Positions 1 to 61,616 of a stretch of DNA of 61,616 bases are shown piece after piece. The notes below the pieces were generated by a model that was not told the DNA's origin, did not search any database, and was given only the letters and a program-made list of their open reading frames with translations. Positions within the stretch are counted from its first letter, which is position 1, and the number at the start of each line of letters is the position of its first letter. The stretch covers positions 1-61,616 of the forward strand of contig QCFH01000008.1 of NCBI GenBank assembly GCA_003278345.1. Direction: 5' to 3'. Origin of the DNA: Prochlorococcus sp. AG-363-C02. Lineage in GTDB: Bacteria; Cyanobacteriota; Cyanobacteriia; PCC-6307; Cyanobiaceae. Both the position numbers and the translations under genes were made by a program.

Positions 1-309
1 ATCTTGCCTTCTTAATTCAGGTATAGGAATTGTTCCTAATTGTGTGCTATCAGCATACCTTTGAGAAAATTCTTGAAAAGTAAATGACCTGTGTCTTAGG
101 ATCTGAGCAGCTATACCTCTATTGGTTTCAATTTTAAGAGTCATATATGCCTGTTCAAAGACACTCCAATGTTCATGTTGTATACAGTATTTTATTAACT
201 TATGAAAATCTTGATTTTCTTGATTCTTAGGATTACTAACCCTGGCAATATATGCCATGGTCTTCTCGGCTTCTGGCGTTACTGTTATTAAATTAACTTC
301 ATTGTTCAT
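1..309 (-). CDS. thyX: Flavin-dependent thymidylate synthase ThyX (3' end outside window)
   Basis: ThyX makes dTMP from dUMP using FAD, NADPH and methylenetetrahydrofolate. The first 103 codons are visible, beginning with [20 protein letters not shown]. The family signature RHRX7S is intact (R72-H73-R74 followed by S82 and R84), and the His/Glu-rich stretch before it (HEHWSVFEQ, about 46-54) is typical. The ATG at 309 lies 2 nt after the dcd stop, so thyX is co-transcribed with dcd, which supplies dUTP and so dUMP for it. The rest runs off the left edge. Confidence 0.93.
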
Positions 310-311
310 TT

Positions 312-905
312 CTAAATCTTTGCAAGAGTAACTTTTTCGGGTTGATTTTGATATTTTCCCTTCCTATCTCTATAAGTTGTTTCACAAGGATCACCCTCAA
401 AGAATAATAATTGACATATTCCTTCATTGGCATATATTCGACAGTCAGCGCCAGAGCTATTACTAAATTCAAGAGTTAAATGTCCTTCCCAGCTTGCTTC
501 TGCAGGAGTTGTATTTACTATTATTCCTAATCTTGCATAAGTACTTTTTCCAAGGCAAATAACGGTTATGTTCGGCGGCACTTTCATTTTTTCTAGCGCA
601 ACGCCTAATCCATATGAATGTGCAGGAAGGATAAAATAATCTCCATCGTTATCTTTTTGAATAGCTGTTGCTTCCAGATTTTTAGGATTGAACTTTTTGG
701 GATTCATAATTGTCCCAGGGACATGGCGAAATATAAGGAATTCTTTTGGTGAAAGCCTTAGGTCATAGCCATATGAAGAACAACCAAAGCTTAGAACAGG
801 CTTCTGTTGAGAATTAGGCTCAAGGTGTCTAATTAGATTTGGTTGAAAAGGCTCGAGCATGCCTAATTTAGATTGCTCGATAATCCATCGATCGTTTTTA
901 AGCAT
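312..905 (-). CDS. dcd: dCTP deaminase
   Basis: Deaminates dCTP to dUTP, the route to dUMP for thymidylate synthesis. The 197-residue protein has the dUTPase-like trimeric fold signatures: GKSTYARLG near residue 120 and the segment [13 protein letters not shown] near residue 138, whose glutamate is the catalytic residue in the family. Length agrees with bacterial Dcd. The ATG overlaps the stop of the upstream cobO-like gene by one base (TAATG), and thyX follows 2 nt after its own stop. This implies a translationally coupled cobO-dcd-thyX operon. Confidence 0.95.
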
Positions 906-1507
906 TATTTAGAGCACCTCAATTGAGTAATTTGATCAGCCATTGAAAAAACCTTACTGGGGATTGAAGGTCCTGTGAAAATTACATCAATAGATTCATG
1001 CCTATTTTCTAAAGTAGTGATCAAGTCTTTTTCTTTAATAAAACCGAATTCAATAGCTAATCCAATTTCATCGAGTACTAACCTGTCTAATGAATTGTTA
1101 TAAATGAGTTCCTTGCATACTTCCCAAACTTCTTTAATAGCCCTTTTGATAATCTCACCTTCTTCTGATGTGTTGAAACTTGAACTTAATGGTTTGTTTA
1201 TGCAACTATAAATATTTGGCCTTAGCCATTCAAGTCCACCGCACAAATTAATTGTATTTCTTGGACCTTGTGCTACCCCACCTTTTAAAAATTGAGATAT
1301 TAAGACTCTGCTCCCTAAACCAGCTGATCGCAGTGCTTCACTGAGAACGTTAGAGAAGCTACCTCTGTAGGGTGATGAATAAACCTGTAATTGCCCTTGC
1401 GAAGAAATAACCTTTAGCTTTGGCTTCGCCTGAATTTCTCTAATAGGGCTTAAACCATATTGATTTCTTGTTGGGTATTGATTTTTTGGGCTTGGACTAG
1501 CTGTCAT
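905..1507 (-). CDS. cobO: Cob(I)yrinic acid a,c-diamide adenosyltransferase-like protein with divergent P-loop
   Basis: Resembles the CobA/CobO/BtuR family, which transfers the adenosyl group of ATP to cob(I)alamin-type corrinoids. Family-like stretches are VLISQFLKGG, a downstream LDEIGLAIEFGF (the usual D-E-hydrophobic segment) and the end VIFTGPSIP. The canonical Walker A (TGNGKGKTTAAFG type) is replaced by YSSPYRGSFSNV, with no GKT. I chose the ATG at 1507 (MTASPSPKN, 200 aa); an upstream ATG at 1567 would add 20 unrelated residues. It is divergent from ntcA and overlaps dcd by one base. A corrinoid role is supported indirectly by cobS at 24 kb. Function is by family; activity with this P-loop is uncertain. 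Confidence 0.75.
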   Translation of the reverse strand: MTASPSPKNQYPTRNQYGLSPIREIQAKPKLKVISSQGQLQVYSSPYRGSFSNVLSEALRSAGLGSRVLISQFLKGGVAQGPRNTINLCGGLEWLRPNIYSCINKPLSSSFNTSEEGEIIKRAIKEVWEVCKELIYNNSLDRLVLDEIGLAIEFGFIKEKDLITTLENRHESIDVIFTGPSIPSKVFSMADQITQLRCSK

Positions 1508-1605
1508 GAACTGGTAAAAGCAATATGATCTATACTTTTTAAATCTAGCGGTATAGATTATCTTCACAACTATTTTGACACTATAGGTAGTGTGTAGATG
1601 GACTT

Positions 1606-1619
1606 GTAAAAATTTGTAC
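1606..1619 (+). promoter_or_regulatory. NtcA-binding box (GTA-N8-TAC) upstream of ntcA
   Basis: The sequence GTAAAAATTTGTAC is a perfect match to the palindromic NtcA consensus GTAN8TAC. It lies in the divergent gap between the cobO-like gene and ntcA, 169 nt before the chosen ntcA ATG. Autoregulation of ntcA through such a box is known in cyanobacteria. AT-rich -10-like sequences follow but I cannot assign one with confidence. Confidence 0.7.
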
Positions 1620-1788
1620 TTTAAGTATTTTCTTTTAAGTTAAGTGGTTTTATTTGTGGCTTTAATCTCAAAAAGTTGTTTTTGCTACATGATGATCTTA
1701 GTGAAATCCTTATGTTCATCTTAAGTATTTTCTAAAGTTGACAGCTTTAGATGGATCTTTTAATCGTTATTCCAAACATTTTCTTGGG

Positions 1789-2469
1789 ATGCCTCACAAC
1801 AATTTGAAGGAGCAGATTTCCGAAAAAAAGACACTTTTAGAAGTCATTAGAGGCCTTGATGGCGCTTCTAGTGAGACTGTGGAAAGGTCTAAAACAATTT
1901 TCTTTCCTGGTGACCCAGCTGAAAGGGTTTATTTGATTAGAAGGGGGGCTGTTCGACTAAGTCGTGTATATGAATCCGGAGAAGAGATTACTGTTGCTTT
2001 GCTAAGAGAAAATAGTCTTTTTGGAGTACTTTCTTTGCTTACTGGGCATAGATCTGATCGCTTTTATCATGCTGTTGCATTTACAAGGGTAGAAATGAGC
2101 TCTGCTCCTGCGGGCTCAGTCATGAATGCTATAGCTTCTGATAGTGGTGTTGGGTTGCTTCTGTTGCAAGGTTTGTCTAGCAGGATCTTGCAAACAGAAT
2201 CAATGATAGAAACGCTTACCCATAGAGATATGTCTTCGCGATTAGTAAGCTTTCTTCTTGTTCTTTGTAGAGATTTTGGTGTTCCTAGTGATACAGGTAT
2301 AACTATTGATCTAAGGCTTTCTCATCAAGGCATAGCAGAAGCAATTGGATCTACCAGAGTTACTATTACTAGGCTTTTGGGGGATTTAAGAAACTTAGGC
2401 TTGTTACAGATAGATAGAAAAAAAATAACTGTTTTTGATCCAATAGCGCTAGCTAAACGTTTTAATTAA
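1789..2469 (+). CDS. ntcA: Global nitrogen regulator NtcA
   Basis: CRP/FNR-family activator that responds to 2-oxoglutarate (with PipX) and switches on ammonium, urea and nitrogen-assimilation genes. The protein shows the NtcA core: [42 protein letters not shown] in the effector domain, and the C-terminal helix-turn-helix [20 protein letters not shown] (about 184-203). I chose ATG 1789 (226 aa), which matches the family length of about 223. The frame stays open upstream to a TTG at 1738, but those 17 residues look unlike NtcA. A perfect NtcA box lies at 1606-1619. Confidence 0.96.
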
Positions 2470-2523
2470 AAAAATATTCAATTAGGTATTAAATTAGATT
2501 TATAAAGATTAATACGGCTTTAA

Positions 2524-3510
2524 GTGACAGGTTGGCGTCTTATTATTTTCTTGCTCTTACTAGGTGGAGTTCTTTCAACCTTTGGGGATTTATTGGGTAG
2601 TCGTATAGGTAAGGCTCGATTAAGTATTTTTAAATTGAGGCCAAGAAGAACTGCAGTTTTAATAACTATTTTGACGGGTAGTTTGATTAGCGGCATTTCA
2701 ATTAGCTTAATGATCTTTGTTAATGAGAAATTAAGAATTGGTTTGTTTGAATTGGATGATATTCAAGCTGAATTAAAAGAGAAGAGAGAAGAATTGATTC
2801 CCTTAAATAAGCAAAGAGAAGATCTTCAATTAAAAATAGATAAAGCTGAGAAAGAGATTATAAATATGAGTAAAGGAATATCTGCTTTTAGGAAAGGTGA
2901 AGTTGTAATAGCAAGCGGACAAAGTCTTGGAACTTTTAATGTAAGATTGCTTGAAACATCTAATGTAAAACAAGAAATAGAAAATATTATAAGAAGGGCA
3001 AATTTCAATGCATTTATTAGAGTTAGCCCAGGTAAAATACCTGATAGAAGAATGGTATTAGTTCGCCGAGATCATATAGCTAATTTAGCTAAAATTATAT
3101 CTGATAAAAGAGAATGGGTAGTAATTATTCGTTCAGCGGCTAATGTGATTTTGGGAGAGACATATGTATATGCATTCCCTGAGGTTATTTTGAATAAAAA
3201 TATAGTTAAAAAAGGCGAATTGATTTCAAGTGAAAATATCAATAATTTTGACATAAAAAATAATTCATTGGAACAACAGATTAAGAATCTTCTTGCTTCA
3301 ACTTTGGCTGAAGTAAAGAGAAGAGGATCTCTTGCGACAGAAATTCAAGTTGAATCTGATTCAATGCAAAATATTTTAAGTATTTATAATTCTAATAAAA
3401 ATTTAAACTTAAAAGTAGATGCTATTTCACAATTAGAAAGTGATACAGCAGATAAAATATCAATCTTTTTAAGATCAAATGAAACTAAAAATAATTTATA
3501 TATTGACTAG
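2524..3510 (+). CDS. DUF3084 family membrane-anchored coiled-coil protein
   Basis: A cyanobacterial conserved protein of unknown function. It starts with GTG (MTGWRLIIFLLLLGG). Two hydrophobic segments (about 3-22 and 43-68) flank the conserved block SRIGKARLSIFKLRPRR, which is characteristic of the DUF3084 family. A charged coiled-coil follows (about 75-120, rich in E, K and L), then a mixed domain. This copy, at 328 aa, is rather short. It lies 54 nt after ntcA and 3 nt before the RuvC-like gene, so those two are likely translated from one message. Confidence 0.8.
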   Translation: MTGWRLIIFLLLLGGVLSTFGDLLGSRIGKARLSIFKLRPRRTAVLITILTGSLISGISISLMIFVNEKLRIGLFELDDIQAELKEKREELIPLNKQREDLQLKIDKAEKEIINMSKGISAFRKGEVVIASGQSLGTFNVRLLETSNVKQEIENIIRRANFNAFIRVSPGKIPDRRMVLVRRDHIANLAKIISDKREWVVIIRSAANVILGETYVYAFPEVILNKNIVKKGELISSENINNFDIKNNSLEQQIKNLLASTLAEVKRRGSLATEIQVESDSMQNILSIYNSNKNLNLKVDAISQLESDTADKISIFLRSNETKNNLYID

Positions 3511-3513
3511 GAA

Positions 3514-3951
3514 ATGAATATTATAATTTCAATAGATCCAGGAAATAAAAAATGCGGATTATTACTAGCAGATATAAATAAATTATCTGTTATTTCAGGG
3601 AAAACAGTAAAAAAATCCTATGTAATTAGCTTAATTAATGAATGGAAAAATAGTTATAATATTGATTTAATTCTTCTTGGTAATGGAACTACTAGTAAAT
3701 ACTGGCAATCTGAACTTAATGCAAATAATTTTACTCTTGTTCAATTAGTGGATGAAGCAATGACTACATTAAGAGCAAGAGAAAGATATTTAGAGCTTTG
3801 TCCTCCAATATTTCCTATTAGTTTGTTGCCAAAGACATTAGTATTTCCACCATCTAATTTAGATGCTGTAGTTGCTTTGATTTTGGTAGAAGACTTTATT
3901 AAAAAGAAATTAGAATGGAAAAAACCCATAGAACTTAGAATTTGGCCTTAA
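3514..3951 (+). CDS. RuvC-fold resolvase-like protein
   Basis: A 145-residue protein with a ribonuclease H/RuvC-like outline. It opens with a beta strand ending in the acidic D8-P-G (IISIDPGNKKCGLLLAD), has a central strand DLILLGNGT, a helix with conserved glutamate (VDEAMTTLRAR), and a late aspartate in NLDAVVALILV. These are the positions of the catalytic acids in YqgF/RuvC-type proteins. It is 3 nt after the DUF3084 gene and its 3' end overlaps the convergent DUF3146 gene by 17 nt. Whether it cuts nucleic acid cannot be told from sequence. Confidence 0.65.
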   Translation: MNIIISIDPGNKKCGLLLADINKLSVISGKTVKKSYVISLINEWKNSYNIDLILLGNGTTSKYWQSELNANNFTLVQLVDEAMTTLRARERYLELCPPIFPISLLPKTLVFPPSNLDAVVALILVEDFIKKKLEWKKPIELRIWP

Positions 3952-4192
3952 TAGTAAAAATATAATCTCCTCCAGGTTCAAGACAATAGTCAGTTTTTAT
4001 TAAAAAACGCATTAGGGAATCTTGTATTAGGGCTCTTCCTAGTGGGGGTTCTACTAAAAGTTCTCCATTGCTAAACTTCCAATTAAACTCCCAACTAAAC
4101 TCACCTGCTGATATTTCACCTTGAATTGATTTGGAAGAGAAATCTTGACTATAGACTCTTAAATGTGCTGTTGTAGATGGCTTGTGTTGCAT
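3935..4192 (-). CDS. DUF3146 family protein
   Basis: An 85-residue soluble conserved cyanobacterial protein of unknown function. It is recognised by its start MQHKPSTTAHLRVYSQ and the central GEFSWEFNWKFSNGELLVEP, followed by LGRALIQDSLMRFL. No membrane segment or catalytic motif is visible. It lies 9 nt downstream of pth on the same strand and overlaps the convergent RuvC-like gene by 17 nt. Confidence 0.7.
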   Translation of the reverse strand: MQHKPSTTAHLRVYSQDFSSKSIQGEISAGEFSWEFNWKFSNGELLVEPPLGRALIQDSLMRFLIKTDYCLEPGGDYIFTIKAKF

Positions 4193-4201
4193 AAATTATG
4201 T

Positions 4202-4810
4202 CTATAGGCCAGTTGAAGAAGAATTTAAGAAAGTAATTCCTCTTTCTAATCCAATGTTCTGAATTAAATCTAAGCCTTTAATTAATTTATCTAGAACTTC
4301 TTCAATTTTTGAGTTTTCCTCTTTTTTAAATCTTCCTAGTACATGCGCAGTGGTGTCTTTTTGACGCTCTGAGCTTATTACTTCAGGTGCACCTATTCCA
4401 ATCCTTAGTCTGCAAAACTCTTTTCTACCAAGGTGACTGATTATATCCTTTAGTCCATTATGTCCCCCAGAACCACCTTCTTTTCTGAATCTTAATTTCC
4501 CTAATGGTAAGTCCATATCATCAACAAGTACTAATATTTCTGTTGCTTCTAGTCCATACCATTTCATGGCGGCACTAATTGAACGCCCACTTTCATTCAT
4601 ATAAGTTATTGGCATTAAAAGTCTTTTTTTATTCCCTCCTGATCCAATACTTGCAATATTTCCATAAACTTTCTTATTCAAATTGAATCGAACAGATTCT
4701 TTGTGGGCGATTTTCTCTAACGCCATAAATCCAATATTATGGCGAGTTCCTTGATATTTTGAGCCGGGATTACCAAGTCCAGCTATTAACCGGAAATTAC
4801 CCGAATTCAT
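4202..4810 (-). CDS. pth: Peptidyl-tRNA hydrolase
   Basis: Releases tRNA from peptidyl-tRNAs that drop off ribosomes. The hallmarks are present: LIAGLGNPGSKYQGTRHNIGF near the N-terminus with catalytic His24, an MNESGRS segment (about 71-77), the acidic pair in VLVDDMDLPLG (about 97-98), and GGSGGHNGLKDI. At 202 aa it is of standard length. It is followed by the DUF3146 gene after 9 nt and preceded by tatA on the same strand. Confidence 0.96.
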   Translation of the reverse strand: MNSGNFRLIAGLGNPGSKYQGTRHNIGFMALEKIAHKESVRFNLNKKVYGNIASIGSGGNKKRLLMPITYMNESGRSISAAMKWYGLEATEILVLVDDMDLPLGKLRFRKEGGSGGHNGLKDIISHLGRKEFCRLRIGIGAPEVISSERQKDTTAHVLGRFKKEENSKIEEVLDKLIKGLDLIQNIGLERGITFLNSSSTGL

Positions 4811-4878
4811 TTTAATTGTTTAATAATACCTAATGTAATTATATTTTTTAACTGTTTTAAGAAGAACTCTCTTTATTT

Positions 4879-5088
4879 TTACTCTAGATCTTTCTTTGTG
4901 TCAGTTTCCTCGGAATCGTTAACTGCTTTTTTAAGCTCATTTTCGAATTCAGAAGATGCTTTCTGAAGACTTTTTATTGTTTTCCCAAGACTTCTGCCAA
5001 TCTCAGGCAATTTCTTAGGGCCAAAAATAACCAAGGCAAGGGCAAGTATGACTGCAATTTCAGGCAGACCTACACCAAAGATATTCAT
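4879..5088 (-). CDS. tatA: Sec-independent translocase subunit TatA/E
   Basis: Forms the pore-like component of the twin-arginine export system in thylakoid or plasma membrane. The 69-residue protein has one N-terminal membrane helix (LPEIAVILALALVIFGP), the FGPKKLPEIGRSLGK hinge and amphipathic helix, and a charged tail, as expected for TatA. It lies 33 nt downstream of psbH on the same strand. Confidence 0.93.
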   Translation of the reverse strand: MNIFGVGLPEIAVILALALVIFGPKKLPEIGRSLGKTIKSLQKASSEFENELKKAVNDSEETDTKKDLE

Positions 5089-5121
5089 GAGCTTAATTTA
5101 ATAAAGTCAGGCTTCCTTGAC

Positions 5122-5325
5122 TTAATTAATTCCGTTCCAGTCAACAGAGAAACCTTGCAATAGAAGTGATTGGTTATAAATCTGTAGAAGAATTACTAGA
5201 AAAACAAGAAGGAAAACTCCTATTAAAGCCATTACTGGTACGGCACCCCATCCGGCTACAACCTTGCCTTGGCCAGAGTTGCCAATAGATTTCAACAGTG
5301 ATCCAAGAGCAGTTTTTTGTCCCAT
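5122..5325 (-). CDS. psbH: Photosystem II protein H
   Basis: Small single-pass PSII subunit needed for stable assembly and QA-QB function. The 67-residue protein begins [12 protein letters not shown], has the conserved [14 protein letters not shown] turn, and one membrane helix (about 29-50). Its start is divergent from psbN across 86 nt, the usual cyanobacterial psbH/psbN arrangement. tatA follows 33 nt downstream. Confidence 0.96.
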
Positions 5326-5411
5326 TTTAAGTTTCGAGCCTCAGTTGATGATTAATTTCGGATATTGTATGAGAAATACCCTCTAAGATTTAAAACCTGT
5401 AGAAAGAATTG

Positions 5412-5552
5412 ATGCAAACTTCATCTCCAGCCCTATCAATAGCAATAGCTATGTTGGTAATTTTGCTTGGTTTAACAGGCTTTGGGGTCTACACAGCCTT
5501 TGGCCCACCTGCAAGGGCGCTAGATGACCCATGGGATGAACATGACGATTAA
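5412..5552 (+). CDS. psbN: Protein PsbN
   Basis: A 46-residue single-pass protein that helps early assembly or repair of the PSII reaction centre and is not a stable subunit. It reads MQTSSPALSIAIAMLVILLG and continues into the hallmark TGFGVYTAFGPPA, ending DDPWDEHDD. It is divergent from psbH. Confidence 0.93.
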   Translation: MQTSSPALSIAIAMLVILLGLTGFGVYTAFGPPARALDDPWDEHDD

Positions 5553-5630
5553 TGGTTCAGGAAAAAATTTGCTTTATTAAGCTGAATGTCATAGAAACAT
5601 TTCAATACAAGGTAATAATTGGGCGCATAG

Positions 5631-5644
5631 GGGCATAGTTGCCC
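5631..5644. repeat. Short inverted repeat upstream of psbI
   Basis: GGGCA-TAGT-TGCCC forms a perfect 5-bp stem with a 4-nt loop in the 129-nt gap between psbN and psbI, about 38 nt before the psbI ATG. There is no T run after it, so it does not look like an ordinary terminator. It could be an mRNA leader hairpin; the length is small enough to be chance. Confidence 0.3.
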
Positions 5645-5681
5645 ATAAGATACATGTGTTTAGTAGAAGATTTAGCTAGTC

Positions 5682-5810
5682 ATGCTTGCTTTAAAGATTT
5701 CCGTCTATACGGTTGTATTCTTTTTTGTTGGGGTTTTCTTATTTGGCTTTTTGGCTAGTGACCCAAGTAGAACTCCAGCTAGAAAAGATCTGGAAAGCCC
5801 ACAAGACTAA
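5682..5810 (+). CDS. psbI: Photosystem II reaction centre protein I
   Basis: A 42-residue PSII core subunit next to D1. It reads [20 protein letters not shown] and ends [22 protein letters not shown]. The start, the single membrane helix and the [11 protein letters not shown] tail are all diagnostic of PsbI. Confidence 0.95.
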
Positions 5811-5911
5811 GAAATTAGTCTTCACTCACCATATTCATAACTAATATTGGTCTAAAACTAGATCAGTATTGTTGTCTTTATGAGCTTTTCTTATTCGCCG
5901 ACTTGTAGCTC

Positions 5912-7993
5912 TTGCAGGCGATAGTTACTCGTGGTTTGCTTACAGGACTTTTTTCTGTAAGTAGTTTTGTTCTGTCTCCTTGTAAAGGGGGAAATTTTCA
6001 TGCAACTTTTTTACGTGACTCTTATTCGCAAATAAATATTTCCCCTAGTCAAAATAAAGATTTGAACCACAACAATGATAAATCGAAATCCTATGACATT
6101 GCTAAAGATGATTTAAGTAAAGATATTGATAATATACTTCTAGATTTAGAAATAACTTCTGAACAACAATATTGGGAGGATGGTAATATCTTTTTTGCAG
6201 AAGGTAATGTAAAAGCTATTATAAATGGAGCAACATTAAAGACAGATAAATTAAAGGTTGATCAATTAAATAAAACTTTAACAGCTAATGGAAATGTAAT
6301 CTTTATAAATGGCTCTAATTATTTTAGTGCTAGCTATTTTAAGTATGATTTAGATGCTAGAAAAGGTAGATTAGATAATGTTTATGGAGTAATTGATATT
6401 AAATTGATTCCAAAAGATTTAAATCTTATCAAATCTCCTAAAGTTGATGAAGTTTTAAAAGATAAAGATGAAGAATATATTTCTAGTGAGGTTAAATTGC
6501 AAGATGGATTTACTTTAGAGGGCAGCTTAGATCCGTCAATGAAGATATTGTCTAGTAATGAAAGTAAAATTAATTCTATTAATAGATGGCGTTTAAAAGC
6601 ATCGAATATATTAATTCATAGAAATGGATGGAAGGCTGAAAAAGTTAGTTTTACTAATGACCCATTTAACCCCGCACAAAGTAGGATAGATGCTTATAAA
6701 GTTGAATTATTAGAAATTGGTGAAGAAAAAGAAAATTATATTCTTACTGCTAAAAAGAGTTATTTAGTACTAGAAGATAAGATAAAAGTACCATTAGGTA
6801 ATAGGAAAATATCAAAAGAAGGTTTAGAGGATTGGAAAAGATTTGAGAAGTGGATTCTAGGTATAGATGGGAATGATAGAGATGGCATTTTTATTGGAAG
6901 GCAATTAAGTCCTATAAACTTACCTTTTCAATATAGTTGGTCATTACAGCCTCAATATTTAATACAAAGGTCTATAGAAGGAAAAACTAATGCATATCCA
7001 GAAGAAGGAGGAGCTTTTAATAGTCCAAAAATTGAGTCATTTACTAATGTTGAAGATGCATTTGGATTGCAAAGTGAAATTATAGGAAATACATTTACTT
7101 GGGATACAAATATTATTTCGAGTATAACTACATTTAATCCAGATAGATTTGCTAATGGAACTAGGCACTCAGTTAATTTCTCTAAAGAATTTAATGGGAA
7201 AAATTTCAAGGGGGTTAAGGCAAATTTATTTGGAGAATATCGTTATAATTTTTATGAAATTTGGGATAATTCAATAAATAGAAATGATATATATACTGCT
7301 TATGGTTTCAAGATAGATAAGAAAGGTAAATTAGAATCTGATAATATGAATTCTAATTATGCATTAAGAGTTGGTATAGGAGAGTATCATGCATTAGAAA
7401 ATAATGGCAGTCAATTAATAAATAGATTTCGTTCCAATCTAAACGGAAGAATAGATAGCAATTACCCTCTTATTTATTTTAAGAAAAAACAAAATGTTGA
7501 ATATATCAGGCCTTCTAATTCTCCTAAAGTAATAACTCCAAGTCTTTCTTTAAATAGTTTAATTACTTCTTCTAATTATATTTATGAGGGTGGCCAACAA
7601 CAATCTTCAATTGGCTTTGGACTAGGACCTGAAATTACTATCGGTAGTTTGAGTAGGAATTATTTTGATTATACTAATATGTCTATATTGCCAGTTATTA
7701 CTTTTAAAGCTGGTGATAGCCCATTTGAATTTGATAATAAAAAAGATTTACTTACTTTAAAATTTGTTCTTTCACAGCATATTGTTGGGCCATTATTAAT
7801 TAAGACTATAAATGAATGGAATATTGATTCTGGATCTGATAATTATGGAAACTCTATAGATTCAAAGGCCGCGATTATGATACAGAGAAGGGCTTATGAA
7901 CTAGGATTATTTTATGATTTTGAAAATCATTCCGGTGGGGTAAGCTTTAGCTTGAATGGATTTGGATTTAAAGGAATTCCTGAACCTTTCTAA
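5912..7993 (+). CDS. DUF3769 / OstA-like outer-membrane biogenesis protein
   Basis: A 693-residue protein. Residues about 80-150 form an OstA/LptA-like beta domain (FAEGNVKAIINGATLKTDKL, then NGNVIFINGSNYFSA), and the C-terminal half is rich in aromatic, alternating strands as in LptD-type beta-barrels. It ends SFSLNGFGFKGIPEPF, an aromatic end fitting an outer-membrane protein. A likely role is lipopolysaccharide or envelope lipid transport, by resemblance only. The first start is TTG at 5912, followed by a short hydrophobic N-terminus (LLTGLFSVSSFVLSPC) that may be a signal or lipoprotein-like sequence. It is convergent with leuD. Confidence 0.7.
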   Translation: MQAIVTRGLLTGLFSVSSFVLSPCKGGNFHATFLRDSYSQINISPSQNKDLNHNNDKSKSYDIAKDDLSKDIDNILLDLEITSEQQYWEDGNIFFAEGNVKAIINGATLKTDKLKVDQLNKTLTANGNVIFINGSNYFSASYFKYDLDARKGRLDNVYGVIDIKLIPKDLNLIKSPKVDEVLKDKDEEYISSEVKLQDGFTLEGSLDPSMKILSSNESKINSINRWRLKASNILIHRNGWKAEKVSFTNDPFNPAQSRIDAYKVELLEIGEEKENYILTAKKSYLVLEDKIKVPLGNRKISKEGLEDWKRFEKWILGIDGNDRDGIFIGRQLSPINLPFQYSWSLQPQYLIQRSIEGKTNAYPEEGGAFNSPKIESFTNVEDAFGLQSEIIGNTFTWDTNIISSITTFNPDRFANGTRHSVNFSKEFNGKNFKGVKANLFGEYRYNFYEIWDNSINRNDIYTAYGFKIDKKGKLESDNMNSNYALRVGIGEYHALENNGSQLINRFRSNLNGRIDSNYPLIYFKKKQNVEYIRPSNSPKVITPSLSLNSLITSSNYIYEGGQQQSSIGFGLGPEITIGSLSRNYFDYTNMSILPVITFKAGDSPFEFDNKKDLLTLKFVLSQHIVGPLLIKTINEWNIDSGSDNYGNSIDSKAAIMIQRRAYELGLFYDFENHSGGVSFSLNGFGFKGIPEPF

Positions 7994-8002
7994 ATAAAAA
8001 AA

Positions 8003-8623
8003 TTATATTATAAAAGAATTAAGATAAGGAATTTTCTTCATGGTTATATTGATCTTTTCTTTTCCATTAATTAATATCGAAGTGGCATCCCAGGCACCAG
8101 ATGTTAACATTTTACGGGATTCTTTTTCAATCTTTAAAGGCCATGAATCTTCTTCTGCAATTATTTTTTTTGATTGAATATCTATGTTGAACAGTAATTG
8201 CTTAAATGTATTAACTTTATAAATTAATGATTTAATATTTGGTTCAGACATTGTTACACAAGGTATTCCAATTGATAAGCAATTGCCATAAAATATTTCC
8301 GCAAAACTTTGACCAATAATGGCTCTAATTCCCCATCGCATTAAAGCTTGAGGTGCATGTTCTCTGCTTGATCCGCAGCCAAAATTCTTATCAACTATTA
8401 GTATTGATGCGTTCTTGTTGTTGTCATTATCAAAAGGGTGTAGGTTATCAATTTCTTTTCTGTCATCCATAAATACCTGATTTCCTAATGCTTCGAAATT
8501 TACACACTTAAGAAAGCGAGCTGGGATAATTCGATCGGTATCAATGTCATTTCCAGGTAAGTATATACATTTTCCTATAACTGATTTTATAGGTCCGAAA
8601 GGAAAGAAAGAAGCTTGAGTCAT
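8003..8623 (-). CDS. leuD: 3-isopropylmalate dehydratase small subunit
   Basis: With LeuC it isomerises 2-isopropylmalate to 3-isopropylmalate in leucine synthesis. The swivel-domain signatures are present: YLPGNDIDTDRIIPARFLK near residue 22 and FGCGSSREHAPQALMRWGI near residue 81. At 206 aa the length is standard. It lies 21 nt downstream of leuC. Confidence 0.95.
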   Translation of the reverse strand: MTQASFFPFGPIKSVIGKCIYLPGNDIDTDRIIPARFLKCVNFEALGNQVFMDDRKEIDNLHPFDNDNNKNASILIVDKNFGCGSSREHAPQALMRWGIRAIIGQSFAEIFYGNCLSIGIPCVTMSEPNIKSLIYKVNTFKQLLFNIDIQSKKIIAEEDSWPLKIEKESRKMLTSGAWDATSILINGKEKINITMKKIPYLNSFII

Positions 8624-8644
8624 AGTAATGATGATTGTTAATTC

Positions 8645-10051
8645 TTAGTTAATTATTTTTCGAACATCTACTATCGATCCATTAACAGCAGCAGCAGCTA
8701 CCATTGCAGGACTCATTAATAATGTTCTGCCTTTGGAAGAACCTTGTCTTCCTTTGAAGTTTCTATTACTCGAACTTGCGCTTATTTGATCTTTCTCAAG
8801 TTTGTCAGGATTCATTGCAAGACACATTGAACACCCAGGCTTTCTCCATTCAAAACCAGCTTTAATAAAAATTTGGTGTAAACCTTCTTTTTCTGCTTCT
8901 TTAGCTACTTTTTCTGAGCCAGGAACTACAAAAGCCTTTACTCCTTTTGCAACTTTTCTTTCTTTTACTATTTCTGCCGCTTTTTTCAAGTCACTTAAGC
9001 GACCATTAGTGCAACTTCCAATAAAACAAACATCTATCTTTAGTCCCTCTAATGAAGTGCCTGGCTTCAGATTCATATATTTATATGCTTCTAAAGCGGT
9101 TTGCTGATCACTTTTCTCCAATGCTTCTGGTTTAGGAATCAATGAATCAATAGCTATTGCTTGACCTGGAGTAATCCCCCAAGTGATTGTTGGAGCAATC
9201 TGTGCTGCGTCAAATACAACTTCATCGTCATAAATTGCATCTTCATCGCTTGAAAGTGATTTCCACCATTGAACAGCTGCATCCCAGTTTTTACCTTTTG
9301 GTGAATAGTCCTTTCCTTCTAGGTAATCAAATGTTTTTTTATCTGGATTTATATAGCCACATCTTGCCCCTCCTTCGATGGACATATTACAAATGGTCAT
9401 TCTTTCTTCCATAGAAAGATTTTCAATAGCGGGACCTGAAAACTCATATGCATAACCAACGCCTGCTTTAACTCCTAGTTTTTGGATTACATGAAGTATT
9501 AGATCTTTTGCAAAAACACCTTTCTTCAATTTACCTAAGAATGAAAGACGACGAACTTTAAGTTTTTTCATAGCCAATGTTTGACTTGCAAAAACATCTC
9601 GAACTTGACTTGTTCCTATTCCAAAAGCAATGGATCCAAAAGCACCATGAGTAGATGTGTGGGAGTCACCGCATGCAATTGTCATACCAGGTTGAGTTAA
9701 ACCTATTTCTGGAGCAATTACATGAACAATTCCTTGATTTCCTGATCCTAAATTGAAAAGTTTGATGGAGTGCTTTGAGCAATTCTCCTCTAGTTTTTTA
9801 AGCATTTCTTCTGCAAGATGATCAGAAAAAGGCCTGATTTGATTTGTAGTAGGAACGATATGATCAACTGTCGCAATTGTTCTTTCTGGACAAAAAAGAT
9901 TTAGACCTTTTTCTTCTAAAGATGAAAAAGCTTGCGGACTTGTGACTTCATGAATTAAGTGTAAACCAATAAAAAGTTGTGTAGAGCCACTAGGAAGTTC
10001 TCTTACTCGATGAAGATCCCAAACTTTGTCATAGAGAGTTTTACAACTCAA
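8645..10051 (-). CDS. leuC: 3-isopropylmalate dehydratase large subunit
   Basis: Aconitase-superfamily subunit carrying the 4Fe-4S cluster. Visible motifs are [21 protein letters not shown] near residue 130, the first cluster cysteine in [13 protein letters not shown] (about 340), and the paired cysteines in [12 protein letters not shown] (about 400), followed by the FKGRQG segment. It is 468 aa, normal for the family. It forms an operon with leuD (21-nt gap); cinA lies 31 nt upstream on the same strand. Confidence 0.96.
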
Positions 10052-10082
10052 AGGCTAACTCCATTCAATAAAAACATTACCT

Positions 10083-11336
10083 TTACTTAAGCAGAAATAG
10101 TCGCAATCGATCTAGAGCTCTTACAACACTCAATTTTTGAATGTCCGATCTACTTCTATGTGATCCAAAGTTTTCTTGAATTGATTCTTGATATTTTTCC
10201 CCTTTAATAAAAAACTCGACTCTTCCTATGGGCTTATTTTCAGTTCCTCCATTTGGACCTGCAATTCCACTTATTGAAATAGACCAATCAGTTTGAAAAG
10301 TTTTGCGAATGCCCAAAGCCATTGATTTTGCAACAGGTCCTGATACAGCCCCATATTGTTTGATTAATGCAGAAGGAACGCCTAGAATATTTTGCTTTAT
10401 TTGATTATTATATGCCACAATTCCACCCAAAAAGACATCTGAGGATCCTGGAATAGCTGTTATAGCTGATGCAAGATTTCCTCCTGTGCAAGACTCTGCA
10501 ACTGAAATTGATTCATTTCTTTTACGCAATAAATTGATTACAACCGAAGCTAGTGTTTGATTGTCATTAGAAAAAATATTTGTATTAAATAACTTTTTTA
10601 ACTTATCTTCTATTGGTTCAATAAGATAATTTGTTTCATCTATAGTTTTAGCTTGAGCTGTAATCCTTAACTTGACTTCACCTAAAGATGCATAAGGTGC
10701 AACAGTTGGATTCTTATTTATAAGAATATCTGGTATCATTTCGACTAGCTTAGATTCACTAATTCCAGAAAAATTTAGTATCTTACTATTTATAATTTTT
10801 CTAGAATTAAATGATTTAGAAAGCCAATATTTTATTGTTTTTTCCCACATTAATTTCATTTCAGATGGAACCCCAGGTAAAGTGATAACAGTAAAGTCAT
10901 CTTTTGGCTTCCATATAATCCCAGGAGCTGTTCCTGTTGGATTTGGAACGATTTGAGCTCCTTTTGGTATTTTTGCTTGTTTGAAATTGTTCTTAGGTAA
11001 TTTAAAATTATCTTTAAATTTGCTTTTTATATCCTGAATAATAATGCTACTTTCAATTAATTCAGCTTCGAAAGTTGATGCTATTGTTTCAGTAGTTATG
11101 TCATCTGGAGTAGGCCCTAAACCTCCTGTTGTAATTAAAATGCTGCTTCTTTTTGAAGCATCAGATAAAACATTTTTTAACCGTTCATGATTATCTCCTA
11201 CTACGGTTTGAAGATAATGAGGTAAGCCTAGTAATGATAATTGCTCTGCTAACCATTTTGCATTACTATTTAATATATTACCTAGTAATAATTCTGAACC
11301 TATACATAAAATCTCAACGCCTTTATTTTGTGACAT
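10083..11336 (-). CDS. cinA: CinA family protein (competence/damage-inducible, NMN deamidase-like)
   Basis: Two-domain protein of 417 aa. The N-terminal molybdopterin-binding-like domain carries ILCIGSELLLGNILNSNAKWLA and TTGGLGPTPDDITTE. The C-terminal domain carries SVAESCTGGNLASAITAIPGSS and the segment GIAGPNGGTENKPIG, which in this family corresponds to NMN deamidase (PncC) activity. The role is probably pyridine-nucleotide recycling, by family. It lies 17 nt downstream of glyA on the same strand and is followed by leuC. Confidence 0.92.
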   Translation of the reverse strand: MSQNKGVEILCIGSELLLGNILNSNAKWLAEQLSLLGLPHYLQTVVGDNHERLKNVLSDASKRSSILITTGGLGPTPDDITTETIASTFEAELIESSIIIQDIKSKFKDNFKLPKNNFKQAKIPKGAQIVPNPTGTAPGIIWKPKDDFTVITLPGVPSEMKLMWEKTIKYWLSKSFNSRKIINSKILNFSGISESKLVEMIPDILINKNPTVAPYASLGEVKLRITAQAKTIDETNYLIEPIEDKLKKLFNTNIFSNDNQTLASVVINLLRKRNESISVAESCTGGNLASAITAIPGSSDVFLGGIVAYNNQIKQNILGVPSALIKQYGAVSGPVAKSMALGIRKTFQTDWSISISGIAGPNGGTENKPIGRVEFFIKGEKYQESIQENFGSHRSRSDIQKLSVVRALDRLRLFLLK

Positions 11337-11353
11337 TTATCAAATTTATTTAA

Positions 11354-12610
11354 TTAATTTTTACTATAAAGAGGAAAGCGATTGCATAGACTTACTACTC
11401 TCTCTTTACATTTTTTCTTTGTAGATAAATCTTCAGGATTTAAAAGACAATCAGATATCACATCAGCAATTTCAATAAATGCTTTTTCATTAAATCCTCT
11501 TGTAGTTAATGCAGCAGTACCTAGTCTCAACCCACTAGTAACAAAAGGAGATTCGGGATCGAAAGGAACAGTGTTTTTATTTGCTGTAATGTTTATTTCG
11601 CTAATTAATGAATCAGCTTTCTTACCGGTCATTTCGATGCTTCTTAGATCAAGCAAAACAATATGATTATCAGTCCCTTTACTAACTACAGTGATGCCCC
11701 TTTCTTGAATTCTCTTAGCTAGAGCTTTTGAGTTTGTAATTACTTGACGGGAATATGAAATAAAACTTTCTTGCAAAGCTTCGCCAAAGGCTACTGCTTT
11801 TGCTGCAATCACATGCTCTAAAGGCCCGCCTTGATTGCCAGGGAAAACAGCTTTATCAAATCTTTTTCCAAATTCTTCATCTCTGCATAGTATTAAGCCT
11901 CCACGAGGCCCTCTGAGGGTTTTATGAGTAGTGGTAGTAACAACATCGCAATATGGAATTGGACTTGGATGAACTCCGCTTGCTACTAGACCTGCAATAT
12001 GTGCCATATCTGCAAGTAAATATGCTCCTACTTCATCGGCGATTGATCTAAAAGCTTTGAAATCTATAGTTCTTGGATAGGCAGAATAACCACAAATAAT
12101 TAGCTTTGGTTGAGATTGGATAGCGATTTCCCTAACTTTTTCCATATTTAACATTTCTGTTTTTTCATCTACTCCGTAATGAACTGCTTTAAACCATTTC
12201 CCACTTACATTTACAGGTGATCCATGAGTTAAATGGCCTCCATGAGATAGGTCCATACCAAGTATTGTGTCGCCAGGCTTGAGAAGAGCTAAAAAGACAG
12301 CAAAATTAGCTTGAGCCCCACTATGTGGCTGAACGTTTACCCAAGGAGCATTGAATAATTTTTTTGCTCTTGAAATAGCTATTTGCTCAATTGCATCAAT
12401 ATTTTCACAGCCACCGTAGTAGCGCTTATTTGGTAATCCTTCTGCATATTTATTAGTTAATACAGATCCTTGAGCTTCCATAACTGCTTTGGAAGTGAAA
12501 TTTTCGCTTGCGATAAGCTCTAAATGAGTCTCTTGCCTTAAATTTTCTTGGTTAATTAATTTTGATAAATCTGGGTCAGTTTCGTGAAGATTTGAATTAA
12601 TCGAGATCAA
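11354..12610 (-). CDS. glyA: Serine hydroxymethyltransferase
   Basis: Interconverts serine and glycine while charging tetrahydrofolate. The PLP lysine lies in [16 protein letters not shown] (about 230), and other conserved stretches are [10 protein letters not shown] near the start, [16 protein letters not shown] and [14 protein letters not shown]. At 418 aa it is normal. The frame starts at a TTG (12610), because no ATG is in frame before the conserved N-terminus. Confidence 0.96.
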
Positions 12611-12725
12611 TGGCTTAGTCTCTTTTTCTAGTCATTATTTGGATAGTAAACAAAGGATGGCTTTTAAAAAAGAAAATTCTTCTTAATTTTATTTTGTATG
12701 TTGAATGGGTGTAAAAGTTTTTAAG

Positions 12726-12799
12726 CGCGCCTGGAGAGATTCGAACTCCCGACCCTCTGATCCGTAGTCAGATGCTCTAATCCGCTGAGCTACAGGCGC
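12726..12799 (-). tRNA. tRNA-Arg (anticodon ACG)
   Basis: Read on the minus strand this 74-nt segment folds as a full cloverleaf. The acceptor stem GCGCCTG pairs with CAGGCGC, the D arm starts TAGCTCAGC, the anticodon loop is CTACGGA with anticodon ACG, and the T arm contains GTTCGAATC. The discriminator base is G and no CCA is encoded. The ACG anticodon (A34 becomes inosine) reads CGN arginine codons. Confidence 0.95.
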
Positions 12800-12877
12800 A
12801 TATTTTTTAACTAAAGAGTTTTGACATACTCCTAGTCGATTATAGGATGTCGTGAAAACTATATTTATCTCAATTAA

Positions 12878-13132
12878 ATGCCTCTTCGTTGGTATGGGAA
12901 TGGAGATCTTTCAGATCCTATCTATCTCCATTTTTCGAGAATAGTAAATTTCACTATTCATGCCATGGCTTTTGCTGCGGTTAATAGTGGATTATGGCTG
13001 GCTCAGCAAATTCGCCATTCATGGCCTCAGCTTCAATTTTTTACAGGTGTCTGGATGCTGTTGCTTTTAGCTCATCTAACATATGTGATGATTCGAAGAC
13101 CTTCTTCTCAAAGCTCTACTCTAAAAGAGTAA
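12878..13132 (+). CDS. Small conserved membrane protein
   Basis: An 84-residue protein with two predicted hydrophobic stretches (about 22-45 and 52-72), starting MPLRWYGNGDLSDPIYLHF. I recognise it only as the sort of small protein conserved among marine picocyanobacteria and assign no function. It is followed 28 nt later by the DUF3181 gene on the same strand, and the tRNA-Arg gene is divergent just upstream. Confidence 0.65.
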   Translation: MPLRWYGNGDLSDPIYLHFSRIVNFTIHAMAFAAVNSGLWLAQQIRHSWPQLQFFTGVWMLLLLAHLTYVMIRRPSSQSSTLKE

Positions 13133-13160
13133 GCAGGTTTGAAAAATTTGGAGATTAATT

Positions 13161-13457
13161 ATGTCTACACGACTTAGTAGTAATCAATTGCATGAGTTGG
13201 AAATTTCAATAGCTGATCGAATATATCTCCAAGTTCAAAAGTGGCATCTTTACTTAGGTGATGCAGGCTTGTCGAAGGCTTTGGCAATAGAATGTCAAGC
13301 CTATCTTGATAAAGGTTCGAGTGTGGCTGCCAAAAAGGCATTTGATTCTGTGATTGTTCAACTTGGTGGAGGAAATACTGAGATGCCATTGTCTAAATTA
13401 ATTTCTTCTGGACAAGTTTTTGAATTAGAAGAGATTTTGGAACCGTATTGTGGATAA
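13161..13457 (+). CDS. DUF3181 family protein
   Basis: A 98-residue soluble protein of a cyanobacterial family without known function. It matches the DUF3181 outline: an N-terminal helix EISIADRIYLQVQKWHLYLG, then the AIECQAYLDKGSSVAAKKAF segment. No catalytic motif is apparent. It sits between two other small conserved genes on the same strand and may be co-transcribed with them. Confidence 0.68.
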   Translation: MSTRLSSNQLHELEISIADRIYLQVQKWHLYLGDAGLSKALAIECQAYLDKGSSVAAKKAFDSVIVQLGGGNTEMPLSKLISSGQVFELEEILEPYCG

Positions 13458-13481
13458 GGTTGATTTAATTAGGTATTTGAT

Positions 13482-13745
13482 GTGCTAATTATTGAGGTTA
13501 CTAATGCTAGAGAGGTTCTTCGAAGGGAAATAGGGAGGTTGGGAGAACGCTTTATCGGAAAAGTTTCTGATGCTGAGGCTCAGGTAGAAAAAACATTGAT
13601 TAATGAAATGGAAAATGCATTTCAAGAATTTGGAATTGAAGCCAGAATTATTTCAGTAAAGGGACCTAGATTAGATGGTAGGGATTCTCTCCAATTCCCT
13701 CTTCATGTTCGAGAAGAAAGAGATGTCACATTGGATGAAAATTGA
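13482..13745 (+). CDS. Small conserved protein of unknown function
   Basis: An 87-residue protein starting at GTG 13482 (the nearby ATG at 13480 is out of frame and stops at once). It is acidic and probably alpha-beta (LIIEVTNAREVLRREIGRLG, then FGIEARIISVKGPRLDGRD). I do not recognise the family. Its last 20 nt overlap the convergent murJ 3' end. It follows the DUF3181 gene by 24 nt. Confidence 0.6.
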   Translation: MLIIEVTNAREVLRREIGRLGERFIGKVSDAEAQVEKTLINEMENAFQEFGIEARIISVKGPRLDGRDSLQFPLHVREERDVTLDEN

Positions 13746-15342
13746 ATTTTTTAATGAATATGTTTGATACATCACTAATTTCTTCTATCCCAAATATTTT
13801 AGAAAGCAAAATAAATAATAGGAATGATAATCCAATAATTGATGCAACTATAAAAATTTCCCATAAAAAATTATGAAATAATAAAAAGAAAATCTTATTA
13901 GCATATAGAGCGAATATGCTTGTTATCATTCCACAAATTGTTAACTTGAGAAAATCTAAGCCCCATTTCTTTAAATACAAATCTTGAACCTCTAATTTCA
14001 ACCTTAAAAGTAGCTTTATAGATGTAAATATATTAACAATTACAGTTGCAATTACTAAACCTTTAGCACCTAAATTTATAGGAATATAGCTTCCAAAAGG
14101 AGTAGGTCCTCCAACTAGAATCCAGTCTAGTAAAATATTTAAAAATATTCCTATCACAGAAAGTTTAAATGGATATTGGCTATTGCCAAATGCATAGAAT
14201 ATACGTACCAATAAATCTCTTATTAAATAAGCTGGCATGCCTATTCCATAGCAAATTAATAATTTTGCCACAAGATCAATTGCTTTAGAGTCAAATACTC
14301 CTCTCCCAAAAACTATGGTAGTTATAGGAACACTTAAAGCTATAAAAATTGATCCTAAAAAAATCATACTAGCAGAAGAGAAAATAAACCCTTGCCTAAT
14401 TCTTTTTATAAGTTCTCTTCTATCTTCTTTATTATTAAGTCTAGAAAATAATGGAAGTAAAGGTAATAAAATAGTATTTGATACTAATCCTAATGGGGCT
14501 TGGATTAAGAAATTTGCATAGCTTAGTCCAGCCGCTGCAGCTACAATATTAGAAGCAAAAAATAGATCTGTAAAAACATTTATTTGCAACATTCCAGAAG
14601 ATAGGCACGCAGGAAAAATTATTCTCCAAACATCTTGAACACCTGAATTATTCCAGTCAAATATTAGTTTTAATTTGAGGAGACCTTTTCTCTTTAATAT
14701 TGGAATTTGAACTATCCATTGAATTATTGCTCCTATCAATGTTGCTTTTGCTAGTATCAACCCTCCATCTATGCCAATATTTATTGATCTATAATTTGAA
14801 GATTGATCTAACCAGAAAATACTAACAGCAATTATAATTATTAGACTTGAAATAACTGGTGATAATGTAGGTATTAAGAATTCATTTTTTGCATTTAATG
14901 TACCAAATCCAGTACCTATAAATCCTGATAAAAGGACAATAGGGGACATTATCTTAAGTTGATTAACAGCCATAATATGAGTATTTTGATCTAAGCCTGG
15001 ACCTAAGACTCTTATAACTGGATCTGCTGCAAAAAATAAAATTCCACTAATTAATATAAATGAGAAAAGAATATAAGTGTTTACAGCAGAAAGAATATAG
15101 GCACTTTCTTTTCTACCCTTACGGCTTAAAATAGAAACGATTGCATTGTGTAAAGGCCCATTTATCCCTCCTAAAAGAATTAGAAAAAAGCCTGGCAATA
15201 TATATGCATAGTTATAGGCGTCATATATAGTTCCAACACCAAAAACAGCTGCTATTACAATCTGTCTAGCCATTCCGCCCGTTTTACTAAGCACTGTGCC
15301 GATGCTTACTAGTGCTGAAATAGTCTTAAGAGAATTTTTCAT
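13726..15342 (-). CDS. murJ: Lipid II flippase MurJ (MviN)
   Basis: Flips the peptidoglycan precursor lipid II across the plasma membrane. The 538-residue protein is almost wholly hydrophobic with about 14 membrane segments and begins with the family motif SKTGGMARQIVIAAVFGVG (residues about 19-37). Other MviN-like stretches are GGINGPLHNAIVSILSRK and LLLPLLPLFSRL. It converges on the 87-residue gene with a 20-nt overlap and is divergent from sfsA. Confidence 0.92.
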   Translation of the reverse strand: MKNSLKTISALVSIGTVLSKTGGMARQIVIAAVFGVGTIYDAYNYAYILPGFFLILLGGINGPLHNAIVSILSRKGRKESAYILSAVNTYILFSFILISGILFFAADPVIRVLGPGLDQNTHIMAVNQLKIMSPIVLLSGFIGTGFGTLNAKNEFLIPTLSPVISSLIIIIAVSIFWLDQSSNYRSINIGIDGGLILAKATLIGAIIQWIVQIPILKRKGLLKLKLIFDWNNSGVQDVWRIIFPACLSSGMLQINVFTDLFFASNIVAAAAGLSYANFLIQAPLGLVSNTILLPLLPLFSRLNNKEDRRELIKRIRQGFIFSSASMIFLGSIFIALSVPITTIVFGRGVFDSKAIDLVAKLLICYGIGMPAYLIRDLLVRIFYAFGNSQYPFKLSVIGIFLNILLDWILVGGPTPFGSYIPINLGAKGLVIATVIVNIFTSIKLLLRLKLEVQDLYLKKWGLDFLKLTICGMITSIFALYANKIFFLLFHNFLWEIFIVASIIGLSFLLFILLSKIFGIEEISDVSNIFIKKFNFHPM

Positions 15343-15424
15343 TTTTTATAGCTACTGAATTTCATAAATTACTTAATATTGTTTAAGTAGATGATTCAAA
15401 CTATTCAAGAGAGATCTAATTCTA

Positions 15425-16183
15425 ATGATCGCTAAGACACTTAAAACTTTCTCATCTTTAACTGAAGGCATCTTATTAAAAAGATATAAACGTTTTTTAG
15501 CAGATGTTGAGCTTGAATCTGGAGAAGTAGTAACTGCTCATTGTGCAAATACAGGTCCAATGTCAGGAGTCCTTCATCCTGGAGGTTTAGTTAGATTGAG
15601 TTTTGTTCCTTCACCCTCGAGAAAATTGTCTTGGTCATGGGAACAAGCTCTTGTAACTTCTGAACAAGGAGATTGTTGGGTAGGCGTTAATACCTCTTTG
15701 GCTAATAAGCTGGTTTTACTAGCGATAGAAGCTGGCTTACTTGATGAAAAATTGGGACAAATTGAAGACATTAGGAAGGAAGTGGTTTATGGAGTTGAAA
15801 AAAAGAGTCGAATAGATTTACTTCTTACTCCACAGGCTTGCAATTTAGATAAACGTAAAATTTTTTTAGAAGTGAAAAATACAACTTGGAGTAAAGGTGA
15901 TAAGGCGTTATTCCCGGACACCATTACTAAAAGAGGGCAAAAACATCTTAAGGAGCTTATTAATGAAATACCTTCTTCAAGGGCTGTACTTGTACCCTGC
16001 ATAAGTAGAAATGATATGAAAGTATTTGCCCCTGGTGATTCTGCAGATTCAGAATATGGCGATCTTTTTCGGTTAGCAGTCAATAAAGGAGTGGAGATAT
16101 TGCCTTGCTCTTTTGGTTTTTTTAAAAATCACATCACATGGGAAGGTTTGTTGCCATTTGAACTAAGTGAAAACTCTGATTAG
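15425..16183 (+). CDS. sfsA: SfsA family protein
   Basis: Sugar-fermentation-stimulation protein family, 252 aa, with an OB-like N-terminus and a nuclease-like C-terminal fold. Conserved segments are [27 protein letters not shown], and FLEVKNTTW followed by [16 protein letters not shown]. Its biochemical role is unsettled; in E. coli it was linked to maltose metabolism and DNA binding. Its stop interlocks by 4 nt (TTAG) with the stop of the opposite 42-residue membrane protein. Confidence 0.92.
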
Positions 16184-16308
16184 TTGATTGCTATTTTTGT
16201 TCCAATAACAAAAGCTAGTAGTAGTGCAGAAATGAGTGCTAACAGTGACCCTGCAATTACTTTTGACATTGATTTTCTAAGGTCGTCTGTGGTGTTGGTT
16301 TTTGCCAT
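16180..16308 (-). CDS. 42-residue single-pass membrane protein
   Basis: A short frame reading [20 protein letters not shown] and ending [21 protein letters not shown]. It has a charged N-terminal third and one strong membrane helix (about 17-38). It starts with ATG, is divergent from amt1 and ends interlocked with the sfsA stop. That fixed position and the clean hydrophobic pattern argue for a real gene. I do not recognise a family. The NtcA box at 16351-16364 lies 43 nt before its start and could act on it too. Confidence 0.6.
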
Positions 16309-16350
16309 TGGTAAATCTAGCTTTCAATTAGGAAACAAATATTGGATTAT

Positions 16351-16364
16351 GTATTAATTATTAC
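16351..16364 (+). promoter_or_regulatory. NtcA-binding box (GTA-N8-TAC) upstream of amt1
   Basis: GTATTAATTATTAC is a perfect GTAN8TAC palindrome 85 nt before the amt1 ATG. A TATTGA hexamer 24 nt downstream (16389-16394) is a plausible -10 at the 22-24 nt spacing typical of NtcA-activated promoters. Induction of amt1 under nitrogen limitation is expected from known NtcA biology. Confidence 0.75.
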
Positions 16365-16448
16365 CAGGCAGTATCAAGTAATTATTCATATTGATATCTG
16401 TAAGAGCTGTTTGAAAAAAATCAGTTCATCTCGCAGATTTCATCATTT

Positions 16449-17909
16449 ATGACCACTGCTTCTAAAATTTCATCTAGGAGGCCCATGAGGCGTCTTAAGG
16501 AGGCAAGCCTCTTAGAAGGACCGATGATGCTTTTTCAAAGCATAAAAGGATTGAGTTCCCATCGTTCTTTGCTCTGGTTTGCTTGTGTGCCTTTAGCCCT
16601 ATTTGGCTTAGGTGTTTTTAACCTTTCAGCTCATGCATCAGAGTTACCAGAACTTAATGCTGCATTTTTGGCTAATAATCTCTGGCTATTAATTGCAACC
16701 ATTCTGGTTATTTTTATGAATGCAGGCTTCGCAATGGTTGAAGCAGGCATGTGTAGATCTAAGAATGCAGTAAACATTCTAGCTAAGAATTTATTTGTTT
16801 TTGCTCTAGCAGTAACCGCATATTGGGTTGTTGGTTATTCCATCATGTATGGAAATTCAGTTTTGGGAGGATTTCTATTTTTTAAAGGACTCTTTTTAGA
16901 TACCTCAGTTACTGCTGAAATGGTTTCTAATGGAGATCTTGTCCCAACAGTTGATTTCCTTTTCCAAGCAGCATTTGCTGGTACTGCAGCGACAATTGTT
17001 TCAGGTCTAGTTGCTGAAAGAGTTAAGTTTGGAGAGTTTGTTGTTTTCTCTCTAATTTTAACTGCATTTATATATCCAATAGCTGGTAGTTGGCAGTGGA
17101 ATGGAGGTTGGTTAGCTGAAGCAGGATTCAGAGATTTTGCAGGATCTTCAATTGTTCACTCCGTTGGTGCATGGGCAGGTTTAGTTGGCGCTATGTTGCT
17201 AGGCCCTCGTATTGGTAAATATATTGATGGCAAACCTCAAGCAATGCCTGGTCACAATATGGCTATCGCAACCTTAGGAGCACTCATCCTATGGATTGGT
17301 TGGTATGGTTTCAACCCAGGTTCTCAGTTGGCAATGGATCAATGGGTCCCATATGTAGCTGTAACAACTACTCTTGCTGCTGCCGGTGGAGCAATAGGAG
17401 CAACCGTTGTGTCTACTGTTTTTTCTGGTAAGCCAGATTTGACAATGATTATTAATGGAATTCTTGCTGGATTAGTAAGTATTACTGCTGGTTGTGCAGA
17501 TCTAACTCTTGCGGGTTCTTGGCTTGCAGGACTTATTGGAGGAGTGATTGTTGTTTTTGCAGTTTCTGCACTTGATTCTGCTGGGATTGATGATCCGGTT
17601 GGAGCTTTTTCAGTACACGGTGTTTGTGGTGTTTGGGGAACAATTGTAATTGGACTCTGGGGCTACGATATCCAAGGAACCGGAGCAGGAATCGGCTTAT
17701 TTACTGGTGGCGGATTTTCTCAATTAGGAATTCAAGTCCTTGGAGCTGCTGCTTATGCAATATGGACACTTGTAACTTGTTGGATTGCTTGGTCTGTCAT
17801 TGGAGGTTTCTTTGGTGGCATTCGTGTTTCTGAACAAGAAGAAACTCAGGGTCTAGATATAGGTGAGCATGGTATGGAAGCTTATCCAGATTTTGCTTCA
17901 TCTAACTAA
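16449..17909 (+). CDS. amt1: Ammonium transporter (Amt/MEP family)
   Basis: Plasma-membrane channel for ammonium uptake. The 486-residue protein has 11 or more membrane segments and the twin-histidine pore motifs in AMPGHNMAIATLGALILWIG and GAFSVHGVCGVWGT, plus the opening FMNAGFAMVEAGMCRSKN. Upstream of the conserved part, a hydrophobic stretch ending NLSAHASELPE looks like a cleavable signal peptide, known in other Amt proteins. The true start could also be one of the ATGs 12-26 codons in. The gene is preceded by an NtcA box and followed by a strong terminator, so it is probably monocistronic. Confidence 0.95.
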   Translation: MTTASKISSRRPMRRLKEASLLEGPMMLFQSIKGLSSHRSLLWFACVPLALFGLGVFNLSAHASELPELNAAFLANNLWLLIATILVIFMNAGFAMVEAGMCRSKNAVNILAKNLFVFALAVTAYWVVGYSIMYGNSVLGGFLFFKGLFLDTSVTAEMVSNGDLVPTVDFLFQAAFAGTAATIVSGLVAERVKFGEFVVFSLILTAFIYPIAGSWQWNGGWLAEAGFRDFAGSSIVHSVGAWAGLVGAMLLGPRIGKYIDGKPQAMPGHNMAIATLGALILWIGWYGFNPGSQLAMDQWVPYVAVTTTLAAAGGAIGATVVSTVFSGKPDLTMIINGILAGLVSITAGCADLTLAGSWLAGLIGGVIVVFAVSALDSAGIDDPVGAFSVHGVCGVWGTIVIGLWGYDIQGTGAGIGLFTGGGFSQLGIQVLGAAAYAIWTLVTCWIAWSVIGGFFGGIRVSEQEETQGLDIGEHGMEAYPDFASSN

Positions 17910-17930
17910 TCAGGATTTATAAATTCTTTA

Positions 17931-17966
17931 AAAAACCTGGCTATAAATGCCAGGTTTTTTTTTTTT
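17931..17966 (+). terminator. Rho-independent terminator after amt1
   Basis: An 11-bp stem AAAAACCTGGC / GCCAGGTTTTT around the 7-nt loop TATAAAT is followed directly by a run of T to 17966. It starts 22 nt after the amt1 stop and separates amt1 from ispH. Confidence 0.9.
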
Positions 17967-18002
17967 CCAATATCTTTTCATAGAGTTTGATAGTGTAGGT
18001 CC

Positions 18003-19211
18003 ATGACTATGGATACCCAAGCATTTAAACGATCACTTCATCATTCTGATCGATACAATCGTAGGGGTTTTGAGTCTCCTGCAAAAAGGGCTCAAGCTCT
18101 TGAGAAGGCTTATCAGAGCGATTTAATAGCTTCTATTAGAGATAATGGATATTTGTTAGAACATGGTCGCTTAAGAGTAAGACTTGCTGAGGCATTTGGT
18201 TTTTGCTGGGGAGTGGAACGAGCTGTTGCAATGGCCTATGAGACAAGGCGGCATTATCCAAATGAAAGTATTTGGATAACAAATGAAATTATTCACAATC
18301 CTTCTGTGAATGATCATTTAAGGAATATGAATGTTCGATTTATCTCAGCTGAAAAAGGTATAAAGGACTTTTCGGCCGTTCAAGATGGAGATGTAGTAAT
18401 ACTGCCTGCTTTTGGCGCAACTGTTCATGAAATGAAGCTTCTTCATGAACGTGGTTGTCACATAATAGATACAACCTGTCCATGGGTGTCAAAGGTTTGG
18501 CATACCGTTGAAAAGCATAAAAAGCATGAATTTACTTCCATTATTCATGGGAAAGTTAAGCATGAAGAAACATTAGCAACCAGTTCATTTGCGGGGACTT
18601 ATCTTGTAGTTTTAGATCTTCAGGAAGCACAATATGTTTCTGATTATATTTTGGGTAAAGCAAATAGAGAGGAATTCTTAAGGAGATTTTCTAGAGCTTC
18701 TTCTGTTGGATTTGATCCAGATAAGGATTTGAAGAGACTGGGGGTTGCTAATCAAACGACTATGCTTAAGAGTGAAACTGAAGAGATAGGAAGACTTTTT
18801 GAAAAAACTATGCTTAGAAAATATGGACCCGCTCAGTTAAATGATCACTTTTTGGCTTTTAATACTATTTGTGATGCTACAGAAGAAAGACAAGATGCAA
18901 TGTTTTCTCTAGTTGATGAACCCCTTGATTTATTGGTTGTTATAGGTGGCTTTAACTCTTCTAACACAACACATCTTCAAGAGATTGCTCTTGCAAAAGG
19001 TATACGTTCTTTTCATATAGATACACCTGAAAGAATAGGTGAATTAAATAACACTATTACTCATAAACCTCTTTCAGATGAATTAAGAACGGAATCTAAT
19101 TTTCTTCCAGAAGGACATGTTAATGTTGGTATTACTTCAGGTGCATCTACCCCAGATAGAATTGTTGAGCATGTTATACAAAAACTTATAAACCTTGCTG
19201 ATTTAAAATAG
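18003..19211 (+). CDS. ispH: 4-hydroxy-3-methylbut-2-enyl diphosphate reductase
   Basis: Last enzyme of the MEP isoprenoid pathway; reduces HMBPP to IPP and DMAPP with a 4Fe-4S cluster. The three cluster cysteines are visible in [10 protein letters not shown] (about 68), [11 protein letters not shown] (about 160) and [13 protein letters not shown] (about 291). The substrate histidines are in EIIHNPSV and [16 protein letters not shown]. At 402 aa it is the long cyanobacterial/plant form. Start is ATG 18003 or the next ATG two codons on. Confidence 0.96.
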
Positions 19212-19349
19212 ATTTTTTATTTTCAAAAAATTATTTAATCAAATGATAGGGCGCCATAAAAAATTGATTATTAAATTAAAGAAAAATTGATTATTTCCAA
19301 CTTAATGTGCTTATAAACAACTAAGATGTAGGCCTAATGCTTATAAGAG

Positions 19350-19913
19350 ATGGCAAACACAGACAATCTTACTTCTCAGGAATCGAGCTCTTCTAAAAAT
19401 GGTAATCAAACTCAAAAGGTCGAAGTTGTTGTTGCTAATCCTTCTTCTGGTGAGGTCAATATTCTAGGGGAATTATCTATTTTCATTTTGAGAGTAGGCT
19501 TTAGCCTTTTTATGGTCCACCATGGATTAGAGAAATTGCAAGATCCTCAGGGTTTTGCTGAATTTGTAGTTGGTAAATACTTTCCTTTTCTACCAGGAGA
19601 CCCAATTATATGGACTTTTGCTGCTGGCATAACACAAATATTATGCCCAATAGGATTGGCTTTGGGGATATTTGCAAGGATTTCTGCCTTCGGACTTTTA
19701 AATACAATGTTATTTGCCATCTACTTTCATCTTTTAGATACAGGACTTGAAGGATTCCCTTTGGCGGTAGTCGAAGGTCATAATTATGCTTTTGAATTAT
19801 CTGCTATTTATGCTTTTATTTCTTTATATTTTGTATTTGCCGGTCCAGGTAGATTGTCCGCATTTCGTAAGCCAAATAAAGTAACTTATTATCCAAAAGG
19901 AAGCGAAAATTAG
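19350..19913 (+). CDS. DoxX family membrane protein
   Basis: A 187-residue protein with a polar N-terminus (about 45 aa) and four membrane segments, opening with the DoxX-like block FILRVGFSLFMVHHGLEKLQDP and continuing FAAGITQILCPIGLALGIF. Specific function is unknown; DoxX proteins are small membrane proteins linked to redox or quinone reactions in some bacteria. It is convergent with purH and 138 nt after ispH. Confidence 0.8.
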   Translation: MANTDNLTSQESSSSKNGNQTQKVEVVVANPSSGEVNILGELSIFILRVGFSLFMVHHGLEKLQDPQGFAEFVVGKYFPFLPGDPIIWTFAAGITQILCPIGLALGIFARISAFGLLNTMLFAIYFHLLDTGLEGFPLAVVEGHNYAFELSAIYAFISLYFVFAGPGRLSAFRKPNKVTYYPKGSEN

Positions 19914-19953
19914 TGGGGAATATTTATATATAGATCTTATGAAAAATTGTTCA

Positions 19954-21510
19954 TTAATGTAAGAAATGTCTTTTTCCAGTAAATATCATAGAAATATTTA
20001 ATTCATCACATGCACTTATAGATAATTCATCTTTTATACTTCCACCAGGTTGAATAATTGATTTTATTCCATATTTTGCTGCCATCTTAACTGTGTCTTC
20101 AAAAGGCAAGAAACCATCACTTGCTAAAACCCCTTGACTTGCTTTCTCACCAGCTTGTTCTAGAGCTATTTTGGCAGCACCAACTCTATTCATTTGACCA
20201 GCACCTATCCCAATAGTTTGTCCTTTGGATGCGATTGCAATTGCATTTGATCGTATATGCTTAACTACTTTCCATGCAAAACTTAAATCTTTCTCTTCTT
20301 CTGCACTTGGTTCTTTTTTCGTAACTAATCTCCAGTCCCTTTTATTGATTGATTGATCATCACTATCTTGAATTACTAATCCACCGAGAATACTTCTTAT
20401 GTTATTTTTGTCAGAATTTTCTATAAATAGTTTATCTAATTGTATAAGTCTTAAGTTTTTTTTATCTGAAAGTATTTTCTTTGCATCTTCTTCAAAATGA
20501 GGGGCAACTATGCATTCTAAAAATAAACTTTTCAATTCATTTGCCGCTTCTATATCTACTGAAGCATTCATTGCAACAATTCCACCAAAAGCACTAATTC
20601 GATCAGCATCAAGGGCTTTCTTAACTGCTGAAGATATAGATTTGCCTATTGCAACCCCACAAGGATTTGTATGTTTAATAACCACTGCAGCTTTTTCATG
20701 GGTTGTATCTTTTATATCAACTCCATAACCAAACTCTCTTACTGTTGCTAGAGCAGCTTCTAAATCTAATAAATTATTTGTACTAATCTCTTTGCCTTGC
20801 AATTGTTGAGCACCTCCCCAGCCTTTATCGTTTGAGCTGTACCAAATTGCCTTTTGATGTGGATTTTCTCCATATCTAAGTTTCTGCTTTATAGGAAGAG
20901 CTTCAATCCATGGACTAGTATTTTCCTTGACTTCATTTTGCATCCATTTGCTAACAGCTGCGTCGTAACTTGCTGTATGTTCAAATGCCTCAAGCGCCAG
21001 TTTCCTTCTCATCTTTTGTGATATTTCTCCATTAGATAGAGCATTTAGGAATGATTTGTACTGATTTGGTCTAGTTAGAACACTTACATAGTCATGGTTC
21101 TTGGCTGCTGCCCTAACCATTGCTGGACCGCCAATATCAATATTTTCAATTGCTTCTTCCCATTTCACATGTTCTTTTGAAATGGTTTCTTGAAATGGAT
21201 ATAGATTGACGACTACTAAATCAATCAAATCTATATTTTCTTTTTTTAATTGACTTAAATGATTAGGATCTTTTCTTTTGGCAAGTATTCCTCCATGAAC
21301 CTTGGGATGAAGTGTTTTCACTCTTCCTCCTAATATTTCAGGAGAAAGAGTATATTCGCTGACTTTGATAACTGGTATAGAAGCTTTCTCTAGCTTTTTT
21401 GCTGTTCCTCCACTTGAAATTATTTGAAAGCCATATTTGTTTGTTAATTCTTTAGCAAAGGAAACAATCCCTTCTTTATTCGAAACGCTTAATAATGCGG
21501 TTGGTGGCAT
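19954..21510 (-). CDS. purH: Bifunctional AICAR formyltransferase / IMP cyclohydrolase
   Basis: Catalyses the last two steps of IMP synthesis. The N-terminal cyclohydrolase domain shows [37 protein letters not shown] and [11 protein letters not shown]. The C-terminal transformylase domain shows RYGENPHQ, the catalytic [13 protein letters not shown] and [15 protein letters not shown]. It ends near [15 protein letters not shown] and [11 protein letters not shown]. At 518 aa the length is standard. It is divergent from the esterase gene at 21567. Confidence 0.97.
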
Positions 21511-21566
21511 AAGAAAATAATAAGGGCATTTTAAGAGTTAACTTACGCATTAGTGGATTATTTTGC

Positions 21567-22187
21567 TTGATGGAAGAAGAAGTGTTTTGGTTTCCTTCTG
21601 AAAGATCCAAATTTAGAATTGTTTTGCTTCATGGGTGGGGGGCTGATGCTGAAGATCTAATGCCTATTGGTAGGGACTTGATTGACGGAATTGGTGGAAA
21701 TATTGAACTAGTGTCTTTGAGGGCGCCTAAAGCTCATCCTCAAGGCTTAGGGAGGCAATGGTATAGCTTGTTCCCTGCAGATTGGGAAGAGGCTGAAAAG
21801 GCTGTTATTGATTTGAGATTACGTTTAGAAAACCTTTCAACCATAAATATTCCTTTACAAAAAACTGTTTTGTTTGGCTTTTCTCAAGGTGGTGCCATGG
21901 CAATGGCTTCTGGTTGCGAACTTCCATTGGCTGGATTAATTGTATGTAGTGGTTATCCCCACAAAAAATTAAAACTTTCTGAAAGCCTGCCCCCGATTTT
22001 CTTTTCACATGGTTACGAAGATCCTGTAGTCCCTATACAAGCAACAAAAGAACTTATTAATAAAATAGAAATGAAAAATATAATTCCTCAAGTAAATCTT
22101 TTTGATGGAGGCCATGAAATCCCTCAAGATTTATATGAAGAAATAAAATCTTTTTTAAAAAAATGTTTTTTGAACAAGATTAATTAA
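21567..22187 (+). CDS. Alpha/beta-hydrolase, carboxylesterase/phospholipase type
   Basis: A 206-residue hydrolase similar to carboxylesterase/acyl-protein-thioesterase proteins. The oxyanion segment is LLHGWGADAEDLMP, the nucleophile serine lies in LFGFSQGGAMAMASG (about 112), and the acid and histidine are in FFSHGYEDPVVP (about 154) and FDGGHEIPQD (about 185). The substrate is unknown. Its stop lies 2 nt from the convergent DUF3155 gene. Confidence 0.88.
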   Translation: MMEEEVFWFPSERSKFRIVLLHGWGADAEDLMPIGRDLIDGIGGNIELVSLRAPKAHPQGLGRQWYSLFPADWEEAEKAVIDLRLRLENLSTINIPLQKTVLFGFSQGGAMAMASGCELPLAGLIVCSGYPHKKLKLSESLPPIFFSHGYEDPVVPIQATKELINKIEMKNIIPQVNLFDGGHEIPQDLYEEIKSFLKKCFLNKIN

Positions 22188-22189
22188 TT

Positions 22190-22558
22190 TTATACAAAAG
22201 CGTATTCATATTCTTCAATTTCCTCCCAATCGTCTGCTGTAAGCTCTAGTCCCTCAAACATATTACACTCTCCAACTGCTTCAACAATTGTTCTTAAAGA
22301 TGGAAAAAGAAAATGGTTCTCTTCTGCATACTGAGCGCTAAATAGACCTTTTTCACCCCAGAAAAATCTATCGGTTGTATGTTCATTCCTGCGCACATTT
22401 ACAACTGCAGGAGAAGTGATAGCTGCTTCAGCAATGTATCTTCTAGCGGCAGTTACAGGTTTGTATTCTCCTGTTTCCAGATGAAAGGTAGGGACATGAG
22501 CCATTACTCTCTGACCAGCCAAACGCCTGCGGCTAATTCTCTTGCGCTTTTTTGACAT
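22190..22558 (-). CDS. DUF3155 family protein
   Basis: A 122-residue cyanobacterial protein of unknown function. The N-terminus is strongly basic (SKKRKRISRRRLAGQRV), the middle has the conserved HLETGEYKPVTAARRYIAEA, and the C-terminus is acidic (ADDWEEIEEYEYAFV). The basic start suggests nucleic-acid or acidic-protein contact, but that is inference. It has its own long 5' region (340 nt to the next gene). Confidence 0.75.
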   Translation of the reverse strand: MSKKRKRISRRRLAGQRVMAHVPTFHLETGEYKPVTAARRYIAEAAITSPAVVNVRRNEHTTDRFFWGEKGLFSAQYAEENHFLFPSLRTIVEAVGECNMFEGLELTADDWEEIEEYEYAFV

Positions 22559-22898
22559 GAGAAAATCCTTTTTAAAGGAAATAAAGTTAATTAAGAATTG
22601 AAGCGGCTAGCAAGCTAACTAGAACTCACGAAAACATTTTTTGCGAAGGAAGTTAGTAATTGAGGAATCTTTTAAAAAAATTAAAAGCCTAAATCAATTT
22701 TAAGACTGATTCAGAGTTACCCATCAACCTCTGATATAGCCTTATTGGACGCTTAAAAGCAGCTTTGAATCATAGACCGACAAATTAGACTCTTGTAAAG
22801 TCTTGTGTATTGGTCCTTTAATATCTTAATACTTTTTTCTGAATTATCAAGCAATTGGTCCTGTTGTATTTTCTACTCACTGATGAAAATTAATAACT
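22559..22898. other. 340-nt intergenic region between DUF3155 and the histidine kinase gene
   Basis: A divergent promoter region without a convincing ORF. It contains the small inverted repeat TCCTT-TTTA-AAGGA just upstream of the DUF3155 start, TAGC-AA-GCTA near 22608-22617, and a 9-bp direct repeat ATTGGTCCT at 22809-22817 and 22854-22862, before the kinase gene. It is long for this compact chromosome, so a small RNA or long leader is possible; nothing in the sequence proves it. Confidence 0.4.
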
Positions 22899-24017
22899 AT
22901 GCATTTTTCTAGTAGGTTTCTTAGTCTCGTTGATCAGCAGTTAAGCAGCTTTGAATCTGATCCTGAAATTGAGGTTGTGGTTGCTTACGTTGCCAAGACA
23001 AATGAAAATGACTCCCCAACATTAGAAGTTGTTGGACAAAGCCCTAAAGATATGATGAAAGATTTAGGTTCAATAGAGGATGACCCAGACTTGAGAGCTC
23101 CTTCTCTTAATAGGCGTTGGTATCCTTTGCAAGAAGATTCTGTTTTATTGGGTGTTCTTAGGGTAGAAAGATTCACTTCTCAAGAGAAATGGTCGGATGA
23201 CCTTGATAAAAGATTGCAAATAAGTGCTTCTGCATTGGCTTATTGCTTGAGCATTGAACTTGACAGGCAAAAGCTTTTAGATGAGTTGAAAGATCAAAAA
23301 GATCAAATTGGTGTATTAGTTCATCAATTGAGAAATCCACTAACTGCTTTAAGAACATATGCTCAGCTTCTTTTAAGAAAACTAGGACCAGAAAGCAGCC
23401 AGCGAAATCTTGTAGAAGGACTTCTGAGTGAACAAAAGCAAGTAGATAAATATTTAGTAGCCCTAGATCAAATTGCCCAGCCTAAGTTGAATTCAAATTC
23501 TGTTGTTGCAGCACGATTGCTTTTACCACCTTTGATTACAGCTCAAGAGAGTTTAAATCTGATGGAACTATTGAATCCATTAATAGATAGAGCTGCCGCC
23601 ACTGCAAAATTACAAGGTTACAAATGGTTTGGACCAACCAATATCCCATCTTGGCTTGAAGAATTGAGACCAACTAAAGAAGGAATTGTTGCAGAAATAG
23701 TTGCTAATCTTCTTGAAAATGCATTTAGATATAGTCCATCTAATTCATCAATAGGCATTTCTTTTAGTGAGGCTGGAATATGTGTGTGGGATGATGGACC
23801 AGCTATCCCCGATTCAGAAAGAAAAAAGATTTTTAAAAAAGGATATAGAAATCAAAAAAGCGAGTCTTTCAAAGGATCTGGAATGGGGTTGAGTTTAGGT
23901 AAGGATTTAGCTAAACAATTTGGAGGAGAATTGAGTTTAATTTTGAACCCTTCTTGCTTTAATAAAATTCTTCCTAAAGTAGGAAATGCATTTGTTATAA
24001 AAATGCCGGAAAGATAA
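22899..24017 (+). CDS. Sensor histidine kinase, Hik2/CSK-like
   Basis: A 372-residue soluble kinase. Residues about 20-125 form a GAF-like sensor region; the H-box with phospho-acceptor His142 is VLVHQLRNPLTALRTYAQ; the ATPase domain shows the N-box VANLLENAFRYS, the G1 box VWDDGPAIP and the G2 box KGSGMGLSLGKDLAKQFGG. Absence of membrane segments and the HQLRNPLTALRT box resemble cyanobacterial Hik2, homologue of the chloroplast sensor kinase that follows photosynthetic redox state. No response regulator is nearby. Its last 23 nt overlap the convergent cobS. Confidence 0.8.
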   Translation: MHFSSRFLSLVDQQLSSFESDPEIEVVVAYVAKTNENDSPTLEVVGQSPKDMMKDLGSIEDDPDLRAPSLNRRWYPLQEDSVLLGVLRVERFTSQEKWSDDLDKRLQISASALAYCLSIELDRQKLLDELKDQKDQIGVLVHQLRNPLTALRTYAQLLLRKLGPESSQRNLVEGLLSEQKQVDKYLVALDQIAQPKLNSNSVVAARLLLPPLITAQESLNLMELLNPLIDRAAATAKLQGYKWFGPTNIPSWLEELRPTKEGIVAEIVANLLENAFRYSPSNSSIGISFSEAGICVWDDGPAIPDSERKKIFKKGYRNQKSESFKGSGMGLSLGKDLAKQFGGELSLILNPSCFNKILPKVGNAFVIKMPER

Positions 24018-24780
24018 TTGATATTAAAAATAGTGTAGATGTTTCAACTAATACTACAGAAGCTCCATAGGAATCACCACAATGACCTCCCAGCTTATTT
24101 GCTATTAACTTAGGAATTATTATTGATATTATTAATCCTAGAATATTTATAATAATAAAATGCATTCTTAATGAATAAAGTATATTTATTTTTAATGAAA
24201 TATATGTCAAAAATAAGATACAAAATATTGCCGGTAAAGATTCTATTAAGACTCCTTTCCAATTTAATTTATGAAATTCAGAATGTCCATTATTTTTTAA
24301 ATATGGGTAATTACTTATTGCCCATATCTGTGAATACCTTCCCCAAAAAGAAGCCAATGGTAGAGCAAATAAATAATATGAATCAAGTTTAAATAATGCC
24401 CCTATTTGTACAGTAATAATCATTAGTAATGCAATTACTCCACTTGCACCAACTCTGCTATCTTTAATGGCTTCCAAGCATTTTTCTTGACCTGCAGCTA
24501 CTCCATCAGCTGTATCCATTAAACCATCATGATGAAGTCCCCCTGTAATCCATAGATTAATTGCAATAGCAAAAAAAGGTAATGATTCTGAGGGCCAACC
24601 TAATTTAGATAAAGATAAAAGTATGCATGCTTGAAAACTTCCTATGATTAATCCTATTAAAGGAGCGAAACGCGCAATTCTCTTAAAACTTGGATGTATG
24701 TAGGGAAATTTAGGCAGAACAGTATAAAAAACCCATGCCCCATTTAGTTCTTTTAACCAATTTGGTGTAATCAGAATCAA
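23995..24780 (-). CDS. cobS: Adenosylcobinamide-GDP ribazoletransferase (cobalamin synthase)
   Basis: Joins the lower nucleotide loop to adenosylcobinamide-GDP, completing cobalamin or, in marine picocyanobacteria, pseudocobalamin. The 261-residue membrane protein carries the family signature GGLHHDGLMDTADGVAAG (about 97-114) and several hydrophobic helices. It ends over the convergent kinase gene with a 23-nt overlap, and is divergent from tgt. Confidence 0.92.
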   Translation of the reverse strand: MILITPNWLKELNGAWVFYTVLPKFPYIHPSFKRIARFAPLIGLIIGSFQACILLSLSKLGWPSESLPFFAIAINLWITGGLHHDGLMDTADGVAAGQEKCLEAIKDSRVGASGVIALLMIITVQIGALFKLDSYYLFALPLASFWGRYSQIWAISNYPYLKNNGHSEFHKLNWKGVLIESLPAIFCILFLTYISLKINILYSLRMHFIIINILGLIISIIIPKLIANKLGGHCGDSYGASVVLVETSTLFLISIIFPAFL

Positions 24781-24849
24781 ACCTCTTTTATTATTAGATA
24801 ATTAACAATGTAGAGTTTAATTATCCTCATTAGCATAAAAGCTTTTTAG

Positions 24850-25992
<1,143 letters not shown>

Positions 25993-26025
25993 CGTCTCTT
26001 GCAAACGTACATTAATTATTTAGGG

Positions 26026-26169
26026 ATGCCATCGCTTACCCTCGATTTACTTGCTCAGTTGCCTGAGGCTTATCAGATTTATGCGCCAACGGTTGATGTG
26101 CTTCCGTTGATACCGCTACTTTTCTTTTTGCTTGTGTTTGTTTGGCAGGCAGCGGTTGGCTTCAGATAA
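26026..26169 (+). CDS. psbK: Photosystem II reaction centre protein K
   Basis: A 47-residue single-pass PSII subunit. It reads [20 protein letters not shown] and ends [15 protein letters not shown]. The LAQLPEAY start of the mature protein and the WQAAVGFR end are diagnostic. GGGATG-like purines precede the ATG. It follows tgt closely and is followed by a hairpin terminator. Confidence 0.95.
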
Positions 26170-26215
26170 ATTTGTTTAGATAGTTTTCTTTTAGAGAAAA
26201 TTATTTGAACATTTT

Positions 26216-26246
26216 TTTCTAACTGGCAATTAATGCCAGTTAGAAA
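26216..26246 (+). terminator. Hairpin terminator between psbK and the convergent oxidoreductase gene
   Basis: A perfect 12-bp stem TTTCTAACTGGC / GCCAGTTAGAAA with a 7-nt loop AATTAAT. On the plus strand it is followed by TATCTTTTTG, a moderate U tract. On the minus strand the flanking tract also gives A/T-rich sequence. It lies 47 nt after psbK and 37 nt after the stop of the minus-strand oxidoreductase, so it may serve psbK mainly. Confidence 0.75.
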
Positions 26247-26282
26247 TATCTTTTTGCTTTTATATCAGATAAGAGCAAGAGA

Positions 26283-27287
26283 TTATATAGCCTTGGAAAG
26301 AAATACTTCTTGTTTGGTTTGTGCTGCAGATTTTTCTATTAAATCAGCAAGAACTAACGCTCTTGATGCTTGAAGTCCGCCTACTGCAGGAGTTTCAAGA
26401 CCTCTCACGCATTGTAAAAAATGCTCAAGCTCCGCATATAAGGGTTCAATGGAAGTTGTATTGATTTCTTCAACAAATCCGTCATTACGATAAAGCAATT
26501 CACCATGGTCAGCTGAATACCATTCGTGAGACTTGCGGTGAATATGAAGAGTATGATTTAAGAAATCTGTCTCTACAAGACTTTTTTTGCAGTGAGCACT
26601 TAGGTTTCTAATTTTTCTATGACTCATTTTGCTGGCAGTCAAACTAGCTATAACACCATTTCTGAATCCTAGAGTTGCGTTGACATAGTCCATTGGACCA
26701 TTGACACTAGAACCTCCTACTGCTGATACTTGAATTACAGGAGAATTGGCTAATTCAAGTATCAGATCCAGATCATGGATCATTAGATCTAATACAACAG
26801 AGACGTCATTTGCTCTATCGGGATGAGGACTATGGCGCCTAGCTTCTAATACAACAATCTCTTCTTGAGTGACAACTTTTGTAAGCTCTCTAAAAGCTGG
26901 ATTAAATCTTTCAATATGGCCTACTTGCAGAATACAATCCGAATTATTTGACGCTGATATTAGTTCAGATGCTTCTTTTTTATTAGCAGCTATAGGTTTC
27001 TCAATTAATACATGCTTCCCTTCATTTAAACAGGTTTTACCAACTTTGTGATGGAAGACAGTTGGCACGGCTATACATACGGCTTCTACTTTTGGTAATA
27101 GGTCTTCGTAATTTTTAAACCATGCGCAATTGAATTGTTCTTCTGCTAAATGACCTCTTTCTGGATCCAAGTCTGCTACACCACATAATTCGGCATCTTT
27201 AAGCAAGCTTAAAACTCTTGCATGGTGCCAGCCCATATTTCCGATGCCTATTACCCCAACTTTTACAGGGATCATGGCAGGTTTCAT
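26283..27287 (-). CDS. Gfo/Idh/MocA-family oxidoreductase
   Basis: A 334-residue NAD(P)-dependent sugar-type dehydrogenase. The Rossmann fold is at the N-terminus (VGVIGIGNMGWHHARVL) and the family motif EKPIAAN is in HVLIEKPIAANKKEA; the C-terminal dehydrogenase domain contains DLMIHDLDLILELA. The substrate is unknown; UDP- or inositol-type sugars are common in the family. The ATG at 27287 gives the usual N-terminus. It lies 35 nt downstream of the CNNM-type gene on the same strand. Confidence 0.9.
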   Translation of the reverse strand: MKPAMIPVKVGVIGIGNMGWHHARVLSLLKDAELCGVADLDPERGHLAEEQFNCAWFKNYEDLLPKVEAVCIAVPTVFHHKVGKTCLNEGKHVLIEKPIAANKKEASELISASNNSDCILQVGHIERFNPAFRELTKVVTQEEIVVLEARRHSPHPDRANDVSVVLDLMIHDLDLILELANSPVIQVSAVGGSSVNGPMDYVNATLGFRNGVIASLTASKMSHRKIRNLSAHCKKSLVETDFLNHTLHIHRKSHEWYSADHGELLYRNDGFVEEINTTSIEPLYAELEHFLQCVRGLETPAVGGLQASRALVLADLIEKSAAQTKQEVFLSKAI

Positions 27288-27322
27288 ATTGGATCTGTTG
27301 TATTGTTCAATGAGAAGATCCT

Positions 27323-28609
27323 TTAATTCTCAACTTTTGGAGTTTGTTGAGGCAAGATCACTTTTACCTTTTCAATTCTAGGTCCTTTCATGGAGATTAT
27401 TTCAAAGTTAATACCATTTTCTAAAAGGTAATCACCCTTTGAAGGTACTTGTTGAAATTTCTCAAGAAGATAGCCCGCTAAAGTGTGGTAATCACTTGAT
27501 TCAGGTAAATCAATATTTAATTGCCTATTTATTTCAATTATTTCTATATCTCCTGCTGCAAACCACTTTTCTGGATGAATATCACTTTGCTTTAAGAAAG
27601 GTTCTTTCTTAAATTCAATTTCATCTCCTACAATTTCACCAGTTAGATCAGCAGAAGTAATTAACCCTTCTGTTCCCCCATGCTCATCAACAACTAGTAA
27701 AAAAGGATTACCACTTTTTATAAGAGGAAGAATTTTATCCAAAGTACATGTTTCAAGAACTTTTGGGACGGGTTTTATATATTTTCTTAGAGGAGTATCT
27801 AGTTGCATATTGCCTTTTGCAATTGGGTCAGCAATTTGGCGAAGATCTAATACTCCTAATATTTCATCAAGAGACTTATCAGTAACTAAAAAGCGTGCAT
27901 GGCGACTTAAGTGAACCGCTTTCATTAGTTGTGAAAAATTTACATCACTTTGCAAAGTTACCATGTTTGATCTTGGAACCATGATTTCTTTTACTTGCGT
28001 ATCTCTCAGGGCAAAAACACCTTCGAGAATATTTCTTTCATCTGGTCTAAGACCTGTTACTTTTCCTGTTTCAATTAAAGTTTCTAATTCACCTGCGGAT
28101 AGAGCTGATGCTAAAGAATCCCATCTGCTGTTTAATCCAACAATTCTAAAAAGAGAAGCTGAAATTTTTTCTAGAAAAAATATTATTGGCGATATTAATT
28201 TCATTATAATTTCAAGCATTGGAGCTAAATTTAATGCTGCCGATTCAGTACTGTTAAGCACTAATGCTTTTGCAATTAAACCTCCAAAGAGGATTACAAC
28301 TATTGCAAAAAAAATAAAAAGCACGGAAGAACCAAAATTTATGCCGAATTTGTGAAATTGACCTGACTCTCTTGAAACGTTATTTAATAACCATCCAAGA
28401 GTAAATAAAGATACTGTTAAACCTAGTTGAGTAAGCATCAAGACTCTTCTAAGTCTCTGTTGCAGTCTTTTTAATGAACTTGCTCCTGATTCTTTTTCTT
28501 CTAAAAGTCTTTCAACTCGACTTGGTCGTATCTTAAGAACAGCAAGCTCTCCAGCCGAAAAAAAGGCCGATAAGGCAATTAATATGCCTAATAGAAGAAA
28601 TTGCATCAA
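27323..28609 (-). CDS. CNNM/CorC-type membrane protein with CBS pair (hemolysin-like)
   Basis: A 428-residue protein with a DUF21 transmembrane domain (about 1-150, starting LLLGILIALSAFFSAGELAVL), a CBS pair (about 195-315, with VKEIMVPRSNMVTL and FLLVVDEHGGTEGLIT) and a CorC_HlyC domain (about 330-420, with GDIEIIEINRQL and YHTLAGYLLEKF). This is the standard architecture of the family, linked to magnesium or other divalent cation export. It follows tRNA-Met on the same strand. Confidence 0.9.
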   Translation of the reverse strand: MMQFLLLGILIALSAFFSAGELAVLKIRPSRVERLLEEKESGASSLKRLQQRLRRVLMLTQLGLTVSLFTLGWLLNNVSRESGQFHKFGINFGSSVLFIFFAIVVILFGGLIAKALVLNSTESAALNLAPMLEIIMKLISPIIFFLEKISASLFRIVGLNSRWDSLASALSAGELETLIETGKVTGLRPDERNILEGVFALRDTQVKEIMVPRSNMVTLQSDVNFSQLMKAVHLSRHARFLVTDKSLDEILGVLDLRQIADPIAKGNMQLDTPLRKYIKPVPKVLETCTLDKILPLIKSGNPFLLVVDEHGGTEGLITSADLTGEIVGDEIEFKKEPFLKQSDIHPEKWFAAGDIEIIEINRQLNIDLPESSDYHTLAGYLLEKFQQVPSKGDYLLENGINFEIISMKGPRIEKVKVILPQQTPKVEN

Positions 28610-28620
28610 TGAACTTAGAA

Positions 28621-28693
28621 TGGGGGTGGCGAGGATCGAACTCGCCTAAGGCGAATTATGAGTTCGCTGCATTCACCAGATTGCTACACCCCC
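28621..28693 (-). tRNA. tRNA-Met (anticodon CAT, elongator type)
   Basis: On the minus strand this 73-nt segment makes a full cloverleaf: acceptor GGGGGTG/CACCCCC, anticodon stem GCGAA/TTCGC with loop CTCATAA, and T arm GCGAG/CTCGC around GTTCGATC. The anticodon is CAT. The anticodon stem lacks the three G-C pairs of initiator tRNA and base pair 1-72 is G-C, so it is an elongator. A tRNA-Ile with lysidine cannot be fully excluded. Confidence 0.9.
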
Positions 28694-28805
28694 TAATAAA
28701 AGGTTTTTCAAATGCCCTTTGGTGAATTTTAAGGACTATATAGAAATCATAATTACAAGCTAAGCCGATAATGCAAATCAATGTTCTAAAGATGTCACTT
28801 TCCTA

Positions 28806-29390
28806 ATGAATTCAATCTTTGAATCAAGCAAAAACCCTAGAGATGATCTTTTAAATCTTCTTGCCTCTAATTGCTACAAGTATGGAGATTTTACTTTGTC
28901 TTCTGGAAGGAAAAGCAATCATTACGTTAACTGCAAACCTGTCAGCCTTAGTGGCATTGGACTTTTATTGTTAGGCAGATTGATGCTTGATCATGTTGAG
29001 GAATCATCGTTTGCTGTAGCTGGTATAACACTTGGTGGTGATCCTTTGGTAAGCAGCGTTTCTATTACTGCCGCAAGTTTAGGTAGACCTTTAGACGCTT
29101 TAATTGTAAGAAAAGAAGCAAAAGGTTATGGAACTTCAGCATGGCTTGAAGGTCCACTTCCTCCTAGGGGATCTTTGGTGACAATTCTCGAAGACGTTGT
29201 TACGACAGGTGGATCATCTTTAAAAGCTGTAAATCAACTGATCAAGGCAGGCTATGAGGTAAAACGTATTATTGCGATTGTAGATAGACAGGAAGGCGGA
29301 GCTATTGAAATAAAGAAATCAGGTTTGGATTTAGTAAGTCTTTTCTTAATGGAAGAGATTTCTCAAAGATTCAATAATATTGCCAAGTGA
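28806..29390 (+). CDS. pyrE: Orotate phosphoribosyltransferase
   Basis: Makes orotidine-5-phosphate from orotate and PRPP in pyrimidine synthesis. The 194-residue protein has [20 protein letters not shown] near the N-terminus, the catalytic loop [13 protein letters not shown] and the PRPP-binding motif [18 protein letters not shown] (about 133-150). Its stop overlaps the GTG start of the next gene by 4 nt (GTGA), indicating coupled translation. Confidence 0.96.
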
Positions 29391-30220
29391 CTGTTATGGA
29401 AAAGTTCCTTTGGGATTTGCAGTTGTCTAAATTTTCTCTAACAGGAGAAGATAGTAGGAAATTTCTTCATGGTCAAACAACTGCAGATGTTGTTAATGCT
29501 AAAGAAGGAGTTATTTTTCATACTTGCTGGTTGTCACCAGTTGGCACATTAAAAGCTTTATTAGAGGTTAAAGTTTCTAATGAAATAGTTTCCTTTGTTC
29601 TACTTGCAGGAGATGAAAAGGAAGTATTAGAAGGGCTACAAAAGGTAATATTTATTTCAGATAAAGTTCAGATCAATATTTCTGGAAAGATAAGGCGGGT
29701 TCAAGAGATAAGCTTTGAAAATTCCTGGAAAGAAACAAAACCTAAATGGTTGTCAATAGATTCTAACTTTATCTTGGAATACGATAATTATACTATCTTA
29801 AATAAAGAACAGTTAATCGAATGGAAAATTAGGCAAGGATTTCCAAATAGCCGAGATGAATTAGAAGGTAAAAATAATCCATTAGAATTAGGTTTAGTAG
29901 ACTTAATTGATTTTGATAAGGGTTGTTTTTTGGGACAAGAAACAATGGCGAAGGTTAAGAATATTGGCCAACTTAAAAGCAAATTAAAGATTTTCACTTC
30001 AGATACTTTCATTAAACCAGGTAATGACTTATTGCAAAAGGCAAATAATGAAAGGGGATTTGAAAAAGTGGGAGTTGTTACATCAATAATTAAGAAGAAT
30101 AATGCATTTTTAGGTCTTGCTTTGATAAGAAAGAAGTTCTTTTTTGAAGATCATATGGAATTATTAAATGATTGCGGCATGGTTAAATTATCAACACCAA
30201 TTGGATTTAACGATATATAA
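29387..30220 (+). CDS. ygfZ: YgfZ/GcvT-like folate-binding protein
   Basis: A 277-residue protein of the tetrahydrofolate-dependent YgfZ/IBA57 family, which aids repair or assembly of certain iron-sulfur enzymes. The diagnostic motif KGCxxGQE appears as [14 protein letters not shown] (about 183-196), and the N-terminus has the GcvT-like [10 protein letters not shown]. It starts at GTG within the pyrE stop (4-nt overlap); an ATG three codons on is also possible. Coupling to pyrE has no clear pathway meaning. Confidence 0.88.
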
Positions 30221-30244
30221 AATCTCCTTAATTCTATATATAAT

Positions 30245-31693
30245 CTAATTTCTTCTCATTATCCATTCTGTAATTTTCCAAGTAGCAATACAATCATCTT
30301 GATTATATTCTAATATCCATTTTAATAGATTATCTTTTGATTTTTTACTGGCAATCCATTGGCGCCACCATAAAAGTGCTTTTGGTCCATCCGTGTTTCT
30401 TTTGCTCCATTTAAAGTTTATCCATTTTGCAACTTCTTTTAAACTATAACTTTTCACTGGTAGTAACCAGCCTGATTTTAGTCTTGCATGAACATCAATA
30501 AAATTGTTCCTAATTCTATTTAATTCATCGTTTGAAGCCCCATTCTTTTTGGCTAGTTTAATAATTGATAAAAATTCTGTTTCACCATAATGAATTATAG
30601 GCCAATCTTCGTTAGCATTTATTTTACTCTTAATTTTCCTCCATATTGTTTTATCTTTATTTTCCAAGTTAAGTATTGGTTCATATTTAGCGTCTTCTAT
30701 GTTCCATTCTCCGTTAATGCGTCGTTTCATTGAGACGAATCCATGCAAGAAGTCATGACTAGCATCTGGATCTGATTCAATGTCATATATTAATACTCCT
30801 TTTGCAGATTCTAATTCAGGAAAAATAATTAACTTATTTAGTTTTTGTGGTGAAGAGTTGTTTTGTACTTTTGCTTGATTTATTAGATTTTCAGCAATAT
30901 TCTCATGATTATCTCCATATTGATTTAACTTCTTTGTTAAATCCTTAACATTACTGGAGGCAAGTTCATTGATATTGTTTATACCTATAGCTTGAAGAAT
31001 GTTCTTTCGCTTACTCCCTATACCACTTACTTCACTAAGATCTTTTTCTTTGTAAGCACTTTCATCACATAATCTTCTCCAGGAACATAGAGTACATTTT
31101 TTTCGATCTGAAGTTAGATTTGGAATATGTTGTAAATAAAGTGCACTATTTAATTTTTTCAAAACTTCTAATAAATCATACTTAATACTTTTAGTTAATT
31201 TAATTTTTTGAACTTCTAATCCCTTGATTCCTATAGAAACAGCAAGACCATAATTGACTTCTTCATTTTGTAATTTAGATAATAAATAGCCATAAAAGGC
31301 TAGTGATAAAAAATGTTCTCTAGTTATTCTTCTCCCTTGGCGTGCAACTACTGGAATATATGAAAAGTTACCCCAAAAACTTTTACCCTTTACTTTAATA
31401 AGTAAAGGTGGGTGGGCTTCAAGGGGTACTCCTAAAGGACTGATGCCATTTATACGTAGACCAACCACAGCATCGGAACCTTCTTCACATGCTTTTAAGC
31501 CTCGATTGGGCGTATTTTTTGTAAAAGCAGAGAGACTTTTGTATTGATGATCCAGTTGAAGAGCTCTATGTGATGTCCATGCTTTTAATTCACTTTTTTC
31601 ATTTCTATCAAGCCAAGCTTTCCTTTTGCAACGAATCCAACTGCACAGAATCCGATCATTTATTACATTGTTTTTCGGAAGGTTAGAAAGCAT
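30245..31693 (-). CDS. TM0106-family RecB-like nuclease with helix-hairpin-helix and RNase H-like domain
   Basis: A 482-residue protein of three parts. The N-terminal Cas4/RecB-like region has Cys17 and Cys22 (ILCSWIRCKRKAW) and a later CTLCSWRRLC (about 200), together resembling the cysteines of an iron-sulfur-bound RecB nuclease. A helix-hairpin-helix-like stretch (SEVSGIGSKRKNILQAIGI, about 220-240) follows. The C-terminal half is RNase H/exonuclease-like with VLIYDIESDPDASHDF (Asp-Glu pair) and the late YNQDDCIATW. This is typical of the TM0106 family. The biological substrate is unknown. It converges on the ygfZ gene with 24 nt between. Confidence 0.82.
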   Translation of the reverse strand: MLSNLPKNNVINDRILCSWIRCKRKAWLDRNEKSELKAWTSHRALQLDHQYKSLSAFTKNTPNRGLKACEEGSDAVVGLRINGISPLGVPLEAHPPLLIKVKGKSFWGNFSYIPVVARQGRRITREHFLSLAFYGYLLSKLQNEEVNYGLAVSIGIKGLEVQKIKLTKSIKYDLLEVLKKLNSALYLQHIPNLTSDRKKCTLCSWRRLCDESAYKEKDLSEVSGIGSKRKNILQAIGINNINELASSNVKDLTKKLNQYGDNHENIAENLINQAKVQNNSSPQKLNKLIIFPELESAKGVLIYDIESDPDASHDFLHGFVSMKRRINGEWNIEDAKYEPILNLENKDKTIWRKIKSKINANEDWPIIHYGETEFLSIIKLAKKNGASNDELNRIRNNFIDVHARLKSGWLLPVKSYSLKEVAKWINFKWSKRNTDGPKALLWWRQWIASKKSKDNLLKWILEYNQDDCIATWKITEWIMRRN

Positions 31694-31838
31694 ATATCAA
31701 CATTAATTCTTTTTTTATGAATAATTACTATGGTTGATAATTTAATGAAAAAAATACTTGAATGAAAGTAGGAAACTCTTACTTTTGCGGATTCCTTTGA
31801 TTTGAAGATATATCCTGGGTTTACTTAAAATAAACACG

Positions 31839-32417
31839 GTGAAGAAACTGATTATTGCTAGTAAGAATAAAGGCAAAATTAAAGAATTCAAGAGATTTTT
31901 GTCTGACTTACCTCTTGATCTGGTTGGACAAGCAGAAGGATTGCTAATTGAAGAAACAGGAGCAAGTTTTTCTGAAAATGCTCGTTTAAAAGCTATAGCT
32001 GTGGCAAAGTCTTCTGGAGAAATAGCTCTTGCAGATGATTCAGGATTAAGCGTTAATGCTTTAAATGGAGCTCCAGGTATTTATTCTTCCAGGTATGCAA
32101 AGACAGATTCGGAAAGGATTTGTAGATTATTAGAGGATTTGGAAGGTTTTTCCGATAGGAGTGCATTTTTCTCTGCCGCACTTTGCCTTGCGTCATCTTC
32201 TGGTCAGATTTTGTTTGAAGTAGAGGGTATTTGTAATGGTGTAATTGTTAATGAACCTAGAGGCAAAAATGGATTTGGATATGATCCTATTTTTGAAGTG
32301 AGTGAAACTCATTTGACTTACGCGGAAATGGATCCTCAACAAAAAAAACTTTTAGGTCATCGTGGAAGAGCATTAGAAGGTTTATTACCTGGATTAAAAA
32401 AGGTTTTTAATTTATAA
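31839..32417 (+). CDS. rdgB: Non-canonical purine NTP pyrophosphatase (RdgB/HAM1)
   Basis: Removes ITP, XTP and dITP from the nucleotide pool. The 192-residue protein begins at GTG with LIIASKNKGKIKEFKRFL, carries ETGASFSENARLKA and the conserved LADDSGLSVNALNGAPGIYS (about 65-84), and ends with GRALEGLLPGLKKVF. All Ham1 core motifs are present. It is convergent with the carotenoid oxygenase gene. Confidence 0.95.
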   Translation: MKKLIIASKNKGKIKEFKRFLSDLPLDLVGQAEGLLIEETGASFSENARLKAIAVAKSSGEIALADDSGLSVNALNGAPGIYSSRYAKTDSERICRLLEDLEGFSDRSAFFSAALCLASSSGQILFEVEGICNGVIVNEPRGKNGFGYDPIFEVSETHLTYAEMDPQQKKLLGHRGRALEGLLPGLKKVFNL

Positions 32418-32435
32418 GATTTTTGGAATTATTTC

Positions 32436-33926
32436 TTATTCATTGACCCAACTCCCATGTAAACCATAAGGAATTTTTATTGGGATTTCTAATGTTGCTT
32501 CATGGCTCAAGTCATTAGCTTTTAAAACAATTAATTCATTTTTCTGCTTTGCACCATTCCAGATCAAAACTAATACCCAGCCATCATCTTCATTTGATGA
32601 TGAGTTGCAAGGAACCATAATTGGTTCACTTACGAATCCTCGAGGAGCAATGCTCCAATAAATGGCTTCTTTAGACTTTAGGTTTAATTTTTTTATTGCT
32701 TGTAATGGTCCGTTCCCAATGGGTTTTTCTGCAGTAGCCATCCAACTAAATTCTGCAGAATATCCTTGAAATTTAGGGTTTACCATTGCAAACTCACAAC
32801 ATTGACTGCTTAATACATCTTGTTTAATTTCATTGGTAAGAAGATTAATGTGGCATCTTTTTAAAATCCCTTCAGGTAGTTTATTGAAATCAATTTTTCT
32901 AAAATCTTCGTTTGGACCAATTGATGGGAAGTCTCTATAAAAGATGCTGTCAAGAATTACATTATTACCTTCTTCAAATGCATTGAGGTGATGAAATACA
33001 AAACCATTAGGAGCATCAAATATTCTTGGAGATTGTTTAGAGAATAATCCTGATTCTCTAGGAATTAGCCATAGTTTTGCTTGACCATTAGATTTTGATT
33101 TTAAGCATTGTGCTGCGCCTTTTTGCCCAAGCAGAAAGGGTAAAGGATTGAAATCGATAGCATTTTGCATAAATATTGCCCAATTAGCCGTAATGGCAAA
33201 GTCATGAAGGAATGCAAAACCTTTAAAGCTATCTTTTCTATCGCTAATGAGTTTTCCGGAATTATCACCTTCAGTAGAAAATTCCATTAACCTAATAGTG
33301 CTTTTAGGACCAGTTTTGACTCCAAAACTAACCATTCTGGGCTCTTTATGATGTCCTGGATCGAATCGAGGATGTGCGCTAAATGCTTCTTTTGCTTCAA
33401 GTGCTCCATTTATATTTGATATACCATTAGTTTCAAGGTTCTCAGCGTTAAGAGAATGCGGCTCTGCTGCTTCCCACAAAGCAAGTAGTTCATTGCCAAG
33501 TTTTATTACATGAGTATTAGCAATATTTTTTAGACGTATATCGAAAGCATTTGATAGTGCAAATCCTGATTTCTTGGTTCCAAATACTCCTCTATAAAGG
33601 AATTTTCCCGCTTTTTCTTCTTCTTCCCAGGCTTTTGTCCTTACAAACCGATTACTGAAATTAACTTCCCCATTCTTGAAATTAATTGCGGTAATCATTC
33701 CATCACCATCAAATGGATGGTGTACCCATGTACCATTGCGTTCTAATCTTCCTGGACCATTTCTATAAAAAGTTCCATTAAGACTATTAGGAACTTTTCC
33801 GGCAACTAATTTTAAAATTATATTGCTGCATTCTTTTTCGACATTGCAATAAGCACTAGACCAATCCTTTTGATCAAATCCATCGGAATTTTCTGGCTCT
33901 AAATTTTTTATTGCAGGTTGCAGCAC
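32436..33926 (-). CDS. Carotenoid cleavage oxygenase
   Basis: A 496-residue RPE65/CCD-family dioxygenase that cleaves carotenoids or apocarotenals using four histidine-bound Fe(II). Candidate ligands are in FDPGHHKEPRM (about 192), FLHDFAITANWAIFM (about 241), FVFHHLNAFEEG (about 310) and the extreme C-terminal GLHGSWVNE. The N-terminus has the family stretch GTFYRNGPGRLERNG. The substrate is unknown. Prochlorococcus-type cells use zeaxanthin and alpha-carotene, which may be relevant. Confidence 0.9.
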   Translation of the reverse strand: MLQPAIKNLEPENSDGFDQKDWSSAYCNVEKECSNIILKLVAGKVPNSLNGTFYRNGPGRLERNGTWVHHPFDGDGMITAINFKNGEVNFSNRFVRTKAWEEEEKAGKFLYRGVFGTKKSGFALSNAFDIRLKNIANTHVIKLGNELLALWEAAEPHSLNAENLETNGISNINGALEAKEAFSAHPRFDPGHHKEPRMVSFGVKTGPKSTIRLMEFSTEGDNSGKLISDRKDSFKGFAFLHDFAITANWAIFMQNAIDFNPLPFLLGQKGAAQCLKSKSNGQAKLWLIPRESGLFSKQSPRIFDAPNGFVFHHLNAFEEGNNVILDSIFYRDFPSIGPNEDFRKIDFNKLPEGILKRCHINLLTNEIKQDVLSSQCCEFAMVNPKFQGYSAEFSWMATAEKPIGNGPLQAIKKLNLKSKEAIYWSIAPRGFVSEPIMVPCNSSSNEDDGWVLVLIWNGAKQKNELIVLKANDLSHEATLEIPIKIPYGLHGSWVNE

Positions 33927-34001
33927 GGAATTTTATTAATTTCTATGATTTTCGCGTAATTAAGATGAAAACGCGAGTCAAGATTTTATAGGTTATTTTT
34001 T

Positions 34002-34682
34002 TTATTTTGCACCTGCCTGTTCAATAACACCTTTGCTACTAGGAACAGAACCATCTCTTTTGGGATCAAATTCAATTGCCATTCTTAGTGCTTTAGCAAA
34101 TGCTTTGAAACAAGCTTCCACAATATGATGCGAATTTGTTCCATTCAATTGGCGTATATGGAGAGTTAAACCACTATTATTTGCTACTGCTACAAAGAAT
34201 TCTTTAACTAATTCTGTGTCATATGTACCAATTTTTTGAGTAGGAATTTCTAGTTGATAATTTATGTGGGGACGACCAGAACAATCAAGCACAACTTGAA
34301 CAAGCGCTTCATCTAAGGGTGCAATAAAATGGCCAAAACGATAAATTCCTTTTCGTTCTCCCAACGCTTCTGACAATGCTTGACCTAATGCAATGCCAAC
34401 ATCTTCATTAGTATGATGATCATCAATATGAGTGTCTCCTGATGCTGATACTTCAAGATCTAACAATCCATGACTAGATATTTGGTGAAGCATGTGATCT
34501 AAGAAAGCGATGCCTGAAGAAATATTCGATTTTCCAGAGCCATCTAGACCTAACCTAACTGTTACATCAGTTTCGTTAGTGATTCGATGAATTTCGCCGT
34601 TTCTGTGGAGATCCAATCTTGCTAGTTCAACTAAACCTATGTTGACACCTAAATTACATTCCGTTAATGCAATATCCTGCAT
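34002..34682 (-). CDS. hisB: Imidazoleglycerol-phosphate dehydratase
   Basis: Sixth step of histidine synthesis. The 226-residue protein shows [33 protein letters not shown], the metal-site [19 protein letters not shown] and the second site [15 protein letters not shown]. About 25 N-terminal residues precede the conserved core, so the true start may be internal (a TTG lies near codon 23). As called, the start overlaps the 3' end of fabI by 29 nt on the same strand. Confidence 0.93.
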
Positions 34683-35436
34683 CGACGTAAATAGTTTGAC
34701 CAGATATTCCGCTTGATAGATCGCTAAGTAGGAAAGAAGCAGTATTTCCTACTTCGTTTTGAGTGACTGTTCTCCTTAATGGAGCCTTTTCCTCGACATT
34801 ATGTATCATGTCTAGAATCCCTCCAATTGCTGAGCTAGCCAATGTCCTTATAGGACCTGCACTTATTGCATTTACGCGAACTTGTTTTTCTGGACCTAAC
34901 TCAGCCGATAAATAGCGTACAGAAGCTTCTAAAGCAGCTTTTGCTACACCCATTACATTGTAATTTGGGATAGCTCTATCTGCGCCTAGATAAGTCAAGG
35001 TAACAACACCAGCCCCTTTGCTGAACAAAGGTTTGGCATATTTACAAAGAGGTGCAAGGGAATATGCGCTGATATCGAGTGCTCTTGAAAAACCTTCTGA
35101 TGTAGTTGCACTGTAATCTCCAATTAATTCTTCTTTACCGGCAAAAGCAAGGCAATGAACTAATCCATCTAATGAGCTCCATTTGTCTTTGATTTCGTTG
35201 AAAACAGATTCTATTTGAGAGTTATTTTGAACATTAAGCGGTAAAAATAGAGTTGGATTTAATGGTGCAGTGAGTTCACGTACTTTTGATTCAAATCGCC
35301 CTTTTTCATCAGGTAAATAAGTGATTCCAAGTTCAGCTCCTGCCTTGTGAAGCTGTTGAGCAATGCCCCAAGCAATTGAACGATTGTTAGCTATTCCTGT
35401 TACAAGGATTTTCTTGTTGCTTAGATCTAAAAGCAT
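34654..35436 (-). CDS. fabI: Enoyl-[acyl-carrier-protein] reductase (NADH)
   Basis: Last reductive step of the fatty-acid cycle. Short-chain dehydrogenase fold with [20 protein letters not shown] at the start (the FabI-type nucleotide motif), catalytic residues Y-x6-K in [18 protein letters not shown] (about 156-163), and [12 protein letters not shown] near residue 190. At 260 aa it is the usual length. It is the upstream partner of hisB on the same strand (29-nt overlap with hisB as called). Confidence 0.95.
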
Positions 35437-35535
35437 CTTTTCAATAGATGTTGAGTATATTTTATTAATTCTCTCTTACAAAGGGTGCATTCAGACATAA
35501 GAATAAGAAACTATCTTGATTAAAGCGCTGAAATT

Positions 35536-36156
35536 ATGGTTAAAACAGCTTCGACAATGCTCCCTTTAGGATCTTCATTGCCAATTTTTGATTTGCCTTT
35601 AGTCAAACAGAATATTCAGAATGAAAATATGGTTGAAGGATTAATAGATCGAATGAATAGCAATATCCTTGGATTCAAACCCTCTTTATTCATGGTAATT
35701 TGTGCCCATTGTCCTTTTGTGAAACATATTGAAAAAGCAATAACTTCCTTGCATAAAGATTTTTCTTCAGATATAGATTTTGTTGGGGTTGCAAGTAATT
35801 CTTTAGAAACACATCCTGAGGATGGACCAGAGTATTTGGCTGAACAAATAGCTAAAAATCACTGGAATTTCCCTTATTTGATTGATTCAGAACAAACTCT
35901 TGCAAAATCTCTAAGGGCAGCGTGCACTCCAGATTTTTTTCTTTTTTCTTCTGGATCAAATGATGATCGCAAATTGATCTATAGAGGCCAATTTGATGAT
36001 AGTAGGCCTACTAATAATATTCCTCCTACAGGATCTGATTTAAGAAGTGCTTTCGAAGCAGTGTTAGATTTTAAAAAGGTTACTTTGATTCAAAAACCTT
36101 CAATTGGATGCAATATCAAGTGGATTCCAGGCCATGAACCAGCGTGGTTTAAGTGA
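35536..36156 (+). CDS. Thioredoxin-fold protein with CxxC (peroxiredoxin/ResA-like)
   Basis: A 206-residue protein with a thioredoxin-fold redox site at Cys56-Ala-His-Cys59 (FMVICAHCPFVKHIE). The cis-proline-like LRAACTPDFFLF region and the AhpC/TSA-like segments suit a thiol reductase of the TlpA/AhpC type. No signal peptide is evident, so a cytoplasmic role is likely. The specific partner is unknown. It is divergent from fabI and followed by the DegT-type gene. Confidence 0.82.
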   Translation: MVKTASTMLPLGSSLPIFDLPLVKQNIQNENMVEGLIDRMNSNILGFKPSLFMVICAHCPFVKHIEKAITSLHKDFSSDIDFVGVASNSLETHPEDGPEYLAEQIAKNHWNFPYLIDSEQTLAKSLRAACTPDFFLFSSGSNDDRKLIYRGQFDDSRPTNNIPPTGSDLRSAFEAVLDFKKVTLIQKPSIGCNIKWIPGHEPAWFK

Positions 36157-36217
36157 ATCAAAATAAAAATCCTTTAAGGTTTCGATGTTAAGTGCTTGAA
36201 GCATTAAGCTTAGATTT

Positions 36218-37420
36218 ATGCAGGTGCCTTCCTTTAGCCTTAAAGACCAATTGTCCGAAATTGGAGTTGATCTTAGCTCAGCTATTTTAAAAGTTGTTGA
36301 AAGTGGACATTACATTGGTGGTTTAGAAGTAGATAAATTTGAGAAATCTTTTGCAAAAATAATTGGAGTGAGCCATGCAATAGGTTGCAATAGTGGAACT
36401 GATGCTTTAATTCTTGCTTTAAGAGCTTTAAATATTGGTCATGGTGATGAGGTCTTAACTCCTTCCTTCAGTTTTTTTGCTACTGCTGAGGCGATTAGTA
36501 ATGTAGGAGCAAAACCTATATTTATTGATGTTGACATTGAAAATTATTTATTAGATCTGAATCTAATAAAAGAGGCTATAACCCCTGCAACAAAAGCAAT
36601 TTTACCAGTTCATCTTTTTGGCTATCCAGTAAACATGGATGAAATTCTTGCATTAGCTAAAGAAAATAACTTAAGAGTTATAGAAGATTGTGCGCAGGCT
36701 GTTGGGTCAATATGGAGAGGGAAGCCAGTTGGGAGTATTGGCGATATAGGCTGTTTTAGTTTTTTCCCAACCAAGAACCTGGGTGCTATTGGAGACGGTG
36801 GTGCAGTGGTTACAAATGATTCACAATTAGCTGCTCGAATAAGAGAACTGGCTGTTCATGGAATGCCTACAAGATATTTTCATACCGATCTTGGATATAA
36901 CAGTAGGCTAGATGCAATTCAAGCAGCTGTTTTAAATGTAAAATTAGCCTTTTTGCCTAAATGGATAAATAAGAGACAAAAAATTGCTAAAAGATATCAG
37001 GTTCTTTTGAAAGACATACCAAGTTTAGAAGTACCATCTGATTCTCTAGGAGATAATAATGTTCATTCATGGAATCAATTTGTAATTAGATTAAAAAGCT
37101 CTTCTCAAAATAAGCAAATCTCTAAAGAGAATCTAAAGTTTGATTTAAAAAAAATATATGACCAGTTACCTAATAGTTCTTTTAGAGATTATGTAAAAGA
37201 AAGTCTTTTAGCACTTGGAATTAATACAATTATATATTACCCAATACCAATTCACTTGCAGCCTGCATATGCGAAATTAAATTATAAGTACCCATGTCTT
37301 AAAAACACTGAAATACTTTGTAGTCAGGTATTAAGCCTGCCAATATTTCCTGAGTTAACTGAAAAAGAACAAGATTATATTGTGAATCACATAAGGGATT
37401 TAATTCAATCTTATTTATGA
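36218..37420 (+). CDS. DegT/DnrJ/EryC1-family sugar aminotransferase
   Basis: A 400-residue PLP enzyme. The PLP lysine is in CFSFFPTKNLGAIGDGGAVV (about 185-190); other motifs are GCNSGTDALILALRAL, DEVLTPSFSFFATAEA and VIEDCAQAVGSI. Such enzymes aminate nucleotide-linked keto-sugars for surface polysaccharides; the substrate here is unknown. Its stop is immediately followed by the stop of the convergent Nudix gene. Confidence 0.92.
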   Translation: MQVPSFSLKDQLSEIGVDLSSAILKVVESGHYIGGLEVDKFEKSFAKIIGVSHAIGCNSGTDALILALRALNIGHGDEVLTPSFSFFATAEAISNVGAKPIFIDVDIENYLLDLNLIKEAITPATKAILPVHLFGYPVNMDEILALAKENNLRVIEDCAQAVGSIWRGKPVGSIGDIGCFSFFPTKNLGAIGDGGAVVTNDSQLAARIRELAVHGMPTRYFHTDLGYNSRLDAIQAAVLNVKLAFLPKWINKRQKIAKRYQVLLKDIPSLEVPSDSLGDNNVHSWNQFVIRLKSSSQNKQISKENLKFDLKKIYDQLPNSSFRDYVKESLLALGINTIIYYPIPIHLQPAYAKLNYKYPCLKNTEILCSQVLSLPIFPELTEKEQDYIVNHIRDLIQSYL

Positions 37421-37981
37421 TTATAAGTTGAGGAATTGGCAAGTTCTATGCCAAGCTGAAATAGTTTTACCATCTAAAGGCTCATTCCCATTTGCTATGC
37501 AGCTTTCAAGATCACTTTTAGACATTTCTAATACTTCTATATCTTCATCATCATCTCCTTTAGGCTTATTACTTATTGGTTCGATATCACGTGCTAGAAA
37601 AAGATGAATTACTTCATCTGAATATCCTGGACAAGGAAGAAGTAATCCTAAATAATCCCATTTATTTGCTTGGTAACCTGATTCTTCTTTTAATTCTCTT
37701 TTTATAGAAAGTAAGGGATCTTCATTTAATTCAAGTGTACCGGCTGGAAACTCTAATATTCTTCTTGATACTGCAAATCTATATTGCCTTAATATTATTA
37801 TCTTACCATCATTTTTTATTGGAACTGCTAATGCTGCACCTGGATGTTTAATGACTCCAAATTCACTTTCTATTCCTATAGGTAGCTTATATTTATTAAT
37901 CTCAAAAATAATTTTCTTAGCACTAACAGATTCAACATTCTTTAATATTTCTGAACACTCTTCTGGAGGCAATGGTGTCAT
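37421..37981 (-). CDS. Nudix hydrolase (ADP-ribose pyrophosphatase type)
   Basis: A 186-residue hydrolase. The Nudix box GX5EX7REUXEEXGU is intact as GTLELNEDPLLSIKRELKEE followed by SGY (about 90-112). The preceding RQYRFAVSRRILEFPAGTLE is typical of ADP-ribose and sugar-nucleotide pyrophosphatases. Substrate is inferred only by this family resemblance. Confidence 0.9.
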   Translation of the reverse strand: MTPLPPEECSEILKNVESVSAKKIIFEINKYKLPIGIESEFGVIKHPGAALAVPIKNDGKIIILRQYRFAVSRRILEFPAGTLELNEDPLLSIKRELKEESGYQANKWDYLGLLLPCPGYSDEVIHLFLARDIEPISNKPKGDDDEDIEVLEMSKSDLESCIANGNEPLDGKTISAWHRTCQFLNL

Positions 37982-38049
37982 AACTATTATTTTTTACAAT
38001 TATATTAATTATGACGCTTTTTTATTGTATTAACCAGATTAATTTCTTT

Positions 38050-38634
38050 TTATTCCTTCCAACCTTTTTGTGAAGCTATTTTCTTTGGTACTTCTGAGCT
38101 TGTTTTAATTGCCTCTGCTAGAGGAATTAATACAAAATCTCTTTCTAATAAATGAGGGTGGGGGAGTATTAGCTCGGAATTCTTTACTTGTAAATTGCCC
38201 CATGCAAGAAGATCAAGATCTAAAGATCTAGGCCCCCATTTAATTACTTCTGACTTCCTGTCTCGGCCAAAGTGATTTTCTATTTTTTGTAGTCTTTGTA
38301 ATAGATTTATAGCTGCTTCCATAGAGGGAATTATTTTTGAAAAGCTGCCCCCTCTAACCACCAATACTGCATTTATATAATTAGGTTGATTTAATGGACC
38401 CCCTAAAGGCTTGCTTTGATATAAAGGCGACCAATGAAAAGCAAATTCCGAATTTTTCAATGAAGCTTGTTTTGATTTTTCATTAAGAAATGCATTAATC
38501 CAATTATTTATATTTTTTTCGATAATGGGCCTTGCGCTGATTAAAGTAGAGCTGGGAGTGCCGGCAGGGCTGGCAATGTTAGCGCCTAGTCCAATTGCGA
38601 GAGTTTTTGGCGTTGAATAGTTAACTGAAGTCAT
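38050..38634 (-). CDS. folK: 2-amino-4-hydroxy-6-hydroxymethyldihydropteridine pyrophosphokinase
   Basis: Transfers pyrophosphate from ATP to the pterin in folate synthesis. The 194-residue protein has AIGLGANIASPAG, the family signature GPRSLDLDLLAWG (about 140) and HPHLLERDFVLIPLAEA (about 157-173). It carries an N-terminal insertion compared with E. coli FolK (about 158 aa). It is divergent from chlD. Confidence 0.93.
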   Translation of the reverse strand: MTSVNYSTPKTLAIGLGANIASPAGTPSSTLISARPIIEKNINNWINAFLNEKSKQASLKNSEFAFHWSPLYQSKPLGGPLNQPNYINAVLVVRGGSFSKIIPSMEAAINLLQRLQKIENHFGRDRKSEVIKWGPRSLDLDLLAWGNLQVKNSELILPHPHLLERDFVLIPLAEAIKTSSEVPKKIASQKGWKE

Positions 38635-38683
38635 GCTCTAATTGATCAGGCTGATGCGAAAATGATTGAGAACGGGGGAATCG

Positions 38684-40807
38684 ATGGTTTCACAAGGAAA
38701 AGAATCAAATAATACGAGTGCAGCTCTTGCTTCTAATGAAGTGGCCAATAATGCTTTCCCACTGGCTGCTGTAACAGGACATGGGACGTTGAAGTTGGCT
38801 TTAATGCTAGCTGCTGTTGACCCAGGTTTAGGTGGAGTGATTATTGCAGGTGGAAGAGGTACGGGGAAATCTGTATTAGCAAGAGGTTTGCATGCACTTT
38901 TGCCACCTATAGAAGTTCTTGATTTTTCATCTGTTGAGAAAACAAAAGGCCTCCGCCCTTTTGGAAGAAATCTTGACCCTAATTTCCCTGATGAATGGGA
39001 CGATGCTTCCATTGAGTTAATAAACCAAGAGAAAGAGCAGAGTTTTGGAGATGATTTGTCTCTTCCAACAAAAGTTGTACAAGCTCCCTTTGTTCAGGTT
39101 CCAATTGGCATTACTGAAGACCGTCTTGTAGGTTCTGTAGATGTTACGTCTTCTTTAGATAGTGGAAGTGCCGTATTTCAACCAGGATTATTGGCTGAAT
39201 CTCATAGGGGAGTTCTTTATATAGATGAGCTTAATCTTCTTGATGATGGAATTGTAAATCTTATGCTTGCCGCAGTTGGTGCTGGAGAGAATCAAGTTGA
39301 GCGAGAAGGTTTAAGCTTAAGACATCCTTGTAGACCTCTTCTTATAGCCACATATAACCCTGAAGAGGGAGCTGTAAGAGATCATTTGCTGGACCGCTTC
39401 GCAATTGTTTTATCAGCTGATCAGGTTGTAACGACCGAACAAAGAGTAGAGATTGCAGATTCTGCCATTGCATTTGGTTTTAGCAGTGAGTCTTTTTTAA
39501 AAAAATGGGAGGATTCTACAGAGGCTTTGGCTACTCAGCTTTTACTTGCTAGACAATGGCTGAATGATGTTGTTATAAGCAATGATCAAATTAAATATTT
39601 AGTTAATGAAGCGATAAGAGGAGGAGTTGAGGGCCATCGTTCAGAGCTATATGCTGCAAGGGTAGCCAAAGCACATGCTGCACTTTGTGGAAGAGATCAC
39701 GTAGATGCTGAGGATCTGCAGGTAGCTGTTCGTCTTGTTATTGCTCCAAGAGCATTACAGCTACCACCTGATGAAGATCAAATGGAACCTCCTCCTCCTG
39801 AGGATCAACAAGCTCCTCCACCTCCTCCAGAGGAATCTTCAGAGGATAGTGCCGAAGAGGAAGAGAATGAAGAAGAAGATACCCCTGAAGATGAATCTGC
39901 ACCCCCCATACCAGAAGAATTTATGCTCGATCCAGAGGCTTGTGCTATCGATCCTGACTTATTGCTTTTTTCTTCAGCAAAAACGAAAAGTGGAAATAGC
40001 GGTAGTAGATCTGCCGTATTTAGTGATAGTAGAGGCAGATATGTAAAGCCAATTATTCCTCGAGGACCTGTTTCAAGAATTGCTGTTGATGCAACTTTAA
40101 GGGCTGCTGCTCCTTATCAGAAGGTTAGAAGAGAAAGGAATCCAGGAAGAAAAGTAATAGTTGAAGAGAGTGATTTACGAGCTAAGCTTCTCCAAAAGAA
40201 AGCGGGTTCTCTAGTTATTTTCTTGGTTGATGCAAGTGGATCAATGGCATTAAATAGAATGCAAAGTGCAAAAGGAGCTTTGATTAGGTTGTTAACAGAG
40301 GCTTATGAAAGTAGAGACGAAGTTTCCTTGATACCATTTAGAGGAGAGCAGGCTGAGGTTTTGCTGCCTCCAACCAGATCTATAACAGCTGCTAAACGTA
40401 GATTAGAGACAATGCCTTGTGGGGGGGGTTCTCCTCTGGCTCACGGGTTAACACAAGCAGCAAGAGTAGGTGCAAATGCACTCTCTACAGGGGATTTGGG
40501 TCAGGTAGTTGTAGTAGCTATTACAGATGGTCGAGGTAATGTGCCTTTAAGCAAATCTTTGGGACAGCCTGAATTAGATGAGGAGGGCGAATCAATTGAT
40601 TTGAAACAAGAGGTTTTAGATGTTGCTTCCCGTTATAGAATGTTAGGAATTAAGTTATTAGTTATAGATACTGAAAGGAAATTTATTGCAAGTGGATTTG
40701 GGAAAGAATTAGCGGATGCGGCAGGTGGTAAATATGTTCAGTTGCCCAAAGCAACAGATCAGGCTCTTGCTTCTATAGCTATGGATGCAATTAATACAGT
40801 AAAATAA
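38684..40807 (+). CDS. chlD: Magnesium chelatase subunit D
   Basis: AAA+ subunit of the Mg-chelatase that starts chlorophyll synthesis by inserting Mg into protoporphyrin IX. The order is: AAA+ domain ([17 protein letters not shown], about 45-60), then a proline/acidic linker (about 360-420, strings of P, E and D), then a von Willebrand A domain with the MIDAS motif VDASGSM. I chose ATG 38684 (707 aa); the frame extends upstream to a TTG at 38666. An in-frame run of eight G (40431-40438) encodes glycines in the vWA domain. Confidence 0.96.
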
Positions 40808-40820
40808 TTAATAACGTAGT

Positions 40821-41666
40821 CTAATCATATATATCATTAAACAATCTACCTATCCCAATAGCGGCATCTTTAAAGGCATTGGTTAGCTCCTCATCATTTA
40901 GCATTTCATCTACTTTGTAGCTTATTCTGTCTAATTTTTCAGTTAATAATTTTATAGACCTTGTGCTTGATTTTATATCACTTAAAACTTGAGGGTCATC
41001 AATTGATGATAATATATTGTTCATATGAATTGATGACTCCTCTAGGTTTTTAAGAATTGGTTTTGTTTTAAGAAGCTCAACCCTAGCTAATCTAACTAAT
41101 TCATCAAAGTGTTTCTGAGTGCTATCAAATTGTTCTATAGATGAAACCATTTTATTTAATACTTGCATTCTTTCTGCTTCATTCAGAAATCTATTGATTT
41201 CACCTGTAAGTTGAGAAATATTATTTATACCACCACCTTTAATGGTATCTCCATCGCAAAGAATAATTTTATTTGGACAATTTTTTTCTTTTGGTAAGTA
41301 GCTCATATTATTAATTGGAACCCCAGTACTAATTATAGAAATTGAAGAATCACCACCTAGAAGAGAACTTGTTTCAACTTTTGCAGTAATAGGCTTGAAT
41401 AAAATTAAATTATCTTTGTTAATTCTGATTGTTGCTTGTACATCTTCTGGAGTAAAAGTTATTTCTTTTACATTACCCACTTGAATTCCTCTAAAAGTAA
41501 CAGGAGTTCCTACAGCTAGTCCTGCGGCATTGGAAAATTTAGTATTTACTAACCATGTTTTTGAATTAACTTGTATCCCTTTAAGCCAAAGTGTTAGTCC
41601 TGAGAATATAACTACTCCTCCTAAAAGGGAAAACCCTACAATGGCATCACGAAAACTGCGACGCAT
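40821..41666 (-). CDS. MCE-domain lipid-transport protein (MlaD/TGD2-like)
   Basis: A 281-residue protein anchored by one N-terminal helix (about 10-28) with the MCE domain AAGLAVGTPVTFRGIQVGNV and a long helical tail. It is the periplasmic substrate-binding part of a Mla/TGD-type phospholipid ABC transporter. I chose ATG 41666 (MRRSFRDAIVGF), which sits 4 nt after the ATPase stop; the frame could start at 41741 but would overlap that gene. The permease partner is not in this window. Confidence 0.85.
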   Translation of the reverse strand: MRRSFRDAIVGFSLLGGVVIFSGLTLWLKGIQVNSKTWLVNTKFSNAAGLAVGTPVTFRGIQVGNVKEITFTPEDVQATIRINKDNLILFKPITAKVETSSLLGGDSSISIISTGVPINNMSYLPKEKNCPNKIILCDGDTIKGGGINNISQLTGEINRFLNEAERMQVLNKMVSSIEQFDSTQKHFDELVRLARVELLKTKPILKNLEESSIHMNNILSSIDDPQVLSDIKSSTRSIKLLTEKLDRISYKVDEMLNDEELTNAFKDAAIGIGRLFNDIYD

Positions 41667-41670
41667 AGAA

Positions 41671-42516
41671 TTAAAGCTCTTTTGGTTGCATTGGTCCTTT
41701 AAGACTACCTGTTCTAAACTGATTAATAAAGGGGTTATCACTATTTTTGAACTCTTCTATTGAACCATCCCATTTAAATTCTCCTCCGTAAAGCATAATT
41801 ACTCTTTCTGCGCATCTCTCAATGGTAGTCAGAACGTGACTTACTAGAACTGAGCAGCCTTTGGTCAATCTGGTTGTTTTAATAATTAGATCTTCAATTC
41901 TAGTGCTAGCAACTGGATCTAATCCAGCTGTAGGTTCATCAAAAAGAAGTAAAGGCATTGACTCTTCATCGCGAAAAGGATCATTGATTAAAGCTCTTGC
42001 AAAACTTACTCGTTTTTGCATTCCACCACTTAGTTGTCCTGGGAACTTGTCAGCAACATCGTAAAGTCCTACTTCTTCTAAACAGGAAATAATAATTTCA
42101 TGGATTTTTTTATCGCTAAGGTTTTTGTCTTTCTGAAAATGTGAATACATCCCTTTTAAAGGGTTTGGTTGGCATCTTTTTGACTGACTTCTTAGCATGA
42201 ATCCGACATTTTCTTCTATTGACAATGAGGCTAATAGAGCTGGGTTTTGAAAAACTAGACGTACATCAGGAGGCTGGATTTGATCTAAACGAAGATATTC
42301 TTGTTTATCGCCAAATAAATTGAGATTCCCACTAGATGGAAGTAATAGTCCTGCTAATAGCCTTAAGAATGTTGATTTCCCTGAACCAGATGGACCGATG
42401 ATGGCAATCCTTTCCCCTTGATTAATTGTTAGATTTACTTTATTTAGGACTATATTTTTCCCCCATATCATTGAAAGATCATCAATTTGTACCGCTGGAG
42501 ATATTGCAGTTGTCAT
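41671..42516 (-). CDS. ABC transporter ATP-binding protein (MlaF/TGD3-like)
   Basis: A 281-residue ATPase. Walker A is GPSGSGKSTFLRLL (about 38-45), the signature is LSGGMQKRVSFARAL, Walker B is LLLFDEPTAGLDP, and VLVSHVLTTIERCA holds the switch histidine. Adjacency to the MCE protein (4-nt gap) marks it as the motor of an Mla/TGD-type lipid transporter. No permease gene is adjacent. Confidence 0.9.
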   Translation of the reverse strand: MTTAISPAVQIDDLSMIWGKNIVLNKVNLTINQGERIAIIGPSGSGKSTFLRLLAGLLLPSSGNLNLFGDKQEYLRLDQIQPPDVRLVFQNPALLASLSIEENVGFMLRSQSKRCQPNPLKGMYSHFQKDKNLSDKKIHEIIISCLEEVGLYDVADKFPGQLSGGMQKRVSFARALINDPFRDEESMPLLLFDEPTAGLDPVASTRIEDLIIKTTRLTKGCSVLVSHVLTTIERCAERVIMLYGGEFKWDGSIEEFKNSDNPFINQFRTGSLKGPMQPKEL

Positions 42517-42600
42517 TGTTTTTTAAACGCTAAATCTTTCAAATCAAGATTGGTTTTAATTGGACTATAAAGTACTTTCGCTTAGAGTCATTAAAAATCC

Positions 42601-44043
42601 TTGATTGGATTTGAACTTGTCTTGTTACAAAGTCTATTGAAAGGAAGAATTCCTAGAAGACGCAAATCTTCAAGATGGCGCAAGAGTCGTTCTCGAAACT
42701 CTCGAAGGCTTGATTTGCTTGGACAAATGCAAAGGGCATTGAGTTGGCTTTTGCCTGGATTAGTTATAAAAAGATGGATGCTTATATCAGGTTTAGGTTT
42801 GATTGTGTCTCTGTTTGGAGCATCAATATGGGCCGACCTGAGGCCCATATATTGGGTTATAGAGGGGATTTTCCTTCTAATTGGAATGCTTACGAAGTAT
42901 TTGCCAAGTAGTATTACGGGTCCACTTGTATTTTTTATTGGAATTTCTCTTTTGATTTGGGGCCAGAGTAGAAGTTTTAAATCAATTCAGCAGGCAGTGG
43001 CACCTTCTAAAGATGATGTTTTGATAGATGTTTTGCGGGCCAAAAGTAAACTTAATCGTGGTCCTAATATTGTTGCAATAGGAGGAGGTACAGGACTATC
43101 AACTCTTCTCAAGGGATTGAAAAGATATAGCTCTCGCCTCACAGCGATTGTTACAGTTGCGGATGATGGAGGTAGCAGTGGAATACTGCGAAGGGAACTG
43201 GGCGTTCAGCCTCCAGGAGATATAAGGAATTGTCTGGCAGCATTGTCGACAGAAGAATCACTCTTGACAAGACTTTTTCAATATCGCTTTTCTTCTGGAA
43301 CAGGTCTTGTTGGCCATAGTTTTGGGAATCTTTTTTTATCAGCTTTGACCTCTATTACTGGCAATCTAGAAACTGCAATTACTGCTTCTAGCAGTGTTCT
43401 TGCTGTGCAAGGACAAGTTGTACCAGCTACTAATGCTGATGTTCGTTTATGGGCTGAACTTGAAAATGGACAAAAAATTGAGGGTGAATCGGCAATAAGC
43501 CTTGCGAAGTCTCCAATTGCAAGGATAGGTTGTTATCCAGATGAGCCTGCGGCATTACCAAGTGCTATTGAGGCAATTGAAAATGCTGAATTAATTGTTC
43601 TTGGTCCTGGAAGTTTATATACATCTTTGTTGCCAAATTTACTTGTTCCTCAAATATTGGAGGCACTTCAAAAAAGCAAGGCACCCAAATTTTATATTTG
43701 TAATTTAATGACTCAACCTGGAGAAACCGATGGCCTTGATGTTTCTGGACACATAAGGGCTATTGAAGCTCAGTTGGCTAGCTTTGGTATAACAAGAAGA
43801 ATTTTTAATATAATTATTGCTCAAAAGGCATTCTCTCCATCAGCTTTGCTTGATTATTACTATTCAAGAGGATCTGTGCCTGTAACCTGTGATGCAACGA
43901 GTCTTAGGTCTCAAGGATATAAGGTTTATTCCGCATCTTTGCAGGATTCAAAAGGTAAATCCAGATCGGTTTTAAGGCATGATCCTAGGCGTTTATCATT
44001 GGCAGTTATGCGTGCTTTCAAAAAAGACAAGCGTAATAGCTAA
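42601..44043 (+). CDS. YvcK/CofD-like protein (gluconeogenesis factor family) with N-terminal membrane region
   Basis: A 480-residue protein. The C-terminal two-thirds are YvcK-like: [38 protein letters not shown] and [13 protein letters not shown]. In Bacillus YvcK affects cell shape and carbon metabolism and binds UDP-sugars. The N-terminus carries an arginine-rich patch and two or three hydrophobic helices (about 58-125), seen in cyanobacterial members. The annotated TTG at 42601 is uncertain; starts further in are possible. Its stop interlocks with the ndhJ stop by 4 nt. Confidence 0.85.
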
Positions 44044-44588
44044 TAAGCATCTTGCATTTCATAAAAATCTGGCTGAACATAGTCTTTTCTTAAAGGCCAA
44101 CCTTTCCAGTCCTCTGGCATTAACAATCTCTTTGGGTGAGGGTGTCCAACAAAATTGACTCCAAACATGTCATATGTTTCTCTTTCCTGCCAATCAGATC
44201 CTCTAAAAAATTTATAGAGAGAAGGCACTTTTAAATCTCCCGTTCTATCTAAAAATACTTTTATTCTTATTTCTTCTGGTTTTTGATTTTTTTCTAATTC
44301 TTCTATTTTTATTAAATGATAAAAACAAACTATTTTCAATCCTGGTCCTTCATCATAACCACCTTGACACTGGAGATAATTAAACCCATTATTTTTTAAA
44401 TTTGATATAATTTTAGTTAGGTTTTCAGGCGATACTTTAATAATTTCAATTCCAAGATGATCTGGCTTAATGATTTCATGTTCTAGGCCTTCTTTAGTAA
44501 GTAAATTGCTTACTTTGCCAGGCTCTATAAGCTCGATTTCATTATTCGAGTCATTAGTTTCACCCTTTTTGTTTAAACTATTACTCAT
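44040..44588 (-). CDS. ndhJ: NAD(P)H-quinone oxidoreductase subunit J
   Basis: NuoC-like peripheral subunit of the cyanobacterial NDH-1 complex (ferredoxin-plastoquinone oxidoreductase). Family hallmark: [38 protein letters not shown], in short ETYDMFGV followed by [13 protein letters not shown]. Length 182 aa is normal. It is the last gene of ndhC-ndhK-ndhJ, 9 nt after ndhK. Confidence 0.95.
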
Positions 44589-44597
44589 TTTATTATT

Positions 44598-45317
44598 TTA
44601 ATTAATTGAAGTTTCAACTTCTTTAGGGTCAATTTGAAGTGCTACTTCTGATCCAGGATTTAAAGCCATTTTTTGAGTTTCTGAATTTAAGTAAGAACCA
44701 TTTATTAATGGTTTAATTCTTTTCATTTTATGAGAAACAGTAAAATAGCGATGAGTTTGTGAAACCTTTTCACGTTCAGAAAATGATTCATTTCCTACTT
44801 TTTTACGTAACTTTATAACTGCATCAAAAATTGCTTCTGGCCTAGGAGGACAACCTGGCAAATAAAGGTCTACAGGAATTAATTTATCTACACCACGCAC
44901 CGCAGTAGTTGAGTCAGCGCTAAACATCCCTCCTGTAATTGTGCAAGCTCCCATTGCAATTACATATTTTGGATCAGGCATCTGCTCATAAAGTCTAACA
45001 AGTGCAGGTGCCATTTTCATTGTTACTGTCCCAGCAACGATCAATAGATCTGCTTGTCTGGGAGAGCTTCTTGGAACAAGTCCAAAGCGATCAAAATCAA
45101 ACCTAGATCCAATTAGAGCTGCGAATTCTATAAAACAACAAGCAGTTCCATAGAGAAGTGGCCATAGGCTGCTTAACCTTGCCCAATTGTGAAGATCATC
45201 AAGGCTAGTGAGAATGATATTTTCACTTAAATCATTAGTTACCTTGGGTGCCCCAATTGGCCCACAGGTTGCTGAACGGAGATCTTTAATAGCATCAACA
45301 GAAGAAGGCTTTTTCAT
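44598..45317 (-). CDS. ndhK: NAD(P)H-quinone oxidoreductase subunit K
   Basis: Carries the N2 iron-sulfur cluster at the head of quinone reduction in NDH-1. The cluster cysteines are in [30 protein letters not shown] and [16 protein letters not shown] chose ATG 45317 (239 aa) because the farther ATG at 45356 would overlap ndhC by 35 nt and add 13 unrelated residues. Confidence 0.95.
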
Positions 45318-45321
45318 CGAA

Positions 45322-45687
45322 TTAACTCCATTCGAGTGCACCTTTGCGCCAAGCATATGCTAGTGCAACTATTAGAATTGCGATAAAAATAAGTGCTTCT
45401 ATAAATGCTAATAAGCCAAGTTTGTGAAATGCAACTGCCCAGGGATAAAGAAATACGGTTTCAACATCAAAAATAACAAACACCAAAGCGAACATGTAGT
45501 AACGAATATTAAATTGGATCCATGCACCTCCAATGGGTTCCATTCCTGATTCATATGTAAGCTCTCTTTCTCCTGACTGACTTTTAGGCGAAATGAGTTT
45601 ATTGGTAGTTAATGCAAGAATTGGTACAGCAGCTGATATCAAAAGAAAACCAAGGAATGCGTCATAGCCTTGAAGAGAAAACATCAT
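45322..45687 (-). CDS. ndhC: NAD(P)H-quinone oxidoreductase subunit 3
   Basis: Three-helix membrane subunit of NDH-1 at the proton-channel/peripheral-arm junction. The 121-residue protein has the conserved [20 protein letters not shown] loop and the [15 protein letters not shown] helix. It is the first gene of the ndhC-K-J operon, 4 nt upstream of ndhK as called. Confidence 0.96.
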
Positions 45688-45754
45688 GCATCAAATACTT
45701 GATTATTATTTTTACACTCACTTAACCGCACTTTCCTAGATAGAGTTAGGTTGT

Positions 45755-46201
45755 GTGAAACTGCAAACGGTGAGTGATGAACAAAAACCTGCATTAAATA
45801 AGGTAAAAGCCCAAACAGATGGCTCAGAACCTACTAATGCAGAGCAAAAATCAGATCAGCAAATCTCAGTCCCAGCAAAGGATTTGAGGAAAAATAGATT
45901 TGAATGCAGAGAATGTGGTTATGTTTATGACCCAAAAGAAGGAATAAAAAAATATCAAATTTCTCCAGGCACATCTTTTCTGGATATTGATAAAGAAAAA
46001 TTTCGCTGTCCAGTTTGTAGAGCTAGATATGCTGCTTACAAAGACATAGGGGTTAAATTTGAACCTAGTGATGGATTCGAAGACAATGTTGTTTATGGAT
46101 TTGGATTCAATACTCTTCCTCCTGGTCAGAAAAATGTCCTTATTTTCGGCGGTTTAGCTTTCGCTGCTGCTTGTTTCCTGTCACTTTATTCATTGCATTA
46201 A
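45755..46201 (+). CDS. rubA: Rubredoxin RubA, membrane-anchored
   Basis: Iron-binding electron-transfer protein needed for PSII (and possibly PSI) assembly. The Fe ligands are in FECRECGYVYDPKEG (about 50) and FRCPVCRARY (about 86). A single C-terminal helix (about 126-146) anchors it. It starts at GTG. It is 6 nt from ycf48, in the conserved rubA-ycf48-psbE-psbF-psbL-psbJ order. Confidence 0.93.
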   Translation: MKLQTVSDEQKPALNKVKAQTDGSEPTNAEQKSDQQISVPAKDLRKNRFECRECGYVYDPKEGIKKYQISPGTSFLDIDKEKFRCPVCRARYAAYKDIGVKFEPSDGFEDNVVYGFGFNTLPPGQKNVLIFGGLAFAAACFLSLYSLH

Positions 46202-46207
46202 GTATTC

Positions 46208-47227
46208 ATGAATCGTCTTCTAAAGTATTCCTTGAATTTGGTTTTAATCCTTTCAGTTGGATTGGGTTTAACAGGTTGTGTAACAACAACTAGGATCCCA
46301 GTGGAGAAAGTTAGTCCTTGGCAAGAGATTGAATTGGCCAGTGATGACAATCCGTTGGATATTTCTTTTATTGATGACAATCATGGATTTCTAGTAGGTG
46401 CTAACAGATTAATTCTTGAAACAAATGATGCAGGAGCATCTTGGAAAGAGAGAAGTTTAGAAATTCCAAGTGAAGAGAATTTCAGATTGATGAGTATTGA
46501 TTTTAAAGGAGACGAAGGTTGGATTGCTGGGCAGCCCAATTTGGTCATGCACACTCAAGATGGTGGAAATAATTGGACTCGCTTATCACTTGGTAATAAG
46601 TTGCCAGGTAATCCCTATTTAATAACAACCCTAGGTACAGATTCAGCTGAATTGGCCACTACAGCTGGCGCTGTTTATCTTACTGAAGACGGAGGCCAAA
46701 ATTGGGAAGGTAGGGTTTCCGAGGCTTCTGGTGGAGTTCGTGACTTAAGAAGACGAGATGATGGAAGTTATGTAAGCGTAAGTAGTTTGGGTAATTTCTT
46801 TGTTACCTTGGGTGTCGGAGATCAAACATGGCAGTCACATCAAAGAGCAAGTAGCAAGAGAGTTCAAACACTAGGTTTTCAACCAGATGGTCAATTATGG
46901 ATGCTCTCTAGAGGAGCAGAAATCCGATTTAATCAAGAACCTGGAGATTATGAAAGTTGGTCGAAGCCAATTATCCCCTTGGTTAATGGTTACAACTATA
47001 TGGATATGGCATGGGATCCTGATGGTGCGATTTGGACAGGTGGTGGTAATGGGACCCTTTTAGTTAGCAAAGATGGAGGAGAATCTTGGGAAAAAGATCC
47101 AGTTGGTTACGCAACGCCAACAAACTTTATAAGAGTGATTTTTCTAGAAAATTCTTCTTCGAATTCTTCTAAAGGCTTTGTACTAGGGGAAAGAGGCCAT
47201 GTTTTGAGATGGATTGGTTATTCATAA
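46208..47227 (+). CDS. ycf48: Photosystem II assembly factor Ycf48 (HCF136)
   Basis: Binds early D1 and aids reaction-centre assembly and repair. The 339-residue protein is a seven-bladed propeller with repeated Asp-Gly-Gly-Trp motifs (e.g. [31 protein letters not shown]). The N-terminus is a lipoprotein signal: hydrophobic core then LTGC with the lipid cysteine at 24. It follows rubA by 6 nt and precedes psbE. Confidence 0.95.
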
Positions 47228-47326
47228 ATGATCCCTAATGCACAACGCTCTGTAACCATGCTGATACACCAGGCCTAACTTTAGATACAAGCCTTGTAGG
47301 ATCTAGCAGATAATACGCGTGAGGCT

Positions 47327-47575
47327 ATGGCTGCCGGCTCCACCGGGGAACGCCCGTTTTTCGAGATCATTACCAGTGTTCGTTATTGGATCATCCATGC
47401 GGTAACACTTCCAGCGATCTTTATTGCAGGATTTTTATTTGTGTCTACGGGCCTTGCCTATGATGCATTTGGAACTCCAAGACCAGACACCTATTTTCAG
47501 GCCTCTGAAACCAAGGCTCCAGTAGTGTCACAACGCTTTGAATCCAAGGCTCAACTTGACCTGCGCCTGAAATAA
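47327..47575 (+). CDS. psbE: Cytochrome b559 alpha subunit
   Basis: PSII core subunit that shares a haem with PsbF. The 82-residue protein has the haem-ligand His24 in [12 protein letters not shown], one membrane helix, and the conserved [13 protein letters not shown] stretch. It is the first gene of psbEFLJ; psbF starts 3 nt after its stop. Confidence 0.97.
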
Positions 47576-47578
47576 CCA

Positions 47579-47725
47579 ATGACAAATTCTTCTTCTCCAC
47601 TCCAGGCTGTTGAAGTCCGCACCTATCCCATATTTACGGTGCGTTGGCTTGCAGTACACGCATTGGCAATCCCAACAGTATTCTTCTTGGGAGCTATTGC
47701 AGCAATGCAGTTCATCCGTCGTTGA
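47579..47725 (+). CDS. psbF: Cytochrome b559 beta subunit
   Basis: A 48-residue PSII subunit reading [20 protein letters not shown] and ending [13 protein letters not shown]. The haem-ligand His27 is in [13 protein letters not shown]. It starts 3 nt after psbE. Confidence 0.97.
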
Positions 47726-47746
47726 TTTACGACTTATTTTTTAGCT

Positions 47747-47866
47747 ATGCAAGTTAATCCAAATCCAAACAAGCTTTCGGTTGAGCTGAACCGAACAAGC
47801 CTATATCTAGGGCTTTTGCTTGTTTTCGTTCTCGGGATTCTTTTCTCAAGCTATTTCTTTAATTAA
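47747..47866 (+). CDS. psbL: Photosystem II protein L
   Basis: A 39-residue PSII subunit reading [20 protein letters not shown] and ending [10 protein letters not shown]. The NPN...[13 protein letters not shown] core is diagnostic. It lies 21 nt after psbF. Confidence 0.96.
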
Positions 47867-47878
47867 ATTCTTTTCATC

Positions 47879-48076
47879 ATGAGCTCTAAGTTAAAGGGAC
47901 CTGATGGTCGTATACCAGACAGGCTTCCTGATGGTCGCCCAGCGGTTTCTTGGGAAAGACGTTGGACCGAAGGACAATTGCCCTTGTGGTTAGTAGCAAC
48001 TGCAGGCGGAATTGCAGTTATCTTTGTTTTAGGAATCTTTTTCTACGGTTCCTATACAGGTGTAGGTTCAGCTTAA
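47879..48076 (+). CDS. psbJ: Photosystem II protein J
   Basis: A 65-residue PSII subunit. Membrane helix [20 protein letters not shown] and the end [11 protein letters not shown] are diagnostic; an N-terminal extension ([20 protein letters not shown]) of about 25 residues is typical of marine picocyanobacteria. It lies 12 nt after psbL and ends the psbEFLJ cluster. Confidence 0.95.
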
Positions 48077-48093
48077 TTGTGGCCTAAATTTGT

Positions 48094-49038
48094 TTATTTA
48101 TTGAATTTCCCCCAGTAGGATTCTGTGAATAGATCAATTTTTGCACGAGTTTTTGCTGAAACTTTATCTTTTGATGTCATAAGACTGTTTTTTAAAGCAT
48201 AGTGGGCTTCACTTTGAGGTCTTGCTTCGGAAATTTTTCGAGCAGTGGCTTTTATGATTTTTGTGGCAAGTTTTGCATTTGCGTTGAGATTGTCAATGAC
48301 CATCTCAACGCTTACATTTCCAAATCCTTCATGCCAGCAGTCATAATCAGTAACCATAGATAAAGACGTATAGGCTATTTCGGCTTCTCTAGCCAAACGA
48401 GCTTCTGTGTGGTTAGTCATACCAATAACTTTGCAACCCCAGCTCCTATAAAGCTTTGATTCTGCTCTGGTGGAAAATGCAGGCCCTTCCATAGCAAGGT
48501 AAGTTCCTCCTTTATGCATTTGGCGAGCTTCTGGCATTAAATTCTCTCCTTCTTGGGCAAGTAACCTTGAAAGAGTTGGACAAAATGGATCTGCCATAGT
48601 TACGTGAGCAACAGCATCATCACGAAAAAAAGTGAGAGGTCTTTGGTGCGTTCTATCAATAAATTGATCGGGCACTACCATATCCAAAGGCCTAACTTGT
48701 TCTTGTAATGAACCAACTGCTGATGGAGATAAAATCCAACGAACATTTAATGAACGTAATGCCCAAATATTTGCTCGATATGGAATGTCCGTCGGGGAAT
48801 AAGTGTGATGCCTTCCATGTCTAGCAAGGAAAACAACCTCCATTCCGCCTAGATTGCCAATGCGTAAGCTGTCAGAAGGTTTCCCGAATGGCGTCTCAAT
48901 GTCTAGTTCTTGAATGTTTTCAAGATTTTCTATTTCATAAAGACCACTTCCGCCTAAAACCCCAAGCTTTGCATTTTCTAAAAAGGAATATTTGGTTTCT
49001 TGTTCAAGAACTTTTGAATAGAAATGTTTGTTGATCAT
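48094..49038 (-). CDS. mtnP: 5'-methylthioadenosine phosphorylase
   Basis: Splits methylthioadenosine, a by-product of polyamine and other synthesis, to adenine and methylthioribose phosphate. The 314-residue protein has LGVLGGSGLYE, the phosphate-site ARHGRHHTYSPTDIPYRANI, FSTRAESKLYRSWGCKVIGM and the MTAP-type TDYDCWHE. I chose ATG 49038 (MINKHFYSK), near the family start; the frame runs on upstream inside the divergent gene. Even so the first 15 nt overlap the start of that gene. Confidence 0.9.
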   Translation of the reverse strand: MINKHFYSKVLEQETKYSFLENAKLGVLGGSGLYEIENLENIQELDIETPFGKPSDSLRIGNLGGMEVVFLARHGRHHTYSPTDIPYRANIWALRSLNVRWILSPSAVGSLQEQVRPLDMVVPDQFIDRTHQRPLTFFRDDAVAHVTMADPFCPTLSRLLAQEGENLMPEARQMHKGGTYLAMEGPAFSTRAESKLYRSWGCKVIGMTNHTEARLAREAEIAYTSLSMVTDYDCWHEGFGNVSVEMVIDNLNANAKLATKIIKATARKISEARPQSEAHYALKNSLMTSKDKVSAKTRAKIDLFTESYWGKFNK

Positions 49039-51192
49039 CTTGTACTTGCTGGTGGAGGTCATTCTCATTCCCTGGTTTTGAGGCGTTGGGCAATGAAGCC
49101 TCACTTAAAACCAAAAGGATTAATCACTTTGATAAATAGGAGTAGTACAACTATTTATTCAGGAATGTTTCCTGGGCTTTTATCGGGAAGTTATAAATTA
49201 AGAGAAATTTTAATTGACTTGAGACAGCTTGCCGATAAAGCAGGAGTTTCTTTCATTGTAGGAGAAATAAGTTCTTTAGATCTTTGTCAGAATAAAATAT
49301 CTGTTGAAGGTCGCCTACCGTCTATAGGATTTTCAAAAATAAGTCTTGATGTGGGATCTGTTAACAGCCTAAGTGAAGATCATCTTAGAATTATTAATAA
49401 CAATAAATTTGTTTTACCTATAAGACCTTTTAGAAAAGCATATGAATGGATAAAAAGATTAGATTCTGATCCAAGATTGGATCAATTGCATTCATTTAAT
49501 GTTATTGGGTCTGGACTTTCTGCTATAGAGATTGCATTTGCTTTAAGACAAAGGTGGCCAAATAGAAAATTAATTTTACAAGCCTTCCCTAACAAGTTTA
49601 ATCAACGTTTTAAGCATGCTTTGCAATTATCAAAAATTGAAGTTTCTTACCCAATGAATAACTTCAAGGGCCCTGCACTTATTTGTACAGGTAGCAAGGC
49701 TCCAAAATGGCTTCAAGATAGTGGTTTGAGAGTAAATACTTCAGGTCGAGTTCTTACTAATTCATGTCTTAATGCAATTGATAGACCTAATGTTTTTGCT
49801 GTAGGTGATTGTGGGGTAATTAGTTCAGACTGGAGACCTCCCTCGGGGGTTTGGGCGGTTCGAGCAGCCTTGCCACTAGCAAGGAACATAGAAAGATCTT
49901 TTGCTGGAAAGCGTTTAATTGATTGGAAGCCACAGCTTTTGGCTATGCAATTAGTAGGAGGGTGGAATTCTAAAACTTTTAAAGAAGCTTGGTTTGTTTG
50001 GGGCCCCTTCACTTTTGGCCCTCATGATCTTTTGTGGAGGTTAAAGGAACATATCGACAAAAAATTTATGCGTGGTTTTCATGAAAAATTAAATATGCAA
50101 GTAAGTGATCAAATTATTGCTTGCAGAGGTTGTGCAGCCAAAGTTGCAGCTCAACCTTTACAAGCTGCTTTGAAAGCAGCTGAAATTGTTGATGCAGATA
50201 GCTATCCGGAAGATGCTTCATTAGTTATGTCTTCCTTTGAAGCTGGTTCTTGGTTGCAAAGTATTGATGGCTTCCCTGCTTTGGTCAATGACTTTTGGCT
50301 GAATGGAAGAATTACCACTTTGCATGCTTGTTCTGATTTATGGGCAAGAGGTGCTTCTGTTGTTTCTGCTCAGGCTTTAATAACTCTTCCAGCTATTCAT
50401 GAAAGCTTGCAGGAAGAAATCCTTGGGCAATGTCTTGCAGGTATTAAATCAGCACTAGAGCCACAAGGAGCAAAACTGATTGGAGGACATACTTTTGAAT
50501 CAAGATCTTCTCAGGTTAACAATCTTCCTCGTGAAGTAGAAGTTTCTCTTTCTATTAATGGTTTTGTTCAATCCGGAATTGTGCCTTGGGGTAAAGGGGG
50601 ATTAAAACCAGGAGATAAAATTCTTATAAGTCGAGGATTGGGTAGCGGAGTCATTTTTGCTGCTGCAATGAAAGGAGTTGTTCCTTCTGAAATTATTGAT
50701 AGGACACTTTCGCAGCTTTCCCAGAGTCAACATTTAGTTATGAATTCTCTTTTGTCAAATGCTTCTCTGATCAATGCTTGTACTGACATAACAGGATTTG
50801 GATTATTAGGCCATTTAGTGGAAATGATTCAATCAACTAATAGTAATAGATCAAAATTAGCTTTGTCATTAATTACCATTAAACTTTTTGCTAGTGCAAT
50901 TCCTAGCTTGTACGGTGCCAAAGAGCTCTTAAAAGCAGGATATTCAAGTACATTTGCACCTTCTAATAGGCATGCTTGGTATTTTTTAAAACAAAATGGA
51001 CAAAGTTCTCCATTAATAAATTTTGCACCTGAGAAAATTGCTTTAGATGAAAATCAAATGAGAGTTGTAATGGAATTATTGGTTGATCCTCAAACTTGCG
51101 GACCTTTATTATTATCTTGCGATTCAAAGATTGCTGCTGAATTGGTCAAGAGGTACGAATGGCAAATTATTGGCTATGTTGATTTGGATTAA
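49024..51192 (+). CDS. selD: Fusion of NADH-dehydrogenase-like flavoprotein and selenide, water dikinase
   Basis: A 722-residue two-part protein. The first ~355 residues are an FAD/NAD oxidoreductase (LVLAGGGHSHSLVLR, INRSSTTIYSGMFPG, VIGSGLSAIEIAFAL, NVFAVGDCGVI). The rest is SelD, which makes selenophosphate from selenide and ATP. Its active pair Cys370 and Lys373 (ACRGCAAKV) matches E. coli Cys17 and Lys20; DKILISRGLGSG and CTDITGFGLLGHL follow. Fused forms occur in several bacteria. The catalytic residue is an ordinary Cys codon. No other selenium gene is in the window. Its first 15 nt overlap mtnP. Confidence 0.93.
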   Translation: MFVDHLVLAGGGHSHSLVLRRWAMKPHLKPKGLITLINRSSTTIYSGMFPGLLSGSYKLREILIDLRQLADKAGVSFIVGEISSLDLCQNKISVEGRLPSIGFSKISLDVGSVNSLSEDHLRIINNNKFVLPIRPFRKAYEWIKRLDSDPRLDQLHSFNVIGSGLSAIEIAFALRQRWPNRKLILQAFPNKFNQRFKHALQLSKIEVSYPMNNFKGPALICTGSKAPKWLQDSGLRVNTSGRVLTNSCLNAIDRPNVFAVGDCGVISSDWRPPSGVWAVRAALPLARNIERSFAGKRLIDWKPQLLAMQLVGGWNSKTFKEAWFVWGPFTFGPHDLLWRLKEHIDKKFMRGFHEKLNMQVSDQIIACRGCAAKVAAQPLQAALKAAEIVDADSYPEDASLVMSSFEAGSWLQSIDGFPALVNDFWLNGRITTLHACSDLWARGASVVSAQALITLPAIHESLQEEILGQCLAGIKSALEPQGAKLIGGHTFESRSSQVNNLPREVEVSLSINGFVQSGIVPWGKGGLKPGDKILISRGLGSGVIFAAAMKGVVPSEIIDRTLSQLSQSQHLVMNSLLSNASLINACTDITGFGLLGHLVEMIQSTNSNRSKLALSLITIKLFASAIPSLYGAKELLKAGYSSTFAPSNRHAWYFLKQNGQSSPLINFAPEKIALDENQMRVVMELLVDPQTCGPLLLSCDSKIAAELVKRYEWQIIGYVDLD

Positions 51193-51196
51193 GCAA

Positions 51197-52465
51197 TTAA
51201 TTAGAAATGTTTTTATACTCACTTTTCTTTATTTCAATATTCCTAAGTCTTTTTAACTCTTGTCCAAGTTCGGGACCTTCCTTCCAACCATTTTTTATTA
51301 AATCTTTTGCGGTTTGATTTGATCTGATTAATCGCCACCTTCCCCACCATCGCAACAACTCTTTCCATACGGGAGATCCAGTACAAATAGTCAGTGCTAT
51401 TGCCTCTGGTTGCCAATGGGATGACTCAATCTCTTCGGACCATTCTAGAGCACCCCAATTTTGGACTTTTTGTAGAAAATCTATTGAAGAGTAGGCGTTA
51501 ATAATCGAATGACGTTCCTTTAGAAGACTTTTTTCTTTTTCTGGTAGCTGTAATCTTACTGCGAGAGAAATTGGGTTTGATGCTCTAGCAATTAAAACTG
51601 TGATTGGATTAAGACCTAGTCTTAATCCCCAGCAAATTTGTCTAATTAACAATGGATTGTTCTGAATGTCATCATCAAGTAAGACAAGTGCCCCCCACTT
51701 TTTCAGAACCTGAATGCATGGTGCCCATTTTTCTTTCTTAAACAGAAGTTCTAATTCCATTCCAAGCCTTGTGGCTAAAGCAGGAGGTGCTAATTCAGGA
51801 GCATTATTAGGCGACCATTCCCAAGGCCATAATAGTAAGGTTGTTTGTATTTGATGAATACACTTGGAAGATAGTTTGAAATTAAGTCTTGTGGCATAAC
51901 GTGCAGCTCTAATGATTCTGGTTGGATCTTCTTCGACACTGCTTTCTTTAATAAATTCTAGATTGCGATTTTTTATTGCATCCATTCCTCGGTATGGATC
52001 TATTAATTCATTTGTTCGAATGTCAAGTGCTATCGAGTTGATTGTGAAATCTCTTCTACATAAGTCTTCTTCAATTGAACTATTAACTACTTTGGGGTTT
52101 TCTGCTGGACTGGGGTAGCTTTCTAATCTCGCTCTAGCAATGTCTATTCGAAGATTATCAACGTGTAATTCAATTGTCATATAGGAATGATTTATACGAC
52201 TAATTAATACTTCTCTGTGGTCAATACATTCTCTAATTTTTTCGGCAAGATTTAATTCTGAGCCTTCTATAACAATATCGATATCTTCAATTTTGCTCGG
52301 GGGTTGAGCATGAATGAGATTTATAATTGAATCTCTCAAGAATCCACCTACTACAGCAATTCTTTTAGTACATGCTTTATCTGCAGCTATTGTCAATTCA
52401 TTTAAAAGATCCTTTTGGATATTCAGTAATTCATTCATAAAACCTTTAGGAATTGCTTCTTTCAT
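51197..52465 (-). CDS. cca: CCA tRNA nucleotidyltransferase / poly(A) polymerase family
   Basis: A 422-residue class II nucleotidyltransferase that adds or repairs the 3' CCA of tRNAs; both tRNAs seen here lack encoded CCA. Motifs: VVGGFLRDSI (about 39), DIDIVIEG with the catalytic aspartates (about 62), CRRDFTINSIALDI (about 134) and EEDPTRIIRAARYATRLNF (about 175). A poly(A) polymerase role cannot be excluded. It lies just upstream of selD-fusion's convergent end. Confidence 0.9.
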   Translation of the reverse strand: MKEAIPKGFMNELLNIQKDLLNELTIAADKACTKRIAVVGGFLRDSIINLIHAQPPSKIEDIDIVIEGSELNLAEKIRECIDHREVLISRINHSYMTIELHVDNLRIDIARARLESYPSPAENPKVVNSSIEEDLCRRDFTINSIALDIRTNELIDPYRGMDAIKNRNLEFIKESSVEEDPTRIIRAARYATRLNFKLSSKCIHQIQTTLLLWPWEWSPNNAPELAPPALATRLGMELELLFKKEKWAPCIQVLKKWGALVLLDDDIQNNPLLIRQICWGLRLGLNPITVLIARASNPISLAVRLQLPEKEKSLLKERHSIINAYSSIDFLQKVQNWGALEWSEEIESSHWQPEAIALTICTGSPVWKELLRWWGRWRLIRSNQTAKDLIKNGWKEGPELGQELKRLRNIEIKKSEYKNISN

Positions 52466-52502
52466 TCTTTGAAACAGGTTGCTTTCTGATCATTTCCAAG
52501 CT

Positions 52503-54926
52503 TTAATCATCATTTATCGATTTTAAGGGAGCCAATCTTGGATCAAGAATTTTAGGACTCATACCTGCAAATTTTATAGCAATTGATATTTTCTCTCCAC
52601 TTCCAAATACATGAGTTACTTTTCCTTCTCCAAAGATTGAATGAATCACGAGATCTCCAACAGACCATGTTTTGCCGGGAGAAGGCCCTGAATTACGTCG
52701 CCGTACAACATTGTTAGGAGAATCGTCACTGTTTAAATAAGTATTTGATGAATACGTTCTATCAATTCTAGTCAGACGTTTTAGATGTCTATCTCTTCTT
52801 AGTGAAGTCCCTCCAGAAAGTGGTATTTCTTCTTCAATAAGATTTGCTGGAACTTCTGATAAAAATATTGATGGAATAGAAGCTTCTCTCATTCCTCCCC
52901 ACAACCTTCTTTCATTTGCATGAAAAAGGCATAGTTTCTCTTTTGCTCTCGTTAAACCTACGTAACAGAGTCTTCGTTCTTCCTCTAAAGAGGCAGGATT
53001 ATCAAGAGATCTATAGCTTGGAAATAAACCCTGCTCCAAACCAACTAGAAAAACTGTGGGGAATTCCAAGCCTTTGCTGCTATGCAATGTCATCAGAGTG
53101 ACTCGATCTATAGAACTTTCTTTGCTATCAGCATCACTAGCGAGAGCCGCTGTAGCTAAAAACCCTTCGAGATCAGTTTCTTCATTCTCTTCTTGATATT
53201 GGAGAGCAGCATTTACAAGTTCTTGGAGGTTTCTTCTACGCTCTTCTGCTTCATCAGTTGCTGTTGCAATAAGCTCTTTTAAATAACCACTTTTCTCTAA
53301 AACTAATTGAATCATTTTAGCAGGATCTGATTTGAATAATTCACTTTGCAAGCTTTGAATAATCTCTCTAAATTCCAATAAACCTTTTGCAGATCGGCCA
53401 CCAAGTGAACGAATCGCTTCAGGATCAGTAACCATATCCCATAATGAGATCCCTAGCTGACTTGCGGCTTCAGTAAATTTCTGAACAGTAGTTTTCCCAA
53501 TACCTCGTTTAGGAACATTTAAAATTCTTAGCAAACTTACACTGTCATTTGGATTAATTAGTAATTTTAAATATGCCAAAACATCTTTAATCTCTCGTCT
53601 GTCATAAAAACGTAAACCACCTACAACGATATAAGGAATGTTCCAACGAACTAGAGATTCTTCTAGAACTCTTGATTGAGCATTGGTTCTATAAAGAATG
53701 GCAATATTGCCCCATCTTAAATTATCACTTCCGGCCTCTAATATCCTCAATCTTTGTACTACTGCTTCGGCTTCGGCTATTTCATCATCGCATTGAGTAA
53801 TTTTTATTAAATCTCCTTTATTACGAGTTGCTTTTAGAACTTTATCGATTCTTTCTTTATTATTAGATATCAATGAATTTGCCGCTTCTAGAATGTTTGA
53901 TGTTGATCTATAGTTTTCCTCCAACTTAACTATATTTGAACTATTTTCTTTCTCTAACTTGCTTCCAAAGTCTTCTTGAAATCCCATTAAGATTCTAAAA
54001 TCAGCAGCTCTGAAACTATATATACTTTGGTCTGCATCACCAACAACAAAAACAGATCGACCGTTCCAGTTATTAAAAAGAGAAGGATTTTCTCCGTTTG
54101 TAACTAATAGCTTTATTAATTCATATTGGGTCCAGTTTGTATCTTGGTATTCATCTACAAGTACATGCTTGAATCTTTTATGCCAATATTCTCTGGTATC
54201 TTTATTTTGTCTTAATAACTGTACAGGTAGTAAAAGTAAGTCATCAAAATCTAGTGCATTATTAGCAGCTAGTGCCCTTCTATAAATTCTATAAGCTTGA
54301 GCCGTTAATTTAGATCTTTGACCTTCAGCATTTGCTTCTAATTTATCAGGGAGAATACCTTTATTTTTAGCATTACTTATTTCCCAACGAATTTTCTTTG
54401 GATCAAATCTTTTAGGATCAAGTTGTAAATCTTGAGTAACTATTTCTTTGATCAAGCTTTTAGCATCAGTTTCGTCATAAATAGAGAAATGACGTGTCCA
54501 TGTTAGTCCTTCTTTATCAACATATTTCTCAATATCAAATCTAAGTAATCTTGCAAAGAGCGCATGGAAAGTTCCTATCCATAAATCTTTAGTTATATTT
54601 CTATAGATGCGAATACGAAGTTGACTTTGCTCTGTTAATTGAAGTGATGAGAATGGCTGACCTAATTCCTTCTCGGCCAGCCTTTTAGCTAAGAGTATCT
54701 CCAACCTATCTTTCATTTCACTCGCTGCTTTATTTGTAAAAGTTACAGCAATTATTTCAGTTGGATCAACATTATGCTGGGAAATTAAATGTGCTATTCG
54801 ATGGGTTAATGCCTTTGTCTTACCACTACCAGCACCAGCAATAACTAATAAAGGTCCTTCATAATGATCAACTGCTTTGCATTGATCTTTATTGAGTCCA
54901 TTGAGAAAAGAGTTTTGATTATTCAT
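52503..54926 (-). CDS. pcrA: UvrD/PcrA-type superfamily 1 DNA helicase
   Basis: ATP-driven 3'-5' helicase in repair and replication restart. The 807-residue protein has Walker A AGAGSGKTKALTHRI (about 30), the Walker B-like VDEYQDTNW, VGDADQSIYSFRAAD, LEENYRST, VTLMTLHSSKGLEFPTV and YVGLTRAKEKL, the seven SF1 motifs in order. The C-terminus has the PcrA-type IHSIFGEGKVTHVFGSG. It is 37 nt upstream of cca on the same strand. Confidence 0.96.
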   Translation of the reverse strand: MNNQNSFLNGLNKDQCKAVDHYEGPLLVIAGAGSGKTKALTHRIAHLISQHNVDPTEIIAVTFTNKAASEMKDRLEILLAKRLAEKELGQPFSSLQLTEQSQLRIRIYRNITKDLWIGTFHALFARLLRFDIEKYVDKEGLTWTRHFSIYDETDAKSLIKEIVTQDLQLDPKRFDPKKIRWEISNAKNKGILPDKLEANAEGQRSKLTAQAYRIYRRALAANNALDFDDLLLLPVQLLRQNKDTREYWHKRFKHVLVDEYQDTNWTQYELIKLLVTNGENPSLFNNWNGRSVFVVGDADQSIYSFRAADFRILMGFQEDFGSKLEKENSSNIVKLEENYRSTSNILEAANSLISNNKERIDKVLKATRNKGDLIKITQCDDEIAEAEAVVQRLRILEAGSDNLRWGNIAILYRTNAQSRVLEESLVRWNIPYIVVGGLRFYDRREIKDVLAYLKLLINPNDSVSLLRILNVPKRGIGKTTVQKFTEAASQLGISLWDMVTDPEAIRSLGGRSAKGLLEFREIIQSLQSELFKSDPAKMIQLVLEKSGYLKELIATATDEAEERRRNLQELVNAALQYQEENEETDLEGFLATAALASDADSKESSIDRVTLMTLHSSKGLEFPTVFLVGLEQGLFPSYRSLDNPASLEEERRLCYVGLTRAKEKLCLFHANERRLWGGMREASIPSIFLSEVPANLIEEEIPLSGGTSLRRDRHLKRLTRIDRTYSSNTYLNSDDSPNNVVRRRNSGPSPGKTWSVGDLVIHSIFGEGKVTHVFGSGEKISIAIKFAGMSPKILDPRLAPLKSINDD

Positions 54927-54976
54927 GATATTTTTTATCTTTCAATCATTATTAGAAACTAAGGATTTTTTGGAGG

Positions 54977-55183
54977 TTAATTTTTTTTGTTTATTTGTGA
55001 GGTAATAGCCTTAATTGTTTTTTCTATTTTCTTAAGCTCATTATTCTCTTTTAATGAAGCTTCGATTTTAGCTTGTGACATTCTTAGTTTTTGTGAAATA
55101 TTTATAATTTCAGAACGAAGCCTATCCCTATAAATGTTTAATTCCTTTATAGAGTCATTTAGTTCTTGATTGGTTGGTTGCAA
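54977..55183 (-). CDS. Small coiled-coil protein of unknown function
   Basis: A 68-residue, almost fully helical and highly charged frame starting MQPTNQELNDSIKELNIYRD, predicted as a continuous coiled coil. No known family recognised. It lies 50 nt upstream of pcrA on the same strand and is divergent from cpeB (241-nt gap). It may be tied to neither by function. Confidence 0.5.
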   Translation of the reverse strand: MQPTNQELNDSIKELNIYRDRLRSEIINISQKLRMSQAKIEASLKENNELKKIEKTIKAITSQINKKN

Positions 55184-55415
55184 AATTCCATTTTTAAATC
55201 AATGAAAGGGTAGCTTAAAAATTCAAAAACTTTTTATAATTACTTTTCTTTCATATATATGAAGTTTATTAGCAGAAAAAAAGATTTCTTCAGTTACGAA
55301 GCATTTCAGAGTACTCCCCTTACATCAGTCTGAGACTCATTAGGGTTAGGTTGGTAGTTGGTGCTTTTGAATACCAGTAGAAGGCACTTAATTTACATTA
55401 ATTTTCTGGCCTTAA

Positions 55416-55973
<558 letters not shown>

Positions 55974-56012
55974 CTCATTATGGTAATTTCCCCTTTATCA
56001 TTTTAAAAAAAA

Positions 56013-56480
56013 ATGAAATCAGCAGTTACTACAGTTATTTCTTCCGCAGATGCCTCTGGACGCTTTCCTACAATTAGCGATATAGAGTCTGTAAAAGGAT
56101 CTTTTGATCGAGCTAATGCGCGTTTAGAAGCTGCCGAAAAACTTGCTGTGCATATTGATAGATTTACATCTGAAGCTTTGGAATATGTGTATGGAAAACA
56201 GTCCTTGGAGCAAGCAAACAAGGACAAGTGTGCTAGGGATATTCACCATTATTTAAGGTTGATCAATTATTGCTTGGTTACTGGTGGAACAGGTCCATTG
56301 GATGAATGGGGAATTGCTGGAATGCGTGAGGTCATTCGTGCACAACAATTGCCAACAATCGCATATATTGAATCATTTTCGTATATTCGTGATAATTTGG
56401 ATATTCCAAGTGATATGGGTCAGCAAGCAGCATCAGAGTTTAAAAGCTTACTTGATTATTTGATAAACTCTTTGGCTTAG
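56013..56480 (+). CDS. cpeA: Phycoerythrin class III alpha subunit (shortened, one bilin site)
   Basis: Alpha subunit (also ppeA), 155 aa against about 164 for ordinary alpha-phycoerythrin. The Cys82-equivalent is Cys73 in KDKCARDIHHYLRLINYCLV. The second site, normally a cysteine in an RDRLCVP-type turn (Cys139), is here RDNLDIP: Asp130, so that bilin cannot be attached. The missing residues lie before Cys73 (62-72 region). It lies 39 nt after cpeB and ends 32 nt before cpeZ. Reduced alpha subunits are known for low-light Prochlorococcus PE-III; the exact deletion needs alignment. Confidence 0.93.
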   Translation: MKSAVTTVISSADASGRFPTISDIESVKGSFDRANARLEAAEKLAVHIDRFTSEALEYVYGKQSLEQANKDKCARDIHHYLRLINYCLVTGGTGPLDEWGIAGMREVIRAQQLPTIAYIESFSYIRDNLDIPSDMGQQAASEFKSLLDYLINSLA

Positions 56481-56512
56481 TAATTATTTGATTAAATTAA
56501 TATCAAATACGA

Positions 56513-57109
56513 ATGATATATGATGATCAAAATATTAGCTTGGATGATTTGTTTGATGATTTAGACCACCCTAATCCTAATATAAATAATCAAGCATATG
56601 AAAAAATGGCTCGGTTCTGGCCCGAACAGTCAATCCAGCGGTTAATTAAAAATTTAGATAGTAAAAATATTAACCTTAGGAGAAAATCTGTAAAAGGAAT
56701 TGCTTATTTTGGTGTAGATATAGTGAATAAGATAATCAATTTATATTGCTCTTCTAATAATGAAATTTTAAAGATTAGTTGCTTGAAAATATTGACTATA
56801 GTATGTTTTAATTATGATTTAAATCATTATCACGAGGAGTTGAATAGCTTAATTAAATCAGCTCTCGAAGAAGATTCACCTGAAATGATTTTATTAGCTA
56901 TTTCTTTGTTAAGACAAATAGGGGAGAAATCATTACCACTTTTAAAGCAATTATGTAAAGACATAAATATTTTGAAAGCAAAGGCTGCTATAACAGCATT
57001 GGTTGAAATTAACCATGTTTCACTTCAATCATTTTTATTGGAATTATCTCAAGATGATCAAATAGATGATTTTATAAGAGATAATGCTAAAGAGGCTTTA
57101 AGAGTTTAA
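56513..57109 (+). CDS. cpeZ: Phycoerythrin bilin-attachment chaperone CpeZ
   Basis: HEAT-repeat protein, 198 aa, that in other cyanobacteria acts as a chaperone-like partner of CpeY in chromophore attachment to phycoerythrin. The start has the acidic ISLDDLFDDLDHPNPNINNQ, a helical repeat near residue 50 is INLRRKSVKGIAYFG, and later repeats end with DNAKEALRV. It follows cpeA by 32 nt, likely in one mRNA. Its stop TAA interlocks by 4 nt (TTAA) with the stop of the leftward gene. Confidence 0.85.
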   Translation: MIYDDQNISLDDLFDDLDHPNPNINNQAYEKMARFWPEQSIQRLIKNLDSKNINLRRKSVKGIAYFGVDIVNKIINLYCSSNNEILKISCLKILTIVCFNYDLNHYHEELNSLIKSALEEDSPEMILLAISLLRQIGEKSLPLLKQLCKDINILKAKAAITALVEINHVSLQSFLLELSQDDQIDDFIRDNAKEALRV

Positions 57110-58024
57110 TTTTCAGACTTATTCTTTGAATGCCATTGATTAATTCTATCTATACTTAGATTTATAACTTTCTTCAGTTCAATATCTTTCTCCTTTGATA
57201 GTGTTAATTTCAACTGATCTATATGATTCATTGCATTTAGCTTCATAAGTGATAAAGCTGATTGCTTCCTTATTTCTGGATTTATATGTTCTAATTTAGA
57301 GGCTAATAAATCAAGATTCCAATTTTGTTCATTTAGCAATCCTATTAATTTTATAGCTTCAATTTGAACCTCAACTGATTTATCGTTTAATGCATTAGCA
57401 AGAATTTCTTTTGCTTCTTTATCTGAAAATGATTGAATTTGCTCTCCTAAAGCGGCAATAGAAGATGCACGAACTTTTTTATTGATAGACAATGAAGCTT
57501 TTTTAAGGGCTTCCCCCCCCCTTGGCGCCTATAAAAGCAAGTCCCCAACTGACAAGTCCACATTGCATTTCAGTGGTGGTTGGATTCTCTAGAACTTTTA
57601 TAAAATGCTCAATAGCCTCTTCTCCAAATACAGACATAGCCGCTACAGATGAACCTTGAACAACAGGATCTTTGTCATTAAGTAGAGCTTGTAGAAGATC
57701 TGGTAATGCTGAGGGATGGCCAACAAGTTTTAATGTTTTTGCAGCAGCTCTTCTTGCGGTTACACTTTGACTATTTAGTAACACTTTGCTTAAGAAGGGC
57801 AGTGCTTCTTCCCCTATCAAACCAAGGGTTTCTGAGAAGGTTCTTCTTAATTTACCTCTATTGTCAGAAAGACCAGCAATGATTTTTTTTATAAGATACT
57901 TATCTATCTTAGAGATATCTTTCTTTAGATGATTGCTTTTTAATTCTGCAGCTAAAGTAGATGCTTCTTCTTCATTAAGAGATGCATTTTCGTTGAAATT
58001 ATTTAAGTCTAATTCTTCTTCCAA
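57106..58024 (-). pseudogene. CpeF/MpeV-type HEAT-repeat bilin lyase, split by a one-base frameshift
   Basis: Two abutting frames make one HEAT-repeat protein. The first (58024 to 57503, 173 aa) has TAAKTLKLVGHPSALPDLLQ-type repeats and ends AFIGAKGGGSP at a premature stop; the second (to 57106) continues in another phase with ALKKASLSINKKVRASSIAA. The break lies at nine consecutive C on the plus strand (57513-57521). Eight would restore one 305-aa frame, near the CpeF/MpeV size. CpeF attaches the doubly linked bilin of the beta subunit. The assignment to CpeF rather than another E/F-type HEAT lyase (MpeU, CpeY) is by size and context. Possible explanations are a sequencing error, slippage, or a real mutation. 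Confidence 0.72.
57513..57521. repeat. Homopolymer of nine C at the frameshift
   Basis: TT-C9-TT on the plus strand, i.e. nine G on the coding strand of the HEAT lyase gene, between AAG and AAGCCC. With nine G the frame hits a stop two codons later. With eight it reads through. A run this long is unusual in such an AT-rich sequence. Confidence 0.9.
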
Positions 58025-58100
58025 TTGTTTTATGAGGTTGATTTATTAAAAATGTTGACTTTAATCATATATTTATAGTTGGTAAATAATTGTTTAGTGA

Positions 58101-59435
58101 ATGGAATCAGGTAATTTTGACACTCTTCCTCAGTTGAGTAAAAATGATGCATTGAGAATTCTCAAGACCTCTTTAGAAAATTTAAGCCTTTCTAGTGACT
58201 ACTATAAAGCAGTTTTTCACTTATCTAAATATCCTTCTCCTGAAACAGAGCTGGCATTATTAGAATTGGTAAAGAGTAAATCTTCAAAACAGGCTGTACT
58301 TATAGGAAAGAGAAAGGCAATAGAGGTTTTAGGAAAGATGCAATGTAAAAAGGCAATTCCTTATATCGGAGAAAGTTTAAATAGCAGTGATCCCTATATT
58401 GTTGAGAACTCAGCTTTGGCTCTAGCCGATTTAGGTTGTAAAGAATTAAAAATTCATCATTTGATTGGTAATTTATTAGATAAACCTAATCAAAACAAAA
58501 GGGCTTTAATTAAGAGTCTTGGCAAGATGCGAGCATTTTCAGAATTATCAAAAATAAAAGAAATCTTTTCACAGAAAGATTTACCCCTAAGTATTAAGTG
58601 TGCTGCCATTGTCGCAATTTCAAATATTACGGGCAAACTTGAAAATATTGAACTCTTATCTGATTTATTAGATTCACTTAATCAAAATCAACGTATATGT
58701 GCTGTTCAGGATATTATAGATGCTAAGGCATATAAATTAATTCCTAGAGTTCTTAAAACCCCAATATCTCCTTTTTTTAGAATACAAGCGGTAATCTCTT
58801 TACTTCCAAGCAATTATAATAAATTAAAAAAGATTAGTATTATTGATTCACTTGATTCAATAGTTATTGATGAACCTAATAATATGAATTTAGATAAAAA
58901 TTTAACTACAGAAAGTAATTATGAATTTTTTATTGAAGAATTATTTAATCCAGATTTTAATAAGTCTTATTTTGCCTTAAGTAAATTAAAAGAAATTAAT
59001 TCTAAAATATTATTTAGTAAACTTAATCTTTATTGGAATAAATTTAAGAAAGATTATGGAGCTCTTTATTTCCTAATTATCTTGTTTAGATATTTAGATA
59101 TATATGAAAAACAAGATACAGCAAAAGCATTAGAAATGATAGATTATTGCTTAGATAAATCTTGGCCTGATAATATGAAATTTAAGCCACAAGCAATTTT
59201 TTCATCTATATATATTGATCTAAATTTCTTTTTTGAAAATATTGTTAATTGGTTAGACTATAAGAAAAATAAATATTGGTTTTCAAGATATACAGCTTTA
59301 TTTGCAATAGAAAGACTAATAGAAAATAATAGAATATCCTTGAGTCAAATAAAATTTCTAAATGATATAGATGAATCTAATGCATTTGCAAGATTAAAAC
59401 TAAATTTTATAATCAATAAATATTTATTATCTTAG
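58101..59435 (+). CDS. cpeY: Phycoerythrobilin lyase CpeY
   Basis: HEAT-repeat E/F-type lyase, 444 aa, that with CpeZ attaches phycoerythrobilin to alpha-phycoerythrin Cys82 in other cyanobacteria. Repeats include FHLSKYPSPETELALLELV (about 40), KRKAIEVLGKMQCKKAIPYI and VENSALALADLGCKELKI; the C-terminal half is less regular. Length is close to the family (about 430-440). The target cysteine is kept in cpeA as Cys73. It is divergent from the split HEAT gene (76 nt) and convergent with cpeT. Confidence 0.85.
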   Translation: MESGNFDTLPQLSKNDALRILKTSLENLSLSSDYYKAVFHLSKYPSPETELALLELVKSKSSKQAVLIGKRKAIEVLGKMQCKKAIPYIGESLNSSDPYIVENSALALADLGCKELKIHHLIGNLLDKPNQNKRALIKSLGKMRAFSELSKIKEIFSQKDLPLSIKCAAIVAISNITGKLENIELLSDLLDSLNQNQRICAVQDIIDAKAYKLIPRVLKTPISPFFRIQAVISLLPSNYNKLKKISIIDSLDSIVIDEPNNMNLDKNLTTESNYEFFIEELFNPDFNKSYFALSKLKEINSKILFSKLNLYWNKFKKDYGALYFLIILFRYLDIYEKQDTAKALEMIDYCLDKSWPDNMKFKPQAIFSSIYIDLNFFFENIVNWLDYKKNKYWFSRYTALFAIERLIENNRISLSQIKFLNDIDESNAFARLKLNFIINKYLLS

Positions 59436-59462
59436 TTTTATAATAGAGCTTACCTTTAATAT

Positions 59463-60038
59463 TTATTGAATACGATCAAATTCTAGAAATCCATTCATTG
59501 ATCCCCAAACCTTTTTGTTTGTTTTAATGTCAAACCCCTCATCTTTACTTGATAATTTTTCTTCGCTAAGTCTAATTTGACTAATAAGGTATGTATCTTT
59601 GCCATTCATCTTTACTATGCATTTTTTACACTCTTTTAAGCATCCATCATAGTAACCTTTTAGTTTTTCTTTAAAAATAAGCTCACAATTTTCTCTAATA
59701 TGAAGCTTATCTAGGGTTATCATCTTCAAAAATTCAAGGTTAAAACCTGCACCGGCTATTCTATCTTGGTTAACTATTTTATAATTATATAAAACAAATA
59801 AATCTTTTTCTGCTGACAATCTTAGTACTGCCTGTCTGTAAGGAGACCACGGAGAGTGATTGTAACTTTGTTCAGTATAAATTGAGATTCCTTCAAAAAT
59901 CTCCCAAGGTAATAACCTAAAGTATATATTTATATTTGAATATAGAGATGGTTCTTTCTCTGATTGCTTTGCATTACTAAATTTACCACAAAGTGTCTTT
60001 AAGAAACGTTTTTGAGATTGATCATATAGATAATTCAT
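59463..60038 (-). CDS. cpeT: Phycoerythrobilin lyase CpeT
   Basis: T-type lyase, 191 aa, which attaches the bilin at beta Cys163 (about 165 in other numbering). Features are the RLLPWEIFEGISIYTEQSYN core, YRQAVLRLSAEKDLFVL, and the end EGFDIKTNKKVWGSMNGFLE followed by FDR, typical of CpcT/CpeT. It starts 3 nt after the cpeS stop, so the two are coupled. Convergent with cpeY (27 nt between stops). Confidence 0.9.
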   Translation of the reverse strand: MNYLYDQSQKRFLKTLCGKFSNAKQSEKEPSLYSNINIYFRLLPWEIFEGISIYTEQSYNHSPWSPYRQAVLRLSAEKDLFVLYNYKIVNQDRIAGAGFNLEFLKMITLDKLHIRENCELIFKEKLKGYYDGCLKECKKCIVKMNGKDTYLISQIRLSEEKLSSKDEGFDIKTNKKVWGSMNGFLEFDRIQ

Positions 60039-60041
60039 TAT

Positions 60042-60581
60042 TTACTTTTTGGCATTAATATTACGTATTTCAGACGCAAATGATGTTTGTAAAATAGCCT
60101 TTGTATCTATTGATCTAATTACTGATGAGCGACATCTTACATCATCATTAATAAACCAGATTCTTTCTTCTGCAATAGTTTGGTTATATTCTGTTGATAA
60201 AAGTATTGTTCCATCTGATAAAAAATTAAAATTTGAAATTGCTTCAATTTCTTCTGCATAGCCTATACTTCTTAAAAAAATTCCTGTATGTAATGAGTAA
60301 GCTATAGGAATTAATAAACTAGAGCCAGACATCTCTTTATCGCGATTGTCTTCATGCCAATTTGAATGGCCTTGCCACTTTATTTCGAATGGAAAAATAA
60401 CTTTCTTGTTTTTGAATTTACTCTTATTAAGAAAACTTATAACCCTTGATTCTTCATTGCTAAGGATTTTAATGCTTAAATTGCTTACGACTTCTTCGAA
60501 TTGCTTGAAGGCAAGAGAATGGCCACTTCTCATTGAAATCCAATTACCCTCACTTTTTTTGAGGAAAGACTCAATATCCAT
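60042..60581 (-). CDS. cpeS: Phycobilin lyase CpeS
   Basis: S-type lyase, 179 aa, serving beta Cys82. The start MDIESFLKKSEGNWISMRSG, the conserved HSLAFKQFEEVVSNLSI and the downstream FPFEIKWQGHSNWHE beta-barrel pattern are typical of CpcS/CpeS. It lies 12 nt after the 55-residue unknown and 3 nt before cpeT, in a likely ppeC-orf55-cpeS-cpeT operon. Confidence 0.9.
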   Translation of the reverse strand: MDIESFLKKSEGNWISMRSGHSLAFKQFEEVVSNLSIKILSNEESRVISFLNKSKFKNKKVIFPFEIKWQGHSNWHEDNRDKEMSGSSLLIPIAYSLHTGIFLRSIGYAEEIEAISNFNFLSDGTILLSTEYNQTIAEERIWFINDDVRCRSSVIRSIDTKAILQTSFASEIRNINAKK

Positions 60582-60593
60582 TGATGGTGGCCA

Positions 60594-60761
60594 CTAAGTT
60601 TCTTTAGAATCTAGATCTGGTTGATTATCGTTGCCGTTTTGTATCATTCTGACCATTGAATCAACCATCATTGACATTGCCATAGGAATTTCTTTTCCCG
60701 ATGGAGTTTTAGAAGACTGATTACCTGGATTTTTGTTTGAAGAAGGCCTTTTTATGGTCAT
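60594..60761 (-). CDS. 55-residue protein of unknown function in the phycoerythrin operon
   Basis: A small frame reading MTIKRPSSNKNPGNQSSKTP and going on to SGKEIPMAMSMMVDSMVRMI, ending QNGNDNQPDLDSKET. The N-terminus is basic and flexible, the middle is a methionine-rich amphipathic helix (about 26-40), and the tail is acidic. It sits between ppeC and cpeS with 12-nt spacers on each side and the same strand, which strongly suggests a real gene. I recognise no family. It may help assembly or bilin attachment, but that is inference from position only. Confidence 0.6.
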   Translation of the reverse strand: MTIKRPSSNKNPGNQSSKTPSGKEIPMAMSMMVDSMVRMIQNGNDNQPDLDSKET

Positions 60762-60773
60762 GCAATAAAAGCT

Positions 60774-61571
60774 CTACTTTTTAATTACGTTATCACTGGA
60801 AGCAAAACCTTTTCTGTAAGAGGCTGTTTTAACAAAGCTTGATGTCTTCATACCATATGGAGAGTTCCAACACCGTTGAAATGGGACTATATTTTCTCCG
60901 AACTGTTTGGTATATTCTGTGGAATCTATTAAGTAGTCAATATGAGCATAGATACCTTCTTTGAATATTATATTTATATTTTTTATTAGTTCTTCATCGT
61001 CAAAAATTGGCCTACCCAATATATGCATAAACCGTAGTTTGATTGATGCTTTTTGGCTAACTTGATTTACAAAATTGTCTAAATAAAAGTCTGATTTTGC
61101 AAGGCCTCTAATAAATTCCCGTATGGGAATATCCCCATTCCTTAGTCTTCTTTCTAGTTCTTTTGGTATTTCACTTTCCATTGGTTTTAAGTTTCCATAT
61201 ACTTGCTTGTATGAAGCTATTACAGCAATATTTAATGATTCATCACTGTAAGGCTCGAATTGGTCATATGTAAAATCATCTACGTTGTTAAATATATAGT
61301 TATGGCCTTTATATTCATATGAATAATTATATTTTTCCCGTTTATATGCTCTACTCATTCTTATCATATTCCTCTCTGTTATCTCTCTAGGTTTATTAGC
61401 AGAACTTATAACAAATATATCTTTTCTGCCAGGCATGCAAGTGCTTCTTCCATGCATAAAATAGGATAAATTATTGCTTCCAGATACGCGTGATTTACCA
61501 TAACTAAAATACCTACCCTCTATAATCTCAGAGAGTTTTGATTCTAGCTTATACCTTGAAGTAAATAACAT
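60774..61571 (-). CDS. ppeC: Phycoerythrin linker PpeC (class III gamma/linker)
   Basis: A 265-residue protein with a phycobilisome linker domain (about 105-235): SDESLNIAVIASYKQVYGNL, IREFIRGLAKSDFYLDNF, LGRPIFDDEEL and DYLIDSTEYTKQFGENIVPF. The N-terminal ~100 residues are basic and contain one cysteine, Cys45 (RSTCMPGRKD), a possible bilin site but unproven. PE-III linkers of this kind occur in low-light Prochlorococcus. It begins the leftward operon. Confidence 0.9.
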   Translation of the reverse strand: MLFTSRYKLESKLSEIIEGRYFSYGKSRVSGSNNLSYFMHGRSTCMPGRKDIFVISSANKPREITERNMIRMSRAYKREKYNYSYEYKGHNYIFNNVDDFTYDQFEPYSDESLNIAVIASYKQVYGNLKPMESEIPKELERRLRNGDIPIREFIRGLAKSDFYLDNFVNQVSQKASIKLRFMHILGRPIFDDEELIKNINIIFKEGIYAHIDYLIDSTEYTKQFGENIVPFQRCWNSPYGMKTSSFVKTASYRKGFASSDNVIKK

Positions 61572-61616
61572 CGTGAGTTTAGTAAGATTAAATTTTACTA
61601 GGCGAAACTAGTTTAA

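Follow-up and report, generated by a model that had tools for sequence, protein, structure and literature searches.

The extra base that divides a putative bilin lyase gene, mpeX, in a Prochlorococcus draft of the single-cell type is most probably an artefact of amplification, sequencing or assembly rather than a biological change. The gene would then be an ordinary mpeX, intact in the living cell, whose product would act at CpeB Cys50/Cys61, where the bilin is doubly linked, a function taken by analogy from characterised members of the family. The additional base would have arisen outside the cell, at one of the steps between amplification and assembly. Breaks of the same kind recur at G/C runs of at least eight bases in such drafts.

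Results

A lyase gene divided at a nine-G run

The window that we analysed, 61,616 bases long, is the entire contig 8 of the draft genome G000 (1.42 Mb in 42 contigs, 77% complete). At its right end, cpeB and cpeA are followed by a cpeZ-like gene, the split minus-strand gene and then cpeY, cpeT, cpeS and a gene with a linker domain, at the following coordinates.

55425-55973, plus strand: cpeB, phycoerythrin beta subunit (NF058508, E = 2e-94), with Cys50, Cys61 and Cys82 present
56013-56480, plus strand: cpeA, phycoerythrin alpha subunit (NF058506, E = 2.5e-77)
56513-57109, plus strand: cpeZ-like HEAT protein (HEAT_2), named from gene order and the initial annotation
57106-57492, minus strand: putative mpeX, 3′ piece in the +1 frame, 128 amino acids as listed from a TTG (HEAT_2, E = 1.2e-12)
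57503-58024, minus strand: putative mpeX (CpeF/MpeV-family bilin lyase), 5′ piece of 173 amino acids with a TTG start (HEAT_2, E = 4.3e-24)
57513-57521, minus strand: run of nine C on the plus strand, nine G on the coding strand, with a +1 frame change
58101-59435, plus strand: cpeY, homologue of the alpha-Cys82 phycoerythrobilin lyase (NF058505, E = 2.2e-64)
59463-60038, minus strand: cpeT (PF06206, E = 4.1e-50)
60042-60581, minus strand: cpeS (PF09367, E = 3.5e-54)
60774-61571, minus strand: protein with a phycobilisome linker domain, near the contig end (PF00427, E = 3.5e-38)

No named CpeZ model matched the HEAT protein at 56513-57109 in our profile scan, and CpeY scores 217.6 bits against NF058505, under the curated cut-off of 600.

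Read along the minus strand, the first frame of the split gene opens with the TTG at 58024, runs through the nine-G tract and meets a stop just beyond it, ending at 57503; the second frame, listed from the TTG at 57492, continues to a stop at 57106. The initial annotation had regarded the two as one HEAT-repeat protein split at 57513-57521, and the pieces do align consecutively to one intact homologue, matching residues 1-172 and 168-291 of a single 298-amino-acid protein of the complete genome G001 with 61% identity each. The length of 305 amino acids given there for the joined protein agrees with the span of 919 bases from 58024 to 57106. The division of the frame is not a chance arrangement, since both pieces match this one protein and share one intact neighbour in the tree described below. 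As assembled, the gene lacks the single intact open frame that is a trait of the CpeF/MpeV/MpeU/MpeX family, and no second copy of mpeX was found in the 77% of the genome that is represented. Compared with the nearest relative by the Nei-Gojobori method, each half has an omega of 0.17, which lies within the range of the controls, and both halves look to be under selection, with no visible decay.

The tract at 57513-57521 is the only C/G run of nine or more bases in the window. The other C/G run of at least eight, eight G at 40421-40428, is in frame within a gene matching a 707-amino-acid protein of G001. An apparent frame change at position 47739 is no break but the point where two small genes meet; from their translations we take these to be psbF and psbL.

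Identity of the gene and its target

Clade, host and gene order together identify the product of the split gene as MpeX, a published, as yet uncharacterised member of the lyase family from low-light Prochlorococcus. MpeX is the subfamily name that PMC7948978 gives for low-light Prochlorococcus marinus, and its activity is described there as uncharacterised; our literature search found nothing on MpeX in Prochlorococcus beyond that paper. The initial annotation had proposed a CpeF/MpeV-type lyase. Its choice of family stands, on the HEAT repeats, the gene order and the tree, and the name is refined to that of the published subfamily. Both HEAT_2 and HEAT_PBS matches mark the protein as carrying HEAT/PBS-lyase repeats. 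No model specific to the CpeF/MpeV/MpeU/MpeX lyases matched in the NCBIfam scans, and the sequence matches in the PDB were mostly to artificial HEAT repeats, with a weak match to CpcE/CpcF (5n3u).

The lyase tree, like our other comparisons, was made without named sequences of CpeF or MpeV. In it the two window pieces group with the intact gene of the nearest relative (L002), inside a genus clade of 13 rows with support 100/98. The gene had also been placed between cpeZ and cpeY, as the window annotation confirms with a cpeZ-like gene on one side and cpeY on the other. The order cpeZ, opposite-strand lyase, cpeY is found in 13 of the 20 regions fetched from the family; one further region (L263) is truncated where its contig stops, and six (L244-L249) differ in order, among them four with two copies (L244-L247), in which one lyase copy adjoins a second cpeBA-like pair. 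The likeness to MpeX of low-light P. marinus thus comprises a HEAT-repeat protein of about 300 amino acids in the relatives, one copy found per genus genome, a position on the opposite strand between cpeZ and cpeY beside cpeBA, and membership of the genus clade; the window copy differs in being interrupted by the +1 change at its nine-G run. With MpeV of Synechococcus RS9916 and CpeF of Fremyella diplosiphon, the gene shares its family, as given in PMC7948978, and its co-presence with a beta subunit bearing Cys50 and Cys61. These two lyases, which that paper describes as acting on CpeB Cys50/61, are nevertheless set apart by its description, which assigns them to subfamilies separate from MpeX.

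Twelve of the 14 genus genomes contain mpeX; the two with no match, G010 (54% complete) and G013 (67% complete), likewise have no cpeB match. Ten of the 11 genus copies other than the window's are single open frames of 298-309 codons. The eleventh, in G004 (L012/L037), has a +1 break at a run of eight G in another part of the gene (G004:C2:39322-39329). A comparison of the tract among relatives, which the initial annotation had suggested, indicates that it is not kept, as all 11 of these copies have at most four consecutive G at the corresponding site, and the nearest relative, L002, differs there at several bases.

The window CpeB retains both Cys50 and Cys61, as had been stated earlier, and Cys50, Cys61 and Cys82 are kept in all 12 genus copies that we read. 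A wider sample of the family comprised 121 genomes. Eighty of these have a strong cpeB match (E of 1e-60 or better), every one of which also has a match to the lyase family, and one more genome, G028, has the lyase with no cpeB match. Among the 81 lyase-positive genomes, the gene is broken in G000, cut by a contig end in G014 and open across the match in the other 79; although one TAA was flagged in it, the G028 lyase forms a single frame of 306 codons. Four complete genomes of the genus g17 (L236-L239), probably representing high-light Prochlorococcus, have only a diverged beta subunit in which Cys61 and Cys82 are kept and Cys50 is lost, and all four are absent from the lyase-positive group. 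Given this co-occurrence of lyase and cpeB, and the loss of Cys50 in g17 genomes with no lyase match, retention of Cys50 and Cys61 predicts a working lyase in the lineage of the window.

Frame changes at long runs in drafts and complete genomes

The +1 break in the mpeX of G004 led us to a census of long runs. Every one of the 14 genus genomes has runs of at least eight G, and at least 88 were listed, with G012 represented in part and G013 by none. We examined 84 of the 88 listed runs, reading those outside G001 by tblastn with G001 proteins. A second set came from nine complete and twelve draft genomes in other genera of the family; it took the first 30 loci from each search, less any repeats. 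Genomes were called complete when their listed completeness was at least 99% in one to seven contigs. A run was counted if homology to a G001 protein extended across it and if it lay beyond residue 30 of the reference open reading frame.

Within the genus, 8 of 42 counted runs were broken in drafts versus 0 of 10 in the complete genomes G002 and G003, which is not significant alone (p = 0.33); in the other genera, 3 of 10 draft runs were broken, as were 0 of 15 from complete genomes. When the sets are combined, 11 of 52 G/C runs of at least eight bases are broken in drafts versus 0 of 25 in complete genomes (Fisher p = 0.013). Earlier counts, made under slightly different rules for each set, were 8/44 versus 0/11 (p = 0.19) and 3/10 versus 0/15 (p = 0.052), with a joint p of 0.013. 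All 11 breaks are +1 changes, an excess that stems in part from having chosen runs of at least eight after the event, which favours insertions. No A/T run of the same minimum length was broken, whether among the 44 in the genus drafts or among the 15 in G002 and G003 (0 of 59 in total), and the A/T and G/C break rates in the genus drafts differ with p = 0.0022.

Several runs fell outside these counts. Two apparent frame changes at G/C runs near the reference start, at L296:1501-1509 in a draft of another genus and at L042 in G004, lie within the first 30 reference residues, where the true start may be later; three in-frame runs (L057, L085 and L022) were left out by the same rule. Runs that homology did not span were likewise left uncounted, 22 of them in genus drafts (where L066 repeats the run in L065), one in G003, and, in the other genera, 12 in drafts and eight in complete genomes. 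The six runs of G001 itself, the reference genome, were read from open frames only and showed no clear break. A frame change in G003 (L026) does not lie at a long run.

The break sites in draft genes are G/C runs of 8-10 bases. The mpeX gene contributes two of the 11 breaks, those of G000 and G004. G000 has another in pstS, outside the window (L033:1501-1509; G000:C3:20946-20954), again a +1 change at a nine-G run as in mpeX. Other genus drafts are broken in prs (L053) and rodA (L073) of G009, icd (L092) of G012, a MetA-like gene (L035) of G004 and queC (L059) of G006, and drafts of other genera (L307, L317 and L320) in aspS, a gene for a protein weakly similar to a repair helicase, and tsaE. 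For icd, the sequences of G005 and G012 can be set side by side: nine G in frame versus ten G out of frame, with one substitution in about 70 bases. The search for second copies, which among the other broken genes covered prs and icd, found neither a second prs in G009 (75% complete) nor a second icd in G012 (89% complete), the split pieces being the sole close matches. PRPP synthase, isocitrate dehydrogenase, aspartyl-tRNA synthetase and TsaE are essential or nearly so. As a class, the breaks are best read as error because living cells should not carry prs, icd, aspS and tsaE in broken form.

Run length itself offers a weak argument for error. Runs of at least ten bases make up 13 of 67 runs in drafts versus 0 of 18 in G001-G003 (p = 0.06), and none of the runs listed for these three complete genomes exceeds nine; in complete genomes of other genera, 2 of 23 runs are of ten or eleven bases. 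Some drafts contain G/C runs of 12-14 bases, namely L061 (G006:C16:26467-26480), L079 (G010) and L085-L087 (G011), and that of L061 is in frame inside a gene.

Discussion

The breaks described here resemble the homopolymer indel errors of single-cell drafts in being +1 changes at long G/C runs, in striking unrelated as well as essential genes and, in our material, in being confined to incomplete drafts; they are probably errors of that sort. From its 77% completeness, its 42 contigs and its neighbours, we infer that G000 is a single-cell genome. Plate AG-436, which yielded the nearest named relative, AG-436-C13, belongs to the set of PMC6122165, and G000 presumably represents the same kind of data. 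For three benchmark cultures, the account of that workflow gives a mean of 3.0 indels per 100 kbp. The workflow paper (PMC5519541) names the NextSeq 500 as the instrument and reports that P. marinus benchmark genomes tended to have the fewest indels, a tendency that counts against reading the break as an error.

The initial annotation had allowed that the break might be real, with the lyase lost and the bilin either absent or attached in another way. A recent slippage mutation in this one cell could have inactivated mpeX and left Cys50 and Cys61 unmodified or less well filled, and a nine-G run is a natural site for such slippage. The cell can presumably live without the gene, the incomplete G000 yielded no second copy, and a very recent inactivation would leave both halves looking selected, as they do. 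We nevertheless consider such a loss unlikely. A break of this kind, which sister drafts also show in prs, icd, aspS and tsaE, is not easily taken for a tolerated mutation, the complete genomes have no break among 25 runs, and the lyase family accompanies strong cpeB in 80 of 80 genomes. A broader version, in which the poly-G breaks of low-light Prochlorococcus are real genetic differences between individual wild cells that slippage in transcription or translation makes tolerable even in essential genes, with mpeX as one gene so tuned, seems to us very improbable. Slightly less credible still is that the breaks are real in the DNA and rescued by slippage of RNA polymerase or the ribosome, so that intact protein is made. 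Such rescue would account for the breaks in essential genes and for continued selection on both halves of mpeX, but complete genomes should then share the breaks, and the contrast between 0 of 25 and 11 of 52 (p = 0.013) speaks against this.

It had also been suggested that the tract alternates between eight and nine bases. As a contingency switch between two lengths, it would turn the lyase on and off and so tune the pigment. Two of the 12 mpeX-bearing genus genomes are indeed broken at a G run, and the gene shares with phase-variable loci a simple repeat within the reading frame. However, the runs of G000 and G004 are at different places, the window site has no such tract in the other genus copies, and the breaks extend well beyond mpeX and beyond switchable or dispensable genes, as prs, icd, aspS and tsaE attest; judged by titles, our search found no literature on homopolymer phase variation in Prochlorococcus. 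We therefore give the switch very little credence. That the gene has become two separately translated pieces, forming a two-subunit lyase, is extremely improbable. The TTG at 57492 does follow shortly after the first stop, and the protein is weakly similar to CpcE and CpcF, the two HEAT subunits of one lyase, but no listed relative is split at this place and the general explanation, an error of the draft, already covers the break.

For the biology of the organism, an error of the draft means little, as the cell probably has an intact lyase and fills the pigment site normally. For the family, it means that about one fifth of the tested, homology-covered coding G/C runs of at least eight bases in incomplete Prochlorococcus-family drafts have a broken reading frame (11/52). 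An isolated frameshift in a run of this kind, when considered without reads, should therefore not be called a pseudogene or a switch. If the break in mpeX were true, a natural test of the role of MpeX would be available in the genus.
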